A DNA stretch of 64,000 nucleotides from assembly GCA_903918755.1 (NCBI GenBank), contig CAIXFN010000090.1, positions 62,001 through 126,000 of the forward strand. Direction: 5' to 3'. The notes beneath the pieces are model-generated. The model saw only the letters and a list, made by a program, of their open reading frames with translations. It searched no databases and had not been told where the DNA came from. The DNA comes from an uncultured Pedosphaera sp. (GTDB lineage: Bacteria > Verrucomicrobiota > Verrucomicrobiia > Limisphaerales > Pedosphaeraceae). A program made the position numbers and the translations under genes. Of this stretch, positions 1 to 64,000 are shown piece after piece (positions within the stretch are counted from its first letter, which is position 1; each line of letters opens with the position of its first letter).

Positions 1-934
1 CCAATTTGGCCGCCGGTTCATTTTCCCAGCCGCGCGAAATCTGCACATTCGGCAGCGCCTTCTGCAATTCTTCGACCCCCTGGTCCGTGACTTTGGTTTC
101 CCACAGATAGATCCGCTTGAGATTTTTCAGACCTTTGAGACTTTCCAGGCCGGCATCCGTGATGGCGGTGTCGAAAAGATTCAGATACGCCAAATGCGAA
201 AGATTCTTCAATTGCGGGAGGCCGGCATCCGTGATTTTGGTGTGCTCCAGGTGCAGCGTCAGCAGGCTGGCCAGACTGGCCACGGGTTGCAGACCGCTAT
301 CCGTCACGCGCGTACCCGCCAGGTTCAACTCGACGAGGGTGACCACGTCCTTGATCGGGGCAATGGTCTCATCCGTGGCATTCGTGCCCAGCATGTGAAA
401 ATTAGCCTCGCGCCACTTCAGGTTCATGGCGATCGGGCGGACCGGCACGCCGGCGGCTTCGAGCTTGGCAATGGCCGCCGCCTCTCCCGCCGTGGGCTGG
501 GGCTCACCGAGACTCGTGAAGGTCGTGTCCACCGTCGGCGCGGCCTCGGCCACGGCCTTGCCCACCGCGGAATCGGGCCAGACGGCCCCCTGATTGATCC
601 AGTCGCGGATCAGGTCCGCCTGGGCTTGGGTCAGCGGATCACCCTTGCTGGGCATGATGTCGTCACTGCCGGGGGCCAGGATCACGCGGTGGTACAAATC
701 GCTTTTATCGGCCTGGCCGACAACAATGGAGGGACCGTCCTTGCCGCCCTTCATGGCCGCCGCCTTGCTGTCCAGGCGGAGTTCTCCCTTTTGCTTCTCG
801 GGTCCGTGGCATTTGATGCAGGCCTGCTCAAAAATGGGCTGGATGTCCTTAACGAAATCGACCTTGGCATCGGCGCCGGCCACGCGGCCGGCCAGGAGAC
901 CGGTGACCGCGAGGATAAGAATGGAATTTTTCAT
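1..934 (-). CDS. Planctomycete-type cytochrome c domain protein with leucine-rich repeats (3' end outside window)
   Basis: The frame is open from ATG at 934 to the window edge, so at least 311 residues are present and the C-terminus is missing. It starts MKNSILILAVTGLLAGRVAG, a signal peptide, then a haem-binding CIKCH motif at about residues 36-40 followed by GPEKQKGELRLDS, typical of the planctomycete cytochrome c (PSCyt1) family. From about residue 180 there are leucine-rich repeats of the form L..L.L..T.ITDAGL..L..L. The family usually sits in secreted or periplasmic proteins of Planctomycetes and Verrucomicrobia, often in multi-gene sets with DUF1553/DUF1549 proteins, none of which is seen here. 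Function is unknown; redox-linked or protein-binding roles are inference. Confidence 0.85.
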   Translation of the reverse strand, partial: MKNSILILAVTGLLAGRVAGADAKVDFVKDIQPIFEQACIKCHGPEKQKGELRLDSKAAAMKGGKDGPSIVVGQADKSDLYHRVILAPGSDDIMPSKGDPLTQAQADLIRDWINQGAVWPDSAVGKAVAEAAPTVDTTFTSLGEPQPTAGEAAAIAKLEAAGVPVRPIAMNLKWREANFHMLGTNATDETIAPIKDVVTLVELNLAGTRVTDSGLQPVASLASLLTLHLEHTKITDAGLPQLKNLSHLAYLNLFDTAITDAGLESLKGLKNLKRIYLWETKVTDQGVEELQKALPNVQISRGWENEPAAKL

Positions 935-1012
935 GAATATCGGTGGTTTGGTGGTACTAATTCTCGGTCATTCTTCGTTGGACGCCGGACAGGGCCGGAG
1001 CATTGAAGCATT

Positions 1013-1876
1013 TTAGAGGTATTTCCGCAAAATCGGCTTGAGCTCCCGCACCGTTTTCGCCGGCCACGCCGAGCGCTCCGTCATGATGGCGTTCTGCAAC
1101 GCGGAGTGGCAGGGCCAATTGGGGGCCACCGGGATTTGGGTGATGGCCTGCCGCACGACTTCCTTGGCCAGGGCCGCGTTCTTGGTGAGATTGGCAATGA
1201 CCATTTCGACGGTCACATGCGCCTCATCCACCTTCCAGCAGTCATAATCTGTGATCATCGCCAGGCTGGCGTAGGCGATCTCGGCTTCCCGCGCGCATTT
1301 GGCCTCGCCCAGGTTGGTCATGCCCACGACATCGAAACCCTGCCGGTGATTGCTGATGGATTCCGCACGGGTGCTGAACAGCGGGCCTTCCATGTTCACA
1401 TAGGCGCCGCCGTCATGCGCCCGGGCCTTCAGGCCCTTGGCGGTGACCAGCAGGATGCGGCGTAACTCCTCGCAAATGGGTTCCGCGAACGCCACGTGCG
1501 CCACTATCCCACGACCGAAAAACGTGTGGGCCAGGGATTGCTTCGTCCGATCCACGAATTGATCGATCAAAACCACGTCACACGGCCGGTATTTCTCCTG
1601 CAACGAGCCCACGGCGCTCACGCTGATGATCCAGTCCACCCCGAGCTTTTTCATCCCATAGATATTGGCCCGATGGTTTAATTCACTGGGAAGGATGCGA
1701 TGGCCGCGGGCGTGGCGGGGCAGGAAGACCACCTCCCGACCGCTCAACTCACCCGTGAGAAAACTGTCGGAGGGCGCGCCGAATGGCGTTTTGACCGTCA
1801 CCCACTTCTGGCGGGTGAACCCCTCAATGTGATAAAGGCCGCTGCCGCCGATGATTCCAATCCGATTCGCTGGCAT
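1013..1876 (-). CDS. mtnP: S-methyl-5'-thioadenosine phosphorylase
   Basis: A 287-residue member of the purine nucleoside phosphorylase/MTAP family. It splits methylthioadenosine with phosphate to adenine and methylthioribose-1-phosphate, in the cytoplasmic methionine salvage and polyamine by-product route. Visible family signatures are the N-terminal IGIIGGSGLY, the phosphate-binding LPRHARGH, SAVGSL, the purine-site YVNMEGPLFSTRAES and VGMTNLGEAKCAREAEI. Length is normal for MTAP. The start at 1876 puts the IIGG motif at residue 8, as in relatives. The speA gene at 55.4 kb belongs to polyamine synthesis, which generates methylthioadenosine, but the two are far apart. Hexameric inosine/guanosine phosphorylases are the main alternative; the NMEGPLFSTRAES motif favours MTAP. 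Confidence 0.93.
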   Translation of the reverse strand: MPANRIGIIGGSGLYHIEGFTRQKWVTVKTPFGAPSDSFLTGELSGREVVFLPRHARGHRILPSELNHRANIYGMKKLGVDWIISVSAVGSLQEKYRPCDVVLIDQFVDRTKQSLAHTFFGRGIVAHVAFAEPICEELRRILLVTAKGLKARAHDGGAYVNMEGPLFSTRAESISNHRQGFDVVGMTNLGEAKCAREAEIAYASLAMITDYDCWKVDEAHVTVEMVIANLTKNAALAKEVVRQAITQIPVAPNWPCHSALQNAIMTERSAWPAKTVRELKPILRKYL

Positions 1877-2066
1877 AGATTATTTTAAACTGGCGATGCG
1901 CAGCGATCCTACAATGGTCCGCTCGCGGAAGAAAGGAATTTGGGGGACGAGTTCCGGGGCTCACGCTCGTGGTTGGGGTATTGGGAGAGTACCCCCTGCC
2001 GGGTGTGGCGCGCCCTTCAGACAACGGGGTTGCCACGGTTGGGACGAGGCGCGAGTGCCTACTCTG

Positions 2067-2125
2067 GGTGACAATCGGAAAAATCCATTAACCAGTTGGG
2101 GTTGGCGGATTTTCCGATTGTCACC
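2067..2125. repeat. 19/20-bp inverted repeat with 20-nt loop
   Basis: The left arm (2067-2086, GGTGACAATCGGAAAAATCC) and right arm (2107-2125) are reverse complements except for one extra A in the left arm. There is no T-tract next to it, so it does not look like a simple terminator. It may be a dispersed palindromic element or a transcript-stabilising hairpin at the promoter side of mtnP. Confidence 0.75.
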
Positions 2126-2145
2126 ACGCAGTTTCCCACCCGGCT

Positions 2146-2179
2146 AAAAAAAAGAAGGCCGGGCTTGCGCCCGGCCTTC
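2146..2179 (-). terminator. Rho-independent terminator of the giant lectin-like gene
   Basis: Reading the minus strand, an 11-bp perfect stem (GAAGGCCGGGC with GCCCGGCCTTC, 4-nt loop) is followed by a run of eight Ts. It lies 32 nt after the stop codon of the gene ending at 2212. Confidence 0.9.
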
Positions 2180-2211
2180 GTGGAAGGATCAACTGCTAAG
2201 GCTTTCCCGGA

Positions 2212-5200
2212 TTACGGGAAGACTTGCAGGCGATAAAACTGGTTGGCGCCACCGGGGGTGACCGTCACCACCCCCTGGGTGCCCACCACGCGGAAGGTGT
2301 CCACGTTGTCGTTGGTCCACGTGGCCCCGGCCCCGAGGGTGGGGGAAGACTGCAGATACGCGCCGCCGACCGCGACCGGCCAGGTGAGCACGACATTGCC
2401 GGCGACTTGCTGCACCTTGAGACTGAGGCTCGGCGCACTGAACATCGAGAAGTTCGAGATGATCTGCGTGGACACCGCCCCGCCATCACCACCCGTAAAG
2501 CCGACGTAGGCCGTGCCGCTGCCGATGATGGCCGGGATGTTGATGTTCGTGCTGATCGTGAACGTGGCCGCCGTCGTGAGGTCAGTGAGTTTCGTGGTCA
2601 GCGTGGTGCCATCATACGTGATATCGGCGCGAATCTGGTCGGTATTCTGACCGATCAGGACCGGGTTCGCGGCCACATAGCTGCCGTTGCCGGGAGCGAT
2701 GCCGTCGGTGAGGTAACCCACGCCCTGGAGGTTGCTCGCGTAGACATTGAACGCCAGCGCCACGCTCGGCGTTACGGCGCTAAAGCCGGCGCTGGTGCCA
2801 CCGTAACCGATGCTGCCGCCGCCACCGCCCAGCGCGTCCAGAGCCGAGTTTTGGAGGGTGAAGGTCGCGCCGTCCGCGCCCCCGGAGCCCGTGGTATCCT
2901 GGTAGATGAACGTGGCGTTGAACGATCCGATCGGAATCGGGTTGTTAACCCAAGCGCTGGAAGCCGTGCTGCCGGCACCCGACGTGAGGGTGACTTTGTT
3001 CGCGGCCATCCCCGTGGTGGGCGCGCCGGTGCCCGTGGTGTTGAACGTCCAGCCATTCGTGGTCGCGTTCAAAGCGACCGGCGGGACCACGGTGATGACA
3101 CTGACGTTGTCCAGGGTGCTGGGCGTGGTGCCCAAGGCGCTGGTGACGAAGACCTGATAGGTCGCCGTGTCTCCCGGCGCCGCGTAACCAATGTGCAGGG
3201 ATTTGGTGGTGGAACCAAACGTGCGGTAGTCATCCGTGATGGTGGTGCCGTTGCGCTTCCAGACATAAGTGAACGGAGCCGTGCCGCTCGGATCCACGCT
3301 CAGGGTGATGATGTGACCCAGGGTGAACGAATCAGCCGCATTCAAATCCGTGGCGACTCCCGGCACGAAGGTCCCGGAGAAGGAAGGCGCGCCGCTGTAC
3401 ACGGTCAACTGCGCGACGGCACTGGTGGTCGAGCCGGACGAATTGCTGGCCACGACCTGATAGTAATTGCCATTTTGCGCGGCCGTCGTGGTGAACGACA
3501 GGTTCGGAGCGGTCTTGCCGGGGAGAATGCTGGTCGGGCTGGTGCCGTCCGAGTTCCACCATTGATAGCTCACCGTGCCAAACCCGTAGGCCGCGGATTG
3601 GAAGGTGGTGGTCACATTCGCGTTGGTCGTAATGCTGACCGGCTGCAAGCTGATAATCGGGGCGCGTTGGCCGCCGATGAAGTGAGCCAGGGCCTGGGCC
3701 GGAGTCAGCGCCGTGTTGTAGATCGCCACGTCGTCGATGCTCCCCACGAACTGTTGGACGAACTCCGTGGCGGCGCTGGACTTGCGGGCGCCAATGGTCA
3801 CCGGAAGCGGTTGGGCTTCAATCCCCACATTCGTGGCGATCGTACCACTGCCCGCCAGAGCGCCATCCACATAGAGATTGACCACCCCATGGGGCTGATC
3901 ACACACGCCCAGCAAATGATGCCAGGCCGCGCCGGAAGCCGGATCGATCGAACTTTGCGCCACGTGCGCGTTGCCGGCCAGATCGCGCACGAGGAAACGG
4001 AAGGTTTGCGGCGATCCCGCAAGATCCAGCGCGAATTGCTCTGTGCCGGTGCCAGTGCCGACGGTCAGGATGCCATAGTAACCTTTGGTGACAATCGCGG
4101 GGTTGCCCGTCTGGGTGCCGCCCGAAACCCATGCCTCAACGGAAAAGGCCGCGGTGGCATTCGTCGGGCGGGAGAAGTCCACATCCAGAATTCCGTCCAC
4201 GTAGCTATCCTGGGAGGTGACCGTGCCAAAGGTCGCCGCGGTGTCGGGATCGACCGCCGCGTTGTAACCGCTGACATTGATCACGGCATTACTGTAATAG
4301 CCGTTGTGGGCGCCCACATAGTCGTGGGTCACCACGCCATTATCCCCGACCCCGTCGTCCGGCGATTCATTCAGGCGGAAATAGGCAACCGGACCATCGG
4401 CCAGCACCGTGCCGGGATAGGATTGGGTGGGGGCCGGGATGACCGTGATCGTCTCCACCGTGCTGGTGATCGCCCCGAAGGAGTTGCTGGCCACGCAGCT
4501 CAGGATGGTGCCCGAAGCGGCGAGTTGGATATTGGTGACTGTGTAGGACGTGCTCGTCGCACCGGCGATTTTCGTGGAGCCATTATACCACTGATACTTG
4601 GGACTCGGATTGCCCACCGCCGTAGCCACCGCCACCGGGGAAGCGCCGGCAAACACGACGGCATTGGGCACAGGCTGGCGCACCCAGACCGGGGGATTCG
4701 GCACCAGAACGCCATCGAGTTCCACCTCGGCCACCTGCATCAGGGCGTCGCCGTATTGGTTGATATTATTCGTGATACTGACCCGATAGGAACTGTAGCC
4801 CACCGGGTTGGCAAAATTCACCTCCACGCAAGGCTGGGTGAGCGGATTATTCGCGGTGGAACCGCTGCCACCGCGGGTGGTGGGCAGGGAGAGCGTGCCC
4901 TTCAGGACGCCACCCGTAATCGGCGTCCAGGTGGAACCCCCGTCATTCGAACCATCCAGGGCGTAATCGAGGGGATCGCGACCATTGCTGTCGTTGGCCA
5001 CGTAGAAGCGCAAGGCACTCACAATGGAAGCGCCGGAGACCGGCACAACCGTGAACCCGACGGGCCCGGTCCAAGGCAGGATGCCGCCGCAGCAGGCCGC
5101 CGGAATATTCTGCAGACCGGAGCTCAGCCACTTCTGTTGAGCCTGGTCAATGGCACTGCCAATGAACTCCGCCACCGGGGTGGAATCGGCCGCGGTTTGC

Positions 5201-7140
5201 GCAATCTGATCGCCGAGCGGTTTGCCGACGAGCAGGCTCTTGTTGGTGTTCAGCACCATGAGCGTCACCACGGTGCTGGTGGCCGCGCCATAAGCATTGG
5301 AGGCGACCACGAGATAATCGGCGGAATCCGCGAGGTCCGCGTTGGTAATGACCAAAGCGGAGCTCTGCGATCCGGAAATCCGGCCGCCATCCGTCAAGTT
5401 GGCGAAGGTGCTGTAATCAAAGGAATAATAGATGTCGCGCAAACCACCGCCGCGGGGCGCCTTCTTCCATTGATAGTTGATGCCGCTCCCGGCCACATTG
5501 GTCACCGCCAGCACCACGTTGTTCGTGCCGGCATAAGTCTTCAACAGGTTGACGGCGTTCACGGCCGCGTTCAGGGGTTGACCCGGGGTCGGCGTTCCGC
5601 TGGTGCCAAAGACGGGAGGAACATTGCCCGCCGCCGCGCCGCTGACGGCAAAGAACGAACACACCCGGGTGGACGCGGTCCCGTTGGTGAAATTCAGGAC
5701 AATGTTGGTGATGATTCCGGAGGAGTTCGCGATATTGATCACCGAGTCGCGCAATTGCGGCACCGGAAGGCCCAGACCGCGAAAATCAAATGTGCCGAGC
5801 CCCAGCGCAAACGGATTCACAAACTGATCGATCGTGTTGTTGATGGAATTGTTGTTGGGATTCACGCGCCCGATGGACCGATACGCCCAGGGGATATTGC
5901 GGTCAAACCAATCCGCGACGAAAATCACGTTGTTTTCGGAACTCCCATCCTGGAATTGGACCGTGCACGGCACAAACGTATCGCCGTTCGCGGCCGCGCA
6001 GAGGAAGGACAAGGCGCCATAGCTGCCGGGCGTGGCCGGAATCAAGTTGGCGCTGGCGCTGCCCACGCCCCCGACGACCGCCGCGCAGGGACCCACATAA
6101 GAAGGCGGCATCGTGTAAGTCGCCGAAATCGTGGCACTGGAGAACGTCGAGCCGGCGGCCGGAATGCCCGAGGTGGGCAGGGTGCGCACGAAGCCCTGTT
6201 CATACCAGGTATTGCCCGTCTTGTTCGTGCCACCGTCCATCGTGCTGGTGACGTAATTCGTCAGAATAGCTCCGGCGATCTGATTGGTGATGGCACCCGT
6301 CGAAGTGGTCGCGCCACCGGCGGTCTGCGGACCATCCGCCTCGACAATGACGTCGTGGTTATAACCCGTCACTCCCACTGGAGACCAATTGACTCCATCG
6401 GTGGAGCCCGCGACGGCGAAGATGGCCGCGCGACCATTGGCCCACGGGGCGGCATTGGCATAGGCAATGTCGATGCTCGTAATTATGCCCGAAGGATTGC
6501 CAACGTTGATATCGAACTGAAACACCTTGCAGCCCACCGCGTCAATATTGGCCAGGCCACCGCCCACACTCAAGCGGCCGGCGGCATTGATGACCGGGGT
6601 CGCGGCGTTGAACCAATCGTAAACAGCGAAGTTGTCCGATTCCGTCGAGGCATCCGCGTAATGGATGGTATACTGCACGGTCACCGGCCCGTTGCCGGAG
6701 CAACCCAGGAACGAGAGCGCCCCGAATTTGGCCGGCGCGGTGAGGTTGAAGGTGCCGGATTTAACCAGCGGTGTCCGACCGCCATTGGCATGACCTACCA
6801 AGATGACATTGTTGGTATGATAATCGGGCGCCATTTTCCAATAATGATCGCCCACGACATTCGTGACAAACGAGCCATGGGCGGGCAGACCATTCGTGTA
6901 GGGAAGGCCGGTCACGGAATTGAGGCCCAGGTAGCCTTGTTCAAAAAAGGTGTTGCCCGTCCGGTTGGTGCCACCGTCCATGGTGGCGGTCACGGCATCG
7001 CTCAGGACTCTGGGCGCGGTGGCTTCAATCACGATATCGCGATTGTAGCTGGCGGAATTCAGGGGAATCGGAGTGAATCCGGCGTGGGCGAGAGTCGCCA
7101 GCGACGTCATCAGCCCGAGGGCTAACAGGGATTTTTTCAT
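2212..7140 (-). CDS. Giant secreted multidomain protein: repeated DWFN-type modules, Ig-like, discoidin-like, LamG and L-type lectin-like domains
   Basis: A protein of 1642 residues from the chosen ATG at 7140 (an in-frame ATG lies 6 codons upstream). That start gives a clean signal peptide, MKKSLLALGLMTSLATLAHA. Approximate order: two copies of a module of about 230 residues (20-255, 260-510) sharing TMDGGTN.TGNT..EQG and VQ..D.S.E.N...DWF; Ig-like (515-640); discoidin-like (645-815, ANDSNGRDPLDYALDGSNDGG); Ig-like (820-905); LamG/concanavalin-like (915-1165, VAYFRLNES and GSIDDVAIYN); two Ig-like (1170-1350); an L-type lectin-like domain (1370-1570, GADGATFTLQN, VGFTGGDGG); and a C-terminal domain ending FYRLQVFP. 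The terminal motif is shared by other secreted proteins here and may be a sorting or anchoring signal (inference). Probably an extracellular glycan-binding adhesin; no catalytic domain is recognised. Its closest neighbour in sequence is the next gene. Confidence 0.85.
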   Translation of the reverse strand: MKKSLLALGLMTSLATLAHAGFTPIPLNSASYNRDIVIEATAPRVLSDAVTATMDGGTNRTGNTFFEQGYLGLNSVTGLPYTNGLPAHGSFVTNVVGDHYWKMAPDYHTNNVILVGHANGGRTPLVKSGTFNLTAPAKFGALSFLGCSGNGPVTVQYTIHYADASTESDNFAVYDWFNAATPVINAAGRLSVGGGLANIDAVGCKVFQFDINVGNPSGIITSIDIAYANAAPWANGRAAIFAVAGSTDGVNWSPVGVTGYNHDVIVEADGPQTAGGATTSTGAITNQIAGAILTNYVTSTMDGGTNKTGNTWYEQGFVRTLPTSGIPAAGSTFSSATISATYTMPPSYVGPCAAVVGGVGSASANLIPATPGSYGALSFLCAAANGDTFVPCTVQFQDGSSENNVIFVADWFDRNIPWAYRSIGRVNPNNNSINNTIDQFVNPFALGLGTFDFRGLGLPVPQLRDSVINIANSSGIITNIVLNFTNGTASTRVCSFFAVSGAAAGNVPPVFGTSGTPTPGQPLNAAVNAVNLLKTYAGTNNVVLAVTNVAGSGINYQWKKAPRGGGLRDIYYSFDYSTFANLTDGGRISGSQSSALVITNADLADSADYLVVASNAYGAATSTVVTLMVLNTNKSLLVGKPLGDQIAQTAADSTPVAEFIGSAIDQAQQKWLSSGLQNIPAACCGGILPWTGPVGFTVVPVSGASIVSALRFYVANDSNGRDPLDYALDGSNDGGSTWTPITGGVLKGTLSLPTTRGGSGSTANNPLTQPCVEVNFANPVGYSSYRVSITNNINQYGDALMQVAEVELDGVLVPNPPVWVRQPVPNAVVFAGASPVAVATAVGNPSPKYQWYNGSTKIAGATSTSYTVTNIQLAASGTILSCVASNSFGAITSTVETITVIPAPTQSYPGTVLADGPVAYFRLNESPDDGVGDNGVVTHDYVGAHNGYYSNAVINVSGYNAAVDPDTAATFGTVTSQDSYVDGILDVDFSRPTNATAAFSVEAWVSGGTQTGNPAIVTKGYYGILTVGTGTGTEQFALDLAGSPQTFRFLVRDLAGNAHVAQSSIDPASGAAWHHLLGVCDQPHGVVNLYVDGALAGSGTIATNVGIEAQPLPVTIGARKSSAATEFVQQFVGSIDDVAIYNTALTPAQALAHFIGGQRAPIISLQPVSITTNANVTTTFQSAAYGFGTVSYQWWNSDGTSPTSILPGKTAPNLSFTTTAAQNGNYYQVVASNSSGSTTSAVAQLTVYSGAPSFSGTFVPGVATDLNAADSFTLGHIITLSVDPSGTAPFTYVWKRNGTTITDDYRTFGSTTKSLHIGYAAPGDTATYQVFVTSALGTTPSTLDNVSVITVVPPVALNATTNGWTFNTTGTGAPTTGMAANKVTLTSGAGSTASSAWVNNPIPIGSFNATFIYQDTTGSGGADGATFTLQNSALDALGGGGGSIGYGGTSAGFSAVTPSVALAFNVYASNLQGVGYLTDGIAPGNGSYVAANPVLIGQNTDQIRADITYDGTTLTTKLTDLTTAATFTISTNINIPAIIGSGTAYVGFTGGDGGAVSTQIISNFSMFSAPSLSLKVQQVAGNVVLTWPVAVGGAYLQSSPTLGAGATWTNDNVDTFRVVGTQGVVTVTPGGANQFYRLQVFP

Positions 7141-7785
7141 GGGTGGTGGTCTTTTCATTGGGCGTTGGTTGTGAGCTGTTTACTGTTTGCGGAGCAGTTC
7201 CGGGTGGGCAAAACCGCGAGCCTGGCAACGATTTTAGGGTTGGAACTCCCGGGGGGGGGCGGTAGCGGATGGTGCCTTCCTCCGAAAGTCCGGCGCAAAG
7301 TTAGTGATCTTTCGCATTACCTGAGTCTCATTGCCGGTGCTGTTAATGGGACGGGGTACGAACCGCTCGGGATCGGCTCCGGAGCGGAGATGTGACTAAC
7401 CCACTATTCCGGCGCGGGGTGATTAAAAAGAGGTCAGGCTACCGGCCCGCAAGGGGTGGCAACGTGCCAATTTTCAGTCTGGCGCGCATGAACATGCGTA
7501 GTGGTTACACATATCATTAGCGGATTCGGTGGGGGGAAGCAAGCGAAAAAGATGCCGCGGGTTTACAAAATTCTTGGGCGCCCAGGGAAATTGCGGACGG
7601 AAGCCGGGGGGTGGTCATTGTAGACATCCAAACAGAGGGAGCGTTCGCCCGAAATACAGTTTGCCGCAACCCCGGTGGAGTTGATTTGGGGCGGAGCGGC
7701 CTCACCGGGGGTCCCGCAAAACAAAAAGGGCCGGGCATTGCTGCCCGGCCCCGGTGATTGGAATTAGTTTACAGCGTGGGCGGTC
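7141..7785. other. Intergenic region, no gene recognised
   Basis: About 640 bp without a convincing gene. It contains a G-run near 7251-7260, a short perfect dyad (CGCATG-AA-CATGCG, 7485-7498) and the terminator at 7718-7751. It must also contain the promoter of the minus-strand gene ending at 2212, but no clear -35/-10 pair was identified. Confidence 0.6.
7718..7751 (-). terminator. Rho-independent terminator
   Basis: On the minus strand a perfect 10-bp stem (GGGCCGGGCA with TGCCCGGCCC, 4-nt loop) is followed by a T-rich tract. It lies 35 nt after the stop codon of the gene that ends at 7786. Confidence 0.88.
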
Positions 7786-10700
7786 TTATTGGACCTTGAC
7801 GCGGTAGAACTTCTGGGGCGTGCCGGCCGCCGGCACGATGTTGACCGTCCCGGTGATCGGGCCGACATCCGTCCACACCGTGGGATTTCCCAGCGAGGTG
7901 GCGGATTGCAGCGTGCCGGGGCCGCTGGAGGTGATGTTGAGGCTGCCGCCGGCTCCCGGGGTGACCGTCAGGCTCGGGCTCACGCCCGTAGCATTGACGC
8001 CCAGCAATTCGATTTCACCGAGTTGCAGGCTGCTGTTGTTCACGTTGTCGGCCACGTTGAAGAACGAGACGCGGTAGGAGGTGAACGCGCGGGTGTTGCT
8101 GAACAGGATTTCCTGCACCGCGGACTGCGTGGGATCCACCAGGCTGGCGGTCGTGTTGCGAGCCGCCGGCAGGGCGAGCGGGCCGGAAGCGATCGGGGCA
8201 AAGGTCACCCCGGCATCATCCGAACCTTCGAGCGCGTAGTCGATGGGGTCGTTGGCCGTGCCACCCGAACCCGTGTAGATACGGATCCCGGAGAGCACCG
8301 TGGCTCCAACCGCGGGTGTGACGATCACTCCGACCGGGCCCTGGAAGGGCGGGAAGCCGGCGGAGGCATTGATGCCGCTGCCACGGGTCAGGTAATTGTC
8401 CAGCACGTTGTTGAACAGCGTCGTCGGGTCATTGGGACCGGTCGCATCGTCGCCAAACCCGGTGATGGTGTCGCCCGGTTGGGTGACGTCCGTCAGGCTG
8501 GAGAAGATGGTCAGCGTGGCCACGGCGCTGGTCGCGGAGCCCGCCGAGTTGCTGGCGATGACGCGGAAAGCGCTGGCATCGCTGAAGTGCACAACCGCGA
8601 GGGTCAGGGTGCTCGAGGTGGAGCCGGAGATGTTGCCGCCGTCGGTGAGGTTGACCCAGGCACCGGCACCGGTTTTCCGCTGCCAATGCAACGCGGGCTG
8701 CGGGCTGGCCGGGGTGGCGGTCGTACTGAAGGTGATAGCGGTGGCGCCATCAAAGGCGTTGACGGAGGCGGGAGTGGAAACGGACGGCACGGGGGAGGTG
8801 TCGATCACGCCGAGGATTTCGACTTCGCCGATCTGCATGCTGTTCTGGGTGGAGTCCTTGATATGGGGAATCGTGACCCGGTAGCTGGTATAGCCCTTGG
8901 TGTTCGCGAACAGCACCTGTTGCATGAACATGGTGGTGGGATCAATCGTGGTGCCGCCGGCGCCATTGCGGCCGTCGGGGAGGGCGAGATTGCCGGAGGA
9001 GATCGTGACATAGCTGCTGCCGCCATCGTTCGAGCCTTCGAGGATGTAATCCGCGGGATCGCGACCGACGGTGTCGTTGGCGGTATACCAGCGGAGGCCG
9101 GTTACGATCGTGCGGCCGATGGAAGGCGCGACGGTGAAGCCGACCGGCCCCACGAAGGGTGCGCCGCCATTTTTGCCGAAGTTCAAATACTTCTGGATGA
9201 CGCCATCAACGGCATGATCCACGCTTTCCGCCGCGGGCCAGGTGCCGCCAAACCCGGTGACGGGATCGCCGGGGGTCGTGACCGCGGTCAGGGGGGAGAT
9301 GATGGTGAGATGAGCCGCGGAGCTGTAAACAGTCGCGCCGGGATTCGTGGCCACCGCGCGGTAGTCGGCGTCGTCATTCGCCGTAACGGCGCCCACCACG
9401 AGGTTCGTGGTCGTGGAGCCCGAGATGTTACCACCGTCGGCCAGGGTCACCCAGACACCGTTGGTGCCCTTTTGCCAGTGATAGGTGATCGGAGCGGTGC
9501 CCGTCGCCAGGGCCGTAAACGCGACGTCCGGACCGGGATAGGAGCCGACCGCGTTGGGGGAAACGATGAAGCTCGGAACCACGGCGCCCGCAGTGCCGGC
9601 CACGGCGAAGATCGCCATACGGCCGCCCGTGTTCACGTAGGTCAGGTCGATGGAGGTGATCGGGCTCACCACGTTCTGGATCGACAGGTCGATGGTGTCG
9701 AGCCGGGGAACCAGATTCCCGGCGAGGTTCGTGCTCACGTTGTTGAGCTGACCGGAACCCACGTCCACGCGGCCGTTCGCGGCCACGCCATAAGGCACAC
9801 CGGTGTTGAACCAATCGAACACGGTGAGGGAGTTGGTCTCGCTCGAGCCGTCCTGGTGATGCACCACGACTTGCGGCGTCACCGGGCCATTCCCGGCGGA
9901 AGCCAGGAAGGACAGGCCGGAGGCGGCCGTCGGCGAAGCAAACGTGATGGTGGCGGTGGGAATGGTGGGGCTCAGGTACACGGCGTCATTGCCGACGTAG
10001 GTCGGGGGCATGACGAAGGCATGGTCACCGGAGGCATTGGTCACCGTGGCGCCGGGGTGGGGCAGACCGGTTTTCAACGCGATGGCGGGGATCGGGCTCC
10101 AGTTGCCGACATTGTTCAGGTTGAAACCCTGCTCGTACCAGGAATTGCCGGTGTTGGCGTCGCTATCCATGGAGGAGGTGGTGGCGGGGGAGCCGTTGGT
10201 GCCATTCACGACGCCGCGTTGGGAGGCGGAGGCTTCCACGACGAAGTCATAGGCGTAGCCGGTTACCGCGATGGGCACCACGGTGCCGGAACCATTGGGG
10301 TCACCGCTGACACCGAACACGCAGTTGTGGGAGCCGGAACCACCGCTGTAGTAGCTGAGGTCCACACTCGTCACGGCGCTGGTGGTGTTCGTGAGCGTAA
10401 TGTCGCGGAAATAAATACGGGGATTGTTGCTGCCCGCGTTAGCGAAGGTGCGGTTGACGGTGCTGCCGCTGCGTTCGTTGGCGATGTAGGCCACGTTGAT
10501 GGTGCCGTTAAACCAATCCGGGCAACCAAAGGTGTAGGCCGTGCCGCCGGTCGCGACGCCTTCCACGCTGCCATCCGCATGATGCACGGTCACGCCAATG
10601 ACGTCACCGCCGTTACCACCGCTCCCGATGAAGGAAAGCTTGGTATACGCGGTCGGCGTCACCAGGGAGAAGGTGCCGTTGGTGACCACGGTGTCGATCA

Positions 10701-11028
10701 GGATGCCGTTGGGCAGCGTGTAGCTGGGCGGCATGATGAACGAGTAGTTCGGATTGCCGACCGCGGTGAAAATCGTGCCAGCGGGCGGCAGACCATTGCC
10801 GGGATTGCCGGGGTCAAAGCCAATTTCGCCCCAGGTGTTGGCGTTGTTTTGCAAGCCTTGATCCACCGAGGCGGTGGTCACGACGTTGATCTTGGGGGTG
10901 GCGGACGCTTCAACCACCACGTCAGCATTATAGCTGCTGGGGTTCAGCGGGATCGGGGCGTAGTTTCCGCCCATGGCCGCGCTGGCGCAGGCCAGCGAAA
11001 AGCCGATGGGGATTAATTTGGACTTCAT
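7786..11028 (-). CDS. Large secreted Ig/discoidin-domain protein, paralogue of the upstream giant protein
   Basis: 1080 residues with a signal peptide, MKSKLIPIGFSLACASAAMG. Two N-terminal modules (about 22-250 and 255-480) match those of the 1642-residue protein, with the landmarks YN.DVVVEAS, MPP.Y, HH.DGS.E and DWFN. They are followed by an Ig-like domain (485-580, LADGGNISGSTTTNLVV), a discoidin-like domain (590-755, ANDTVGRDPADYILEGSNDGG), another Ig-like domain (760-845), a second discoidin-like domain (850-1005, NDPIDYALEGSDDAGV) and a C-terminal domain ending KFYRVKVQ. The N-terminal start NYAPIPLNPSSYNADVVVEA parallels FTPIPLNSASYNRDIVIEA in the neighbour, so the pair arose by duplication with domain shuffling. 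Probably extracellular and carbohydrate- or surface-binding; no enzyme motif is seen. Confidence 0.85.
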   Translation of the reverse strand: MKSKLIPIGFSLACASAAMGGNYAPIPLNPSSYNADVVVEASATPKINVVTTASVDQGLQNNANTWGEIGFDPGNPGNGLPPAGTIFTAVGNPNYSFIMPPSYTLPNGILIDTVVTNGTFSLVTPTAYTKLSFIGSGGNGGDVIGVTVHHADGSVEGVATGGTAYTFGCPDWFNGTINVAYIANERSGSTVNRTFANAGSNNPRIYFRDITLTNTTSAVTSVDLSYYSGGSGSHNCVFGVSGDPNGSGTVVPIAVTGYAYDFVVEASASQRGVVNGTNGSPATTSSMDSDANTGNSWYEQGFNLNNVGNWSPIPAIALKTGLPHPGATVTNASGDHAFVMPPTYVGNDAVYLSPTIPTATITFASPTAASGLSFLASAGNGPVTPQVVVHHQDGSSETNSLTVFDWFNTGVPYGVAANGRVDVGSGQLNNVSTNLAGNLVPRLDTIDLSIQNVVSPITSIDLTYVNTGGRMAIFAVAGTAGAVVPSFIVSPNAVGSYPGPDVAFTALATGTAPITYHWQKGTNGVWVTLADGGNISGSTTTNLVVGAVTANDDADYRAVATNPGATVYSSAAHLTIISPLTAVTTPGDPVTGFGGTWPAAESVDHAVDGVIQKYLNFGKNGGAPFVGPVGFTVAPSIGRTIVTGLRWYTANDTVGRDPADYILEGSNDGGSSYVTISSGNLALPDGRNGAGGTTIDPTTMFMQQVLFANTKGYTSYRVTIPHIKDSTQNSMQIGEVEILGVIDTSPVPSVSTPASVNAFDGATAITFSTTATPASPQPALHWQRKTGAGAWVNLTDGGNISGSTSSTLTLAVVHFSDASAFRVIASNSAGSATSAVATLTIFSSLTDVTQPGDTITGFGDDATGPNDPTTLFNNVLDNYLTRGSGINASAGFPPFQGPVGVIVTPAVGATVLSGIRIYTGSGGTANDPIDYALEGSDDAGVTFAPIASGPLALPAARNTTASLVDPTQSAVQEILFSNTRAFTSYRVSFFNVADNVNNSSLQLGEIELLGVNATGVSPSLTVTPGAGGSLNITSSGPGTLQSATSLGNPTVWTDVGPITGTVNIVPAAGTPQKFYRVKVQ

Positions 11029-11519
11029 GGTGTGGTATTACTGCTTGTGGAACGTTTTCTGAGGTGGGTTGTTGATTACTGCGGCTTGCTCCCACCCAAG
11101 GCGCCCAACTGCTTGGGGGCGGCAATTAGGGACGCTGGCGGATGACTGCAAGTACTCAGCATATGACCCCCTTTTCCGGTACATGTTGGGGCGACCGTTT
11201 CCCTAAATCGGGCGACGGCGCCACAATAATATGCGCTGCAGAACAGTCGGTCATGGGTGCTAAGTGAGATGAGCAGACCAGAAATCCGGGAAAAAGACAA
11301 CGAAAAAATGGCACAAAGTGAATTCGTGAACCGGGGGCCGGCTGACGGCAAACACGGGTTCATTCCACCGCGGAAAGGCGCAGGACTCCTGATTCCGGAC
11401 CGGGAATATTTGGGGATCGGGAGTGGACGGGGGGGAGAGGGCCGTTTTTAAGGTTTTGGAAAATGCGCTGAATCATCAGACCTTAAATTGGAACCAGTGG
11501 TTTGGTGCGAAACTGGATT
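11029..11519. other. Intergenic region upstream of the secreted-protein gene
   Basis: No gene is supported. Short reading frames here lack start context and coding-like composition. The region should hold the promoter of the minus-strand gene starting at 11028, but none is clear enough to mark. Confidence 0.6.
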
Positions 11520-12186
11520 AAGTGTCCGGAACCTGGACTCCGACAGAAACACGGGGGATGGATTGGCCGCAATAGGGCACAAAGATCACAAAGAGGAACT
11601 GATTTGCTGTGAGCGAACCAGGCAAAATGCAATGCGTCCGGAATCAACGCGAAACTGGACCCGACTACGCTGGGAGCTACGCTGGGCAGGTTAAGTGTCC
11701 GGAACCTGGACTTCGACAGAAACTCCGGAAATTGATTTAACGCAAAGCGCACCCTCCTTCGCCGGGGAGGCGGTTGGGTGGTGGGGCGCGCCCCAGCCAA
11801 TCGAAACTGGATTAAGTTTGTGTAACCTGGACTGGGGGGGGAAACACGGAATTGATTGGCCGCGACAATGCCCAAAAATCGCCAAAAAGCGGTAAATCCG
11901 GGTGATCGAAGCAGGCAAATTGGATTCGGTTCGACCCGAGCTCGAAACTGGACCCGACTACGCTGGGAGCTACGCCGGGCAGGTTAAGTGTCCGGAACCT
12001 GCACTCCGACAGAAACGCGGGAGATGGATTGGCCACAAGAGGGCACAAAGATCACAAAAAGGGACCTGATTTTAGCTGTGAGAGAACCAGACAAAATGCA
12101 ATGCGTCCGGAATCAACGCGAAACTGGACCCGACTACGCTGGGAGCTACGCCGGGCAGGTTAAGTGTCCGGAACCTGGACTCGACT
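11520..12186. repeat. Imperfect tandem repeat array (units of 121-176 bp, last unit truncated)
   Basis: Five unit starts are seen at 11520, 11693, 11814, 11986 and 12162, most opening with AAGTGTCCGGAACCTGGACT. Unit lengths are 173, 121, 172 and 176 bp, and the fifth stops after about 25 bp. Units 1 and 4 are close copies; units 2 and 3 are diverged. Units 1, 3 and 4 end with CGACTACGCTGGGAGCTACG, followed by CCGGGCAGGTT or CTGGGCAGGTT, which resembles the hairpin repeats in the phage-like operon at 16.8-23.6 kb. Each full unit carries a GGGCACAAAGATCACAAA-like segment. It is not CRISPR-like: units are long and there are no spacers of constant size. Confidence 0.85.
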
Positions 12187-12858
12187 CCGAAAATGAGGCA
12201 GCCATTCCGATGGCGTCTGATGAAACAGGGTGAGCCATCAAAATTATCGATAACGATGATCGCTTCATGATTGGGTGGGTTTGAGGAGGCGATCGGACGG
12301 CGGCGGAAGGCCGTGCGCCGGTTGGGACGGCACGCGGCGATGGCCACGGACGGGCGACGGCCCGGACGAATCCGCGGGGTAAACGGATACATATTATATA
12401 TGTCAAAGAGCAGGCCGGGCGGAACGTTGGTTCCGCGGAGCCAAAATTCGGGCGTTGCCGGGTCAACGCAAGCCGGTTGCCGAAATTGGATCGGCCCCCA
12501 TCCATTCTTAGCACGGGGTGGGACGTTTCGAATTGCTACGGGAGGAATTTAGCGCCATTTGGTTGGTAACGACCAGGAGCGCCGCAAAAGCGGGCCGGAT
12601 GAGGGCGTGGGCGGTGACATTGGCATATTTCACATTTCGGCGCAGGGCCGAGTTTGCCACAACCGCCTTCGGGGTTGCGGATTTAATTTTGCATGACCCA
12701 GGGTAGGCTAAATGGCGCAACACCTTTGGTGTTGGGGAGGAGGTGGGGTGAGAACTCGGGTTCCCGTCCCCTGACAATCCGCGCCGAGGGTTACCGCCGG
12801 ATCGGAGTGGCGCGGACTGCGGGATCTGGGCGAGGGGGGCACGGCGGATTTCCGTGAC
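12187..12858. other. Intergenic region, no gene recognised
   Basis: An 89-codon minus-strand frame (12508-12777) is the longest candidate, but it has no recognisable domain and an arbitrary composition. An AT-rich dyad (ACATAT-TAT-ATATGT, 12389-12403) stands out in otherwise GC-rich DNA. Nothing else is recognised. Confidence 0.55.
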
Positions 12859-14025
12859 TCAGTTTCCGGCCGCCGTGCTCCGCGCCAGCCGGGCACGCCA
12901 GGCCAGCAACGGTTTTTCCAGCCAGTAGTAGGAAAGGCACGCCAGGGCCACCACCACTCCCAGGTTCTGCGGAAAGCGGGTGCACCACGCGGCTCCGCTC
13001 CAGTGCCCGGGGAACACGGGGGTTCCCACCGGCACCAAGACCAACTGCTGCCAGATGTACAGGCTGTAAGATAACCGCCCTACCCACTGCACCACCGGCA
13101 GATTCAAGGCCCAATACGCCCAACCACTCCGGTGCGTGACGAAGGAGCCAATCAGATACGCGATCATGATGCACTGGAGGCTTGGCATGAGAACTAGCGC
13201 GAGGTGCGTCGGATACGGCAAGTTGTAATGATGAAGCATCGCAGCGATGCAAATGTTGGAATAAATCAATCCAACCGCGATGAATCGACATAATCCCGGA
13301 TGAAATGCGAACACCCGCGGCAAGTCCCAAGTTCCACCTGAGCGGAGCAGCGCCAACAGGCAACCCATCGCAATCGCATCGCCCTGAGCCACAAACAGAT
13401 GATCCATGGTAGGCTGCGGCCACATCCACCACCGCATGGCGGGAGCCAAAATCAAAAGAAAGGGAATCCATAACCGGCCGCCAAACCGCGGACCCAGGAA
13501 CGCCAGCAGTGCCGGCCAGGTCAGGTAAAACTGCTCCTCAATCGAAAGCGACCAGGTATGGGCCAGCGGCCAGTATTGGGGGGCATACCATTCGCCCCAA
13601 AGATCCGTGGCGAACACCCCGGCGGAGATAAAGTTAACCGGAGGAATGATCCGCAGACCCAACCAGGAAAGGAGTCCCACGGCCAAAATGTAGCAGTAAT
13701 AAACGGGCAAAATGCGGAGCGCCCGGCGCTGGTAAAACGCTTTGAGGCTGACGCGTCCGGTTTTCGAAAACTCCTTCAGCAACAAACTGGTGATCAAAAA
13801 TCCACTGATGACAAAAAACACGCGGACCCCGAGTTTGCCATCAAGGAACATCGAAAGCCTGGAAGTCCCAGCTTGCGGAAAACCTCCCGTCTTGCTCGCG
13901 TGAGCAAACAGCACGGCCCCGATGGAGATCGCCCGCAAACCGTCCAAGGAGGGAATCCGGTCTGCTCCCGAATGGCGGGCTGGTGGGTTCCCGGGTAGCC
14001 CGGGCGTTCCGGCGGCATTTTCCAT
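12859..14025 (-). CDS. Membrane-bound acyltransferase (acyltransferase 3 family)
   Basis: 388 residues. The N-terminal IPSLDGLRAISIGAVLFAH is the family hallmark (acyltransferase 3, OafA/NodX/WecH-like), with the predicted catalytic His in LFAH. About ten hydrophobic segments follow, with the conserved FFVISGFLITSLLLKE, the R..RILPVYY loop and THTWSLSIEEQFYL, and near the C-terminus GRLSYSLYIWQQLVL. These proteins transfer acyl groups to periplasmic or surface carbohydrates or peptides; the substrate cannot be told here. It stands alone, transcribed in the same direction as the phage-like operon that lies upstream of it on the minus strand. A first ATG at 14025 leaves about 25 polar residues before the conserved motif. 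Confidence 0.9.
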   Translation of the reverse strand: MENAAGTPGLPGNPPARHSGADRIPSLDGLRAISIGAVLFAHASKTGGFPQAGTSRLSMFLDGKLGVRVFFVISGFLITSLLLKEFSKTGRVSLKAFYQRRALRILPVYYCYILAVGLLSWLGLRIIPPVNFISAGVFATDLWGEWYAPQYWPLAHTWSLSIEEQFYLTWPALLAFLGPRFGGRLWIPFLLILAPAMRWWMWPQPTMDHLFVAQGDAIAMGCLLALLRSGGTWDLPRVFAFHPGLCRFIAVGLIYSNICIAAMLHHYNLPYPTHLALVLMPSLQCIMIAYLIGSFVTHRSGWAYWALNLPVVQWVGRLSYSLYIWQQLVLVPVGTPVFPGHWSGAAWCTRFPQNLGVVVALACLSYYWLEKPLLAWRARLARSTAAGN

Positions 14026-14293
14026 CGCCTCATCCTACGCATTCGACCGTTTGCGTCAACCTGCGGCAACGGGCCGACGGGTGCTGCCCTTTGTCCGGTC
14101 CCCCGGTTTTTGCCTTTAATGCGGTTCTCCGGGTAAGGTTTGCGGGTTTGCAGTGGTTGCGGCTCGCGGGGCCGGGCCGGGGGCGTTGGTCCGCCGGCTT
14201 CGGAGGGCAGGTTGGCGGCCAGGAAAGGCGGGACTCCAGCCTGACACCGATCCCTCCCTGGCTTGAATACCCTTCCCTCGCCCAAGAAAAATT

Positions 14294-14707
14294 TCACCAC
14301 CGCCCCACCGGGCAGCGTTCGGTTGCTAGGTGCCATTTTCCAGTGAAGCCGGGCAGATGACAGCCGCATTGGCTGCAGCGTTGGTCGGTGGCGCGGAAAT
14401 GGGGGCAGGACTGGCACAAAGCCTGGCGGCTTTGCGCGGCGTCCGGACTGACGGTTAGCGGGGCGCCGGCGGTGGCGGCGTGGAGGGTCCGCGTGAGGGC
14501 GGCGGTGGCGTTGCGGAGCTGGTGCGCGAGGGGGGGCAAGGGCGGTTCGGGGATGCCGTATTGGCGGCGGATCGCGGCGAGGTTTTCGGGGGTGATGTGG
14601 TGGTGGATTCCATCGGGATCCAGGTGGCCGGCGGCGAGGATGGCGTCCACGTAGCCGGGGGGGCGGTGGGCACGGCTGGATTCGAGGGCGGAGAGGGTGG
14701 TGCGCAT
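14294..14707 (-). CDS. Phage-operon protein with C-terminal four-cysteine zinc ribbon
   Basis: 137 residues, last gene of the phage-derived operon. It begins MRTTLSALESSRAHRPPGYVDAILAAG. The C-terminal third carries CQSCPHF...CSQCGC plus a final Cys in ERCPVGRW, a pattern expected for a small zinc-binding ribbon. Function is not recognised; such ribbons in late phage operons are usually uncharacterised. It is separated from the upstream Cys-rich gene by 46 bp that carry the 33-bp repeat at 14724-14756. The reading is supported by its place in the operon and the Cys spacing rather than by a known family. Confidence 0.65.
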   Translation of the reverse strand: MRTTLSALESSRAHRPPGYVDAILAAGHLDPDGIHHHITPENLAAIRRQYGIPEPPLPPLAHQLRNATAALTRTLHAATAGAPLTVSPDAAQSRQALCQSCPHFRATDQRCSQCGCHLPGFTGKWHLATERCPVGRW

Positions 14708-14723
14708 GCTTTAATAGGGGACA

Positions 14724-14756
14724 GTCAGAGTCTCGTCACCTCGACTCCTACAATTA
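14724..14756 (-). repeat. 33-bp repeat containing the stop codon of the upstream gene (copy 1)
   Basis: On the minus strand it begins TAATTGTAGGAGTCGA and ends GAGACTCTGAC. It matches 17018-17050 at 30 of 33 positions. The first three bases are the TAA stop codon of the gene ending at 14754. The GTAGGAG part could also serve as ribosome-binding sequence, though it lies about 40 nt before the next start. Confidence 0.8.
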
Positions 14757-16811
14757 AGGAGTATAGTCGGCGCACATGTCGGCGGGGATGTCCCAGGTGC
14801 AGGCGGTTTCCTGGTTGAGCCAGGTGACCCAGCGGGCGTATTGGCATTGGCCGTTTTGCGGGGGCTCGCATTCGGGGATTTGGTCGCCGCCACTGTTGCG
14901 CGCGGCGACGTAGCCGGTGTAGTTGACGCCGCAGCCAGCAGGGTATGCGGGAGCGCCGGAGGGGACGGCGGTTCTGGCTTCTTCGTAGGGGGGGAAGTAG
15001 GTGCCGGTGGTGCTGGTGCCGTCGTCTTCGATTTGCGGGGTAACACAGGCGCTGCTGGGGACTTGCCACAAGGGGTCTTTCATCCATTGTTCCACCCGGC
15101 CCTGCCAGTAGGCGCTGAGGGTTTCGTCGAGGGTGAAGGTGGGCATGTTGTATTGCACCACGTTGGACCAGGCGTAGGTGACGCTGGCGGGGGCGATGAG
15201 GGCGACGTTGGGGCAGCAGGGGGTGTGGGTGATGCAGGCCTGGCTGGCGGTGAAGGTTTTGAGGCCGCCGGTGGTGGCGCGGGTGGCGGTGCCGCGGGCG
15301 ATGTCGCGGTAGTCATATTGCCATTCTTTCCAGATGAAGTCGCCTTTCATGCCGGTGTCGTTCCATTCGTAGTGGCTGGCGGAGGGGGCCGAGCATGGAT
15401 TGGGGACGCTGCTGAATCGGGGGGTGCCGACGAGGTGGCCGCCGCTGCAGGTGGCGGTGGTTTGGTCGAGGTAGGCGGCGTCGTCCGGACCGCAGGGGCG
15501 GGCGTAGTTGTGGCTGGGTTTGACGAACATGATGGTCTCGGCCCAGATGCATTTGGAGTAGCGGCCGCCGAAGAGGCTGCCGAGGCCGCCGGCGGGGTTG
15601 TAGTTGCACTGCATCCAGGCGCCGGCGCTGCCGTAGGTGCCTTCGAGGTTGTTCATCCATTGGGTGGCACGGGGGCACCAGTCGGGGGCGTATTCGCCGT
15701 AGCCTTCGAGGGTCCAGCCGCCCAGGCCGTCGGGGAGGTAGATGCGGGCGGTGGTGTCCCAATATTTGTCGTAGCCGGCGGGGAGCGGTGCCCCGATGAC
15801 GTTGCCGGTGGCGGGGGTGCCGTAGCGGCCGGCGGTGGTGTCGGAGAAAGTGTCGGCGGGGAGGGAAAACTGGTTGACGTTGAGGTTCTGGACTTCGTCG
15901 TAGGTGAGCAAGGGGGCGAGCCAGCAGTTGCCGTCCTGGCGGAAGGGGTAGATGGCGTCGTCGGAGAGGTCCCAGTTGGCGAAAAGGGCGTCGGTGTCGG
16001 TGTTCCAATCGGCGCTGGTGTAGGGATCGGAAAGGGTGACGCTGACGACGTAGCGGTTGAAGGCGCCGGTGGCGAGGACGGTGACGTCGAAGGCGATATT
16101 GGTGGCGGTGACGGTGCTGCGGTTGACGGTGACGCCGGTGGGGCTGCCGCCGTTGAGGGCGACGGCGACGGAGCCGCCGAGGCCGGCGGGGTCGGACCAG
16201 GTGCCGCAGGCGTAATCGAATTGGGCGGCTTTTTGGGCGCCGTTGTAGCCGGAGCCGGTGTAACCGGAATCGGTTTTGACGGTTTCGGTGACGAGGCCGG
16301 TGAGTTTGCCGACGGTGTAGGTGCGGGCGGTGATCTGGGTGCCGAGGGTGGTGTAGATGCCGCCGGAGTAGGTGCCGTTGGTCTCGGTGGCGGTCATGGT
16401 TTTGGTGCGGTACCGGGTGCCGTTGGGGCTGGCGGTATAGACGCCGCCAGTGCAGTTGTCAAAGCTGGTGTCGGTGAAGCCGAGGCGGCCGGGCCAGAAG
16501 TGGGCGGCGACGAGGTTTTTGAAGCCGAGTTTGCGGCAGGTGAGGAAGTCTTTGGTGGCGGCGGGGGTTTGTACTTGGTAGCAGTTGTCGCCGATGGTGG
16601 TTTGGCCGCCGGTGCAAGCGTGGAGGCCGGGGGGCGCGGTGGGGCTGTAGGTGGGGGCGGAGCCGTCGGCCAATTTGGTGAGGTTTTGCCAGATGGGTTT
16701 GCCGTTGTCGGCGGGGTTGCAGTGCTGGTTGGGGGGGCCGAGCGTGGCGAGGATGGGGGTGGGCCAGCCGCCGCAGGGGGGGCGGTAGGGTGTGCTGAGA
16801 GGGATGGGCAT
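14754..16811 (-). CDS. Phage-operon protein of unknown function, Cys-rich
   Basis: 685 residues starting MPIPLSTPYRPPCGGWPTPILA. It is rich in Thr, Gly, Ala and Pro and has about 20 Cys residues, including TCSGGHLVGTP and CITHTPCCPN, so disulphides or metal binding are possible. No domain is recognised. Its position after fibre and hub-like genes suggests a tail tip, spike or other receptor-binding component, but that is inference. The coding strand is strongly C-rich, which leaves a long open frame on the opposite strand with no sign of being a gene. The start region (ATATGCCCATCCC) is duplicated 67 bp upstream with a repeat in between. The TAA stop lies inside a repeat shared with the neighbouring gene. 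Confidence 0.7.
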   Translation of the reverse strand: MPIPLSTPYRPPCGGWPTPILATLGPPNQHCNPADNGKPIWQNLTKLADGSAPTYSPTAPPGLHACTGGQTTIGDNCYQVQTPAATKDFLTCRKLGFKNLVAAHFWPGRLGFTDTSFDNCTGGVYTASPNGTRYRTKTMTATETNGTYSGGIYTTLGTQITARTYTVGKLTGLVTETVKTDSGYTGSGYNGAQKAAQFDYACGTWSDPAGLGGSVAVALNGGSPTGVTVNRSTVTATNIAFDVTVLATGAFNRYVVSVTLSDPYTSADWNTDTDALFANWDLSDDAIYPFRQDGNCWLAPLLTYDEVQNLNVNQFSLPADTFSDTTAGRYGTPATGNVIGAPLPAGYDKYWDTTARIYLPDGLGGWTLEGYGEYAPDWCPRATQWMNNLEGTYGSAGAWMQCNYNPAGGLGSLFGGRYSKCIWAETIMFVKPSHNYARPCGPDDAAYLDQTTATCSGGHLVGTPRFSSVPNPCSAPSASHYEWNDTGMKGDFIWKEWQYDYRDIARGTATRATTGGLKTFTASQACITHTPCCPNVALIAPASVTYAWSNVVQYNMPTFTLDETLSAYWQGRVEQWMKDPLWQVPSSACVTPQIEDDGTSTTGTYFPPYEEARTAVPSGAPAYPAGCGVNYTGYVAARNSGGDQIPECEPPQNGQCQYARWVTWLNQETACTWDIPADMCADYTP

Positions 16812-16812
16812 A

Positions 16813-16878
16813 TCAAATGGGGGTTGGCCCGTGCTTCGCTAAGAGCTTCGCAGGGCGGCTTCGCCGGGGGATGGGCAT
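16813..16878 (-). pseudogene. Duplicated start fragment plus repeat upstream of the Cys-rich gene (21-codon ORF)
   Basis: A 13-bp direct repeat (ATATGCCCATCCC on the minus strand) occurs at 16868-16880 and again at 16801-16813, where it spans the true start codon of the 685-residue protein. Between the copies lie 54 bp that are mostly the dispersed hairpin repeat. Translation from the upstream copy gives MPIPRRSRPAKLLAKHGPTPI and stops 2 nt before the true start. It looks like a target duplication around an inserted repeat, or a decayed gene start. Translation has not been shown. Confidence 0.6.
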
Positions 16879-17018
16879 ATTGTTACGTTTTGGGGTGTTC
16901 TCGCCCGCCTTCGCTTGCCAGCTACGGCGCGGTGGCTTCGCCAGGGGCGGGCATAATGGGAGGGGAGGCGGACCCGTGCTTCGCTAAGAGCTTCGCAGGG
17001 CGGCTTCGCCGGGGGATG
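16828..17018. repeat. Three copies of the dispersed hairpin repeat between two phage-operon genes
   Basis: Copies at 16828-16873 and 16973-17018 are identical over 46 bp (core GTGCTTCGCTAAGAGCTTCG, then CAGGGCGG and CTTCGCCGGGGG). A diverged copy lies at 16902-16952 (CGCCCGCCTTCGCTTGCCAG, then CTACGGCGC). A further partial start-like ATGCCC on the minus strand precedes the diverged copy. The same family recurs at 19.06, 19.16, 19.22, 22.89, 22.97 and 23.53 kb. Confidence 0.85.
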
Positions 17019-17050
17019 TCAGAGTCTCCTGACGTCGACTCCTACAATTA
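17018..17050 (-). repeat. 33-bp repeat containing the stop codon of the hub-like gene (copy 2)
   Basis: Matches the repeat at 14724-14756 at 30 of 33 positions; differences are in the centre (GTCAGGAG here, GTGACGAG there). Its first three bases on the minus strand are the TAA stop codon of the gene ending at 17048. It runs straight into a copy of the hairpin repeat. Confidence 0.8.
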
Positions 17051-19036
17051 TGAATAGGTTTCGGTGGCGTGCAAAATCACGTTTACCAGGTTGCCGGCGA
17101 CGCAGGCTTGGAGTTTTCGGGGTTGCATGGTTTGGTGGCCGGCGGCGAGGGAGCTGCCGGCGAGGGTGACGATGAGGTGGGGGTCGTGGTTGATGGCGGC
17201 GGTGCTGGCGGGATCGACTTGGGCGACCTGGCTGTGGGTGGGGATGTCCGCACTGCTGTTTTCTTTGTGGCCGGCGTTGCCCTGGTCCACCTGGCCGCCG
17301 TTGGTGGGCAATGCGGTGGTGCGCAGGGCGGGGTTTTGCCAGGTGAAGCGGTAGCGATTCATGCTGAGGAGCCGGATGAAGTCGCCGGGGCTCAGATGGC
17401 CGGGGGGGCCGAAGTTGAGGATGGTGCGGCCGGTCTCGAGCTCGTAGGTGGCGCTTTGGATGAGGGCGTTCATGGTGGCCCAGGCGGTCCGTCCACCAGT
17501 GAGGTTTAAGACTTTTCCCGGCCCGGCTTGGAAGGTGACTTCGGCTTCGACAAGGGTGTGGCTGCCTTCGTACTGAATCGTGGAGAGCGTCCCATGTATG
17601 TACTGCGCCAGGCCAATCGGGACGGGGTCGCCGCTGGTTTCGCTGACGGTGGCTTTGTAGGTGCGGGTTTGGGCATTGGTGGCCGTGAGGTTCACCTGGA
17701 GTTGCTTTCCCGGGCTGGCGCCGCTCCCCGAGCCGGTGAGGTCTTCGACTTTCTGGCTGGTGGTATCGGCGGCGCCGCCGGTGAGTTTGGCGTAGCGCTT
17801 GTACTGGACGGTGGCCAGCATTTTGACGGCTTGCTGGATGACGGCGCTGCCATCGGGGTTGTACATCCAGGCGGCAAGGGCGGGGCCGGGCTGGAGGTAG
17901 TTGGGGTAGGTGCCGAGGGGAGTGATGGTGGCGTCGCTGGCATCTTTGAAGGTGGGGTCGCTGATGATGATGGAGCCGGGGTCAATGTGGGGATCGGACA
18001 GGGCGGGGTGGAACTTTTTCCAGTAGGCGAGCTTGGTGGCCTGGGAGTCGCCCGGGGCGCTGATGGCGGCAGTGGTGATGTCGGCCTGGGTGGTGGTGAC
18101 TTTGCCGCCCTGGAGGTCGATGGTTTGGACGAGGCCGAAGGGGATAGTTTCGGCGACGCCGCTGGTGGGGTATTTGTCGGTGACGATGTTGAGGAAGGCC
18201 TGGCCGTTGATTTCGTTGAGGATTTTGTAGCGGAGGCAGACCAAGGGGACCTGGAGATCTTCCCGGGTGGTGATGTCGAGGGCTTCGTGGTCGGTGCCGT
18301 TGGCGATGGCGAGGCTGACGCCGGACAGGTTGGCGCGGGCCTTGCAATGGAAGGTGGGGGTGCTGGTGGTGTAGTCGAACCAGGTGACGGCGTCGGGGGC
18401 CCAACGGAGGATCTGCTTGATGGCCTCGGCGCAGGTCATATCTTTGATTTGGTAGATGGGGGCGTCGGCGGTGGGGGTGCCGCCGGTGTCGGCGAGGGCG
18501 GCGGTGTGGCTGAGGCTGGTGCTGGGGAGTTCGGAGCCGGCGACGAGGTTGATGCCGGCGGTATTGGCGTAGGTGATGATTTCGGTGAGTTGCTGGCCGA
18601 CGGTGTATTTGGCGCCGGTGATGGATTGAAGGAGGAAGAGGTCGCTGGTGAGGACGGTGCTGGTGCTACTGGGGGTGCTGGTGCTGTTGATGGTGGTGGT
18701 TTGCTGGAAGACGGTGTTTTCGAGTTGCCACCAGGGGCCTTTGAATTGGTAGATGCGGTTTTCTTCGCGGGGGTTGCCGCGGGCGGGGCTGAGGTCGCGC
18801 GTGCCTTGGAAGGCTTGGGTGCCGCCGGACCAACTGGTGCCGCTGCCGGTGCGATTGCGGTAGAGGGTGATGGCGGCGCCATAGGGGAAGATGGGGTCGG
18901 AGTCGATGGGGTAGCCGGGGGCGGTGAGGGTGAGGGTGTCGGCGGCCTGGCTGAAGAATTCGAGGACGGGTTGGGCGAGGCCCCAGGCGGCGAGCGTTTG
19001 TTCGGTGGTGGAGTATTTGAGTGTCCAGGAGCTCAT
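17048..19036 (-). CDS. Phage-operon protein, possible tail hub/baseplate component
   Basis: 662 residues starting MSSWTLKYSTTEQTLAAWGL. Segments such as TEIITYANTAGINLVAGSEL, AEAIKQILRWAPDAVTWFDY and ...TFHCKARANL look like the central part of phage late-control/tail-hub proteins that read out a coordinate-like beta domain, but the match is only by general resemblance. No enzymatic motif is seen. The start is preceded by a short ORF at 19033-19140 that duplicates its first 13 codons and whose TGA overlaps this ATG (ATGA). The TAA stop lies inside the 33-bp repeat. Gene order (fibre, Pro-rich protein, this, Cys-rich protein) agrees with a tail-tip role. Confidence 0.6.
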   Translation of the reverse strand: MSSWTLKYSTTEQTLAAWGLAQPVLEFFSQAADTLTLTAPGYPIDSDPIFPYGAAITLYRNRTGSGTSWSGGTQAFQGTRDLSPARGNPREENRIYQFKGPWWQLENTVFQQTTTINSTSTPSSTSTVLTSDLFLLQSITGAKYTVGQQLTEIITYANTAGINLVAGSELPSTSLSHTAALADTGGTPTADAPIYQIKDMTCAEAIKQILRWAPDAVTWFDYTTSTPTFHCKARANLSGVSLAIANGTDHEALDITTREDLQVPLVCLRYKILNEINGQAFLNIVTDKYPTSGVAETIPFGLVQTIDLQGGKVTTTQADITTAAISAPGDSQATKLAYWKKFHPALSDPHIDPGSIIISDPTFKDASDATITPLGTYPNYLQPGPALAAWMYNPDGSAVIQQAVKMLATVQYKRYAKLTGGAADTTSQKVEDLTGSGSGASPGKQLQVNLTATNAQTRTYKATVSETSGDPVPIGLAQYIHGTLSTIQYEGSHTLVEAEVTFQAGPGKVLNLTGGRTAWATMNALIQSATYELETGRTILNFGPPGHLSPGDFIRLLSMNRYRFTWQNPALRTTALPTNGGQVDQGNAGHKENSSADIPTHSQVAQVDPASTAAINHDPHLIVTLAGSSLAAGHQTMQPRKLQACVAGNLVNVILHATETYS

Positions 19037-19140
19037 AGTGATGCAATGGAGGCGTTGACCCGTGCTTCGCTAAGAGCTTCGCAGGGCGGCTTCGCCGGGG
19101 TTTTTTCGGTGCTGGCGTATTTGAGGGTCCAGGAGGACAT
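19033..19140 (-). pseudogene. Duplicated 5' end of the hub-like gene fused to a hairpin repeat (35-codon ORF)
   Basis: From ATG at 19140 the frame reads MSSWTLKYASTEKT and then PAKPPCEALSEARVNASIASL, stopping at TGA 19033-19035, which overlaps the ATG of the 662-residue gene (ATGA). The first 41 nt match the true gene start with 6 differences, while the rest is the hairpin repeat at 19058-19100. It is either a remnant of a disrupted gene start or a small upstream ORF that could couple translation to the downstream gene. Confidence 0.7.
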
Positions 19141-19312
19141 AAAAAGGGGAGGTTAGACCCTGCGTCGCCGGGAGGCTATGCAGGGCAGGCAGGATTAAGG
19201 CAAGGATGGGGAGGCTGACCCGTGCTTCGCTGAGAGCTTCGCAGGGCGGCTTCGCCGGGGCGGGCTTCGCCGGAGGTTTTTCGGGTTTATCCTGTAAATC
19301 ATGTTAATCCGG
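19058..19312. repeat. Cluster of dispersed repeats upstream of the hub-like gene
   Basis: Hairpin repeat copies lie at 19058-19100 and 19218-19260. A variant at 19157-19190 (CCCTGCGTCGCC with GGCTATGCAGGG) forms a 12-bp stem with 2 mismatches. At 19287-19312 there is a different element, ATCCTGTAAATCATGTTAAT followed by CC, a type of short quasi-periodic repeat often scattered in environmental bacterial genomes. No gene other than the short ORF at 19033-19140 is seen in the 19037-19320 interval. Confidence 0.8.
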
Positions 19313-19320
19313 TCGGGTTT

Positions 19321-19950
19321 TTACCGGTTGGAGGAGGACATGCTGGCGAGTTGTTTTTCGAGTTTGTCGAGGCGGGTGGTTTGGGTGCGGTAGAGCTGGA
19401 TGAGGGTTTCGTGGAGGTGGGCGCTCCGCTGGAGCAATTCGGCGGCCTCCCCCAGGGCCCGCAGGTGCGCGTCCAAATTCGTGGCGGCCGCGGTGCTGAG
19501 CTGCTGGCTGACGTGCGCCGCGTCGGCACCACTGGCTTCCGCCAGGCGCAGGGGGCCGCCGCCCCCGGACTGCTGCTCCTCCTCCGGGAGCGTCGACCCG
19601 GGCGCGGCCGCGGGAATCACCCGGGGCCCGGTCGGCGGGAGAGGATGGCGTTCGTCGCCCACCCACGGCGCCGTTTTCGGTACGGGCTCCGCGGCGGGTG
19701 AAAGGGGCAAACCCGCCGCGTCAGGTCGGGAACGCGAGCGGCCTGCCCCAATCCCGGGTGGCGGGGCGGGCGGGGCAACGGGTTCCGTCTCCGGCGCGGC
19801 CTTGGGGTCGGTCTCCGCGTGGTCCGGACGCGGCATTTCCCCGCCGCTGACGGGCAGGTCGGCCGGAGCTTCCGCCGGGACTTCCGAAGGGGTGGGCAAC
19901 TCAGGGAGGGGTGAGTTCATGGCAGGTATTGAGCCCGACCGGTCCGGCAA
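19321..19950 (-). CDS. Pro-rich phage-operon protein with C-terminal coiled coil
   Basis: 209 residues. The first about 140 are low-complexity, rich in Pro, Ala and Glu (PSEVPAEAPADLPVSGGEMP, ETEPVAPPAPPPG). The last about 60 look helical with heptad-like spacing (LDAHLRALGEAAELLQRSAH, LHETLIQLYRTQTTRLDKLE), ending QLASMSSSNR. No family is recognised. Its start overlaps the end of the fibre gene by 34 bp, so the two are probably co-translated. A structural linker or a chaperone-like role next to the fibre is possible. The low-complexity part makes the start hard to verify. Confidence 0.6.
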   Translation of the reverse strand: MPDRSGSIPAMNSPLPELPTPSEVPAEAPADLPVSGGEMPRPDHAETDPKAAPETEPVAPPAPPPGIGAGRSRSRPDAAGLPLSPAAEPVPKTAPWVGDERHPLPPTGPRVIPAAAPGSTLPEEEQQSGGGGPLRLAEASGADAAHVSQQLSTAAATNLDAHLRALGEAAELLQRSAHLHETLIQLYRTQTTRLDKLEKQLASMSSSNR

Positions 19951-22900
19951 TTGATATCGCCTGACTGGCTGGTACTCGTGATGGTTACGCTCAAGGGTTG
20001 CGGACTGGCCGTGCTGCCGGTATCGGTGGCCCGCACGACGTTTTGGACGACGCCCCCCAATTCGGACCAGGTATAGAGGTCCACGACGCTGGCGGAGATG
20101 CGCACAAGGGAGAGGTGGATTTCCCAGGCGATCCCGGTCGTGGTGGCGGAGGTCATGATGGTGAGGCTGGTGGTGCCATAATAGACCTTCCAGGTGAGCG
20201 TCCGGCCCACGCCGGTATTGTTGTTGGTGCCGTGGAGCCAGTAATCGATTGCGTTGCCGTTGGCCGCCAGCAAATTGGCGGGGAGCGTGTTCGTGCTCAC
20301 GGCGGTTTCACTGGTGCCGCTGTTGGCCACCATGCCATCGCGCCAGAGCGTGCGAGGCAGGTTGGGGGAATTGACATCCGGCAGGTAATTGGTGAGCGCG
20401 CCCGCGTTGAGCGCGGGGAGGGCGCCCCCGGCGGCGAGCAGGGCGGGGTTAAGGGAGGAATTTGTAAACAACAGATTCCCGCCATTGGTCACTCCCGCGG
20501 CGCTTAACGTGGTCCCGCTCACGACCAGGCCGCCGGCCAGCGTCACATTGGTCTGCATTCCGCCGGCCCCTTGCATAACCAACGCCGTGGTCCCGGCGTC
20601 CGGATTCGCCACATGGCCGCCGGAATTGGTGAAGCCGGCGGCGATGATCCCGCCACCGGTCACCACCATGCCCGCCTGGAAGAGGCTGCTGCCGGTCGTG
20701 GGGTTGAACGCCAGGCTGCCATCCAAGGAACCGCCCCCGCTGACCGCGGGATTGGTCAGGATCACCCCGCTTTTGACGTAAACCCCGCCGGAATTGGAAC
20801 CAAATTGATTGGCATTGAACGCCCCCAGATACGAACCGCCACCGCCGGCAATCGTCAGGGTGGTGCCGCTTAGGGATGCGCCGGAGAGGGTTACATTCGT
20901 GGCATGGCCATCCGCACCCACCATCACGAGACTCGTGTTGGGAACATCCGGACCGATTGTAAAATGCCCAGTATTCGTTATGCCGTTCCAGGAACCTCCT
21001 GCACTGGCCAATACTGGCGCAAGCAGATTCAGCGTGGTGCCATGAGCGTTGGTAATGCCCTGCTTCTGGCTGATAGTTCCATCACCCAAGATCTGAAAAC
21101 TGTCATAAGGAGCGTGATCATAGATTGAAACAACGCCTTGAAAATATGCACTGTCCAGCGAATACCGGTGCCCATCCGGTTGACTGTTCACGCTCATCGA
21201 CCACGAGTTCGACCCGCTTGCCAATTCCAATTTTCCGCTGTTGGCTGCACCGCCAACACCAACCGAGCCGTCCGCACTAACAAATGTTGTGGGAGACGGG
21301 GCCGCATTGCTTACAATAATGACCGGAGGGCTGTACGAAAATCCACTGCTGGAGTACGTGCCTTGTGCGCTCTCAACACTATACAGGCTCGTCGAGCTGA
21401 TCACTTGCGCCACAGTGTATCCGGAATTATCCGCGGCGACGTTAAATCTATAACCGGGAAGCCAGCCCGCAAACGCGCCCGGGCTGCCTGTCCAAACAGG
21501 ACTTCCGTATGCCCCACTGATGGTGCCAGTGCTGGTGAAAGCCCCTACCGGGACGGCGCTTAGTGTGCCACGCAGGTTCAAACCCGAATTGGCTGACAGC
21601 GGACTATAAAAGCTGATGAGCGAGCCATGGGCGTTGGTATATCCGTTCGGAACGCTCAATTCACCATTCGGAAGCAATTCGAATGAATTGTAGGGTGCCT
21701 CATAAATCATGAAAATTGGGTTTTGCCAGCTGCTATCGATTTCCAAGGCAGGACCAAATCCTCGAGCCATTACCAGGCTATAAAAAGTATTCGTCCCGTT
21801 GTCCCAGCCAATCTTGCCAGAATTGGCGAAGTTTAATTGTCCGCTGACAAATAGGGACCCATCGTTGTCGATGTTGAGCGCCGGATGTGGAGGACTCACA
21901 ATTTGCAGATCAGACACGCTCAACGCATTGGGGAAAATCTGGTAAGGTGCATTTGTGTAACTCGTGTAAATGTTGTTGGCCCCGATCAATTGAAGGGTGT
22001 GGAAATGGGTAGCATCGACAATATCGGTAATTCGGTATTGGTCATTGGTGATTAGAATATTGTAACCCGGCCACCAGCCAGTAGTGGTTCCGCCGCCCGT
22101 AATTGTCCACGTCTTGGAATTGGCGGAGCCAGACAAACCGCCGATACCAGCGTAAACATTTGTAGGAGTGATCGTAAATTGCACCGCCACGGTATTGCTT
22201 GCAAAACCCCCATTGCGCAAGACCATCGCGCCCGCGAGTCCATTGGTGGCGGCGTTGGCGGCATTCGTGGCCTGCGCCGGGCCAATGAAACCATTGGTCA
22301 GTTGCGCCGCGTTGACGCTCAGGGTGGTCAAGGTCCCGGCACCATTGGTGCTGGCCACCAGGTTGGTCCCGGCCGCGACGCTGAGGCCCGAGCCACTCCC
22401 GCCGCTGCCGCCCGGCAGGGCGCCGAAGTAGGCGTTCGTGCCATCGGTGAGATAACCCTGCCCGGTCGTCCCCGGCCAGTTCGTGGGCAGGGGCGCAAAT
22501 CGTGCATCCGCGACACTGGCCGGATAGGCCGCCAAGCCGGCGGGGAAAGTGTTCGTGGCGGGGGTCACCAGCAAATCGGCGGCCTGGAGGGTGGTGTTCG
22601 TCGCCGGGACCAGGATGGTGAAGGTCTGGCTCACGCCCTGGATGGTGCAGTCGTAAGGTCCCGGCAGGAGGTTGGTGGAGCCACAACCATTCGCCAGGTC
22701 CAGGAGGATATAGGGGCTCGCGAAGAGGGTGTGATTGGTGGCGAAAAGTTTACTCACGCTGGGGACGATCCGGATGGGGCGGTTGAGCAGCTGGCCGGTG
22801 ACGGTGGCGGTGCAGAATTGGACGGTGGTGGCGTTGGTGGCCCCGGAGGCGGGCTCAGGGACCGCCCACAGAAAAAGAATGGCCGCAACCCATGCTACGC

Positions 22901-23057
22901 TCAGAAGCTTCGCAGGGCGGGAAGGCGCAAAAATAAAAGTCCTGATTTTGAACAGAAGGTCGCGGAGCCCGTGCTTCGCTCGGAAGCTACGCAGGGCGAA
23001 TTTGCGGGGGACGCAAATTCGGATGCGCGGAGAAAGGGGTTTGCAAGAGGGATGCAT
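19917..23057 (-). CDS. Phage tail fibre-like protein with repeat-derived N-terminus
   Basis: 1046 residues. After an unusual N-terminus (residues 1-72) comes ATNATTVQFCTATVTGQLLN, then a Ser/Gly/Asn/Thr-rich beta-repeat body typical of fibres (AATNGLAGAMVLRNGGFASN, SGTTLTIAGGGGSYLGAFNA). There is an internal duplication: GWWPGYNILITNDQYRITDI matches GWLPGYRFNVAADNSGYTVA, and APYNSFELLPNGELS matches APYDSFQILGDGTIS, each followed by TNAHG. The N-terminal codons are encoded by two copies of the hairpin repeat and one other repeat, with no in-frame ATG or GTG after them before the conserved body. The hydrophobic stretch LLSVAWVAAILFLWAVPEPASG resembles a signal peptide, odd for a fibre. Likely receptor or surface binding. 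The start lies 8 nt after the stop of the upstream gene. Confidence 0.75.
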   Translation of the reverse strand: MHPSCKPLSPRIRICVPRKFALRSFRAKHGLRDLLFKIRTFIFAPSRPAKLLSVAWVAAILFLWAVPEPASGATNATTVQFCTATVTGQLLNRPIRIVPSVSKLFATNHTLFASPYILLDLANGCGSTNLLPGPYDCTIQGVSQTFTILVPATNTTLQAADLLVTPATNTFPAGLAAYPASVADARFAPLPTNWPGTTGQGYLTDGTNAYFGALPGGSGGSGSGLSVAAGTNLVASTNGAGTLTTLSVNAAQLTNGFIGPAQATNAANAATNGLAGAMVLRNGGFASNTVAVQFTITPTNVYAGIGGLSGSANSKTWTITGGGTTTGWWPGYNILITNDQYRITDIVDATHFHTLQLIGANNIYTSYTNAPYQIFPNALSVSDLQIVSPPHPALNIDNDGSLFVSGQLNFANSGKIGWDNGTNTFYSLVMARGFGPALEIDSSWQNPIFMIYEAPYNSFELLPNGELSVPNGYTNAHGSLISFYSPLSANSGLNLRGTLSAVPVGAFTSTGTISGAYGSPVWTGSPGAFAGWLPGYRFNVAADNSGYTVAQVISSTSLYSVESAQGTYSSSGFSYSPPVIIVSNAAPSPTTFVSADGSVGVGGAANSGKLELASGSNSWSMSVNSQPDGHRYSLDSAYFQGVVSIYDHAPYDSFQILGDGTISQKQGITNAHGTTLNLLAPVLASAGGSWNGITNTGHFTIGPDVPNTSLVMVGADGHATNVTLSGASLSGTTLTIAGGGGSYLGAFNANQFGSNSGGVYVKSGVILTNPAVSGGGSLDGSLAFNPTTGSSLFQAGMVVTGGGIIAAGFTNSGGHVANPDAGTTALVMQGAGGMQTNVTLAGGLVVSGTTLSAAGVTNGGNLLFTNSSLNPALLAAGGALPALNAGALTNYLPDVNSPNLPRTLWRDGMVANSGTSETAVSTNTLPANLLAANGNAIDYWLHGTNNNTGVGRTLTWKVYYGTTSLTIMTSATTTGIAWEIHLSLVRISASVVDLYTWSELGGVVQNVVRATDTGSTASPQPLSVTITSTSQSGDINCRTGRAQYLP
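22888..23000. repeat. Two hairpin repeats flanking another repeat inside the fibre gene 5' end
   Basis: Hairpin-family copies at 22888-22920 and 22968-23000 (each with GCTTCGC or GCTACGC and CGCAGGGCG) flank TTGAACAGAAGGTCGCGG at 22949-22966. The latter element also occurs at 23468-23500 and, slightly changed, at 27629-27666. In the fibre reading frame these encode FALRSFRAKHG, LLFKIR and RPAKLLSVAW. Confidence 0.8.
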
Positions 23058-23065
23058 AGTGGTTG

Positions 23066-23458
23066 CTAGGTGGTCGTGATGAGGCCGCCGGTCAGGCGGT
23101 AGCTGGTTTTGATGGTGCAGCCCAGCTGGCTGCTTTGGCTTTTGGCGGTGGCGTTCCGGAGGTAACGGAGCGTCGTGCCGTCGGCCTCGGTGATGAGGAT
23201 GTCGGCATTGCCCTGCAGGGCGACGTCGTGCTGCAGGAGAAAGTCTTCGGCCAGTTGCGGCGTGCCGAAGCCACGAGTGACGGCGAAGGTGATTTCGGTC
23301 CGGCGATTGCCGCGGTCCAGTATGGCGACGGCCGGGGCACGGAAGAGGGGCACTTCCTGGGTGACGGCTTCGCCGTTGAGGCGCAGGTTGGTCATGGGCA
23401 CGTTGGCGGGACTGTCGGCCAGGGTGACCGGGGTGGCGGCGTTGAAGACGATTTTCAT
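23066..23458 (-). CDS. Small phage tail protein of unknown function
   Basis: 130 residues starting MKIVFNAATPVTLADSPANV. It is beta-rich by sequence (LRYLRNATAKSQSSQLGCTI, RRTEITFAVTRGFGTPQLAE). It follows the tail tube gene and precedes the fibre, where siphophages carry tail assembly or tail-tip genes. The ADILITEADGTTLRYLRNA segment suggests a compact beta-sandwich. It is too short for a tape measure. Function unassigned; position is the main evidence. Confidence 0.65.
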   Translation of the reverse strand: MKIVFNAATPVTLADSPANVPMTNLRLNGEAVTQEVPLFRAPAVAILDRGNRRTEITFAVTRGFGTPQLAEDFLLQHDVALQGNADILITEADGTTLRYLRNATAKSQSSQLGCTIKTSYRLTGGLITTT

Positions 23459-23465
23459 CAGCTGA

Positions 23466-23640
23466 GGTTTTTGAACAGAAGGTCGCGAAGAGCGCGAAGG
23501 GGGGAACCCTGAGGGATCAGAGCCTCCTCACCCATGCTTCGCCCGAGGCTACGCAGGGCAGGCTGTCGGCTGCTACAAGGTTTTGAGCGCATCGCGTTGG
23601 TGCTCTTTGCGGCCTTTGCGTGCTTCTGTAAAAATCAGGA
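23466..23640. repeat. Junction between tail tube and next gene filled with three repeats
   Basis: The interval holds TTGAACAGAAGGTCGCGAAG at 23471-23490 (continuing AGCGCGAAG), a hairpin-family copy at 23529-23562 (CATGCTTCGCCCGAGGCTAC then GCAGGG), and, in opposite orientation, a related element at 23601-23640 (CTCTTTGCGGCCTTTGCGTG then CTTCTGT). No gene is seen. Confidence 0.8.
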
Positions 23641-24606
23641 TCAAGCGGCGGCGAGGGTGAGGAGGGGGTTGGCGGTGCCGCTGGTCCAGGTGCGGCGGCT
23701 GGTGAATTCCAGGCTGGCGAAGCGGTGCTGGTCCACGCCATACCGGTAGGAGCCTTGCTTGGGGCCCGCATTCTTGAGGGTGGCGGTGAGGGTGTGGCCG
23801 CTGCCCTGGTTACCACTGCCCGTGATCACGAGGTCGTGGGTGGCCCGGGCGAGGCTCATGCCGGGGTAGATGTAGCCAGTGTTTTGATTGGCCAGGAGGG
23901 CGGTGAAGTTTGCCTGCGTCAAATTGTTCGGCACGAATCTGGCAGTGGCGGTGAGGCTTTTCAGGACCAGATCCACGTGGCCGTAACTGTCGTCATCGAT
24001 GGCACCCAATTCGAGGGTGAGGTCGATCGCGAAGCCGGTCTGGCTGCCCATGGCGTTGTAGGGCGAGGCGCCCCAGGCGGCGGAGTAGTTGTCGGTGATA
24101 ATGGCGGATTCATCAAACGAGGTATCGGCAAAGGCCACGTCCGCCAGCGCTTCCCAGGCGGTGCTGGTGTTGGGCTGCACGGTAGGATCCCCCAGGCAGG
24201 TAAAGGCGAGCTCGCCGAACAGGGTGGCGGTGGGTTGAAGCCGGAGGGGCGGGCACTGGGTGAGCGCGGCGCGGGGGTAGGTGATGGTCTGGCCGGTGTT
24301 GGACGCGCCGCCGAATTTGGTGACGATGACCAGGGGCAGATTGGTGGTGCCAAAGAGGCGGGTGCCCACGGCGCCCACACCATAGGGGAAGCAGGCGGTC
24401 AACCCGGCGATACTGCCCACGGGTTGCAGGCTGACGGTGGTCTTTTGCGCCTGGTGGCGCTCGTCGATTTTGCCGTCAAAATCCGTCTCGATGAAAAAAG
24501 TCGCGCGCTGGAAGTCCACCTTCACGCCGGCTTTGGTGTAGTAGGTGTAGCCGTTCCACGTGACGATGGCAGGGCCGATGATGAGGGAGGGTAAGGGGGT
24601 GCTCAT
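23641..24606 (-). CDS. Phage tail tube-like protein
   Basis: 321 residues starting MSTPLPSLIIGPAIVTWNGY. Features fit major tail (tube) proteins of long-tailed phages: an N-terminal beta strand pair (GPAIVTWNGYTYYTKAGVKV), a central FDGKIDERHQAQKTTVSLQP segment resembling the strand-loop region that stacks subunits, and a C-terminal MSLARATHDLVITGSGNQGS domain with ATLKNAGPKQGSYRYGVDQH. The call is by fold-type pattern and position (after the gp36-like and terminator-like genes), not by a firm family match. It stops at 23641, 182 bp before the next gene, an interval filled by repeats. Confidence 0.65.
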   Translation of the reverse strand: MSTPLPSLIIGPAIVTWNGYTYYTKAGVKVDFQRATFFIETDFDGKIDERHQAQKTTVSLQPVGSIAGLTACFPYGVGAVGTRLFGTTNLPLVIVTKFGGASNTGQTITYPRAALTQCPPLRLQPTATLFGELAFTCLGDPTVQPNTSTAWEALADVAFADTSFDESAIITDNYSAAWGASPYNAMGSQTGFAIDLTLELGAIDDDSYGHVDLVLKSLTATARFVPNNLTQANFTALLANQNTGYIYPGMSLARATHDLVITGSGNQGSGHTLTATLKNAGPKQGSYRYGVDQHRFASLEFTSRRTWTSGTANPLLTLAAA

Positions 24607-24614
24607 TTGAGGAG

Positions 24615-24642
24615 GCGTCCCGCGCCAGGAAGCGCGGGACGC
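24615..24642. repeat. Perfect 11-bp hairpin between tail terminator-like and tail tube genes
   Basis: GCGTCCCGCGC and GCGCGGGACGC flank a 6-nt loop. It lies 8 nt upstream of the tail tube start codon on the minus strand and could fold in the mRNA over the ribosome landing site. Confidence 0.85.
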
Positions 24643-24674
24643 AAATGGGGCGGTGGTTTCGTGTCGGTAGTTGG

Positions 24675-25358
24675 TTAGGCGGTCAAAGTGGCGGAGGCGG
24701 TGTAGCCCATGAGCCAGGCGCGGGCTTTTACGGGGCCGGTTTGGGTGAAAGGGGCGGTGTAAAGGGTGCCGTTGCGGGGGCCGGGGCCGCTGCCGTCCTG
24801 GGTGTAAAAGATCGCCGCGCCGGGCGTGGCGCAGGCCAGGGTCACCAACGGGCCGGGCCCGACCAGGGTGGGCGCGGCGCAGGGCGGCAGGCTCAGGCCC
24901 ACGCCGCCCCGGGCCAGGAAGCGGACCTGGTAGTTTACAAAATCCCCCTCCGGACCGCGTTCAATCGTGGGTTGACCAGGCACGAGCGGACCACTGGCGG
25001 CCACGGGATAGAACTGGCACCAGGCCGCCGCGATGGCCTCGCAAATGGTCAGGGCACTTTGGCCGGTCCCCCGCGCCGGATCGCGGTTCACCGTCGGATT
25101 TTCCTGCACGCGGGCAACGAGGGGGATTTCCGCAAAGAACGGTCCGCCCACCTCCGGCCAGTGGGCATTGGCGGTGGGGGTCAGCACCGTCACGCACGCG
25201 CCGGCGGTCCCGGCGGTGGCGAGCAGGGGACCCAAGGCGCGCTGGTATTCGGAGGCGTAATCGTGCCGGTGCTCGACCAGCACGGGGACCCGGGCAAACG
25301 CCGGCAGGGCACTGAGCCGGTCGGCACATTCCTGCTGCAAGGATTCCAGAAGTGACAT
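24675..25358 (-). CDS. Tail terminator/completion-like protein with C-terminal chitobiase-type domain
   Basis: 227 residues from ATG at 25358 (a longer in-frame start at 25406 would overlap the upstream gene). The N-terminal part (MSLLESLQQECADRLSALPA, then PVLVEHRHDYASEYQRALGP, GAAVTV-like core and IAAAWCQFYPV) has the length and order of Mu gp37/tail-terminator type proteins. The C-terminal 60 residues, ATPGAAIFYTQDGSGPGPRN then GTLYTAPFTQTGPVKARAWL, match the CHB_HEX_C pattern (beta-hexosaminidase C-terminal/Ig-like), usually found in secreted glycan enzymes. That fusion is uncommon for a tail completion protein. It follows the gp36-like gene with 44 bp between. Confidence 0.65.
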   Translation of the reverse strand: MSLLESLQQECADRLSALPAFARVPVLVEHRHDYASEYQRALGPLLATAGTAGACVTVLTPTANAHWPEVGGPFFAEIPLVARVQENPTVNRDPARGTGQSALTICEAIAAAWCQFYPVAASGPLVPGQPTIERGPEGDFVNYQVRFLARGGVGLSLPPCAAPTLVGPGPLVTLACATPGAAIFYTQDGSGPGPRNGTLYTAPFTQTGPVKARAWLMGYTASATLTA

Positions 25359-25402
25359 GGGAGTAGTAAGGGGGCGGGCGGCTGGGGGTTGGGGCCAAAA
25401 GG

Positions 25403-25822
25403 TCAAAACGGAGACCGGCGGGGGCGGCGCACCACCTGCACCGCGCCACGCGGGGCGCTGAGATCCAAAGCCTGGCCCGGGGCGGGGAGTTCCACTTTCT
25501 GGCCGCCTTGGGCAATGGCCCGGAGGGTGGCGCGCGCGTCGACGTAGGCGGACATCCGCTCCGGCGTCTGGAGCGCGCGCAACGCGGGAAAGACCAGGAG
25601 ATACCGCCAGGCGACGACCGCGAGCACATCCGGAATGATCTGCTCAGGCAGGGTGCCTTCCTGGTCCAGGCGCCCGCCGCCGGCCAGGATGGCGCCGCGC
25701 GCGGCGGCGATCTCCTGCTCCAAAATGGTCTGCAACTGGTCGCCCGCGCCGGGGATGGCGGCCAGAGAATCACGCTCGGGCCCGCTCAAGAGGGCGGCGG
25801 CGGCGGTCGGTGTAGTCCACAT
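25403..25822 (-). CDS. Mu gp36-like head-tail connector protein
   Basis: 139 residues starting MWTTPTAAAALLSGPERDSL. The short helical profile and the pattern ...LEQEIAAARGAILAGG..., PEQIIPDVLAVVAWRYLLVF and LRALQTPERMSAYVDARATL match DUF1320/Mu gp36-type proteins that follow capsid genes in Mu-like phages. It probably sits between head and tail. A 278-bp interval with two strong hairpins separates it from the capsid gene, so its expression may be lower. Confidence 0.75.
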   Translation of the reverse strand: MWTTPTAAAALLSGPERDSLAAIPGAGDQLQTILEQEIAAARGAILAGGGRLDQEGTLPEQIIPDVLAVVAWRYLLVFPALRALQTPERMSAYVDARATLRAIAQGGQKVELPAPGQALDLSAPRGAVQVVRRPRRSPF

Positions 25823-25875
25823 AAATTCGTTGGGATAAGGTTGTACGGTTCCCGTTCCCGGCCCCCCGCCTCCGT

Positions 25876-25902
25876 GGTCCGGGTTCGCACGGAACCCGGA
25901 CC
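25876..25902. repeat. Perfect 11-bp hairpin downstream of the capsid gene
   Basis: GGTCCGGGTTC and GAACCCGGACC with a 5-nt loop. It lies 54 nt upstream of the gp36-like start codon on the minus strand. There is no T-tract, so partial termination or mRNA stabilisation is more likely than a full stop. Confidence 0.8.
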
Positions 25903-26070
25903 GGAGGGGATGAGGCGGCGAGCTGCCCGGGTGGGGTCAGCGCACCGCTTCACCGGGGGTGGGGCGGTGGACGATCCGGAACCGGATCGTCGGCGGGAAG
26001 GTTCGGCTCCGGGCGGGCCAGGCGGCCCGGGGAGCAAATCGCGGTTTCATGGTGCGGGCGGAATGCGGGA

Positions 26071-26094
26071 GGCGGGCGGCGGGGGCCGCCCGCC
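26071..26094. repeat. Perfect 10-bp GC hairpin immediately after the capsid gene
   Basis: GGCGGGCGGC and GCCGCCCGCC with a GGGG loop, starting 6 nt after the capsid stop codon on the minus strand. No U-tract follows. Such a hairpin could protect the capsid part of the mRNA. Confidence 0.85.
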
Positions 26095-26100
26095 CACGAA

Positions 26101-27162
26101 TCAGGAGATCGTCCACTTGCGGAGACCGCCGCTGTAGGTCACCACGATCTTGGAGTAGTGCTCCACGGAGATGGCGACCAGTTTGCTGCTGATCTGCTGC
26201 ACATAGACGCGCACCAGGCCGCCGCCCTGTTCGGCATCGAAGGTGGAGACAAACCGTTTCAGGTTGCTCGGGTCCTCGACGTCCACGCCCGCCTGCGCAT
26301 AGAGCGCGAAGACGAGATTGGAAACGATTTCCGCCTTGGCGCTGGCGGCGCTTTGATAGCGCTCCTTGCTCACGTGCACCTCGTCCACCATGAGCCGGGC
26401 CGCGAGCGACGCGGGGTTCAACCCGGCCGCGGCGTAACCACCGGCATTGTTCTGCGCCTCATAGCACAGCGAGCGTTTGTTCCAGGCGGTGTCGCCGTAA
26501 AGGACGCGGTTCGGCCGGATGCCCGTGGCGGTGGTGGCCGTGATCAGGTCGTTCTTCAGGTCCTGGTCGGGATTCTTGCCCGCGGTAGTATCCCACGTGA
26601 GGGCGGTGTTGGTGGCGGCGGCGGCCAGCGCGGCGATGCCCCGGCGGTATTCGTTGCGGAACAGCCGGCGCTGGAGTTTCTGCGCCTTCAGGTTCTGCCA
26701 GTTCGCGCCGGTCACGTTGTCCAGGTCCGCGATGTAGGTCAGCCCCTTGTTGAGCGTTTTGTCGGTGACATCGCTGGCGGTGTATTCGACCCGTTTGAAG
26801 TCGGAGCCGATGGCGCGCTGGTCATCCACCGTTTCGGAGAGGAATTCCTCGGCGTTGCTGGCCTTTTTCCATTCAAACCGGCGGCCCACCGGGACGGCGG
26901 GGGCGATGAAGTCGAGCGCTCCCAGCACATCGTTGGGATCTTTCCAATCCACGAGGTAATGGGTGAGCGGCTCGCTGTAGTACGTTTCCAGGAAGCGGGA
27001 ATCGTTCGCGAACAGGAACTGGCCGGACTGGTAACCGCCACCGGTATCCGGGAGGGCGGCCACATCCTCGTGCGCGAAGAAGGCGACGGCGCCGCGCTGC
27101 TGCGGCACCAGGATTTGGGGCGCGCGGACGGGCCGCGACACCGGGGAAGGAAGGGTTTTCAT
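26101..27162 (-). CDS. Major capsid protein
   Basis: 353 residues from ATG at 27162 (starts further upstream would overlap the decoration gene). The start gives MKTLPSPVSRPVRAPQILVP. Position after the protease and a small decoration protein, length and sequence pattern (LTHYLVDWKDPNDVLGALDF, VGRRFEWKKASNAEEFLSET, IAALAAAATNTALTWDTTAG, GIRPNRVLYGDTAWNKRSLC) fit capsid proteins of the HK97-fold class in Mu-like phages. The C-terminal VAISVEHYSKIVVTYSGGLR is a typical closing domain. It would form the icosahedral head after processing. It is followed by two strong mRNA hairpins. Confidence 0.85.
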   Translation of the reverse strand: MKTLPSPVSRPVRAPQILVPQQRGAVAFFAHEDVAALPDTGGGYQSGQFLFANDSRFLETYYSEPLTHYLVDWKDPNDVLGALDFIAPAVPVGRRFEWKKASNAEEFLSETVDDQRAIGSDFKRVEYTASDVTDKTLNKGLTYIADLDNVTGANWQNLKAQKLQRRLFRNEYRRGIAALAAAATNTALTWDTTAGKNPDQDLKNDLITATTATGIRPNRVLYGDTAWNKRSLCYEAQNNAGGYAAAGLNPASLAARLMVDEVHVSKERYQSAASAKAEIVSNLVFALYAQAGVDVEDPSNLKRFVSTFDAEQGGGLVRVYVQQISSKLVAISVEHYSKIVVTYSGGLRKWTIS

Positions 27163-27190
27163 AAGTTTGGGAAACGGTAAGGAGGGAGGA

Positions 27191-27682
27191 TCAGGGGTTG
27201 ACGACTTTGAGGGGAAAGGTGGGCGCGAATTCGATGACATCACCGGCCACGCCGGCCTGGAGCGCCCGGCCGAGGTTGTAAAAGGTGCCGGTGGTGGTGA
27301 GCAACTTGATGGCGCCACCATCGCCGTTGGACTGGAGGAAATCCCCCGCGGCGACCGTGCCGGAGAGCAGAACTTTCCGGGTGCCGCGCGCGGCCCCGAA
27401 CACTTCCACGTTTACGGGCACATCGAGATTCCCCGCCTCGGGCGCATCCGTGCAGATGCCCAGCGGCAGGTCGGTGTTCGCCGCGCTCAGGGTGATGTTG
27501 TTGGCGGTGGAACCGAGGATCACGATCGCGAAGCGGTTCGCGATGGCGACATCGGGCAGGTAGGACTTGGAGCCGCGCTCGGTGGAGCCTTCGGCGATGT
27601 TGGCGAAGTGGACCAGTCGGGGTGACCGGATTCTTGAACAGAAGCTCGCGAAGGACGCGAAGAGGAAACGGATTGGATTCAT
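27191..27682 (-). CDS. Capsid decoration (cement) protein with repeat-derived N-terminus
   Basis: 163 residues. From about residue 22 on (RLVHFANIAEGSTERGSKSY, then IANRFAIVILGSTANNITLS and LGICTDAPEAGNLDVPVNVE) it resembles DUF2190-type decoration proteins placed between protease and capsid genes in Mu-like phages. Residues 1-20 (MNPIRFLFASFASFCSRIRS) are encoded by a dispersed repeat at 27629-27666 and have no place in the family. No ATG or GTG codon follows before the conserved part, so the repeat seems to have supplied the start. A non-AUG start further in is the alternative. Confidence 0.75.
   Translation of the reverse strand: MNPIRFLFASFASFCSRIRSPRLVHFANIAEGSTERGSKSYLPDVAIANRFAIVILGSTANNITLSAANTDLPLGICTDAPEAGNLDVPVNVEVFGAARGTRKVLLSGTVAAGDFLQSNGDGGAIKLLTTTGTFYNLGRALQAGVAGDVIEFAPTFPLKVVNP
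27629..27666. repeat. Dispersed repeat overlapping the decoration gene start
   Basis: Plus-strand TTCTTGAACAGAAGCTCGCG then AAGGACGCGAAG, the same family as 22949-22966 and 23471-23500. It encodes residues 6-17 of the decoration protein. Confidence 0.8.
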
Positions 27683-27733
27683 TTTATTATGGTGTTCGAT
27701 TTAGGGGACGGGGTTGGTGGAGGTTGGGTCGGC

Positions 27734-28918
27734 TTACTTGAGGGCCGGCTGGATCATGGCCTCAAAAAGGGCGGGGTTGGCCTGGCGGACTTTCTCCCAC
27801 GCGGCATCGTAATGCCCGCCATTGAGGGCGAGCTCAGCGTTTACCAGCGTACGGATCGCGTCGCGCCGGTCGGCGGCGTTGGCCAATTCGGCTTTGCGCT
27901 GGCCGCCTTCGCGCTCGACGAGGGAGACCGTCTTCAACCGGGGGGCGACCCGCGCCAGCGCCGCGCATTCGTTGGCAAACTGGGTCGCTTCTCCCAGCCG
28001 GCGTTCCCAATCGGGACGCTCCGCGGCGGTGAGGCGCCCCGCGACTTGCGCGGCGTCCAGGAAGCTGGTGATGCGGGCGGCGCGTTCATTCGCGAACGCT
28101 TCGGTGAGCGCCAGATGGCTGGCGGTGAGGGTTTCCAGGCGGGCCTCCGCCGCGGTTTTTTCGTTGGCCAGGGTCGCCGCGGCCTGCGCGCGATCGCTGA
28201 TCTGCTGGAGCGCGGCGGCCAGGTCCGCCTCCCCGGCATCCGCGGCCAGCGGGATGCCGTGCCGGGTCAGGAGCGGCAGGATGAGGTTTTGGTTCATGAG
28301 TTGTGCGGGGACAGGCGACGGGGGCGCAAACCCCCGGTCACCGGGTTGTTCGTTGAGGAGGTGAACCGGCAGATTTGGCCGGTTCGTGAGCCCGGCGGAT
28401 TTCAACAGGTCCGGCCGGTAGATGTTGGCGGTGGCGGGCACGGGAACGGCGGACCAGTAGCCGCTGAGGGCGCGCAGTTTTTTACCCTCCACCAGGTCGC
28501 TGCCGGCGCTCGTAAACACGGGCCGGCAGTACAAGCCGTCCGCCCGCACCGCGAGGTCCACGATCATGCCCTTGGGTTCCCGGTCGGGGTATTCGTGCGC
28601 GCAGGCGGGTACATCGGGATGCCCCACATAAATCGGGCAGCCGGTGAGAAAACGCCGGAGCCGCTGGCCAAAGCTTTTGAACCGCCGCACCATGCCTTCC
28701 GCGGCCGCCCGGTCCAGCCGCTGGATGGCGGGGGTCCGGGTGTAGGTGCCATCCGCCTGGCGGATCAGGGCCTGGCCGGGGTAATCGCCCAGCGGCGCGA
28801 GTTGCGCCCAGCCATCTTCGCCGAGGGCCAACTCGTTCCCGAAGGCAATCACGTCCGCTTCGGCCGGGGCGGATTCGCCGGGGGCTTCTGACTTGGATTC
28901 GTTCATGTTCTGATTCAT
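27734..28918 (-). CDS. Mu-type prohead protease (gpI family)
   Basis: 394 residues. After a short acidic N-terminus (MNQNMNESKSEAPGESAPAE) it runs WAQLAPLGDYPGQALIRQAD, VRRFKSFGQRLRRFLTGCPI, YVGHPDVPACAHEYPDREPK, VRADGLYCRPVFTSAGSDLV and EGKKLRALSGYWSAVPVPAT, the series seen in Mu gpI proteases that mature the capsid and contain an internal scaffold-like C-terminus. The C-terminal half is Ala/Arg/Glu-rich and helical (AATLANEKTAAEARLETLTA), fitting a scaffold. It overlaps the portal gene stop by 4 bp, so translation is coupled. Confidence 0.85.
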   Translation of the reverse strand: MNQNMNESKSEAPGESAPAEADVIAFGNELALGEDGWAQLAPLGDYPGQALIRQADGTYTRTPAIQRLDRAAAEGMVRRFKSFGQRLRRFLTGCPIYVGHPDVPACAHEYPDREPKGMIVDLAVRADGLYCRPVFTSAGSDLVEGKKLRALSGYWSAVPVPATANIYRPDLLKSAGLTNRPNLPVHLLNEQPGDRGFAPPSPVPAQLMNQNLILPLLTRHGIPLAADAGEADLAAALQQISDRAQAAATLANEKTAAEARLETLTASHLALTEAFANERAARITSFLDAAQVAGRLTAAERPDWERRLGEATQFANECAALARVAPRLKTVSLVEREGGQRKAELANAADRRDAIRTLVNAELALNGGHYDAAWEKVRQANPALFEAMIQPALK

Positions 28919-30177
28919 GGTTGGGTTTTGGTTTCGGTTTGGGGTGGTTGGGCCACGCCGGGCGGTTGGAGCAAAGCCTCTCCGTCCGCGGGCCGTGAGC
29001 GGTTGTAACGCTCCAGGGCCGCCTGCACGCCCAGCGGCGCGCCGGCTTGCAGGAGGAATTGGTCCACCTGGAGATCGGCGATCACGTGCGTTTTCTCCGC
29101 GGTGCGGATTTTCAGGTAGGCGAGTTGCGGGGCGTCGCCAAAGTGGTATTGCAGCACGAAGCGGCTCACCTGGTTGGTCAGGGTTTCCCCCATCAACTGG
29201 GCGTCGTCCAGGTCCAAGATATCCGTCTCACTTTCCTGCAGCGTCGCGCCGACGGCCTGCTTGCGGCTCGCGGTGCCGAGGTCGCCCCCGCGCCAAAGCA
29301 CGGTCATGGCCTCATTCATCATCTGGACCAGCGGCTGAAAGGGCGCCGCCCCGGAACCGCCGGCCTCGACGAGGGTCAGTTTCGCGCCCTCATTTACCAC
29401 CGCCGCCCAGTCATTCGAAAAATCCCGGACGGCTTCCACCATCGCCTCCCATTCCGGGCTGTCTTTCGGCGCCGGGGTCTCCGCCAGCAAACCCGGAAAC
29501 CCGAACTTGCCGGAGTACGCCAGCCAGTCGCGCAGGGGTAGATGTTTAAACATGTAAGCGACCGAGCAGGCTTCCATGATGCCGTCCCCCACGGTGACCA
29601 GCCACCCGTTCGGCTCGAGGTCCGCCCCGTCCACGGCCATTTCATTGGCCAGATAGCGCACCCGCCCCCGGCGGCCTTCAAACCACCACAAGGGGCAGAA
29701 CACGAAGCGCGCGCCCAGGGCCGATTCCCCGGGACCGGCGTGGGGGTTCGCCCGCCAGACGATCTCATGCACGGCGTAGCGCTTCCCCACCGCGTCCATC
29801 ATCTGTCGGAGCAAGAGGGACATCCCGCCGGATTCATCCGGCTCCAGCGCGGTGGTGGCAGTGAGGCGGTTATAAAATGATTCCAGGACCGCTTTTTGCC
29901 GCTGCGCGTCCGGGGAGGCATCCGTGGCGAGGATTTCCCAGCCGTGGCGGGCCACGGATTTTTTGCGCTTCGCCGCCACCGCCTGCAACCGGTCATCCCG
30001 GCGTTCCATCGCGTCCCAGGTCAGCGCGATGTTGCGAAAGAAGCCCAGGCGGAACTGGTCCAAATCCGTTACCAACCGGTCGGGATTTAGCCCGCGGAGA
30101 GGATCCAGCCGGAGCCGGAGGGACAATTGGATTCTCTCGGGGGAAAGATCCGCCTGGGGTAGAGGAATTTTTGGCAT
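28915..30177 (-). CDS. Portal protein (Mu gp29/DUF935-like)
   Basis: 420 residues from ATG at 30177, MPKIPLPQADLSPERIQLSL. A longer frame to 30606 lies antisense-like over the terminase and is rejected. Family-like segments are LAVTDLDQFRLGFFRNIALT-type, WEILATDASPDAQRQKAVLE, GKRYAVHEIVWRAN, LPLRDWLAYSGKFGFPGLLA, NEAMTVLWRGGDLGTASRKQ and LTNQVSRFVLQYHFGDAPQL. The protein would form the dodecameric DNA entry ring of the head. It lies 29 bp after the terminase and overlaps the protease gene by 4 bp. Confidence 0.85.
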   Translation of the reverse strand: MPKIPLPQADLSPERIQLSLRLRLDPLRGLNPDRLVTDLDQFRLGFFRNIALTWDAMERRDDRLQAVAAKRKKSVARHGWEILATDASPDAQRQKAVLESFYNRLTATTALEPDESGGMSLLLRQMMDAVGKRYAVHEIVWRANPHAGPGESALGARFVFCPLWWFEGRRGRVRYLANEMAVDGADLEPNGWLVTVGDGIMEACSVAYMFKHLPLRDWLAYSGKFGFPGLLAETPAPKDSPEWEAMVEAVRDFSNDWAAVVNEGAKLTLVEAGGSGAAPFQPLVQMMNEAMTVLWRGGDLGTASRKQAVGATLQESETDILDLDDAQLMGETLTNQVSRFVLQYHFGDAPQLAYLKIRTAEKTHVIADLQVDQFLLQAGAPLGVQAALERYNRSRPADGEALLQPPGVAQPPQTETKTQP

Positions 30178-30206
30178 AGGAGGATGGGTTGACGGCAGAC
30201 GCGCAC

Positions 30207-31709
30207 TCACAGGCCACCTCCGCGACGGCCCCGGCCCGCCGACCAGGCCGGGCGACGGACAGCGAGATCGTGGCGCGGCCGTGCCACCGACGCGTAGTTG
30301 AACGTGGCGACGGTCGCCGTGATGGCGCGCACGGCGAGGGCGAGCGCATTCGCCCGGTCCGCATGCCCGCTCGTGTTGTGCGCCGCGCGATAGGTCATCC
30401 CGCCGCCGGGCAACGCCACGCGCTGCAGGGAATGCAGGTCCTCGCGGATCACCTGGCTGGCGGGCACGCCGAGGATTTTTTGGTCGAACGCCATCCGTAG
30501 TTTGGTGAGGAGATCCATTTTGAATTGGTTGGTGAAGGTGCAGAGCTCGATCTTGCCGTGGCGGTGCCGTCCAGGGTCGTATTCGCCGAATTCCTGCGCG
30601 AGACAATCGCCGAGGCCGACGCCGGCCCCGGTGTAGTCAAAGCACACGCGCCGGGCCCGCGCGATGCGCGGACGCAGATACTCCAATTGGCGCACGCTGG
30701 ATTGGTTTTCCAGCGCGAGCACCTCGCGCGTCAGCTGCAGGCCGCCCTCCAAGGCCACCAGCGCCCAGCAGACGGTCAGGTCGCGCTTGCGCCCGAAGTC
30801 CACGCCCAGGGCCAGGGTTTGCGCCCGCGTTTCCCGGGTGGTTTCCTGCCAGAATTCCTCCGGCATGGTCTCGGAGGCGGCCGCGTTTTCGCAACCCGCG
30901 ATGAGCTCGTACGACAGCAGCACCGAGGATTGGTCGAGGAACTGCAGTTCATACTCCTGCGCCCAGCCCTCGGGGTCGTTGATGCTCTTGCGCAAGCGCA
31001 CCACGTCCAAGGACAAGCCCTGCGCGACCGCCTGGTGGATGTCGACGAAGTGGCAACCCCATTCGGCGGGTTGGTGGTGGTAATTCTCCTCCCAGAGCTT
31101 GTGGCCGGCATTGCCCTGGCCGTTCGGGGTGCTGATCAACCGCACTTTCTTGAGCCCGCCCCGCAAGGGATTGGTGACGCTCGGCAGGAGCGCGCGCCAG
31201 GTGGCGACAAAGTCCATGAAAAACAGGCCTTCGGTGAGCACCACGTTCGTGGAGAATCCCCGCACGGTGTCCGGCCGGCCCGGCACGCAGAAAATCCGGC
31301 TGCCCCAGGGGAAGGTGATAATCATGGTCCGCAAGCGCGCGCCCTGAGCGCCCCGGAAATCTCCCGCCACCGGTCGGTCCGCGAGGGCGAGCCGGAAGGC
31401 CTCCGCCCATTCCCGCCACTTGAGCAGCGCTTCCCGGGACTGGCGTTCGGACGGGGCCGCGAGCATCCAGGTGGTGGCGCGGCCCGCGCGCTCCCGCAAC
31501 AGGCACTCGCGGACGCCCTCCGCCGCGGTGCTGAAATCCTTCCCCGTCTGACGCGCCTGAAGCCCGAACTTGAACCGGGAGGAGCCACCCAGCCAGTTCC
31601 TTTGGTAGGGCAACAGCAGGTGGCACGGGGAATCCGCAACCCGGCGGCGGCGGGCGGGCGGGCGCGCGGCAACGGGGACAGGGGGGGAATATTTGACCAG
31701 GAACGTCAT
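30207..31709 (-). CDS. Terminase large subunit (Mu gp28-like) with unusual ATPase motifs
   Basis: 500 residues. Motor and nuclease parts can be traced: QARQTGKDF (51-59) at the Walker A position, NVVLTEGLFF (155-164) at Walker B, the coupling-type LISTPNGQGN (191-200), and nuclease acidic residues in LGVDFGRKRDLTV, CFDYTGAGVGLGD and HADRANALALA. The Walker A has Asp where Ser/Thr is usual after GK, and the Walker B has Thr-Glu where Asp-Glu is usual. Motor activity may be altered or lost, or this is lineage variation. The enzyme would package DNA through the portal. No small subunit gene is recognised nearby; the small upstream genes are membrane- or coiled-coil-like. Confidence 0.85.
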   Translation of the reverse strand: MTFLVKYSPPVPVAARPPARRRRVADSPCHLLLPYQRNWLGGSSRFKFGLQARQTGKDFSTAAEGVRECLLRERAGRATTWMLAAPSERQSREALLKWREWAEAFRLALADRPVAGDFRGAQGARLRTMIITFPWGSRIFCVPGRPDTVRGFSTNVVLTEGLFFMDFVATWRALLPSVTNPLRGGLKKVRLISTPNGQGNAGHKLWEENYHHQPAEWGCHFVDIHQAVAQGLSLDVVRLRKSINDPEGWAQEYELQFLDQSSVLLSYELIAGCENAAASETMPEEFWQETTRETRAQTLALGVDFGRKRDLTVCWALVALEGGLQLTREVLALENQSSVRQLEYLRPRIARARRVCFDYTGAGVGLGDCLAQEFGEYDPGRHRHGKIELCTFTNQFKMDLLTKLRMAFDQKILGVPASQVIREDLHSLQRVALPGGGMTYRAAHNTSGHADRANALALAVRAITATVATFNYASVARPRHDLAVRRPAWSAGRGRRGGGL

Positions 31710-31742
31710 GGCGGGGGGTGGTTTGGTGGCGGGAGCCGTGGC

Positions 31743-32213
31743 TCAGGATTTTTCGGTGGTGGCCAGCGCGACCACGAGTTGGGTGAACTGCTCGAAGGAT
31801 TTGGTAAACGCCGTCAGTTGTCCGGCAATGGCGGCGGTGTTCTCCACCACGGGATCCATCCGATGGTGCAGGCGGGTGCGACCCTCCTCGGCCGCCCGCA
31901 TCTGCTCGCCCAGTTTACCGTCGAGCTCCTTGCGCACGGTTTCGAGTCGCTCATGGATGTGGGCCGCGCTGGCGGCCACGAGGGTCTCGTGCCGTTTCCA
32001 ATTTTCCGTGAGTTCGCCCCGCAGGCTGGCCAGATCGGCTTCCAGCCGGCTCACCCGGCCGTCCAGTTCTTCATTGGGCGGCCGGGGCTTTTCGCCCCGC
32101 AACCGGTCGGTCAGTTTCAGCCCGCCATTGACCAGCATCACCACGAAGGCGAGGCCGGCCAGCCAGGAGGCGATTTGCAGGGGCGGTTCCGCGGCGATTT
32201 CAGCGAGGGTCAT
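31743..32213 (-). CDS. Membrane-anchored coiled-coil protein, possible holin or spanin
   Basis: 156 residues from ATG at 32213, MTLAEIAAEPPLQIASWLAG. One hydrophobic segment (WLAGLAFVVMLVNGGLKL, about 17-34) is followed by a polar helical part (ELDGRVSRLEADLASLRGEL, RETVRKELDGKLGEQMRAAE-like heptads). The upstream frame to 32315 overlaps the next gene and is not used. A single N-terminal segment plus coiled coil fits i-spanins, some holins or tail chaperone-like membrane proteins. No lysozyme is seen in the operon, so a lysis role is uncertain. Confidence 0.6.
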   Translation of the reverse strand: MTLAEIAAEPPLQIASWLAGLAFVVMLVNGGLKLTDRLRGEKPRPPNEELDGRVSRLEADLASLRGELTENWKRHETLVAASAAHIHERLETVRKELDGKLGEQMRAAEEGRTRLHHRMDPVVENTAAIAGQLTAFTKSFEQFTQLVVALATTEKS

Positions 32214-32248
32214 AGGGAGGCGAGTGGTGGTGAGGTTGGGCGGGCGGA

Positions 32249-32434
32249 TCAGTGGGCGACGGGAGCGCCAAAACTGTCCCAGGGTTTTTGACTGAGCTGC
32301 AGGGCGGCCAGCCATTCGGCGGGGGATGCGTCCCCCCGCGTGGTGAGGCGCGCGAATTCGGCCGCGATGGCGGGTTCATTCTTGATCAATTCCTGCAAAC
32401 CGAAGCCGATGAGTTGAATGGTGAGTGGGTCCAT
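32249..32434 (-). CDS. Small phage-operon protein
   Basis: 61 residues, MDPLTIQLIGFGLQELIKNE and then PAIAAEFARLTTRGDASPAE, mostly helical with a short amphipathic start. It has the size and place of a small phage protein next to the lysis-like gene. Not a recognised family. The stop lies 35 bp before the coiled-coil gene start. Confidence 0.6.
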   Translation of the reverse strand: MDPLTIQLIGFGLQELIKNEPAIAAEFARLTTRGDASPAEWLAALQLSQKPWDSFGAPVAH

Positions 32435-32479
32435 GGTTTGTTCTTGTTTGGGGGTTGCGGAGCGGGCGGCGAGACGGCG

Positions 32480-33178
32480 CTATTGTTTGAGGGTGCTGAT
32501 GAGCTGGAGCAAATCCGCCTCCCCGCTCGCTGCGTCGGCCAGGGCATTGGCCAGAAGGCCGGGAAAGGCATTGGTGTTCGTCCCCGTCGGCCAGCCGCCC
32601 GCCACGTTGTAGGCGTCCAGAACGATTTTCATCGCCGCCTGGTAGCGTTCGTAGGCGGTGCGCACCCGGGCGTCCGCCGCCGCACTGACGCGGTTGGGAA
32701 ATTGCGCCTTGTAATCCCACCAACCCTGCACCGCCGCGTTGACAGCCGTCGTCGTGCTGGCCACCGTGTCATAGGCCACGCGGTTGGGCGTCGCCTGGCA
32801 GCCCGACGGGACAACGGCGGTCAGCAACAGGAGCGCCCCCAGGAACAGGGACAGCAGGGGGTTGGGGGCCGAGTCCGCGGCGGCGTTTCGCAACGCCACG
32901 CGCGCCCGGTAATCCGCGAGGGTCGGGAACTTGAGGCGGAACGCGAGGTCCAGCAGAAACGCCGCGCCCCGATAAACCCGGCTGCCCAGCAGCGCCTCCA
33001 TGTAGCGATCATCCGCGGGGTCCTGCACCGTGTAGGCGAGGAGGGACGTGAGCCAGGCCTGAAGGCGGGCGTTGAAGAGTTTGAGGACCGCGCCGATGGT
33101 AAACAACCAGGTGATCCCCTCCGACAGGCGACCCGCATGGCCGCCCAGTAAACTGGTCAATTCCTTGATCTCATTCAT
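32480..33178 (-). CDS. Membrane/lipoprotein-like first gene of the phage-derived operon
   Basis: 232 residues, with two parts. Residues 1-95 hold a hydrophobic segment (ITWLFTIGAVLKLF) in a mixed helical region. Residues 108-127 (LLSLFLGALLLLTAVVPSGC) form a lipoprotein-type signal ending in Cys127, followed by a QATPNRVAYDTVAS... helical domain with a TTTAVNAAVQGWWDYKAQFP pattern seen in small phage lipoproteins. An in-frame GTG at residue 94 would start a 139-residue lipoprotein on its own, so this could be two proteins from one frame. Function is possibly lysis. The start at 33178 follows a near-perfect dyad. Confidence 0.65.
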   Translation of the reverse strand: MNEIKELTSLLGGHAGRLSEGITWLFTIGAVLKLFNARLQAWLTSLLAYTVQDPADDRYMEALLGSRVYRGAAFLLDLAFRLKFPTLADYRARVALRNAAADSAPNPLLSLFLGALLLLTAVVPSGCQATPNRVAYDTVASTTTAVNAAVQGWWDYKAQFPNRVSAAADARVRTAYERYQAAMKIVLDAYNVAGGWPTGTNTNAFPGLLANALADAASGEADLLQLISTLKQ

Positions 33179-33179
33179 A

Positions 33180-33219
33180 TGTTTTAGTTAATCCAATCCT
33201 TACGGGATCAACTAAAACA
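33180..33219. promoter_or_regulatory. Inverted repeat at the 5' end of the phage-derived operon
   Basis: Arms TGTTTTAGTTAATCC (33180-33194) and GGATCAACTAAAACA (33205-33219) match at 14 of 15 positions, with a 10-nt centre. It lies directly before the ATG of the first operon gene (33178). It may be an operator, or an mRNA hairpin that would sit over the ribosome landing site. Confidence 0.75.
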
Positions 33220-33237
33220 CGGGTCCGGGAATTCCGT

Positions 33238-33254
33238 ATTCCTACCGTAGGAAT
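33238..33254. promoter_or_regulatory. Perfect 8-bp dyad upstream of the operon, operator-like
   Basis: ATTCCTAC-C-GTAGGAAT, arms perfect with one central base. It lies 60-76 nt upstream of the first operon gene. The strict symmetry and AT-rich flanks suggest a binding site for a dimeric regulator, but no regulator gene is in the operon. Confidence 0.65.
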
Positions 33255-33309
33255 TTAGCCCAACTTTTCCAAAATATTTTTGCGCTCCATTTCCGCGGGG
33301 CCGGCAGAA

Positions 33310-33348
33310 AAACAAAAACTCCCGGAGTCATGACAACTCCGGGAGTTT
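33310..33348 (-). terminator. Rho-independent terminator of the Gly-rich protein gene
   Basis: On the minus strand a 13-bp stem (AAACTCCCGGAGT with ACTCCGGGAGTTT, interrupted by a short loop) is followed by TTGTTTTT. It lies about 32 nt after the stop codon at 33380. Confidence 0.9.
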
Positions 33349-33379
33349 GCGGCGCGGCCTGAGCCGCTCTTGAATTGGT

Positions 33380-34159
<780 letters not shown>

Positions 34160-34327
34160 AAGGAATCGTGATTGGAATTAGTTTGCGTTTATGGGCCGTT
34201 GTTTGCTGGATTCCACCACCATAGTTCCTTCCGCCCGGGACGCAAGCATAACCTGCCTCCGGGAGGTCCCCCCCTCAATTTGGATTTGAATTTCCCCCCG
34301 GGCTGGCTAGTCTGATCCTTTAATACG

Positions 34328-35029
34328 ATGAAATCGAACCCCAACTTATCCTGGCTCACTGGTTGCGCCACCACTTTGGCCGCCGCGGTCATCTGCTCCA
34401 CCTTCGTCCCCACTACGGCGCTGGCCGACGACGCCAAAACTCCCATTCCGGTGGTTTTGCCCTCTCCCACCGTCAAAGGCACCCCCGAAGACCTCCCGAA
34501 GGGCCCGGGCATTGAACCCGTTTCCGACAAAGCCCCGCCGCCGTTCCTGGCGCCGGCCGGAGTCGTCAACGTGGCCCTGCACCGCCCAGTCACCAGCAGC
34601 GTGGCCCCGTTCACGGGCGAACTCAGCCAATTGACCGACGGCAAGAAAGAAGCCATCGACACCGATACGGTGGAAATGAAGAAGGGCCCGCAATGGGTCC
34701 AGATCGATCTCGGCGCCAGCCTCCCGCTCTATGCCGTCGTGGTCTGGCACGATCATCGTTATCTGCAAGTCATCCATGCGGTCATTGTCCAGGTTTCCGA
34801 TGATCCCGAGTTCAAGACCGGCGTCACGACGTTGTACAACAATGACATGGCCAACCTGTGCAATCTGGGGGTCGGCACGGACAAGGAGTATTTTGAAACC
34901 AATCGCGGTCGCACCATCGACGCGAAAGGCATCAAGGCCCGTTATGTTCGCGGTTACACCAAGGGGAGCAGCTCCAGCGCCTTGAATTGCTGGGAAGAAG
35001 TCGAAGTCTACGGCTTGCCGGCGAAGTAA
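34328..35029 (+). CDS. Secreted discoidin (F5/8 type C)-like domain protein
   Basis: 233 residues with a signal peptide, MKSNPNLSWLTGCATTLAAA through about residue 32. A Pro-rich linker (VVLPSPTVKGTPEDLPKGPG) leads into a discoidin-like domain (about 85-230): NVALHRPVTSSVAPFTGELS, LTDGKKEA, PQWVQIDLGASLPLYAVVVW, HDHRYLQVIHAVIVQVSDDP, FKTGVTTLYNNDMANL and CWEEVEVYG. Such domains usually bind carbohydrates or phospholipids. It shares a divergent intergenic region with the Gly-rich gene and is followed by a terminator at 35085-35118. Confidence 0.85.
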   Translation: MKSNPNLSWLTGCATTLAAAVICSTFVPTTALADDAKTPIPVVLPSPTVKGTPEDLPKGPGIEPVSDKAPPPFLAPAGVVNVALHRPVTSSVAPFTGELSQLTDGKKEAIDTDTVEMKKGPQWVQIDLGASLPLYAVVVWHDHRYLQVIHAVIVQVSDDPEFKTGVTTLYNNDMANLCNLGVGTDKEYFETNRGRTIDAKGIKARYVRGYTKGSSSSALNCWEEVEVYGLPAK

Positions 35030-35084
35030 CCTAATTGGTTCGCTGATAATAATTTAGCAACGCCATCTTCGGGCGTTCCTCGAG

Positions 35085-35118
35085 CCGGCGGGAAGCAATT
35101 CCCGCCGGTTTTATTTTT
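35085..35118 (+). terminator. Rho-independent terminator
   Basis: A 9-bp stem (CCGGCGGGA with TCCCGCCGG, 6-nt loop) followed by TTTTATTTTT. It closes the discoidin-domain gene. Confidence 0.9.
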
Positions 35119-35130
35119 CCCTTGCGTTTC

Positions 35131-35167
35131 TTACAATTGTAGGACATGGTTTTCCTACATTTGTAAG
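35131..35167 (+). promoter_or_regulatory. Two BlaI-type operator dyads upstream of the BlaI/M56 operon
   Basis: Two TACA-NN-TGTA palindromes lie at 35132-35141 (TACAATTGTA) and 35156-35165 (TACATTTGTA), embedded in TTACAATTGTAGGA and its near-mirror TCCTACATTTGTAA. This is the known BlaI/MecI recognition pattern, placed right before the blaI-like start at 35171, so autoregulation is expected. Confidence 0.85.
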
Positions 35168-35170
35168 AAC

Positions 35171-35590
35171 ATGCGAATTGCCAAATCCATCCAACCCGTT
35201 TCCCCGCCTGCCACTCCGGTCGTCGCCCCCATCACCGACGCCGAGCTCGTCGTGATGAAGGTGGTGTGGGACCGGGCCCCAGTGACCGCCAGCGGGGTCG
35301 TGGCAGCACTGGTGAAAACCGCCGCCTGGAAACCCAAGACCATCCACACGCTGCTGACGCGGCTGGTGCAAAAGGGGGCGGTGACCGCGGAGAAGCAGGG
35401 GCGGGCGCAGGTGTTCCGTCCCTTGATCGCGGCGGCGGATTTCCAGCACGCCGCCAGCCGCTCCTTCCTGGGCCGGATGTTTGACGGCGAGATCGCCCCC
35501 TTTCTGGCGTGCTTCCTGAACCGCGCCGAGTTGTCCCCGGAAGAAATCGCTGAACTGCGACGGCTGTTGGACGGTCAGAAACCCGGATGA
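35171..35590 (+). CDS. BlaI/MecI/CopY-family transcriptional repressor
   Basis: 139 residues. After about 20 residues comes the winged-helix domain: ITDAELVVMKVVWDRAPVTA, VVAALVKTAAWKPKTIHTLL, TRLVQKGAVTAEKQGRAQVF, and a C-terminal dimerisation part (SFLGRMFDGEIAPFLACFLN, LSPEEIAELRRLLD). It should bind the two TACA-NN-TGTA sites just upstream and be inactivated by the cleavage activity of the M56 protein encoded next. The genes overlap as ATGA, so they are translationally coupled. Homologues often respond to cell-envelope stress rather than beta-lactams; the signal is unknown here. Confidence 0.93.
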   Translation: MRIAKSIQPVSPPATPVVAPITDAELVVMKVVWDRAPVTASGVVAALVKTAAWKPKTIHTLLTRLVQKGAVTAEKQGRAQVFRPLIAAADFQHAASRSFLGRMFDGEIAPFLACFLNRAELSPEEIAELRRLLDGQKPG

Positions 35591-37449
35591 ACCTCGCCGC
35601 GCTCCAGCACGTTTTGGATTTGGCCGTCACCACGGTGTGGCGCAATTCGGTTGCGGCCACGGTTCTGATCGTCCTGGTGGCGGTGGTCCAGTTCCTCTTC
35701 CGCCGCAGTCTCCCGCCGCGATGGCGCTATGCCCTGGGATTGCTCGTGGTGATCCGCCTGGCGCTGCCGGTGGTACCCGGCAGTTCCTGGAGCTTGTTCA
35801 ATCTCGGCAATCTCCGCTGGAGAACCGCGGCGCTGGAACCCGTTGCCAGCGTGACACGGCTTTCGATCCCCGAGGAAACCGCACCTGCCCTCCCCCCGTT
35901 ATTAGCAACCAGTTCACTTTCCGCCCTTCCAGTCGCCTTGCCGCCGCCCGCCCCCGTTTTTCGACTCCGATCCATCCTACCCTGGCTGTGGTTGTCCGGT
36001 GTGCTGGTGATGCTCGGGACGCTGGCCCGCCAGCACCGCCGGTTTGCCCGGGACATCCGGAGGCAGCCGGCGGTGACAGAGCCGCGCGTGGTGGAATTGC
36101 TGGCCCGTTGCCAGGCCGAAATGAAGATCCGGCGCCCGCTTCCGCTCGTCGCGTTGCCGGGACTCACCACGCCCGCGCTGTTCGGATTCTGGCGCCCGCG
36201 ACTCGTAGTGCCACCGCAATGCTGGGAAACCCTGGACGACACCGAAATGCGCCTGATTTTTCAACACGAATTGACCCACCTGCGCCGCGGCGACCTCGTT
36301 CTGAACGGGGTGTTGCTCCTGCTGCGCGCCCTGCATTGGTTTAATCCGGCCGTCTGGCTGGCCTTCCGCCGCTTGCGCGCGGATCAGGAACTGGCCTGCG
36401 ATGCCGCGGTGGTTGCCGCGCTGCCGCCGGAAGACCGCCGCGTTTATGGCCACACGCTGCTCAAATTGCTCGATGTTTTCCCGCCAGCCGGACTCGGTCC
36501 GAGCCTGGTTCCGTTCCTCACCCGCAAGTCCGTGCTCCAAAGGAGAATCCACATGATCGCCCGTTTCCAACCCGCCAGTCGCCTGGCCCTGGCCTGCTCA
36601 TTCGCGCTGTTCGCCACGCTGGGCTGCCTCACGCTCACCCGCGCGGCCGACAACAAAGACGATAATCCCAAGCCCGCCGCTCCCCAGGAAAAGCCGGCCG
36701 CCCCAATTCTGCCCACCTCCGTCGCCAAGCCGGAGGCGCCGACGCCGACACGGGCGACGGAATCGAATCAGCGGCAAATGAACGCCCTGGAAATGGTATT
36801 GCAGGAAGAGTTGGACAGAAATGACGTCCGGATGGCCGACACCAAAGAGCGAATCAAACGCTTATCGCGGGATCTCGGCGTGACCTATGAACCGGGCAGC
36901 GGTGCAAAAATCCCCGGCACGGATGCGGACTCATTACGCCAATTCCAGACCCTGCAGACGCAATCCGAAATCAGTTGGGTCCAAAAGTCCACTCTGTTCG
37001 AGGGGCTGCGCAAACTCCCGCCCGAAAAGCTCCGTCAGACGCTGCCCACGGCCATGCCGGATGCGTTGCTCAACCAGCTTTTGCAGGATTTGTCTGCCGT
37101 ACAAACCAAATTGGCGGCCTTGCGGACGGAATATGGCGACTCCCACCCGCAAGTCGTCCGACAATTAAGCACGCTGAAGGATCTGGACGCCAAAATCGAA
37201 GCGCGAGTGGAGGGCATCATGCTTGGAGCCGGGTTGGAAGTGGAGTCCTTGCGCGCCCAATCGGATTCAATCCGCGAAAAACTCAAAACCGCCCGGCAGG
37301 CCTCCCAGGAGGCCGCTTCCGTCACCCAGTCTTTCAACGAATTGCAGCACGAGCTCGAGTTCCTGCAAAAGTTTCAGGACTCCCTTAAACTGCGCCTCCA
37401 GGAATTGCGCATCGATAAGGCGGTCAATAGTCGCACTAATACCAAGTGA
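35587..37449 (+). CDS. M56-family membrane metalloprotease (BlaR1-like) with a coiled-coil sensor part
   Basis: 620 residues. Membrane segments surround the zinc site: HELTH at 227-231 followed by LRRGDLVLNGVLLLLRALHW and FRRLRADQELACDAAVVAAL, the BlaR1/MecR1 M56 pattern. A last membrane segment lies near 330-350 (LALACSFALFATLGCLTLTR). Instead of a penicillin-binding sensor domain, the rest (about 380-610) is a predicted coiled coil (MQEELDRNDVRMADTKERIK-type, QASQEAASVTQSFNELQHEL, EFLQKFQDSLKLRLQELRID), an external signal part of unknown ligand. It should cleave or trigger loss of the BlaI-like repressor. A terminator lies 150 bp downstream. Confidence 0.9.
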   Translation: MNLAALQHVLDLAVTTVWRNSVAATVLIVLVAVVQFLFRRSLPPRWRYALGLLVVIRLALPVVPGSSWSLFNLGNLRWRTAALEPVASVTRLSIPEETAPALPPLLATSSLSALPVALPPPAPVFRLRSILPWLWLSGVLVMLGTLARQHRRFARDIRRQPAVTEPRVVELLARCQAEMKIRRPLPLVALPGLTTPALFGFWRPRLVVPPQCWETLDDTEMRLIFQHELTHLRRGDLVLNGVLLLLRALHWFNPAVWLAFRRLRADQELACDAAVVAALPPEDRRVYGHTLLKLLDVFPPAGLGPSLVPFLTRKSVLQRRIHMIARFQPASRLALACSFALFATLGCLTLTRAADNKDDNPKPAAPQEKPAAPILPTSVAKPEAPTPTRATESNQRQMNALEMVLQEELDRNDVRMADTKERIKRLSRDLGVTYEPGSGAKIPGTDADSLRQFQTLQTQSEISWVQKSTLFEGLRKLPPEKLRQTLPTAMPDALLNQLLQDLSAVQTKLAALRTEYGDSHPQVVRQLSTLKDLDAKIEARVEGIMLGAGLEVESLRAQSDSIREKLKTARQASQEAASVTQSFNELQHELEFLQKFQDSLKLRLQELRIDKAVNSRTNTK

Positions 37450-37672
37450 TTCGAAGGCCCCCGTCACCTGATCTTCGCCAAAATCGGCTTGTGTCCGCCC
37501 GTCCGGAGGATTAGGTTTCGCTCATGGCAAAAGACCGCGGTGCGATGACCGCGGTGAGCGGCCTGCTCCGGCCGGTTTTTGCCAACCTTCCGCGCGGAAG
37601 GGGCGGGCATCGGGCATTTGAATTTCCGTGTGCTGCCCGACTGCCCGCTCGTTCTTTTTTTACCCCTTACTT
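37450..37672. other. Intergenic region between convergent genes, one terminator
   Basis: Apart from the terminator at 37603-37661 nothing is recognised. A CCGCGG-centred dyad near 37535 (GACCGCGGTGCGATGACCGC then GGT) is repetitive but has no clear role. Confidence 0.55.
37603..37661 (+). terminator. Terminator with bulged 14-bp stem
   Basis: GCGGGCATCGGGCA pairs with TGCCCGACTGCCCGC (one bulge, 17-nt loop), followed by TCGTTCTTTTTTT. It is about 150 nt beyond the M56 stop codon, and is oriented to stop plus-strand transcripts before the minus-strand dus gene. Confidence 0.75.
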
Positions 37673-38779
37673 TTACCAGATTTCCACCGGGCCCCGCGGC
37701 ACCGGGATCGCCTGCCGGGCGGCCACCGCCGGCTCCTGCATGAACGAGGCCACCATCGGTGGCGGACGATAGCCGGGTTTCAGGCTGCCCGACTCATCGA
37801 GAAACTGCCGGCGCCACTCCCGGTAGCGAGCCAAAAGCTCGTGAAACTCGGCCCGCGAGGACAGGAGCACCACTTTCTTGTTGAATTCATTCGCCGGTCC
37901 AAACCGCTTGGAATACCACGGCGCCACCTTGCGAAACATTCGGCAGCCCAGGCTTTCGCCAAAGACCTCCACCATCAAATCCAAGTGCCGGCACATCACC
38001 ACCACCCGTTCCTCAAAATTCTCCTCCGGCAGTAATTCACCCGTTGCCAGGAAATGTTTGGTGTGCTGGAAAATCCAGGGATTATAAAACGCCCCGCGCC
38101 CGATGCTCACGCCGGCGCAACCGGTTTCCGCCAGCATATGTCGCGCCGCCTCGGGAGTGGTCACATCCCCATTCCCAATCACCGGAATGGTTCGCACCGC
38201 CTGGACGACCGCCCGGATTCCCGCCAGGTTCACCGTGCCGGAGAAGCCCTGTTCCCGGGTCCGGCCATGGACAAAAATTGCCGCCGCCCCTGCGCCTTCC
38301 AAAGCGCGCGCCAAGTCCGGGGCGGTCAAGTTCTGATCATCCCAACCCAACCGCATCTTCGCGGTCACCGGGATTTTGACGGCATTCACCATGCCGCGAA
38401 CCAGATCCGCGGTTTTGTCCATTTCCGTCATCATCGCGGACCCACCGCCCACCTTGCAGACCTTGCGTACCGGGCAGCCCATGTTGATATCCACCGATGC
38501 CACGCCGATGGACTCCAAGTAAAGCGCCGCATCGCGCATTTCCTCGGGGACGGACCCAAACAATTGCACCGCCAGCGGATAATCCGCCGGTCGGGTTTCG
38601 ATCAGCTTGAAAGCCTTGGGATTGCGTTCGAGCAGGGAGCGCGCATTGACGAGGTCGGTCGTGGCGAGGTCGAGCCCCCCCAGTTCGCGCAACGTCAGCC
38701 GGAAGGGCAGGTTGGTATAACCCGCCAGCGGCGACAAAAACAAATTCGATTTCAGGGTCAATGACCCGAGACGCAACAT
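37673..38779 (-). CDS. dus: tRNA-dihydrouridine synthase
   Basis: 368 residues from ATG at 38779 (MLRLGSLTLKSNLFLSPLAG); an ATG 16 codons upstream is less likely. TIM-barrel FMN enzyme reducing uridines in tRNA. Conserved parts: APLAGYTNLPFR-type motif (SPLAGYTNLPFRLTLRELGG), LAVQLFGSVPEEMRDAALYL, SVDINMGCPVRKVCKVGGGS (catalytic Cys), VTAKMRLGWDDQN, FVHGRTREQGFSGTVNLAGI, VIGNGDVTTPEAARHMLAET and GVSIGRGAFYNPWIF. DusB is the closest of the Dus subfamilies by motif. The C-terminal 90 residues are the tRNA-binding extension. Confidence 0.92.
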   Translation of the reverse strand: MLRLGSLTLKSNLFLSPLAGYTNLPFRLTLRELGGLDLATTDLVNARSLLERNPKAFKLIETRPADYPLAVQLFGSVPEEMRDAALYLESIGVASVDINMGCPVRKVCKVGGGSAMMTEMDKTADLVRGMVNAVKIPVTAKMRLGWDDQNLTAPDLARALEGAGAAAIFVHGRTREQGFSGTVNLAGIRAVVQAVRTIPVIGNGDVTTPEAARHMLAETGCAGVSIGRGAFYNPWIFQHTKHFLATGELLPEENFEERVVVMCRHLDLMVEVFGESLGCRMFRKVAPWYSKRFGPANEFNKKVVLLSSRAEFHELLARYREWRRQFLDESGSLKPGYRPPPMVASFMQEPAVAARQAIPVPRGPVEIW

Positions 38780-38942
38780 CCCGCCCACTATAACACGCGG
38801 TCGCCCTGTGCAAATCCTGAATGCCAACGGACCACCCGGACTCCGGAGGCATCACCCCGGCGCGCTACTGGGAGCAGGCCTGGTCGTGCTGGCGGCTTTC
38901 GCACGCGTAACCAAGCCACAAAGATCGGTTTGCGCATCCTGG

Positions 38943-38970
38943 TTGACACCAAAAACTACTGCGCTATAGG
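38943..38970 (+). promoter_or_regulatory. Putative sigma-70-type promoter of the BamE-like gene
   Basis: TTGACA (38943-38948), 16-nt spacer, TATAGG (38965-38970). Only 8 nt separate the -10 and the ATG at 38978. If correct, the mRNA would be nearly leaderless, or translation starts further in. Confidence 0.4.
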
Positions 38971-38977
38971 TAAATAT

Positions 38978-39286
38978 ATGCGTCCTTCCCGGATTCTGTT
39001 GAACGTCTTGGTGGTCATCACTTTGGCTCTGCCCCTTGCGGCCTGTGTCTCAACGTCATCCGAGCCGCGGCTCAAAACTTCGATTTGGAATGAGGTGAAA
39101 TTTGGCATGACGCGGGAGCAGGTGCACAAGGTTCTCGGCCCGCCGACGGAAAAGGGCCTCCCGGCGGATCAGGAGGCCTGGCGCCAGGGTCCCGGCGTTT
39201 CCGCCTGGTTCTTTTATGTCCGTTACGGGGAGAACAAGAAGGTCCTGGATTACCGTTCCGTTTACGTCTATCGCTCGGAGCCTTGA
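38978..39286 (+). CDS. Small lipoprotein with BamE/SmpA-like domain
   Basis: 102 residues from ATG at 38978 (MRPSRILLNVLVVITLALPLAAC); an upstream ATG at 38930 gives a longer N-terminus and a worse signal. The signal ends in a lipobox (LAAC), so it should be lipidated. The following IWNEVKFGMTREQVHKVLGP PTEKG pattern is the SmpA/OmlA-BamE fold signature, with FGMT and V..LG.P. BamE helps in outer-membrane protein assembly, but short relatives occur in many bacteria with unknown role. It lies upstream of uvrC with a gap of 81 bp. Confidence 0.75.
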   Translation: MRPSRILLNVLVVITLALPLAACVSTSSEPRLKTSIWNEVKFGMTREQVHKVLGPPTEKGLPADQEAWRQGPGVSAWFFYVRYGENKKVLDYRSVYVYRSEP

Positions 39287-39367
39287 GCGGGGCCAAGTCG
39301 CCCCTCGCCACCCGCGAGACCGCGCCTTGCCCGTTGGCCACTTCTTGGGCATGTTGACGGCGCGCTC

Positions 39368-41008
39368 ATGTCCATATCCGTCATCATCCGCCAGAAGCTG
39401 AATGATCTGCCGCACAAACCGGGAATCTACCTGATGAAGGACCGGTTCGGCACGGTCATTTACGTGGGCAAGGCGCGGGATCTGCGCAAGCGGGTCAGCA
39501 GCTATTTCCAGCCCTCCCGGCGCCTCGGCTGGGACCTCAAGTTCAAGGCCCTCGTCGAGGCCATCCACGATCTGGATATCCACGTGGTCCGCACGGAGCC
39601 CGAGGCCATGCTGCTCGAAGGCAAACTCATCAAGGAATTCCAACCGCGCTACAACATCAGCTTCCGCGATGACAAGCAGTTCCTGATGCTGAAGGTGAAT
39701 TTGAACGATCCGATTCCGCGCTTCATGCTGGCCCGCTTCAAGCAGGAGGACGGCGCGCGTTACTTCGGACCCTTCGTGCATTCCTCCGCCCTGCGCAACA
39801 CCATGACGCTGATCCGCCGGCAGTATCATCTGCGCGGCTGCCGGCCGTTGACGCCGGACGAAAGCGATTACAAACACTGCCTTTACGGGAATCTCAAGCA
39901 TTGCACCGCCCCCTGCATCGCCAACGTGACCCGGGAGCAATACTTGGAGCAGGTGAATGCGGCGTGCGATTTTCTTTCCGGGCAATGCGGGGAAATGGCC
40001 GAGCAGCTCACGCTCGAGATGAAAAAGGCGGCCGCGGCGCAGGATTATGAACGCGCGGCGATGTTGCGCGACGCCTTGTCGGATCTCCGCCACACCACGG
40101 AAAAGACCAATAAATTTGAACGGATGCCCTATACGCTCCCCGTGGCCATCGAACCGCAAAGGGACCTGGCTGAGCTGGCGCGCGTGTTGCAACTCCCCGG
40201 CCCGCCCCTCCGGATCGAGGGATTCGACATCTCCAACATCAGCGGCACTTTCATCGTTTCCTCCATGGTCAGCTTCCGGCAGGGCCGACCCGACCGGGTC
40301 AATTACCGCAAGTATAAGATGAAGACCGTGGTCGGGCAGAACGATTTTGCCAGCATGGCGGAAACCATCCGCCGCCGCTACAGCCGGGTGCTGCGGGAGG
40401 GCCGGGCCAAGACGAATGCCGCCGCAGAGCTCAAAGAGGCGGTGGCAGGCACTGCGGAAGGGGATGAACTGTCGCCAGCGGCCACCGATCGGCCAGCTTC
40501 CCTGCCGGATCTCATTCTGATTGATGGCGGCAGGGGACAGTTGAACGCGGCTTGCGCCGAATTGGAAAAACTGGGGCTGACCGATATTCCCGTCATTGGT
40601 CTGGCCAAGGAATTCGAGGAAATTTACCGGCCGAATGAAGACGAACCCTTGCGCCTGTCCCTCGATTCCGGGGCGTTGAAACTGTTGCAGCGCGTCCGGG
40701 ATGAATCGCACCGGCTGGCGAACACTTACAACGCGGAACTCCGCTTGCGGAAAATTTCCGAGAGTATTTTGGACGAATTCCCGGGAATTGGGGAACGGCG
40801 CAAGTCAGCTCTCCTCAAGAAGTTCGGCTCCGTGCAGCGCCTGCGGCTCGCCACCCTGGAGCAAATCGCCGAGGTGCCCGGCTTTGGGGGCAAGGCCGCC
40901 GCGGAACTGAAAACTTTCCTGGAGGCCCGCCAGGTGGACGGTAACTCAAAGTCTGCCCCCACCGCCTCAGCCACGGCGCCATCGCCCCCGGACCAAGCCC
41001 CCGCGTGA
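39368..41008 (+). CDS. uvrC: Excinuclease ABC subunit C
   Basis: 546 residues. It makes the two cuts in nucleotide excision repair with UvrB. Visible domains: GIY-YIG nuclease (GIY 19-21, YVGKARDLRKRV 32-43), a Cys-containing linker (HCTAPCIANVTREQY), the UVR/UvrB contact motif (LEMKKAAAAQDYERAAMLRD, about 216-235), the C-terminal RNase H-like endonuclease (IEGFDISNISGTFIVSSMVS, LILIDGGRGQLNAACAELEK, DESHRLANTYN) and a helix-hairpin-helix at 480-530 (FPGIGERRKSALLKKFGSVQ, VPGFGGKAAAELK). It is somewhat shorter than the usual about 600 residues. The last 20 residues are Pro/Ala-rich and not conserved. Confidence 0.95.
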   Translation: MSISVIIRQKLNDLPHKPGIYLMKDRFGTVIYVGKARDLRKRVSSYFQPSRRLGWDLKFKALVEAIHDLDIHVVRTEPEAMLLEGKLIKEFQPRYNISFRDDKQFLMLKVNLNDPIPRFMLARFKQEDGARYFGPFVHSSALRNTMTLIRRQYHLRGCRPLTPDESDYKHCLYGNLKHCTAPCIANVTREQYLEQVNAACDFLSGQCGEMAEQLTLEMKKAAAAQDYERAAMLRDALSDLRHTTEKTNKFERMPYTLPVAIEPQRDLAELARVLQLPGPPLRIEGFDISNISGTFIVSSMVSFRQGRPDRVNYRKYKMKTVVGQNDFASMAETIRRRYSRVLREGRAKTNAAAELKEAVAGTAEGDELSPAATDRPASLPDLILIDGGRGQLNAACAELEKLGLTDIPVIGLAKEFEEIYRPNEDEPLRLSLDSGALKLLQRVRDESHRLANTYNAELRLRKISESILDEFPGIGERRKSALLKKFGSVQRLRLATLEQIAEVPGFGGKAAAELKTFLEARQVDGNSKSAPTASATAPSPPDQAPA

Positions 41009-41028
41009 TTGGCTGGCCGTCCGGCTGC

Positions 41029-42861
41029 TTACGGTTTCCGTACTTCGGTTTCCGCAGTGTCCGCATTTGACCATAGGGCATTGACGACCCCGATCAGTAC
41101 CGAACCCGCGGCCACAAAAACCACGGCGAGCATCAACGCCAACGACCAGCGGTGATAGAGCACATTGCCCACCAGAAATAAACCGGACCAGACGGTGGCA
41201 CAGCCCGCTGACCAACCCAGCAGCGCCATGGGTATGTTGTTGCGACTCGTTCCCGCCGCAACCGGCAAACCGGCCGCCCGACGGATGGGCTCCCAGCCCG
41301 GACCGAAGGGGCGCACCTTGGTGTAAAATGAGATCAAGGTGGCCTGCTCGGTTTGCGGTCCTAAAAACGCGGTGGCCACCCAGCAGACGGTCGTGACGGC
41401 GATGGTGAAAAGCAGGGCTTGGGCATCGGAAAACCCCAACCCGTGTTTTTGGGCCACCAACAGCCCGGCGGAAACGGCAAACGAACTCGCCATGGCAACA
41501 ATTTCACACCAGGCCGTGATCCGCCACCAGAACCAGCGCGCCAGGTAAAGCAATCCCGTGCCGGCGCCGATGCGGAGGATGATATCGAAGGTGTCCTTGG
41601 CCGTATCCAGGTAAAAGGTGAGGACGGCGGCGCACGCAAAAAGAAGCACCGTGGCCACCCGACCCGCCCGCACATAGTGTTGTTCCGAAGCCCCGGGATT
41701 CACAAATCGCTGATAGAAGTCGTGCACCAGATAGGAGGCGCCCCAATTGAGGTGGGTCAGGATCGTCGAGGAATTGGCGGCCAGCAAACCGCCCACCATC
41801 AGACCCACAAATCCCACGGGCAGGAATTTCAGCATTGCCGGATAGGCAATGTCATGGCCCAACAATTTGGGGTCCAGCGCCGGAAACGCCTTTTGAATGT
41901 CGGCCAATTCGGGATAAACCAGCAGCGAGCACAAGCCCACCAGGATCCAGGGCCAGGGCCGCAAAACATAATGCGCCAGGTTGAAGAAGAGCACGGCCCC
42001 CAGCGCGTCCTTTTCCGATTTGGAGGCGAGCATTCGTTGGGCGATGTAACTGCCACCACCCGGTTCCGCGCCGGGATACCACACCGCCCACCATTGGACC
42101 GCCACCGGCATGATGAAGATCATGAAGGCCAGGTTCCAGTTGTTGGTGAAATCCGGCAGCACGTTCAGGTAATGAATCACGGTTCCGTCCGGCGTGGTCC
42201 GCGGGGCGGTCAGCTTGGCCACCATCACATCCAATCCGCCCACCTGCCGCACCGCAAAATAGGCAGCGGCGATCACCGCCGTCATCTTGATGAAAAACTG
42301 AATCATATCGATGACCAGCACCCCCCAGAGGCCCGAGTGGGCGGCGAACGAGACGTTCAGAACCCCGCAAATCATCAGGGTTTGCCAGCGCTCCAACCCG
42401 AAAAGGATGCCGGCAATCTTGCACGCGGCCAGGTTGACCGAAGCCATGATCATGCAATTGAAGAAGCAACCGAGGTACACCGCGCGAAACCCGCGGACCA
42501 CGCTCGCGGACTTGCCGGAATAGCGCACCTGGTAAAACTCGAGGTCCGTCATCACGCCGGAACGGCGCCACAGCCGCGCGTAAAAGAACACGGTGGCCAT
42601 GCCGGTGAGCGTGAAAGCCCACCAGCACCAATTCCCCGCCACGCCCTGGCGCCGCACAATGTCGGTGACCAGGTTGGGCGTATCACTGCTGAACGTAGTG
42701 GCCACCATGGATAAACCTGCCAGCCACCAGGGCACGGAGCGGCCCGAAACAAAGAACTCGGAGGTGCTGCGGCCGGCCCGGCGGGCGAAAAAGAGGGCGG
42801 GAGCAAAGCAGATGAGCACACAAGCCCCGGCGATCACCCAGTCAATGAGATGCAAACTCAT
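41029..42861 (-). CDS. Sodium/solute symporter (SSS family)
   Basis: 610 residues with about 13 hydrophobic segments. Starts MSLHLIDWVIAGACVLICFA. Recognisable SSS landmarks: FFVSGRSVPWWLAGLSMVAT and TFSSDTPNLVTDIVRRQGVA, the ion-binding-type TM1/TM2 region, YQVRYSGKSASVVRGFRAVY, FMIFIMPVAVQWWAVWYPGA and the TM8-like LLAANSSTILTHLNWGASYL with the adjacent Ser/Thr residues. Substrate cannot be inferred; relatives transport sugars, amino acids, nucleosides or solutes. It is divergent from mpl with only 132 bp between starts. C-terminal segments are less conserved. Confidence 0.9.
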   Translation of the reverse strand: MSLHLIDWVIAGACVLICFAPALFFARRAGRSTSEFFVSGRSVPWWLAGLSMVATTFSSDTPNLVTDIVRRQGVAGNWCWWAFTLTGMATVFFYARLWRRSGVMTDLEFYQVRYSGKSASVVRGFRAVYLGCFFNCMIMASVNLAACKIAGILFGLERWQTLMICGVLNVSFAAHSGLWGVLVIDMIQFFIKMTAVIAAAYFAVRQVGGLDVMVAKLTAPRTTPDGTVIHYLNVLPDFTNNWNLAFMIFIMPVAVQWWAVWYPGAEPGGGSYIAQRMLASKSEKDALGAVLFFNLAHYVLRPWPWILVGLCSLLVYPELADIQKAFPALDPKLLGHDIAYPAMLKFLPVGFVGLMVGGLLAANSSTILTHLNWGASYLVHDFYQRFVNPGASEQHYVRAGRVATVLLFACAAVLTFYLDTAKDTFDIILRIGAGTGLLYLARWFWWRITAWCEIVAMASSFAVSAGLLVAQKHGLGFSDAQALLFTIAVTTVCWVATAFLGPQTEQATLISFYTKVRPFGPGWEPIRRAAGLPVAAGTSRNNIPMALLGWSAGCATVWSGLFLVGNVLYHRWSLALMLAVVFVAAGSVLIGVVNALWSNADTAETEVRKP

Positions 42862-42993
42862 GCCGCGATTAAAGTTACTTTAAGCGCGTTTGACCAGCCT
42901 GCGCTGGGCGGAAATGCGCCCCGCGGAATTCCTTTCAATTATCCTTGGACCCCGCGGCGATTCCTGCTTTCCTGCTGGTCAGACTTTCTAATT

Positions 42994-44394
42994 ATGTTCG
43001 CAGGCATTCGTTCGGTTCATTTTGTCGGTATTGGCGGTACGGCCATGGCTTCCGTCGCGGTCGCCATGCAGGAAAAGGGTGTTTTGGTCACCGGCTCGGA
43101 CCAGAACGTATATCCTCCCATGTCCACCTTTCTGGCAGAGCGCAAAATCGAGGTGATGCTCGGTTACGCCGAGCCCAACCTGGCCCACAAGCCCGACCTG
43201 GTGGTCATCGGCAACGCCATCTCCCGCGGCAATCCCGAGGTGGAATATGTCCTCGACAAGAAATTGCGTTATTGCTCGCTGCCGGAGCTATTGAAGGAAT
43301 TTTTCATCCGCGGCAAACGCTCCCTGGTGGTCACCGGCACTCACGGCAAGACCACCACCACTTCGCTGCTGGCGTGGGTGTTCGAGCACAACGGCCTTAA
43401 CCCCAGCTATCTCATTGGGGGTATTCCCACCAATTTTGGGCAGGGTGCCCGGTTCACCGACAGTGAGTGGTTCATCATTGAGGGCGACGAATACGACACC
43501 GCGTTTTTTGACAAACGCAGCAAATTTGTCCATTACCAGCCGGAAGTCGCCATCATCAACAATCTGGAATTTGATCACGCCGACATCTTCGAGAATCTGG
43601 CTGCCATCCAACTGGCGTTCAAACGGTTCATCAATCTCATCCCCCGCAACGGGCAATTGCTGGCCAACGGAGATGACCCGAACCTGGCCCCTTTGTTGAA
43701 CGTCACGCATTGCCCGGTCAAGCGGTTCGGATTGGGTGCGGAAAATGCCTGGCACGCGTTCAATCTCACGCTCGCCCCCACCGTGACGGAATTTGAAATA
43801 CCGAGCTTCAAGTTCCGGCTGGGCTTGCTGGGCGAACTCAACGTCCGCAACGCCTTGGGCGTTGTGGCGTGCGCCCGCCATTGCGGTCTGAAGAACAACC
43901 AGATCCAGTCGGCGTTCGATACCTTCAAGGGCATCAAGCGCCGGCTCGAAGTGCGCGGGATCAGCGGCGGGGTCACGGTGGTGGACGACTTCGGCCATCA
44001 CCCCACCGCGATCCGCGAAACGCTCCGGGCGCTCCGGGTCAAATTCGCCTCCCAAAAGATCTGGGCCATTTTTGAACCCCGCACCAACACCACCCGTCGC
44101 AACGTCTTCCAGACGGAATTGGCCGCGTCCTTCGCCGAGGCGGACGAAGTGGTGATTGCCCAGGTCGCCCGGCTGGAATTACTCCCCGCGAACGAACGCC
44201 TGGATCCCGCGCGGCTCATGCAGGATTTGAAAGCCAACGGCAGGAACGCTGCCTACCTGCCCACCGTGGAGTCCATCGTGGATCATGTTGCCAAAACCGT
44301 CGAAGGTGGCGATGTGGTCTGTGTGTTCAGCAACGGCGGTTTCGGCAACATCCACGCCAAGCTGCTGGATCGCTTCGGACACGCGCGCCGCTGA
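42994..44394 (+). CDS. mpl: UDP-N-acetylmuramate:L-alanyl-gamma-D-glutamyl-meso-diaminopimelate ligase
   Basis: 466 residues from ATG at 42994 (longer frames to 42850 overlap the divergent gene region). Mpl reuses recycled murein tripeptide. Motifs: IRSVHFVGIGGTAMASVAVA nucleotide fold, ATP loop GTHGKTTTT (115-123), EGDEYDTAFFDKRSKFVHYQ (a Mpl hallmark that separates it from MurC), NNLEFDHADIFENLAAIQLA, GVVACARHCG, RLEVRGISGGVTVVDDFGHH PTAI and EPRTNTTRRNVFQTELAASF. Length is as usual. It indicates an active peptidoglycan recycling route. Confidence 0.94.
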   Translation: MFAGIRSVHFVGIGGTAMASVAVAMQEKGVLVTGSDQNVYPPMSTFLAERKIEVMLGYAEPNLAHKPDLVVIGNAISRGNPEVEYVLDKKLRYCSLPELLKEFFIRGKRSLVVTGTHGKTTTTSLLAWVFEHNGLNPSYLIGGIPTNFGQGARFTDSEWFIIEGDEYDTAFFDKRSKFVHYQPEVAIINNLEFDHADIFENLAAIQLAFKRFINLIPRNGQLLANGDDPNLAPLLNVTHCPVKRFGLGAENAWHAFNLTLAPTVTEFEIPSFKFRLGLLGELNVRNALGVVACARHCGLKNNQIQSAFDTFKGIKRRLEVRGISGGVTVVDDFGHHPTAIRETLRALRVKFASQKIWAIFEPRTNTTRRNVFQTELAASFAEADEVVIAQVARLELLPANERLDPARLMQDLKANGRNAAYLPTVESIVDHVAKTVEGGDVVCVFSNGGFGNIHAKLLDRFGHARR

Positions 44395-44427
44395 GCCAGC
44401 CGCTCACCCGCCGGCGCGCGAACAATC

Positions 44428-44907
44428 CTAGCGCCGGACCGAGTCCGGTCCGCTGGAAGGTGGTGAATTCTGCTCGCTGGCTTCCCGCTCCAAAAAGCGG
44501 CTGATCTGCCAGATCAGCGCACCCACGATGGAGAGCGCCACCGTGGCCAGGGAAAGTCCGATGGCGATATCCGGAAGTTTCTCCACCGGCATGAAGCGTA
44601 GTGGGTAGAGAAATCCCACCAATCCCACCGCGAGCACAATCGGGGACAGCAGTCGCAGCGGATTGCGCCGGCCCGGTCCCCGTCCGCGCAACGCCACCAT
44701 CCAGGCGCCCGTGGTGAGCCCCGCTCCCGCCAGAAAAGCCACCGCAGTGCCACCGGACACGGTAAAGGACCAACCGGAGGCATCCACCCGCAGCGTTTGC
44801 AGGAGGGCAAACATGAAGCCAAAGCTGATGGCGGTTCCCACCACCATCACCCGCACCAGATCCCGTTCGTGTTTGGTTGCGACAGTCGTATTCACGCCTC
44901 GCAACAT
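44428..44907 (-). CDS. Four-helix membrane protein of unknown function
   Basis: 159 residues from ATG at 44907, MLRGVNTTVATKHERDLVRV. A longer frame reaches 45630 but it runs antisense through polX and is rejected. Four hydrophobic helices: VVGTAISFGFMFALLQTL, GGTAVAFLAGAGLTTGAWMV, LLSPIVLAVGLVGFLYPLRF and IAIGLSLATVALSIVGALIW. The C-terminal 25 residues are polar. No family is recognised. It converges on mpl with 33 bp between stops and faces polX across a 108-bp gap. Confidence 0.65.
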   Translation of the reverse strand: MLRGVNTTVATKHERDLVRVMVVGTAISFGFMFALLQTLRVDASGWSFTVSGGTAVAFLAGAGLTTGAWMVALRGRGPGRRNPLRLLSPIVLAVGLVGFLYPLRFMPVEKLPDIAIGLSLATVALSIVGALIWQISRFLEREASEQNSPPSSGPDSVRR

Positions 44908-45015
44908 CGCCCCAATTCCGGCCCCCGTCAACGCCGCAAAGCGGTCCCCGGGGGGCGAAAGGTCACCGCAAATTTGTAAACTTGCACTCCGCGCCACACC
45001 CCGCATATTTGCCCC

Positions 45016-46767
45016 ATGGACAAAGATCAGGTCGCGGACATTCTGACGGAAATTGGCGTTCTGCTTGAACTGAAGGGCGAAAACCCCTTCAAGACTCGCG
45101 CCTATACCAACGCCGCCCGGACCTTGGAGTCGCTGACGGAACCGCTGGCCACGCTGGTGGCGGAGGACCGGTTGGGCACCATCAAGGGCATCGGGGATGC
45201 TCTCCAACAGAAGATCACCGAACTGGTCACCACCGGCAAACTGCCGTACTACGAAGAGTTGAAGGCTTCCCTGCCTCCCGGGCTGATGGAGATGCTGCAA
45301 ATTCCCGGCGTGGGCCCCAAGAAGGTCAAAGCGCTGTACGACCAACTGGGCCTCAAGAGCGTCCCTGACTTGGAGGCGGCCTGCCGCGCCGGTCAAATCG
45401 CCAGCCTCGCAGGGTTTGGCGAGAAGACGCAGGCGAAGATTTTGGAAGGCATCCAGTTCCGCCGCACTTATGCCTCCCGCCACCTCCTTGTCGCCGGAAT
45501 CAAAGCCGCCGATCCCCTGCTCGAAGCCTTGCGCGAGCATCCCGATGTGATCCGTTGCGGAACGGCGGGCAGTTTGCGGCGGTCCAAAGAAGTGATTGGC
45601 GACGTCGATTTCCTCGCTTCCTCCAAACATCCGTCACATGTGCTGGATTATTTCGTGAGCCAGCCCGGAGTCATTAGCGTCAGCGCCAAAGGTGACACGA
45701 AGGCCTCGGTGATTTTGACCGGCGGCATACAGGCAGACCTGCGGGTCGTCAGTGATGTCGAATACCCGTTCGCTCTGGCCTATTTCACCGGCAGCAAGGA
45801 ACACAATATCGTGATGCGCCAGCGGGCCATCCAGCGCGGACTCCGGTTAAATGAGTATGGTTTGTTTCGCTCGGCGGAGGAAACCCGGGATCCTGCCCTG
45901 CGGGTGGAATGCCGGACGGAAGAAGAGATTTATGCCGCGCTTGACCTGGCTTTCATTCCACCCGAACTGCGCGAGGATCATGGCGAATTTGCCGCCGCGG
46001 AAGGCCCCGGATTTCCCCGCTTGATTGAATGGTCGGACTTGCGTGGGTCCCTGCATAATCACTCAACCTATAGCGATGGCCACGATTCCTTGGAAGCCAT
46101 TGCCACCCACATCCAGGAACTGGGATGTGATTACTGGGCGGTTACCGATCATTCCAAATCCTCCGTCCAAGCCCGCGGGCTTGACCCCGCCCGGCTCCGG
46201 GAGGAAATCTCCCAAATCAAGACCATCAATCAAAAGCTCGCCGATGAAGGTGAGGATTTCCGGCTCCTTTCCGGTACGGAGGTGGATATCCTGAAAGATC
46301 GACTGGATTTCGATGATGATTTGCTGAGTGAACTGGAGGTGGTGGTCGCAAGTCTGCATGCTGGTTTTTCTGCGGATGAGGCGGAGAACACCAAACGCAT
46401 CATCCGGGCGGCGGAAAATCCGTTCGTCCACATGCTGGGCCATCTCACGGGCCGCCTGCTCCTGGAGCGCGAGCCCTACAAAGTCAACCAGCAGGCCGTC
46501 ATCGACGCCTGCGCCGAAACCGGCACCTGGATTGAGCTGAACGCCAATCCGCGGCGCTTTGACATGGATTGGCGGCTCTGGCCCTACGCCAAATCAAAAG
46601 GGGTCAAGTGCGTCATCAATTGCGACGCCCACCGGATGGAGCATGCCGGTTACCTCCGTCTGGGTGCCGGCATGGCCCGCAAGGGCTGGCTCACCAAAGC
46701 CGATATCATCAATACCCTGCCGCTTTCCCAATTGCGCAAGGCGTTGCAATGGAAGCGCTCCCGGTGA
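45016..46767 (+). CDS. polX: DNA polymerase/3'-5' exonuclease PolX
   Basis: 583 residues. Domain order: 8-kDa-type N-terminal HhH region (MDKDQVADILTEIGVLLELK, LGTIKGIGDALQQKITELVT, LQIPGVGPKKVKALYDQLGL), nucleotidyltransferase palm (HPDVIRCGTAGSLRRSKEVI GDVDFLASS, with the catalytic GS..R...GDVD), then a C-terminal PHP domain (LRGSLHNHSTYSDGHDSLEA, YWAVTDHSKSSVQARGLDPA, LSGTEVDIL, PFVHMLGHLTGR, CVINCDAHRMEH). The PHP part gives the 3'-5' exonuclease, the palm a gap-filling polymerase for base excision repair. Family length (about 570) fits. Start at 45016 lies close to the divergent membrane gene. Confidence 0.95.
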   Translation: MDKDQVADILTEIGVLLELKGENPFKTRAYTNAARTLESLTEPLATLVAEDRLGTIKGIGDALQQKITELVTTGKLPYYEELKASLPPGLMEMLQIPGVGPKKVKALYDQLGLKSVPDLEAACRAGQIASLAGFGEKTQAKILEGIQFRRTYASRHLLVAGIKAADPLLEALREHPDVIRCGTAGSLRRSKEVIGDVDFLASSKHPSHVLDYFVSQPGVISVSAKGDTKASVILTGGIQADLRVVSDVEYPFALAYFTGSKEHNIVMRQRAIQRGLRLNEYGLFRSAEETRDPALRVECRTEEEIYAALDLAFIPPELREDHGEFAAAEGPGFPRLIEWSDLRGSLHNHSTYSDGHDSLEAIATHIQELGCDYWAVTDHSKSSVQARGLDPARLREEISQIKTINQKLADEGEDFRLLSGTEVDILKDRLDFDDDLLSELEVVVASLHAGFSADEAENTKRIIRAAENPFVHMLGHLTGRLLLEREPYKVNQQAVIDACAETGTWIELNANPRRFDMDWRLWPYAKSKGVKCVINCDAHRMEHAGYLRLGAGMARKGWLTKADIINTLPLSQLRKALQWKRSR

Positions 46768-46811
46768 CCGGCTGACGCCCTCGACGCGCCCGGAATCGGG
46801 CGGGTCAGCCA

Positions 46812-48098
46812 CTACTGAAAACTGTGCAGGAACCGATCCATGCCGCGCAGGAAAGTACTATTTGGCCCGGGATCATAAAGATCCGACTTGGTCCGCTCGA
46901 GGTCGAACTGCATCAGAATGCCAAGGCTTTGTCCCCCACGATTTCCGTCCCGGATGGCATCAAATCCGTAGGAATATCCGGCGAAAACCTGCCAGGCCTT
47001 GGAGCTGGAGCGGTACGTAATCCCGCCGCCAATCCCCGAGTTCCAACTGTTCGGCTGCTCGGTCCCCGGCAGATAATCGACGTACGCTGTCGTGGCCACG
47101 AGTGTGAGCGCCCAGCGTTTGCGGTGGTCCAAGGGAAGGTAGTACGTGCCATTGATCAGGGCGAAACGGTTGGCGCTGAATTCCTGGTAAAAATACCCCG
47201 GCAGGGTCAGGGGAAATTCCGACGCCAGCGGGAGCACGCCCCCGATCCGGTAGGCGCTGAAACGATCCGGCCGGGCACTCACCCCGGCGGTCACGCTGAC
47301 CATGAAATTGTGCTGGGATTCTGGTAGCGTGTAAGCTAGGAGCGCGCGGCCCCATAACAAATGCGTACCCGCCTCGACCTTCCGGTCATTGGCAAACCCA
47401 TACGTGCCGGGATTCGGGCGAAACCGACCCTCATACCAGGCCGATAATTCCATTCCCAAATCCGGTGCCAGCAGGGGTTCCTTGCCTCCCCAACGCAAAC
47501 CGGTGCGCACGTTGAAGCTGGTTTGGTCCGTGGTGAGCACAAATGAACTGACGGTGGTCCTGTCCCGCTCATAAAATGATTGGGCCACCTCGCCGCGCAA
47601 GACTCCGTTCAGTGGTATGAGTTGCCCCGGATTGAACAAATGGTAAAGGTTCAGGGAAACGTTACCCCCATGCCCAGTGAATGATTCTCCGGGAATGAAC
47701 TGGCCCTGGCGGTATTCGTAATAGCTCTCGGCGAAACCACCGCCCGCCAGTCCCAATCCCAAATCGGTATTCGGTCCCAAGGCTTCCCTGATCCCCAGTT
47801 CTGAATCAACATAAACGGGCGCCACGGCCAGACGCAGGGTCAGGTTCGTTTTCAGAAAACCCGGCTGGTTGTAGTAATAGTAGGCGTACCCGGGAATGGG
47901 AGAATGACCTTCCAAAGATTGGTTGTAGCCCAACTGGAAAAGTTCCCGCTTGATCGGGTCAATTTGCGCTGACCCGGTCAAAGGCAGCATGCCAGGCAGG
48001 AGAAGAGCCAAGAGCAGAAGTAGGCGGTTTTTGGCCACCTGGGAGTATAATTGAAGATTGGTTGGATTGCAATTAAGCCATGATCGCTTGTGCAGCAC
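46812..48098 (-). CDS. Outer-membrane beta-barrel-like protein
   Basis: 428 residues. A signal-like stretch (LLLLLALLLPGMLPLTGSAQ, near 26-45) follows a long N-terminus; an internal GTG at 48038 would give a better signal position. The rest alternates short polar and hydrophobic strands with aromatic belts typical of a barrel: GFLKTNLTLRLAVAPVYVDS, GGNVSLNLYHLFNPGQLIPL, NFMVSVTAGVSARPDRFSAY, ALINGTYYLPLDHRKRWALT and KAWQVFAGYSYGFDAIRDG. It ends in a Phe-X-terminal residue pattern (HSFQ). Family not identified. It converges on polX with 44 bp between stops that hold a GGCTGAC/GTCAGCC dyad. Confidence 0.7.
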   Translation of the reverse strand: MLHKRSWLNCNPTNLQLYSQVAKNRLLLLLALLLPGMLPLTGSAQIDPIKRELFQLGYNQSLEGHSPIPGYAYYYYNQPGFLKTNLTLRLAVAPVYVDSELGIREALGPNTDLGLGLAGGGFAESYYEYRQGQFIPGESFTGHGGNVSLNLYHLFNPGQLIPLNGVLRGEVAQSFYERDRTTVSSFVLTTDQTSFNVRTGLRWGGKEPLLAPDLGMELSAWYEGRFRPNPGTYGFANDRKVEAGTHLLWGRALLAYTLPESQHNFMVSVTAGVSARPDRFSAYRIGGVLPLASEFPLTLPGYFYQEFSANRFALINGTYYLPLDHRKRWALTLVATTAYVDYLPGTEQPNSWNSGIGGGITYRSSSKAWQVFAGYSYGFDAIRDGNRGGQSLGILMQFDLERTKSDLYDPGPNSTFLRGMDRFLHSFQ

Positions 48099-48194
48099 AC
48101 AAGCGAAGGAGACCTTTGATTGAACGACAACCTTACCGACACGCGCGACCGAACCCGGCCAATTTTGCAGCGGTTCCGCGGCGTCGCCCAGCTG

Positions 48195-48647
48195 CTACGG
48201 GAACCGCAGGCGATAGAACAAACTGCCAGCGGTAATCGGATTCGTCACGTAATTGACGCCGCTAAACGCAGTAGGAGGAGGTGTTACTGGTGTCCAGCCA
48301 CCAGTAACAGCCAGATCGGGCTTGCTTTCCAAAGTGAAATTGCCGGCGCTGACTGCCCAGGACAAAACCACCGAATTGCCGGTCACATTCATATTCAAGG
48401 TGGGGGAGCCCGGGGTCGAAACCACCGATAGCAAACTCCAAAACCCTCCGGTGATCGAATAACTGCCCCCACTCATCGCCCCGGCATCTGCCTGACCGAT
48501 TGTGCCACTGACGGAGTAATTGCCCCCTGTGCTGGTGCCACCGCCACCACCGACTTTGTACCAGTCGATGCTATAGTTCTGCGCTCGCAATGTTGACGGA
48601 AGCGCAAGGCTTCCCAAAAACAAAAAAGTCAGAATGGCACGCTTCAT
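48195..48647 (-). CDS. Small secreted beta-repeat protein
   Basis: 150 residues from ATG at 48647, MKRAILTFLFLGSLALPSTL as signal peptide. The core motif YSIDWYKVGGGGGTSTGGNY then SVSGTIGQADAGAMSGGSYS and ITGGFWSLLSV is a family often seen many times in Verrucomicrobia and Planctomycetes genomes, usually as short secreted proteins or as tails of larger ones. The second half (LNMNVTGNSVVLSWAVSAGN and FTLESKPDLAVTGGWTPVTP) ends FYRLRFP, as in the giant proteins. Role unknown. It precedes nothing else on its strand for 96 bp. Confidence 0.75.
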   Translation of the reverse strand: MKRAILTFLFLGSLALPSTLRAQNYSIDWYKVGGGGGTSTGGNYSVSGTIGQADAGAMSGGSYSITGGFWSLLSVVSTPGSPTLNMNVTGNSVVLSWAVSAGNFTLESKPDLAVTGGWTPVTPPPTAFSGVNYVTNPITAGSLFYRLRFP

Positions 48648-48787
48648 GATTTTATAATCTGCCAGGCGAATTAGACTGTCAACTCCAATCAATCCAACAG
48701 TTGATTCTTTATCGATAACTTATTCATTACGATTGGCAAATCCGGTTTAGTCCCGGCAGATTTATGACGCCAAAGACCGGGTGAAAC

Positions 48788-49318
48788 TCAAGGCAGCGTG
48801 GCAATCGCAAATTGTGCGGCCTTGCGCACATCACTTTCCAGCAGGGCCATTTCGCGCTCCAACGGCCCCAGCACGGCAGCGGGCCCCACCTGCGCCATTC
48901 GTTTGCCCGCCTGAAGTGTGTTTTGGCTCACGGTCGCCAGCACAAAACTCGTTGGCGCTTCCTCCCGGACCAATTCCCGGTTGGCCACCCGGGGCATAAA
49001 CCACCAAACCAGCCCAGCCACCGCTAGCATTGCCAATGCCGGACGGAGGAAAGCGAGGCCGTAAATTGGCCGGAGGAAACTCTCCGGTTGGGGCCGGTTG
49101 GAGGCCTGCCGGACTGACCGCATCACCGAGCTGTGCAAACCCGGGGGCGTGGCCGGGCTTGGCACCGGTTGCCGGAGTTGCGCATCCAAGTGCTCCAAAG
49201 CTCGGGCAAAATCTTCGTCTTCAGGCGCACTCCCCGGCCGCGACGCCTCCCGCTGGGCCAACCCGGAATGCTCATCCCGCGCGCACGAAATCTTGTAGTT
49301 TTTCCACCAGGTTTTCAT
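48788..49318 (-). CDS. Probable anti-sigma factor or membrane-anchored regulator
   Basis: 176 residues; last gene of an operon after an ECF sigma factor with a 9-bp gap. Polar N-terminal about 90 residues, then one membrane segment (PALAMLAVAGLVWWFMPRVA), then a periplasmic-like part (ANRELVREEAPTSFVLATVS) ending IATLP. This layout and the adjacency suggest it holds the sigma factor at the membrane, but it lacks a recognised zinc-finger (HXXXCXXC) motif. Part of the N-terminus has CAR-type residues (ISCARDEHSG). Confidence 0.7.
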   Translation of the reverse strand: MKTWWKNYKISCARDEHSGLAQREASRPGSAPEDEDFARALEHLDAQLRQPVPSPATPPGLHSSVMRSVRQASNRPQPESFLRPIYGLAFLRPALAMLAVAGLVWWFMPRVANRELVREEAPTSFVLATVSQNTLQAGKRMAQVGPAAVLGPLEREMALLESDVRKAAQFAIATLP

Positions 49319-49327
49319 AGTTCCACC

Positions 49328-49957
49328 TCAACTCGTCAGGTTTTGGGAAAAGACATGGGTTTTCGGTGCCCCGCTCGCGTTCGGATGGACCGTTCGTTTT
49401 GGTTGCTCGTTACGTTCAAGCACCTCCACCAGCCGCGCCCGCGCCCGAAAAAGGATCACTTTCACATGCACGCGGGTCAAACCGAGAACGCGGGCAATTT
49501 CCTCCACGCTCAAATCCTCCCGATATTTCAACCAAAGCGCTTGAAATTGACTCTCACCAAGCACCGCGCGCGCGATATTCCACACCCGGACGCTTTCTTC
49601 CACCCGTTCGACCAGGCGCCCCGGATCATCCTCATCAATGGGCTCCGTCACGACCACCGCCCTGGCCGCCGCCCGGCCCCGCGCCCGGAAATGATCAATT
49701 TGTTTCCGGCGCGCGATGGTGAATACCCAGGTGGCAAAGGAACGGGAACATTCAAACCGCGCCAGATTCTGGTACGCCGCCACCAAGGTCTCCTGCACCA
49801 GATCCGCGGCATCATTTTCGTTTTGCGTTCCCTGCACCAAAAACCGAAACAAACGCCCCTCAAAGCGACTGACGAGCTCCTCGAAAGCCGGCAAGGAACC
49901 AGCCTGCGCCAGGCGGGCCAGTTCCTCGTCGTTGTTAATGGGGACGGGTTCGGTCAC
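49328..49957 (-). CDS. ECF-type RNA polymerase sigma factor
   Basis: 209 residues. Region 2: EELVSRFEGRLFRFLVQGTQ, NENDAADLVQETLVAAYQNL and RSFATWVFTIARRKQIDHFR. Region 4: ARAVLGESQFQALWLKYRED, LSVEEIARVLGLTRVHVKVI LFRARARL. It is an extracytoplasmic-function factor. It is 10 bp downstream of the gene at 49968-50975 and just upstream of the anti-sigma candidate, as in a typical sigma/anti-sigma pair; the secreted protein may be part of the same envelope response. Target promoters cannot be read here. Confidence 0.93.
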   Translation of the reverse strand: MTEPVPINNDEELARLAQAGSLPAFEELVSRFEGRLFRFLVQGTQNENDAADLVQETLVAAYQNLARFECSRSFATWVFTIARRKQIDHFRARGRAAARAVVVTEPIDEDDPGRLVERVEESVRVWNIARAVLGESQFQALWLKYREDLSVEEIARVLGLTRVHVKVILFRARARLVEVLERNEQPKRTVHPNASGAPKTHVFSQNLTS

Positions 49958-49967
49958 CGGTGGTCCT

Positions 49968-50975
49968 CTAGTTCTTCGACTTTTCCTTATCCTTATCTTT
50001 GTCCCCGTCCTTCTCGTCGCTCTTGTTGGCCCCCGCCTTGATCATTTCGACCGCGTCATCCACCGCCACTTTCAAACGCACTTCCACATTGGCACCGTCT
50101 TGCTTGATCGCCAGCGCATGGGCCAGTTTCGTGGCCTGGGGGTTTTCTTTTTGCAAGGAGAGCAGGGCCAGCAGACCTTGGGCAATAATGCTGACTTGCT
50201 GCGCGGAATCCTCGGTGTCAGTGGCCACCGACAGTTTACCCGTCAGATTCGCGTCCGACGCCGCGAGGCTGAGGGACATGTGTTTCGCCTGTTTGAAGAT
50301 GGCCGCATGGGCGTCATTGCCGGGAATTTCCAACTTGTGCGCCACCGCGAAGATGATCGGCGGACCCGAATCCTTGTCCGGCTTCGGGAAATGCCCATCG
50401 TTCTTCAGGGCCGGCTGGGTGCCCGCCAGCACATCCAGGGCCGCCAGGAGATTCTTCTGCTTCTGCGCAAAGACCACCACCTTGCCGTCGTGGATGGCGG
50501 CCCAGGTTCTGGTTTCGTCCCCGTCTTTGTCCTTGGATTTGTCATTCGCCCAATTATGGAGCGCCCGCCCCTTGTTGGTAACCACCTGATGGTCACTGGC
50601 GCTTTCCGCGAGGCTGATCAACCGGGCCGCATCAAAATCCGCATAAACCAAGGCCACGCCGTCTTCCTGCGCCGAGGTGGAGCTGTAGAGGGTGATTCCG
50701 TGCAATGACTTGCGAGGATCAAAGGTGAGCATCGCATTGATGAGCACGAATTTTCCCGCAACGTCTGGCTTGTCCAACTCCGCCAGCAAAGCTTTGCCGA
50801 TGCGGGAATCCCGAAGCGCATCCGCATCCAGGTGCACCACCCAGGCCGGCTCGCTGATCACGGTCCCGGGTTGAAACGCTCCCGCCATGGCGGTGAGGGT
50901 GGTGGCGGCAAACAAACTCAACCCGGCGAGAGTGCGACCACAAAAGGTCTTCAATTTTATTTTCATTTTATTCAT
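49968..50975 (-). CDS. Secreted protein of unknown function in the ECF sigma operon
   Basis: 335 residues from ATG at 50975 (MNKMKIKLKTFCGRTLAGLS). The longer frame to 51164 overlaps the LytTR gene and is rejected. Signal ends near ATTLTAMAGA. The rest is a soluble alternating alpha/beta protein (WVVHLDADALRDSRIGKALL, ITLYSSTSAQEDGVALVYAD, FDAARLISLAESASDHQVVT, WAAIHDGKVVVFAQKQKNLL, LEIPGNDAHAAIFKQAKHMS). The C-terminus is a charged tail (KSDEKDGDKDKDKEKSKN). No recognised family. It begins the operon followed by the ECF sigma and the anti-sigma candidate. Confidence 0.75.
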   Translation of the reverse strand: MNKMKIKLKTFCGRTLAGLSLFAATTLTAMAGAFQPGTVISEPAWVVHLDADALRDSRIGKALLAELDKPDVAGKFVLINAMLTFDPRKSLHGITLYSSTSAQEDGVALVYADFDAARLISLAESASDHQVVTNKGRALHNWANDKSKDKDGDETRTWAAIHDGKVVVFAQKQKNLLAALDVLAGTQPALKNDGHFPKPDKDSGPPIIFAVAHKLEIPGNDAHAAIFKQAKHMSLSLAASDANLTGKLSVATDTEDSAQQVSIIAQGLLALLSLQKENPQATKLAHALAIKQDGANVEVRLKVAVDDAVEMIKAGANKSDEKDGDKDKDKEKSKN

Positions 50976-51082
50976 CCAGTTCTTTTCGGTTATGATTCCG
51001 GTCGCCCATCGCGCCGGCTCAACTGGGAATACGTCCGTCCAACGACTGTGGTTACAAAATAATTTATTAACCGCCATCCGAC

Positions 51083-51847
51083 TCAAAGACGCCGCATTTT
51101 TCCCTGCAATTCGCTCAGGCTGCAGGTCATGTTCAGGCGCACGCCGGATTTCAAAATGACACAAAATTCCCCTGCCGCCAATGGTTGCAGCTCCCGGATC
51201 CGGTCCAGGTTCACAATGGTGGACCGGTTGATCCGCATAAACCCGGAGTTGGCCAGGCGGGCTTCCATCTCCACCATGGTTTCGCGGACCACATGTCGCT
51301 CTTTGGCGGTGTGCAGCACCAGATAGTTTCCCGCCGCTTCAATGTGGTCGATTTCTTCCGCCGCCAAAAAGAGGATCCGGTCGGGTGATTTGACCAGGAT
51401 GCGGGGACCGCCCCCGGCATTTTGTTGCAACGTCGCCAGCAGGGCGGCCAATTGCGGATCCACCCCGCTGCGTCCGGCCCGCGTGCGCAACTGCTCCCGG
51501 GCGCGTTCCAGCGCCTTCCGAAAGCGCGCTGGTTTGAATGGCTTCAGCAGATAATCCACCGCATTCACTTCAAATGCCCGCAACGCATGTTCATCGTGCG
51601 CGGTGGTAAAGATCACCACCGGCAACTGGGCGGGAGCGAGCGCTTCCAGCACCTGGAAACCGTTCAAACGCGGCATTTGCACATCGAGAAAAACCAGATC
51701 CGGCGCCAATTGCGTGACCGTTTTCACCGCCTCCGCCCCATCGGCACATTCCCCGACCACCGTGATATCGGCCTCCGCGGCCAGGAACGATCGTAACCCC
51801 TGCCGCGCCAGCGGCTCGTCATCAACAATGAGCACCCGGATTATCAT
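51083..51847 (-). CDS. LytTR-family response regulator
   Basis: 254 residues. Receiver domain: IIRVLIVDDEPLARQGLRSF, APDLVFLDVQMPRLNGFQVL (phospho-Asp in FLDV), LPVVIFTTAHDEHALRAFEV and VDYLLKPFKPARFRKALERA. C-terminal LytTR DNA-binding domain: RILVKSPDRILFLAAEEIDH, IEAAGNYLVLHTAKERHVVR, ARLANSGFMRINRSTIVNLD and RIRELQPLAAGEFCVILKSG. It overlaps the kinase gene by 4 bp, so they form a two-component pair. Confidence 0.94.
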   Translation of the reverse strand: MIIRVLIVDDEPLARQGLRSFLAAEADITVVGECADGAEAVKTVTQLAPDLVFLDVQMPRLNGFQVLEALAPAQLPVVIFTTAHDEHALRAFEVNAVDYLLKPFKPARFRKALERAREQLRTRAGRSGVDPQLAALLATLQQNAGGGPRILVKSPDRILFLAAEEIDHIEAAGNYLVLHTAKERHVVRETMVEMEARLANSGFMRINRSTIVNLDRIRELQPLAAGEFCVILKSGVRLNMTCSLSELQGKMRRL

Positions 51848-53337
51848 GCGGCCCCGCTTGGTGCGGTCGTTGTGCCGGCGGGTCGCCAGGGGATTTCGAT
51901 GCGGGCCTCCACGCCTCCTTCCGGCCGGGCGCGCAATTCCAGATTTTGGTGCGTGCTGTAGAGCAGCTCCAGCCGCGCCCGCAGGTTGGCCAGGCCAATT
52001 CCCGCCGGATGCCCGGGGGCGCTGTTCAAGCCCACCCCATTATCCGTCACCCGGAAGCAGAGTCGCTCCCCTTCCCGCCACACCGCCAACCGGACTTCGC
52101 CCGCTTGGGGCGAAGGTTCGATCCCATGACGAATCGCATTCTCCACCAAGGGTTGCAAGAGCAAGGCTGGCACGGCGCACAACATTGCCGCGGGTTCGAC
52201 TTCCGCCGCAAAGCTCAGCCGCCCGCCCAAGCGAACCTGCTGAATTTCGACATACCGTTCCAAAAATCGCAAATCCTCCCGTAGCGGCACTTCTTGTTTG
52301 GTTGACTGGCTCAAGGCCAGCCGCAGCAGGTCACTGAAGGAAGTGAGTGTGTCCAGCGCTGCCTCCGGATCGTGCCGGATGAGCGTCGCCACCGCGTTGA
52401 GCGCATTGAACAGGAAATGCGGATGCAACTGGGAGTGCAGCGCATTCAGTTGCGCTTTGGCCAGGTGCGATTCCAATTGCAACGCCCGCTGCTCCCGTTC
52501 CCGCAATTGCCGGTAGAAATGCACCGCATGCGCGCTCCCGGCCAGCGCCCCGTAGGCCAGCAAATCAAGGAACAGGGAAAAAGGCTTGGGTGAGGTCCGC
52601 CGCTTGGCCGACCACTTGGCCTCCTGGCGGGTGATGGAGTTCGTTTGCCCGCCGGGTAATCCACTCAATTCCAACGCTTCCCGGGTGGCCATTCCGTTGC
52701 TGAGGATCAACCGGTTTTCCGTTTTGACCTCCAGTATCGTCCCGGGCGCAGATTCAATTTTTAGCAGCGGACCAAACGCCCCCAGGAATCGGTTGCTCAA
52801 CGGCTCATCCTCCGGGGAAAGCAGGTTCTGCACGTGGCTGAAGGCGCGCGTCATCGCCGGCGGCAGATTGCTCTCCCCCAGCCAGGGCGGACCTCCCGGG
52901 TGGTCTTGATGGGTCATCACCACGACGCTGATCTGCCGGGATTCCACCTGGGAGGTCAAGGCCCAGGCGGTGGCGGTGAAGAGGGTCGCCGCCAGCAGTT
53001 GAACCGGCAAACCCGTGCGCCAGCGACCCCGCTCCAGAGGGAACCGCCAGGCCACCCAAACCACATACGGCGCCAATAATATCCAGGGGTAGGCGCCGCG
53101 GAAATTGACATCCGCCAATTGAAACCAGACCCGGATCCGCTCGGCCAAGGGCAGTTGCGCGGAGTGATCAGAATCGAACCACAACGGGGAGTGCAAATCA
53201 CCTCCGGTCGGAGAGCGCACCAGCCAGACCGCCGCCAACCCGGCAAACAGCGTCCAGGCCACCAGCGCCGGAACCACCCAACGACGCGGCCGCGCCCCGG
53301 GTGCCCGGGGCGGAGTTCCGCTTGGTGTTTCGTTCAT
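51844..53337 (-). CDS. LytS/YehU-type sensor histidine kinase
   Basis: 497 residues from ATG at 53337 (an earlier ATG at 53397 is possible). Two or more hydrophobic segments near the N-terminus (WVVPALVAWTLFAGLAAVWL, PWILLAPYVVWVAWRFPLER, VQLLAATLFTATAWALTSQV), an extracellular-like domain, and membrane segment LDLLAYGALAGSAHAVHFYR. The kinase part carries the His_kinase pattern (LNALHSQLHPHFLFNALNAV, with the phospho-His in HPHFLFN) and the ATPase N-box (LLQPLVENAIRHGIEPSPQA), then DNGVGLNSAPGHPAGIGLAN. It pairs with the adjacent LytTR regulator. Ligand unknown. Confidence 0.92.
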   Translation of the reverse strand: MNETPSGTPPRAPGARPRRWVVPALVAWTLFAGLAAVWLVRSPTGGDLHSPLWFDSDHSAQLPLAERIRVWFQLADVNFRGAYPWILLAPYVVWVAWRFPLERGRWRTGLPVQLLAATLFTATAWALTSQVESRQISVVVMTHQDHPGGPPWLGESNLPPAMTRAFSHVQNLLSPEDEPLSNRFLGAFGPLLKIESAPGTILEVKTENRLILSNGMATREALELSGLPGGQTNSITRQEAKWSAKRRTSPKPFSLFLDLLAYGALAGSAHAVHFYRQLREREQRALQLESHLAKAQLNALHSQLHPHFLFNALNAVATLIRHDPEAALDTLTSFSDLLRLALSQSTKQEVPLREDLRFLERYVEIQQVRLGGRLSFAAEVEPAAMLCAVPALLLQPLVENAIRHGIEPSPQAGEVRLAVWREGERLCFRVTDNGVGLNSAPGHPAGIGLANLRARLELLYSTHQNLELRARPEGGVEARIEIPWRPAGTTTAPSGAA

Positions 53338-53484
53338 GGCCACTGGAAATTCTCTCACCGGCACAACGATCGCCGGTTTCTCCCTCTCATGCCCCATACG
53401 ACGACCGGTTGCGAGCGGCGAGTGATCAACCGGCCCGGAGTTGGGACCGGCGGCCCTGCAAGGGGGACGAACTTCCGCCCGGAC

Positions 53485-54456
53485 CTAACTATAGACGTTT
53501 TTCGGGTGCTTCGTCCGGCCTTGAATCCGGTAAACGACCAGGTCCCGCGCTTCCACCACCGCCTGCCCGAGCAACCAAATCAACGGGCCGGTAACATTTT
53601 TGGCCGCGGTCACCACCTGGCGCGAATAGGCCGGGTTTTTTTGCTCCATAAAGCGCTTGGCCTTGATGCCGGAGCGCACCGCAAACAATCCCTTCAATTT
53701 GAATTTCCGCATGGCCCCGGTCTTTTCCCCGCGAAATTTCTCGACCAACTCCATCACCACCCATTCGTCCAAAATCAACGCCTGAATGGCGGGCGCCGCC
53801 GTGTGTGTGGTATTGGCCCCATGCCAGCGGTATTGTACCAGCGGTTGATTGACTTTGATAATCCGCTCACAATGCCGTCCCCAGTCCGGCCAATACGCCA
53901 TGTCCGCCAGGATCGGCATGTCCAGCCGGAAGCGGCAGGGTGCCTTCTGGCCGGCGCTTTTCAGCAACGTTCCGCTGAACGCTTGATTCGCAATCTCCGC
54001 CTTCTGCCGGAGATAATCCGCCACCTTTTCCTCCACCACGCTGCCGTCGGGCTTCCCGGAGATGCTCAGGTGCCGGTTCTGCTCGTCGATCCGCTCATCC
54101 AGGCAATAGGCCATTCCCCGGCCCGGGCAGGAATCGAGGCTCCCCATGAGGGTCTCGTAATAGGTCGGCCGGATCAAATCGTCCGCATGCAGGATGTGCA
54201 GATACTCCGTCTCTTCCGCGAAATCGAGGGCCCGGTTGCAATTGCCGAAAAGCCCAAGGTTGCTGGCATTTCGCTGCCACTCGCAAGGGATCTTGGTGAA
54301 CGCTTTCACGATCGCCTCCGTGTTGTCCGTGGAGCAATTGTCCACCACAATCAAACGGTCCGGTCGCCGGGTTTGCGCCGCGACTGATTCCAGGGTCTGG
54401 AGAATGTATTGGTCCCCGTTATAGACGGGCACCACCGTGATGAGTTTGGACTTCAT
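53485..54456 (-). CDS. Family 2 glycosyltransferase
   Basis: 323 residues from ATG at 54456 (MKSKLITVVPVYNGDQYILQ). GT-A fold: VVPVYNGDQYILQTLESVAA, TRRPDRLIVVDNCSTDNTEA, RNASNLGLFGNCNRALDFAE and HADDLIRPTYYETLMG, with ADD at the metal-binding position. Downstream part includes GTLLKSAGQ, LADMAYWPDWGRHC and RWHGANTTH, which may contact the acceptor. Substrate not inferable; candidates are surface polysaccharide or glycoprotein sugars. No other glycan genes are adjacent. Confidence 0.9.
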   Translation of the reverse strand: MKSKLITVVPVYNGDQYILQTLESVAAQTRRPDRLIVVDNCSTDNTEAIVKAFTKIPCEWQRNASNLGLFGNCNRALDFAEETEYLHILHADDLIRPTYYETLMGSLDSCPGRGMAYCLDERIDEQNRHLSISGKPDGSVVEEKVADYLRQKAEIANQAFSGTLLKSAGQKAPCRFRLDMPILADMAYWPDWGRHCERIIKVNQPLVQYRWHGANTTHTAAPAIQALILDEWVVMELVEKFRGEKTGAMRKFKLKGLFAVRSGIKAKRFMEQKNPAYSRQVVTAAKNVTGPLIWLLGQAVVEARDLVVYRIQGRTKHPKNVYS

Positions 54457-54513
54457 GGGTTCACACCGTAATCGCTTCGAATCGGGCGCCAAAATACGGG
54501 GCCGCCCGCCGCC

Positions 54514-55275
54514 CTACAAGCCCGTAGGATGGTCGAGAAAGCTCCACGGCAAGTGGAATTTCGCCGCCAGTTCCGCCGCCAGCGCCTGCACGCCAAAAGT
54601 TTCGGTGGCATAATGCCCGCCGTAAAACACGTTCACTCCCAGTTCCTCGGCCAGCGCGTAGGTCCAATGGGGCCCCTCGCCGGTGATAAAGGTATCCACG
54701 CCCTCCGCGGCCGCCTGTCGGACTTCAGCGCCAGCCCCGCCCGTCACGACGCCAATCCGTTGGCATTTTTCGGGCCCACCGGGCAGCACCGTCGGCGCCT
54801 TGCCTCCGAGGGCCGCCTGCAATCGCCCGGCCAGATCCGTCCGCGTCACGCGCGCCCGGAATTGCCAGCCCACCATTTGCCCTTTCGCCAGGAAGAACGG
54901 CCGCCGGCCGCGCAATCCCAGCGCCTCCGCCAGGAGAATGTTGTTCCCCAGCCGCGGATGCGCATCCAACGGCAGGTGCGAGCTGTACACCGCCAGATTA
55001 TGCCGCACCAGCAGTTCCAGCAGTTCCCGTCGCTTCCCGGTCCAGGGATGCGTCGGAGACCAAAACAGGCCGTGGTGCACCACCAGCAGATCCGCCCCGG
55101 CAGCAATCGCCAATCGCACGGTGGCCAGGCTGGCATCCACCGTGGCCGCAATCCGGGTCACGCTCCCGGAATTCTCCATCTGCAGGCCATTGACCGCACC
55201 GTCGTAATCCTGAAACCCGGAGGTGCGCAGGGTCGTATCGCAATAAGCGACGATTTTGGACAATGCAACGGCCAT
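54514..55275 (-). CDS. Nif3-like dinuclear metal centre protein
   Basis: 253 residues from ATG at 55275 (MAVALSKIVAYCDTTLRTSG); a longer frame to 55344 is less likely. Family motifs: DYDGAVNGLQMENSG, AIAAGADLLVVHHGLFWSPT (metal-binding HH), YSSHLPLDAHPRLGNNILLA, GRLQAALGGKAPTVLPGGPE, GVVTGGAGAEVRQAAAEGVD, TFITGEGPHWTYALAEELGV and FYGGHYATETFGVQALAAEL. Hexameric, conserved in most bacteria; biochemical function unclear, with proposals from GTP cyclohydrolase-like to metal chaperone roles. Confidence 0.93.
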   Translation of the reverse strand: MAVALSKIVAYCDTTLRTSGFQDYDGAVNGLQMENSGSVTRIAATVDASLATVRLAIAAGADLLVVHHGLFWSPTHPWTGKRRELLELLVRHNLAVYSSHLPLDAHPRLGNNILLAEALGLRGRRPFFLAKGQMVGWQFRARVTRTDLAGRLQAALGGKAPTVLPGGPEKCQRIGVVTGGAGAEVRQAAAEGVDTFITGEGPHWTYALAEELGVNVFYGGHYATETFGVQALAAELAAKFHLPWSFLDHPTGL

Positions 55276-55408
55276 GGCCTCATCGAACCAAAGCCGGTCG
55301 GGAATGTAAAATGCGAATCCAGCCCCCGCGCTGGCGCCAAACATTTTTCATCACTCTTATTGAATTCTCCCGCCGTCCTCCTATAGTGCGCTCGTTTGAA
55401 CAACAGCC

Positions 55409-57349
55409 ATGAGCAATCCAACTGACGCGACTCAGCCTTGGGACCTTCAGATGGCCCGCAGCGTGTATAATATCCACCGCTGGGGGGCGAAGTATTTTGA
55501 CATCAATGAGGCCGGGCGCGTTGTGGCCACCCCGCAGCAGGAGGCCGGCGCTTCCGTGGACATCACCGATGTGATTGAAGAGGCCCGCGCCCGGGGCTTG
55601 AAATTCCCGGTGCTCATCCGCTTTCAGGACATTTTGCGCCATCGCGTCGAGTCCATCAATCTGGCGTTTCGCAACTCCATCACCGAATTTAACTACCAGG
55701 GCACCTACCGGGGGGTCTTCCCGATCAAGGTGAACCAATTGCGCGAAGTGGTGGAGGAGATCCTCGACGCCGGCCGCCCCTTCCAACTCGGCCTGGAAGT
55801 CGGCAGCAAACCGGAGCTCTTCGCCGGGCTGGCCCTGCAGAACCAACCCGGGGGCCTTATCATTTGTAACGGTTACAAGGATGCAGGCTTCATCAAAATG
55901 GCCATCCTCGGCCTCAAACTCGGCCGCAAAGTGATCATGGTCGTGGAGAAGCTTGAGGAACTGCGCCAGATCATCACGATTTCCAAACAGCTCAACGTCG
56001 AACCGCTCATTGGCATCCGCGTCCGCCTGTTGAGCAAGGGGGCCGGCAAATGGGCCGAAAGTGGTGGCGAAAACGCCAAATTCGGTCTCAGCACCGTCGA
56101 ACTGCTCGCCGCCGTGGAATTGCTCCGGGCGGAAAACCTGGCCCACTGCTTCAAGCTTCTCCATTTCCACATCGGCTCCCAGGTCCCGGATATTCTCACC
56201 ATCAAGAAGGCGGTCCAGGAAGCCAGCCGGTTTTACGCCAAATTATACAAGATGGGTTTTGCCATCGAATTTATGGATGTCGGCGGCGGGCTGGGGGTGG
56301 ATTATGACGGCAGCCGTTCCGCATTCGACAGTTCCACGAATTACACGCTGCAGGAATATACCAACGACATCGTTTATTACATCGCGGATGTCTGCAACGC
56401 CGAGAAGGTGCCCCATCCGGGCATTATCAGTGAAAGCGGACGGGCCATTGTGGCCCATCACAGCGTTCTGGTCGTCGAGGTGTTCGGAGCCATCGAGAAG
56501 ATTCGCGCGGTCAGTGGGATCACGTACGGCGAAACCGAACACGCCCTGGTGCGGGAACTGCTCGATATCCGCAAAAACCTGAACCGGCTCAACAAACTCG
56601 AGGCTTTCCATGACGCCCAAGAACGACGGGACGACGCCCACCAGATGTTTACGCTCGGTCTCCTGGATTTGCCGGACAAGGCCAAGATCGAAAACCTGTA
56701 TTGGGAAATCAGCCTCGAAGTCGCCCAGAGTTTCAACGGTCAGGCTTATATTCCCGAGGAAATCCGTAAACTGGAAGATTCCCTCGCCGATCAGTATCTC
56801 TGCAATTTCTCCGTCTTTCAATCGCTGCTGGATCATTGGGCCCTGGGCCAGTTGTTCCCAATCATGCCGATCAACCGGCTCAACGAACGCCCCGCCCGCG
56901 AGGCCACCCTCGTGGACATCACCTGCGATTCCGACGGCCAGATCAACAAATTCATCGATCTGCGCGACGTCCGGGACACCCTTCCGCTGCACAAACTGAA
57001 TTTCAACGCCACCGGCCAGATCGAACCCTACTACCTGGGCTTTTTTCTCATGGGCGCCTACCAGGATATCATGGGCGACCTGCACAATCTTTTTGGTCGC
57101 GTCAACGAAGTCCATGTGTTCCTCGATCCGGATGAACCCGCCGGGTATTATGTCGAGGAAATCATCGAAGGCACCACCATTGTGCAGGCACTGGCCCAGG
57201 TGCAATATGATGAGAATGAATTGAAGCGCCTGATGAAAGTCCAGATTGATGAGGCCATCAAATCCGATCGCATGAAACCGTCCGAAGCCATGCGCCTCCT
57301 CGATGATTACGAACGGGGACTGAAGGATTACACCTACCTGACGTTCTGA
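55409..57349 (+). CDS. speA: Biosynthetic arginine decarboxylase
   Basis: 646 residues. PLP enzyme of fold III that turns arginine into agmatine, first step of polyamine synthesis. Signatures: YNIHRWGAKYFDINEAGRVV, PLP lysine in YRGVFPIKVNQLREVVEEIL, LGLEVGSKPELFAGLALQNQ, ICNGYKDAGFIKMAI, FHIGSQVPDI, IEFMDVGGGLGVDYDGSRSA, ISESGRAIVAHHSVLVVEVF and DSDGQINKF. Length is typical (about 630-660). Transcribed alone, 31 bp before a membrane protein gene that may share its transcript. mtnP at 1 kb can consume methylthioadenosine from later polyamine steps. Confidence 0.96.
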   Translation: MSNPTDATQPWDLQMARSVYNIHRWGAKYFDINEAGRVVATPQQEAGASVDITDVIEEARARGLKFPVLIRFQDILRHRVESINLAFRNSITEFNYQGTYRGVFPIKVNQLREVVEEILDAGRPFQLGLEVGSKPELFAGLALQNQPGGLIICNGYKDAGFIKMAILGLKLGRKVIMVVEKLEELRQIITISKQLNVEPLIGIRVRLLSKGAGKWAESGGENAKFGLSTVELLAAVELLRAENLAHCFKLLHFHIGSQVPDILTIKKAVQEASRFYAKLYKMGFAIEFMDVGGGLGVDYDGSRSAFDSSTNYTLQEYTNDIVYYIADVCNAEKVPHPGIISESGRAIVAHHSVLVVEVFGAIEKIRAVSGITYGETEHALVRELLDIRKNLNRLNKLEAFHDAQERRDDAHQMFTLGLLDLPDKAKIENLYWEISLEVAQSFNGQAYIPEEIRKLEDSLADQYLCNFSVFQSLLDHWALGQLFPIMPINRLNERPAREATLVDITCDSDGQINKFIDLRDVRDTLPLHKLNFNATGQIEPYYLGFFLMGAYQDIMGDLHNLFGRVNEVHVFLDPDEPAGYYVEEIIEGTTIVQALAQVQYDENELKRLMKVQIDEAIKSDRMKPSEAMRLLDDYERGLKDYTYLTF

Positions 57350-57380
57350 TCGTCCGCCCCCTGCGGGGGGCGACCACCCC

Positions 57381-58079
57381 ATGCCTGAATCCGCTCCCAA
57401 GCCCGAGTTGCTACGCTCGCTGGGCCGACTTGTCCGCGGACTTTCCGCCCTGTTCTGGGGCCTGCCCTTCAGCTTGGTGGTCTGCATCCAAACCGCGCGC
57501 ACTGATACGCTGCATTCCCTGGGCGCTTTTCCTCCGCTCATCGTCACCACCTGGCTTTATGTGGGGCTCTGGCAGCTCGGCGCTTTTCACCCGCAGGAGC
57601 GCGTCTGGCAATGGGCGCTTGACCGTTGCAAGTTTCTGGCCCTCATCAATCTGGGCCTCAGTCCCTTCATTTACTGGTGGAACCAAATGCCGGATCAGCC
57701 CTTTTTTAGCACCGTCGTCACCATTCTGGCTTTTTCCGGACTCCTTTTTCTGGATCATCTCAACGTGGTGCTGGCCCGGCTCACGGCCATGCTGCCGGAC
57801 GAAGCCCTGCGGCTGGAAACCAACCATTTCACCCAGCTCAACCGTTACCTGGTGCTGCTGATTCTGTTGGCGTCGCTCCTGCTGGCGGTTTTGAACCGGC
57901 ATCCGGCCTGGCTGCCAGCCTTCCTCGAGCTGCCTTTTCTGCGGGCGGAAGGCAGCCACTGGCTTCTGGTTTTTCTCGTTCTTCTCCCCCTGGCCATGAC
58001 GATGGCCCTGATCTGGAAAATCAAGGAAATGATCCTCGAAAGCGTTTTCGGTGGCCCGCCCAACCCGGTCCACGGCTGA
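57381..58079 (+). CDS. Integral membrane protein of unknown function
   Basis: 232 residues, about six hydrophobic segments (LSALFWGLPFSLVVCIQTAR, FPPLIVTTWLYVGLWQLGAF, FLALINLGLSPFIYWWNQMP, VVTILAFSGLLFLDHLNVVL, YLVLLILLASLLLAVLNRHP, WLLVFLVLLPLAMTMALIWK). It ends KEMILESVFGGPPNPVHG. No recognised family. It follows speA by 31 bp, so possibly co-transcribed. Confidence 0.75.
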   Translation: MPESAPKPELLRSLGRLVRGLSALFWGLPFSLVVCIQTARTDTLHSLGAFPPLIVTTWLYVGLWQLGAFHPQERVWQWALDRCKFLALINLGLSPFIYWWNQMPDQPFFSTVVTILAFSGLLFLDHLNVVLARLTAMLPDEALRLETNHFTQLNRYLVLLILLASLLLAVLNRHPAWLPAFLELPFLRAEGSHWLLVFLVLLPLAMTMALIWKIKEMILESVFGGPPNPVHG

Positions 58080-58220
58080 CCACCCGCAGAACCGCGACTC
58101 AATTAAGCCGTTCGGCCGTTCGAAAGCAAAACATCTGCTTTTTCATCCATGCGATGACACCGCAAGTTTCCGAGCTGGAGATGGCGGAACATTCCCTTCC
58201 CAGCCATGGCAAAGGTGGGC

Positions 58221-59084
58221 TCACTGCCCCGCGGAAAACTTGCGCCAGGCCGCCATGGAACGCCGCAGATTCTCCTCGGCGCTTCCGCCAACACCATACT
58301 GTTGCAGTCCCACCGGCCCGGCATAACCCAACCGCCGCAACCCGGCCACAACTCCGGCCACATCATAATTTCCCTGATCCAGCGGCTTGATCAGTTGTCC
58401 CCAGTTTCGGCCGCCCTGGTCAGCACCGTTGATGGTCACTACGAACAAAAAGGGCAGGGCAGTCTGCAGTTTGGTGTCCAGGTTCTGACCATCCACCATC
58501 AGCCAATGGCACAGGTTAAAAGTGGCGCCGACGTTCGGACGGTCCACCGCCCCCGCCAATCGCACCGCATCCTCCACCCGTTCGACCCAGGTACCGGTAT
58601 GCGGATAGAGCGCGATCCGCATACGGCTCCCCGCCGCTCCGGCCGCCAATTCCCGCAATACCACAACCGCATTCGCATCCCCGGTCGGATCCGAAGGCTT
58701 GATTTTGGAATTTTGCACGGTCAGCCACAGTATTGTGTCATGGTCGCGCAGGAGTCGGATGGCCTCCACCAGCAACGGCGGCAAATTTGTGCTCCCACTG
58801 CTGAGGTCCAGCGCAGCGTATAAGGTGGTCAGCTTAATCCCCTGTCGTTCCGCTAGAGAAAGCTGTGCACGCAGTTCGGATGCGCTCTGGAGCGTTCCGC
58901 CAAAGCCATCGTACCCCAGACGCTTCACCAATTGGAATTGCGATTCCAGGCTGCTATGCGCGGCATCCCGGGTGCCGGTATCCATGGCGAAGAATGCATT
59001 TGTGAGCGGGGCGGCGGCGAGGGCAACGAGGCTCAACCCATACCCCAGAAAAACCAGGCACATTTGCTTGAGGGTGGCATGCAT
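58221..59084 (-). CDS. Exported TIM-barrel protein (xylose isomerase-like/AP endonuclease 2 family)
   Basis: 287 residues from ATG at 59084 (MHATLKQMCLVFLGYGLSLV, a likely signal or lipoprotein-type start). Barrel motifs: FQLVKRLGYDGFGGTLQSAS, LRAQLSLAERQGIKLTTLYA, LLRDHDTILWLTVQNSKIKP, RMRIALYPHTGTWVERVEDA, NVGATFNLCHWLMVDGQNLD and VVTINGADQGGRNWGQLIKP LDQG. The family (sugar phosphate isomerase/epimerase) often acts in carbohydrate catabolism. An exported form next to glucan-binding genes fits a role in that locus. It shares a regulatory gap with the gene at 59378. Confidence 0.8.
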   Translation of the reverse strand: MHATLKQMCLVFLGYGLSLVALAAAPLTNAFFAMDTGTRDAAHSSLESQFQLVKRLGYDGFGGTLQSASELRAQLSLAERQGIKLTTLYAALDLSSGSTNLPPLLVEAIRLLRDHDTILWLTVQNSKIKPSDPTGDANAVVVLRELAAGAAGSRMRIALYPHTGTWVERVEDAVRLAGAVDRPNVGATFNLCHWLMVDGQNLDTKLQTALPFLFVVTINGADQGGRNWGQLIKPLDQGNYDVAGVVAGLRRLGYAGPVGLQQYGVGGSAEENLRRSMAAWRKFSAGQ

Positions 59085-59225
59085 ATTTAAGTTATTTACC
59101 CCCTCCGAAACCAGGTTGTCCAGTAATCGCGAAATCCTCCTGGCGACCCTATCTCCCGATTTCAGTGGAAACCAGGCTACAGTTGCTGACTGGCGATCCC
59201 TCGCCGATGCGAATCTTACCCAGAG

Positions 59226-59246
59226 GGAGTACAACATATGTACTCC
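59226..59246. promoter_or_regulatory. Perfect 7-bp dyad in the divergent intergenic region
   Basis: GGAGTAC-AACATAT-GTACTCC, both arms perfect. It lies between the TIM-barrel gene (minus) and the glucan-binding gene (plus), so it could regulate both. It looks like a binding site for a dimeric regulator. Confidence 0.6.
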
Positions 59247-59251
59247 AAACG

Positions 59252-59300
59252 ATTACACAATTGTAAATAATATGTTGACAGCAACAGGACATTGTGTAAT
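59252..59300. promoter_or_regulatory. 10-bp inverted repeat and possible promoter of the glucan-binding gene
   Basis: ATTACACAAT (59252-59261) and ATTGTGTAAT (59291-59300) are exact reverse complements 29 nt apart. TTGACA at 59275-59280 lies between them, with a weak -10 candidate (TAATAC) 16 nt later. The block is AT-rich in otherwise GC-rich DNA. Confidence 0.5.
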
Positions 59301-59377
59301 ACATATCAACATCAGCCATGCAACTTTTTTGCAAATTAACCCCGTCCAGGCACGGCAACAGCAGTCTGTACTCTCGT

Positions 59378-61645
59378 ATGAATACCCCGGTAATTGAATA
59401 TTTTATGCTATCCAAAGCCTTCCGCCTCAGTCGGCAGGTATTGGCTGTCGGCGGCCTCACAGCCATTCTTGGCGCGGCCACGTCCTCCAACGCGCAGGTA
59501 CAACTGGTAGTGGATCCTTCCCTTCCCTGGCAGGGCTACATGAACGTTTTTAGTCTCCCGGCCGACGGCGGTGGTTACCAATTCGGCGGTCCTTGGGGCG
59601 CGGGCGACTTGCGGGCGGCGTTTGCCAATGATGTGCTGGGATTGCAGGCTTGTACCAACGTTTCCAACCCCGCTGATAGCTATTGGACCAAGCCCGATGG
59701 CAGCGGCAACAAGCAAATGCAGGCCAATTGGTATGTCGATACCGTCTCCCTCGTGGGCAGCAATCTCGTGTTCTCCGGTAACGTGGTGGACGACAGCCTG
59801 ACCGGCAACCAGGCCTGTCAGGCCTTCATCAAGGTGTTCCCGTCGGATTACAGCAGCGTTCTCCAACAATCAGTGGTGCCGTTGACCGGTCCCAATCAAT
59901 TCTTCAGTGTCAGCCTGACCGCCACCAATCCCGGGGCGGCACACGTGCAATATGGGTTCGCCACCGTCGCCCCCAACGCGCCGTGGACCAGCAACCCGGA
60001 TTCCACTGCGTCCATCACCATTCGCACCAACAGCCTGGATCCCCTCAATGTATTGGTGAATCCCGGCTTTGAATCCGGACTGACCGCGTGGAACGCTTAC
60101 GGCAACGGGGGCAACATTGAATCCGCGGCCAATGCATACTACAACGGGGGCAATCCGGTCGGCGCGTCCAACGTGCTGGTTTATGGGGGCACGAAAGTGC
60201 AAAAAGTATTCCCCACTTTCACGGGCGGCCCAAATTACAGCGGTATTTACCAGGATGTCGCCACGGGGGGGGGTTCCGTCTGGCAGGCTACCGGACGGTT
60301 CTTGACTCACCAACAGGATCAGATCGGCGTGTGGTCCGGCACGGCCTCCAACCAGTGCTGGCTGGAAGTCACCTTTCGGGATTCCGGCAACGGAGTGCTC
60401 GCCACCTACCAATCCCAAATCATCGATAACTCCTCACCCACCAATGTCTGGCTCGATATGCGTGTGACCGATGGCGCTGGCGGCATCGCCTTGACCGCCC
60501 CGGGCGGCACCGCCAAGGTGCGCTTCCAGGAGGTTTACTACCAACCCTCCGGTTATGCCGGCGGCAGTGTTTACGCCGACGCCATGGTCCTCGACAATCT
60601 CTCCCCGTCGGACCCCAATGTGACCGTCCCGCCCGCCAATCAAACCGTGCTGGTCGGGCAAACCGCCACGCTGAAAGTCACCGCCTCGGGCGGCACCACC
60701 TTGCACTATCAATGGCAACGCTCGGGCACCAACATCGTCGATGGCGGAAACATCGTCGGGGCCACCGCCGCCACCCTGCGGATCACGAATGCGCAAAAGG
60801 CCGACGCGGGAGTTTACACCGTGACAGTTTCCGACACCGCCGGTTCCCTGGATTCCACCGCCACACTCACGGTAAAGACGGCGGATGAAGCGGCCAATTT
60901 GCTGGAGAATCCGGGTTTTGAAACGGGGACCTTCAGCCCCTGGACCTCCTTCAATGGGGCGGGACTCCGGGACGGCCCCACCCTGCAGATTGCCTTGAAC
61001 ATTTCACTGATCGACGGCAATTACGCCGCCATTGTTTACAATGGTGGGGAATACGATGGCGCCTATCAGGACGTGCCGGTCACCCCGGGCCAGATTGTGG
61101 CCGCCGACGGTCAATTCCTGGTTTCCTCCAGCGAGCCGCTCGCCGCCACCATCACGTGCTGGCTGGAAGTGCAATTTCTCAAGGGCGGCACACCGCTGGC
61201 GCTCTACAAGTCCGCCACGATCAACGGCACGGATTTCACGGCTCCCATCGACACTTGGTTTGCGCTTCAGGCCACCAACGGCTTTGCGGGTGATTTCAAC
61301 ACCCCCATCCCCAACGCCCAATATCTCACCGTCCCGGCGGGTGCCACCACCGCTCGTTACCAGGTGACGATGCACTCCCTCGGTGGTGGTGGTTCGGTCT
61401 ATTTTGACGCCATGCGGCTGTTAAAGAAAGATCGGGCTCCGCTGACCGTGTCCCGGGCCGGCAATAACCTCACCATCAACTGGCCCACGCAGGGCGCGGC
61501 CACCTACCAGGTCGTTTACAAAGACAGCCTGAATGCCACCGGCTGGACGTCCGTGGGCGCACCCATCGCCGGCGATGGCTCCGTCAAGTCAGTCAGTTAT
61601 CCAATTTCTGGAGCCAAACGCTTCTACGCGGTTTTGACCCAGTAA
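59378..61645 (+). CDS. Secreted carbohydrate-binding protein with repeated NPGFE modules and an Ig-like domain
   Basis: 755 residues from ATG at 59378; a start at 59405 (MLSKAFRLSRQVLAVGGLTA) fits the signal peptide better. N-terminal beta domain (about 40-230: LPWQGYMNVFSLPADGGGYQ, FGGPWGAGDLRAAF), then two copies of a CBM4/9-like module opening VLVNPGFESGLTAWNAYG and LLENPGFETGTFSPWTSF, each with YSGIYQDV or YDGAYQDV and ITCWLEV or QCWLEV, with an Ig-like domain between (QTVLVGQTATLKVTASGGTT, LHYQWQRSGTNIVDGGN). The C-terminus ends KRFYAVLTQ. It has no catalytic motif, so it is likely a glycan-binding surface protein. The neighbouring GH16 enzyme carries one related module. A terminator follows at 61662. 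Confidence 0.85.
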   Translation: MNTPVIEYFMLSKAFRLSRQVLAVGGLTAILGAATSSNAQVQLVVDPSLPWQGYMNVFSLPADGGGYQFGGPWGAGDLRAAFANDVLGLQACTNVSNPADSYWTKPDGSGNKQMQANWYVDTVSLVGSNLVFSGNVVDDSLTGNQACQAFIKVFPSDYSSVLQQSVVPLTGPNQFFSVSLTATNPGAAHVQYGFATVAPNAPWTSNPDSTASITIRTNSLDPLNVLVNPGFESGLTAWNAYGNGGNIESAANAYYNGGNPVGASNVLVYGGTKVQKVFPTFTGGPNYSGIYQDVATGGGSVWQATGRFLTHQQDQIGVWSGTASNQCWLEVTFRDSGNGVLATYQSQIIDNSSPTNVWLDMRVTDGAGGIALTAPGGTAKVRFQEVYYQPSGYAGGSVYADAMVLDNLSPSDPNVTVPPANQTVLVGQTATLKVTASGGTTLHYQWQRSGTNIVDGGNIVGATAATLRITNAQKADAGVYTVTVSDTAGSLDSTATLTVKTADEAANLLENPGFETGTFSPWTSFNGAGLRDGPTLQIALNISLIDGNYAAIVYNGGEYDGAYQDVPVTPGQIVAADGQFLVSSSEPLAATITCWLEVQFLKGGTPLALYKSATINGTDFTAPIDTWFALQATNGFAGDFNTPIPNAQYLTVPAGATTARYQVTMHSLGGGGSVYFDAMRLLKKDRAPLTVSRAGNNLTINWPTQGAATYQVVYKDSLNATGWTSVGAPIAGDGSVKSVSYPISGAKRFYAVLTQ

Positions 61646-61661
61646 TCACCGCGACTTCCAC

Positions 61662-61702
61662 CACCCGGAAGCTGTCCCGTCACGGCTTCCGGGTGTTTTT
61701 TA
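61662..61702 (+). terminator. Rho-independent terminator
   Basis: CACCCGGAAGC pairs with GCTTCCGGGTG (11-nt loop), followed by TTTTTTAT. Confidence 0.93.
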
Positions 61703-61781
61703 TCAGACCGGCCCGCACCCGGGAGCCGCCCGGTTGCTCCCGGCATTTACAAATCCACCGCCGGACGTACATTCGGACTTG

Positions 61782-63377
61782 ATGATGAAATCGCTGGCTT
61801 GGAGTGCTTTTGTATTGCTCGCCCTGGCCGGGGGTTTTGGCCCGGCCGCCGCCCAAACCGTCCCGGGCTGGGCGCTCGTTTGGGCCGATGAATTCAACCA
61901 GGCCGATGGCGCATCCCCGGACCCGACGAAATGGACTTTCGATCTGGGCGGAGGTGGCTGGGGCAACAGTGAACTGGAATCCTACACGAGCCGGACGAAC
62001 AACGCGCGCATCCTCAACGGCCAATTGGTGATTACCGCGCGGAAGGAGAATTACACCGGGTCGGACGGCATTGCGCGCAATTACACCTCCGCGCGCTTGA
62101 AGACGCAGGGCAAGTGGGCGTTCACCCGTGGCCGTATCGAGGCCCGCATGCAATTGCCGCGCGGGCAGGGACTCTGGCCCGCGTTTTGGATGCTGGGCAC
62201 CAACATCACCTCGGTCAACTGGCCCAAGTGTGGCGAAATTGACATCATGGAGAACATCGGTCGCGAGCCGGGCACGGTCCATGGCACCATGCATGGACCC
62301 GGTTACTCCGGGGCCAACGGCATCGGTGGTCCCTACACAATCCCCAACGGGGCCGCCGTGGCGGACGCTTTTCATCTCTATGCCCTTGAGTGGGAAACCA
62401 GTGCCCTGCGCTGGTATGTGGACGGTCAGCTGTACTTCACCACGTCTCCCACGAATCTCCCCGCCGGTGCTCCGTGGGTTTACAATTCGCCCCAGTTCGT
62501 GTTGTTGAATCTCGCCGTCGGCGGCAATTGGCCCGGGAATCCCGATGCCTCAACCACCTTTCCCCAGCAATTGCTGGTGGATTATGTCCGGGTTTATACG
62601 CGAACCAATGTTGCGGTCAGCGGCACGAACGTGCTCGTGAATCCCGGTTTTGAAACGGGCGGTCTTGCCGGCTGGACCCGCTACGGTCCCAACAGCTATC
62701 TGGAGGGAATCGCCAGCTATCCGGTTCACGGCGGGACCAACGATTGCAAGGTCTTTGGCCAATTCACCGGGGGTGATAACTATTCCGGCGTTTTCCAGGA
62801 TGTCCCGGCCCGGGCGGGCACTAATTATTCGGCTTCCGCCTGGTTGCTGACTCCCGCCGGTGATTCGTTGGCCGGCGCCAATTCCGCCTGGGTCGAAGTC
62901 TCCTTTCGGGACGCCGCCGCCAATTTGCTCGCCCTTTATCGCACCACCGTCGTGGACGGTTCCACGCCGGCAGGACTCTGGCTCGCTTATCCGCTGACCA
63001 ACCGTTTTGATCCGGTGACCTTTGGTCCACTGGGCTCCACCAACATTCTGGTTGCACCCCCGGGAACGGTGTCGGCCCGCTTCCAAACGGTTTTTCATCA
63101 ACCCCAAACGGCGGCAGGTTCCGTGCTTTACGATGATTTGAGTTTGATCCAAGACCGCTCGCCCGTAGCCCTGCCCGTCATGTTTGCCCGCGCCGGACTC
63201 AATCTTGTCCTGAACTTTATGACCCAGCCGGGATTTGTTTACCTGGTGCGAGCGAAGGATCAACTGCTGGACCCCTCCTGGCAGGTGTTGACATCCGTAA
63301 GTGGTGACGGCGCTTTGCACTCTTTCTCCGAACCGCTCCTACCCGGCGGCCGTTATTATGAAGTGGTGGTGGAATAA
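61782..63377 (+). CDS. Secreted GH16-family beta-glucanase with C-terminal carbohydrate-binding module
   Basis: 531 residues from ATG at 61782 (MMKSLAWSAFVLLALAGGFG), signal peptide to about residue 25. GH16 domain: LVWADEFNQADGASPDPTKW, ESYTSRTNNARILNGQLVIT, SARLKTQGKWAFTRGRIEAR, LPRGQGLWPAFWMLG and the catalytic CGEIDIMEN with E152 as nucleophile and E157 as acid/base, plus ALEWETSALRWYVDGQLYF. This is the laminarinase/lichenase subgroup, cutting beta-1,3(-1,4) glucans. From about 290 a CBM4/9-like module (VLVNPGFETGGLAGWTRYGP, YSGVFQDVPARAGTNYSASA) is shared with the upstream gene. The end GGRYYEVVVE parallels other secreted proteins here. Confidence 0.94.
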   Translation: MMKSLAWSAFVLLALAGGFGPAAAQTVPGWALVWADEFNQADGASPDPTKWTFDLGGGGWGNSELESYTSRTNNARILNGQLVITARKENYTGSDGIARNYTSARLKTQGKWAFTRGRIEARMQLPRGQGLWPAFWMLGTNITSVNWPKCGEIDIMENIGREPGTVHGTMHGPGYSGANGIGGPYTIPNGAAVADAFHLYALEWETSALRWYVDGQLYFTTSPTNLPAGAPWVYNSPQFVLLNLAVGGNWPGNPDASTTFPQQLLVDYVRVYTRTNVAVSGTNVLVNPGFETGGLAGWTRYGPNSYLEGIASYPVHGGTNDCKVFGQFTGGDNYSGVFQDVPARAGTNYSASAWLLTPAGDSLAGANSAWVEVSFRDAAANLLALYRTTVVDGSTPAGLWLAYPLTNRFDPVTFGPLGSTNILVAPPGTVSARFQTVFHQPQTAAGSVLYDDLSLIQDRSPVALPVMFARAGLNLVLNFMTQPGFVYLVRAKDQLLDPSWQVLTSVSGDGALHSFSEPLLPGGRYYEVVVE

Positions 63378-64000
63378 CGCGCGTCGCCCGGCTTCTGGCC
63401 GGTCTCTGTCCGGGGCACCGAGAGCGGGGCTTTTTGGCTTGCTGGCCCTCGCCCTGCTGGCCCGGAACCCCCGCAGCCTCGGCGCGGCGGAATTGCAAAC
63501 CGCCACTGAGGTTCGCACGCTGTCTGCCGCCGCGGCCGCCGAACATCAGCCGGTTCACTTGCGGGGAGTGGTCACCTTTTTTGACGAAACCCTGTTTTCG
63601 CGATTTATTCAGGATGACACCGCCGGCATCTATCTTCGGGATGGCACCAACACTCCCGCGCTCCAGCCCGGGCAATTCGTTGAGGTGCGCGGGGTCACCA
63701 GCCCCGGGGAATACGCCCCCATAGTCGTCCCCGAACAGGTGGAGATTTTGGGCAACCGTGATTTGCCTTCCGCCAAACTCGTCTCGTTCCAGCAACTGGC
63801 CAGCGGCCAGGAGGACAGCCAGTTTGTGGAGATTGAAGGGATTGTGCGGGACGCGCGTTATGACAAGCCTTCCGGGTATCATGTCCTCGAACTGGCTTCC
63901 GGGGGCGGCCGGTTGACAGTTTACGCCCGGCAGTTGCCGGCTGACCGGACCGAGGCTCTGGTGGACAGTACCTTGCGCGTTCGCGGCGTGTGCTCCACGC
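63358..64000 (+). CDS. N-terminus of a probable sensor protein with OB-fold-like domain (3' end outside window)
   Basis: Open frame from ATG at 63358 to the window edge, overlapping the GH16 stop by 20 nt in another frame. MKWWWNNARRPASGRSLSGA, then a hydrophobic segment (LFGLLALALLARNPRSLGAA) and a domain with VHLRGVVTFFDETLFSRFIQ DDTAGIYLRDGTNTPALQPG, FVEVRGVTSPGEYAPIVVPE and FVEIEGIVRDARYDKPSG. This OB-fold-like arrangement is known from Verrucomicrobia sensor histidine kinases and related regulators. At least 214 codons are present. It may sense products of the glucan locus; the type of the missing output domain is unknown. Confidence 0.7.
   Translation, partial: MKWWWNNARRPASGRSLSGAPRAGLFGLLALALLARNPRSLGAAELQTATEVRTLSAAAAAEHQPVHLRGVVTFFDETLFSRFIQDDTAGIYLRDGTNTPALQPGQFVEVRGVTSPGEYAPIVVPEQVEILGNRDLPSAKLVSFQQLASGQEDSQFVEIEGIVRDARYDKPSGYHVLELASGGGRLTVYARQLPADRTEALVDSTLRVRGVCST

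Follow-up and report, generated by a model that had tools for sequence, protein, structure and literature searches.

A candidate scar of local tandem duplication: repeated gene starts beside REP-like hairpins in a putative Mu-like prophage

At two gene junctions of a putative prophage from an uncultured Pedosphaera sp., the start of a gene occurs a second time upstream of that gene, with a hairpin repeat lying between the copies. These stray start copies are probably, though we say so with some reserve, the scar of a local tandem duplication of units made up of hairpin, tail and gene start, and not a designed regulator. The window, by which we mean the whole 64,000-nt stretch of DNA that was analysed, belongs to a genome of 7.19 Mb in 118 contigs. 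Because genes at 26-31 kb match a Mu-type portal (Pfam E 3.6e-55), a head maturation protease (PHROGs E 1.2e-14) and a major head protein (E 2e-6), we read the region as a Mu-like prophage. Of the two genes concerned, one encodes a 662-aa product that had been called 'hub-like' in a preliminary description; this label could not be confirmed, the product matching no Pfam or PHROGs family at E 0.001 and no PDB sequence, and its predicted structure being unusable (mean pLDDT 30). One of six aligned homologues of the product gave a PHROGs match at E 0.079. A scan for promoters and terminators returned 4 promoter-like sequences against 1.6 expected and 19 terminator-like sequences against 10.0 expected.

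The gene for the 662-aa product is an ORF on the minus strand (17048..19036) with which homologues align from near residue 1; the starts of other prophage genes are those given by the ORF finder. Upstream of it on the same strand, an ORF of 108 nt (19140-19033; 35 codons from the ATG at 19140, translation MSSWTLKYASTEKTPAKPPCEALSEARVNASIASL*) opens with a copy of the gene start (S', 19099..19140) that is identical at 35 of 42 positions to the gene's own start copy (S, 18995-19036), which is to say 7 differences in 42 nt or 6 in 41. From this start copy the ORF passes through the 39-nt core of a hairpin repeat (copy B, 19097-19059, with a covariance model match at 19058-19089) that separates S' from S, and then through a 22-nt tail (19037..19058), to stop at a TGA (19035-19033) that overlaps the ATG of the 662-aa gene (19036-19034) as ATGA. 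This is the layout that the preliminary description had given, with its 41 nt and 6 differences, its hairpin repeat and its TGA overlapping the true ATG, and the minus-strand sequence confirms it. Under ungapped scoring (match +1, mismatch -2) the best upstream copy of the gene start scores 24, against a maximum of 12 in 300 simulated upstream regions (Markov-3), and when 49 ORFs of the window that do not overlap are scored alike, the 662-aa gene comes first at 24, followed by 17 and 13, with all others at 9 or below. The duplicated start at 19.1 kb is thus beyond chance and non-random. The scores of 17 and 13 belong to upstream direct copies at the start regions of two ORFs on the plus strand, near 194 and 54613, whose starts are ORF-finder calls. 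Further out from S', a diverged hairpin (R', 19157..19188, minus strand; a weak model match with E 0.0037 and 6.3e-5) has a tail that runs straight into S', and another hairpin repeat (copy D, 19219..19257, minus strand) lies beyond it.

The start of the neighbouring 685-aa gene (ORF 14754..16811, minus strand) is duplicated at 16.8 kb, all features again being on the minus strand. Here ATATGCCCATCCC, from the start region of the gene, is repeated exactly over 13 nt (16868..16880, score 13), so that the duplication is real; counted from the ATG onward only, the copy scores 11, which is inside the range of the simulations made for the 662-aa gene. The copy opens a 21-codon ORF (16813..16878) that runs across hairpin repeat copy A (16828..16866). 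The preliminary description saw in this junction the same design as at 19.1 kb, and a real, hairpin-linked duplication is indeed common to both, but the TGA of the 21-codon ORF lies one base before the ATG of the 685-aa gene, adjacent to it and non-overlapping. A diverged hairpin-like unit (R'', 16904..16943), read by eye and not reported by the covariance model, precedes the start copy at 16878, and beyond it is a third, weaker and diverged start copy, ATGCCCGCCCC (16944..16954), which was absent from the earlier account and which opens an ORF at 16954 that stops after 10 codons, short of the 685-aa gene. Hairpin repeat copy C (16973..17011) follows. The duplication at 19.1 kb, which had been described as longer and older, is indeed the longer and the more diverged of the two (42 nt with 7 differences as against an exact 13 nt). 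The two cases had also been called independent, which they are not, because near-identical repeats, with 0 differences in the 39-nt core, are present at both junctions; the suggestion of a mechanism rather than chance survives in the form of a non-chance duplication tied to the hairpin repeat at two junctions, and a mutational process common to both is likely.

The 42-nt form of the repeat has four copies in the genome by exact pattern, all within this prophage, and the 39-nt cores of copies A, B and C are identical while D differs at 1 position. The wider family is much larger. A pattern search for the central hairpin with at most 2 mismatches gave 19 matches in this genome, and with at most 1 mismatch 16, whereas the remaining 57 of the 58 genomes searched had none; a covariance model of 32 hairpin positions gave at least 77 matches in this genome at E<=0.01, and none among the matches listed in 8 relatives (E 0.01, 150 candidates scored per genome). 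The exact repeat pattern had no match in the viral contig and genome contig collections, nor did Rfam at gathering threshold match anything within the window. The hairpin is predicted to fold, but no more stably than shuffled sequences (z -0.66 as RNA, -0.40 as DNA). Eight of the at least 77 hairpins fall within 6.7 kb of the prophage tail region (16827-23561), a region picked post hoc, where 0.06 would be expected from the rest of the genome; all eight are on the transcribed strand, in the direction of transcription, six of them between called genes and two inside the called N-terminus of an ORF at 19917-23057. Elsewhere in the host genome the hairpin is often found inside other dispersed phrases. 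A 108-nt host tandem duplication (G000:C82:158975-159114) contains the hairpin family together with a 64-nt partner sequence, and two hairpin matches 107 nt apart (G000:C81:99377-99515) are perhaps another tandem duplication.

The family resembles the REP sequences and REPINs of bacterial genomes (PMC3733652, PMC3116915), which are likewise short imperfect palindromes with many copies in one genome and none in near relatives; the hairpin here, with at least 77 matches, has the imperfect palindrome, the size of about 20-60 nt and the high copy number of a REP. GTAG-tagged REP families include Verrucomicrobia, and some RAYT genes lack REP flanks (PMC3733652). GTAG- and CGTC-tagged REPs carry their tag at one end, however, whereas the hairpin ends here are untagged with one exception: GTAG stands at the 5' edge of 0 of 77 listed hairpins and at the 3' edge of 1, being internal in 48, and CGTC stands at either edge of none of the 77. 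REPs and REPINs also flank a cognate RAYT gene, whereas the neighbourhoods (2.5-2.8 kb) of the 5 Y1 transposase (Y1_Tnp) genes in this genome contain no hairpin at up to 2 substitutions. We accordingly rejected a RAYT link for the family, none of the five neighbourhoods containing the hairpin; two things point the other way, the RAYT genes without REP flanks just mentioned and a relative (G002, L049) that has a similar hairpin, with 1 substitution, at a distance of about 1.4 kb from one of its Y1 genes. Since the family resembles REPs but does not pass the end-tag test or the transposase-neighbour test in the form applied here, we call it REP-like and not REP.

Short tandem duplications arise by slippage or template switching at hairpins, and it is a process of this kind that we infer at the two junctions. 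Genome-specific, REP-like hairpins would have accumulated in gene junctions of the tail region of the Mu-like prophage, and at two of these junctions a unit of hairpin, short tail and first codons of the next gene would have been duplicated in tandem. Slippage of a strand or a switch of template at the hairpins is the probable route, with microhomology of a few bases, a C-run, at the joint of start and repeat. The copy nearest the gene would have stayed the working start, the outer copies would be decaying relics, and the short ORFs that they open would be by-products and no selected regulator. Such duplications elsewhere likewise consist of head-to-tail units of hairpin and neighbouring DNA with a few bases shared at the joint; those proposed here differ in ending inside gene starts, which yields extra start codons, and in having repeats that look younger than the start copies. 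Among the titles and opening lines of abstracts listed from one open-access library, we saw no account of gene starts duplicated next to repeats of this kind.

What favours tandem duplication of a hairpin-tail-start unit is the presence of a hairpin-like unit before every start copy. There are five such copies, two for the 662-aa gene and three for the 685-aa gene with the working starts included, and in front of each, within 16-25 nt, stand a hairpin-like unit and a tail; three of these units are strong model matches, R' is a weak one and R'' was read by eye only. Of 10 pairs of tails compared, 6 resemble each other more than shuffled sequences do (C-D 0/1000; B-C 0.003; B-D and R'-D 0.005; A-B 0.015; A-R' 0.018, uncorrected) and the other 4 do not significantly so (A-C 0.43; B-R' 0.25; A-D 0.12; C-R' 0.06). 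The further tandem duplication with a hairpin in the host genome, of period 108 (G000:C82), also speaks for this origin. Against its simplest version, the repeat cores differ at 0-1 of 39 positions and the start copies at 7 of 42 (Fisher 0.012 for 0/39, 0.058 for 1/39), and since the repeats are less diverged than the start copies, tandem duplication needs the repeats to have been homogenised, replaced or conserved afterwards. Against the notion of by-products, the crowding of eight hairpins into 6.7 kb, all in transcription sense, could reflect function.

A second origin to be considered is target-site duplication, in which the repeat would be a mobile element whose insertion a little way into each gene start copied 13 and 42 nt of target. 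The S'-repeat-S geometry fits such an insertion, the copies directly abut the repeat, and of the four exact 42-nt copies, all in this prophage, A and B abut duplications. The duplicated lengths are unequal, however (13 and 42), and the hairpin-like units before the outer copies are not predicted by this model. Insertion alone, moreover, need not duplicate its target: among the loci examined for one host phrase, GGACACTTAA-TCCAGTTTC, we counted 30 distinct empty sites and 7 filled by a clean hairpin insert of 31-32 nt with no target duplication, which counts for tandem duplication with the qualification that these inserts are a diverged hairpin variant and not the 42-nt subtype. Across the family, with flanks of 80 nt, a flanking direct copy scoring at least 11 accompanies 9 of the 77 listed hairpins and 44 of 734 mismatched pairs (Fisher p 0.08), leaving 68 of the 77 listed hairpins without one; this excess favours target-site duplication and counts against tandem duplication, and is too slight to speak for target duplication as a general property of the hairpin. 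Two of the nine are the 19.1-kb and 16.8-kb junctions, and the other seven, judged by eye, are dispersed phrases, the repeat core itself or the 108-nt tandem duplication at G000:C82. We regard target-site duplication as unlikely.

Comparison with relatives bears on the age of the event and on what preceded it. A search of 97 genomes for the 662-aa gene and its homologues was positive in 8, one of them the genome of the window; 2 viral contigs have homologues too, and none was confirmed in the genome_contigs collection. The homologue in a genome of the same genus (G001) is 72% identical in protein. We compared eight homologous loci at the gene start (in G001, G002, G004, G017, two in G006, and L015 and L016, the start in L016 being picked by eye), with loci in G079 and G085 left out of this comparison. 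None has a start copy within 300 nt upstream, where the best scores are 6-10 as against 24 here, and a scan of 10 loci of relatives with the hairpin model, a single G001 contig supplying two of these loci, found 0 matches; upstream of the gene in L016 there is one isolated GCGAAGC word. In G001 the upstream gene ends 43 nt before the ATGAGC start, where the gap in the present genome is 284 nt. For the 685-aa gene, a search of 7 genomes found homologues in 1, with three matches in G001, and the ancestral state is read from a single junction (G001 C226), which has no start copy (upstream score 7). At this same locus (L029, G001:C226, 625-771, minus strand) a different short ORF (MSRNGKPEEI...) precedes the 685-aa homologue and overlaps its start; it has, by eye, no counterpart in the window.

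The preliminary description had proposed aligning these junctions in relatives lacking the repeat, and had held that its reading would be refuted if the ancestor had one start only and unrelated DNA upstream of it. As far as the relatives show, the eight loci for the 662-aa gene and the one G001 junction for its neighbour, a single start with unrelated upstream DNA is the state found. The junctions offer an example of how small hairpin repeats and local duplication can reshape gene junctions, with same-genus DNA that lacks both copy and repeat available for comparison. Between the two start copies of the 662-aa gene there are 7 differences in 42, fewer than separate them from G001 (11 and 12), and the event therefore probably took place after the split from G001; polarised by this one same-genus genome, the outer copy has 4 derived changes and the gene copy 3. 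The ATGA, by contrast with the duplication, is inherited and the older of the two, because it opens the 662-aa gene in 7 of the 9 loci compared, that of the window among them, and because a long upstream ORF in G004 and in one of the G006 loci has its own TGA overlapping the ATGA of the gene; in three more loci the stop lies within 2 nt.

It is in the light of this that a regulatory role must be judged, in which a translated short ORF would hand ribosomes to the main gene through the overlap of stop and start (termination-reinitiation). Termination-reinitiation at ATGA overlaps (PMC6728339, PMC10666635) also has the stop of an upstream ORF overlapping the next start by 4 nt, and published tests show that reinitiation requires overlaps or very short gaps (PMC10666635); the upstream gene here ends 284 nt away, and a leader ORF ending at the gene might in principle help reinitiation. 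The stop is at the main ATG or one base from it in both cases, and the upstream gene overlaps as ATGA in the two homologous loci just named. Unlike such a leader, however, the ORF here consists of the gene's own start copy and repeat DNA and is no conserved gene, and the ATGA was already present before the duplication. Nor is the short ORF found in the eight homologous loci, of which same-genus G001 is the closest. The repeat is translated as PAKPPCEALSEARV in one short ORF and as RRSRPAKLLAKHGP in the other, these being different frames, so that the two have no peptide in common, and the ORF from 16954 stops after its 10 codons. With ATGA and repeat held fixed, a random-tail model gives a chance of about 0.16 for a short ORF to end at the ATGA, and of 0.035 for a stop as near to the ATG of the 685-aa gene. 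Twelve starts of the cluster, with both outer copies among them, were checked for a Shine-Dalgarno-like motif and none has one, so that initiation signals cannot rank the two ATGs. Sequestering of the start by RNA structure was rejected, the junction folds being unremarkable (z -1.36 and -0.56), and these ordinary folds likewise tell against a regulator. The preliminary description's short-ORF control is thus not supported, given the inherited ATGA, the eight loci with neither start copy nor hairpin and the differing frames of the repeat; a selected regulator is, in our estimation, quite unlikely, and the short ORF is most likely a by-product.

Homeologous recombination, by which the outer start would be left over from the form that the gene has in a related phage, could account for start copies more diverged (7 of 42) than the repeats, for one codon with a two-base Ser-to-Ser change and for changes absent from G001 in both copies, but it is very unlikely given that the copies resemble the same-genus gene less than they resemble one another and that the sole relatives among viral contigs are 29-30% identical in protein.

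One may go further and imagine that hairpins drive a recurrent multiplication of start codons at prophage junctions, and that the inner short ORFs were co-opted to restore stop/start coupling once repeats had pushed the upstream gene 284 nt away. We consider this highly improbable; if true, it would provide a simple mutational route to new leader ORFs. Small hairpin repeats together with local duplication can give rise to spurious short ORFs and make start calls doubtful. Two hairpin repeats at 22888-22999 lie inside the called N-terminus of the 1046-aa ORF at 19917-23057, and its translation probably begins by reading through the repeats, with the true start possibly further in.
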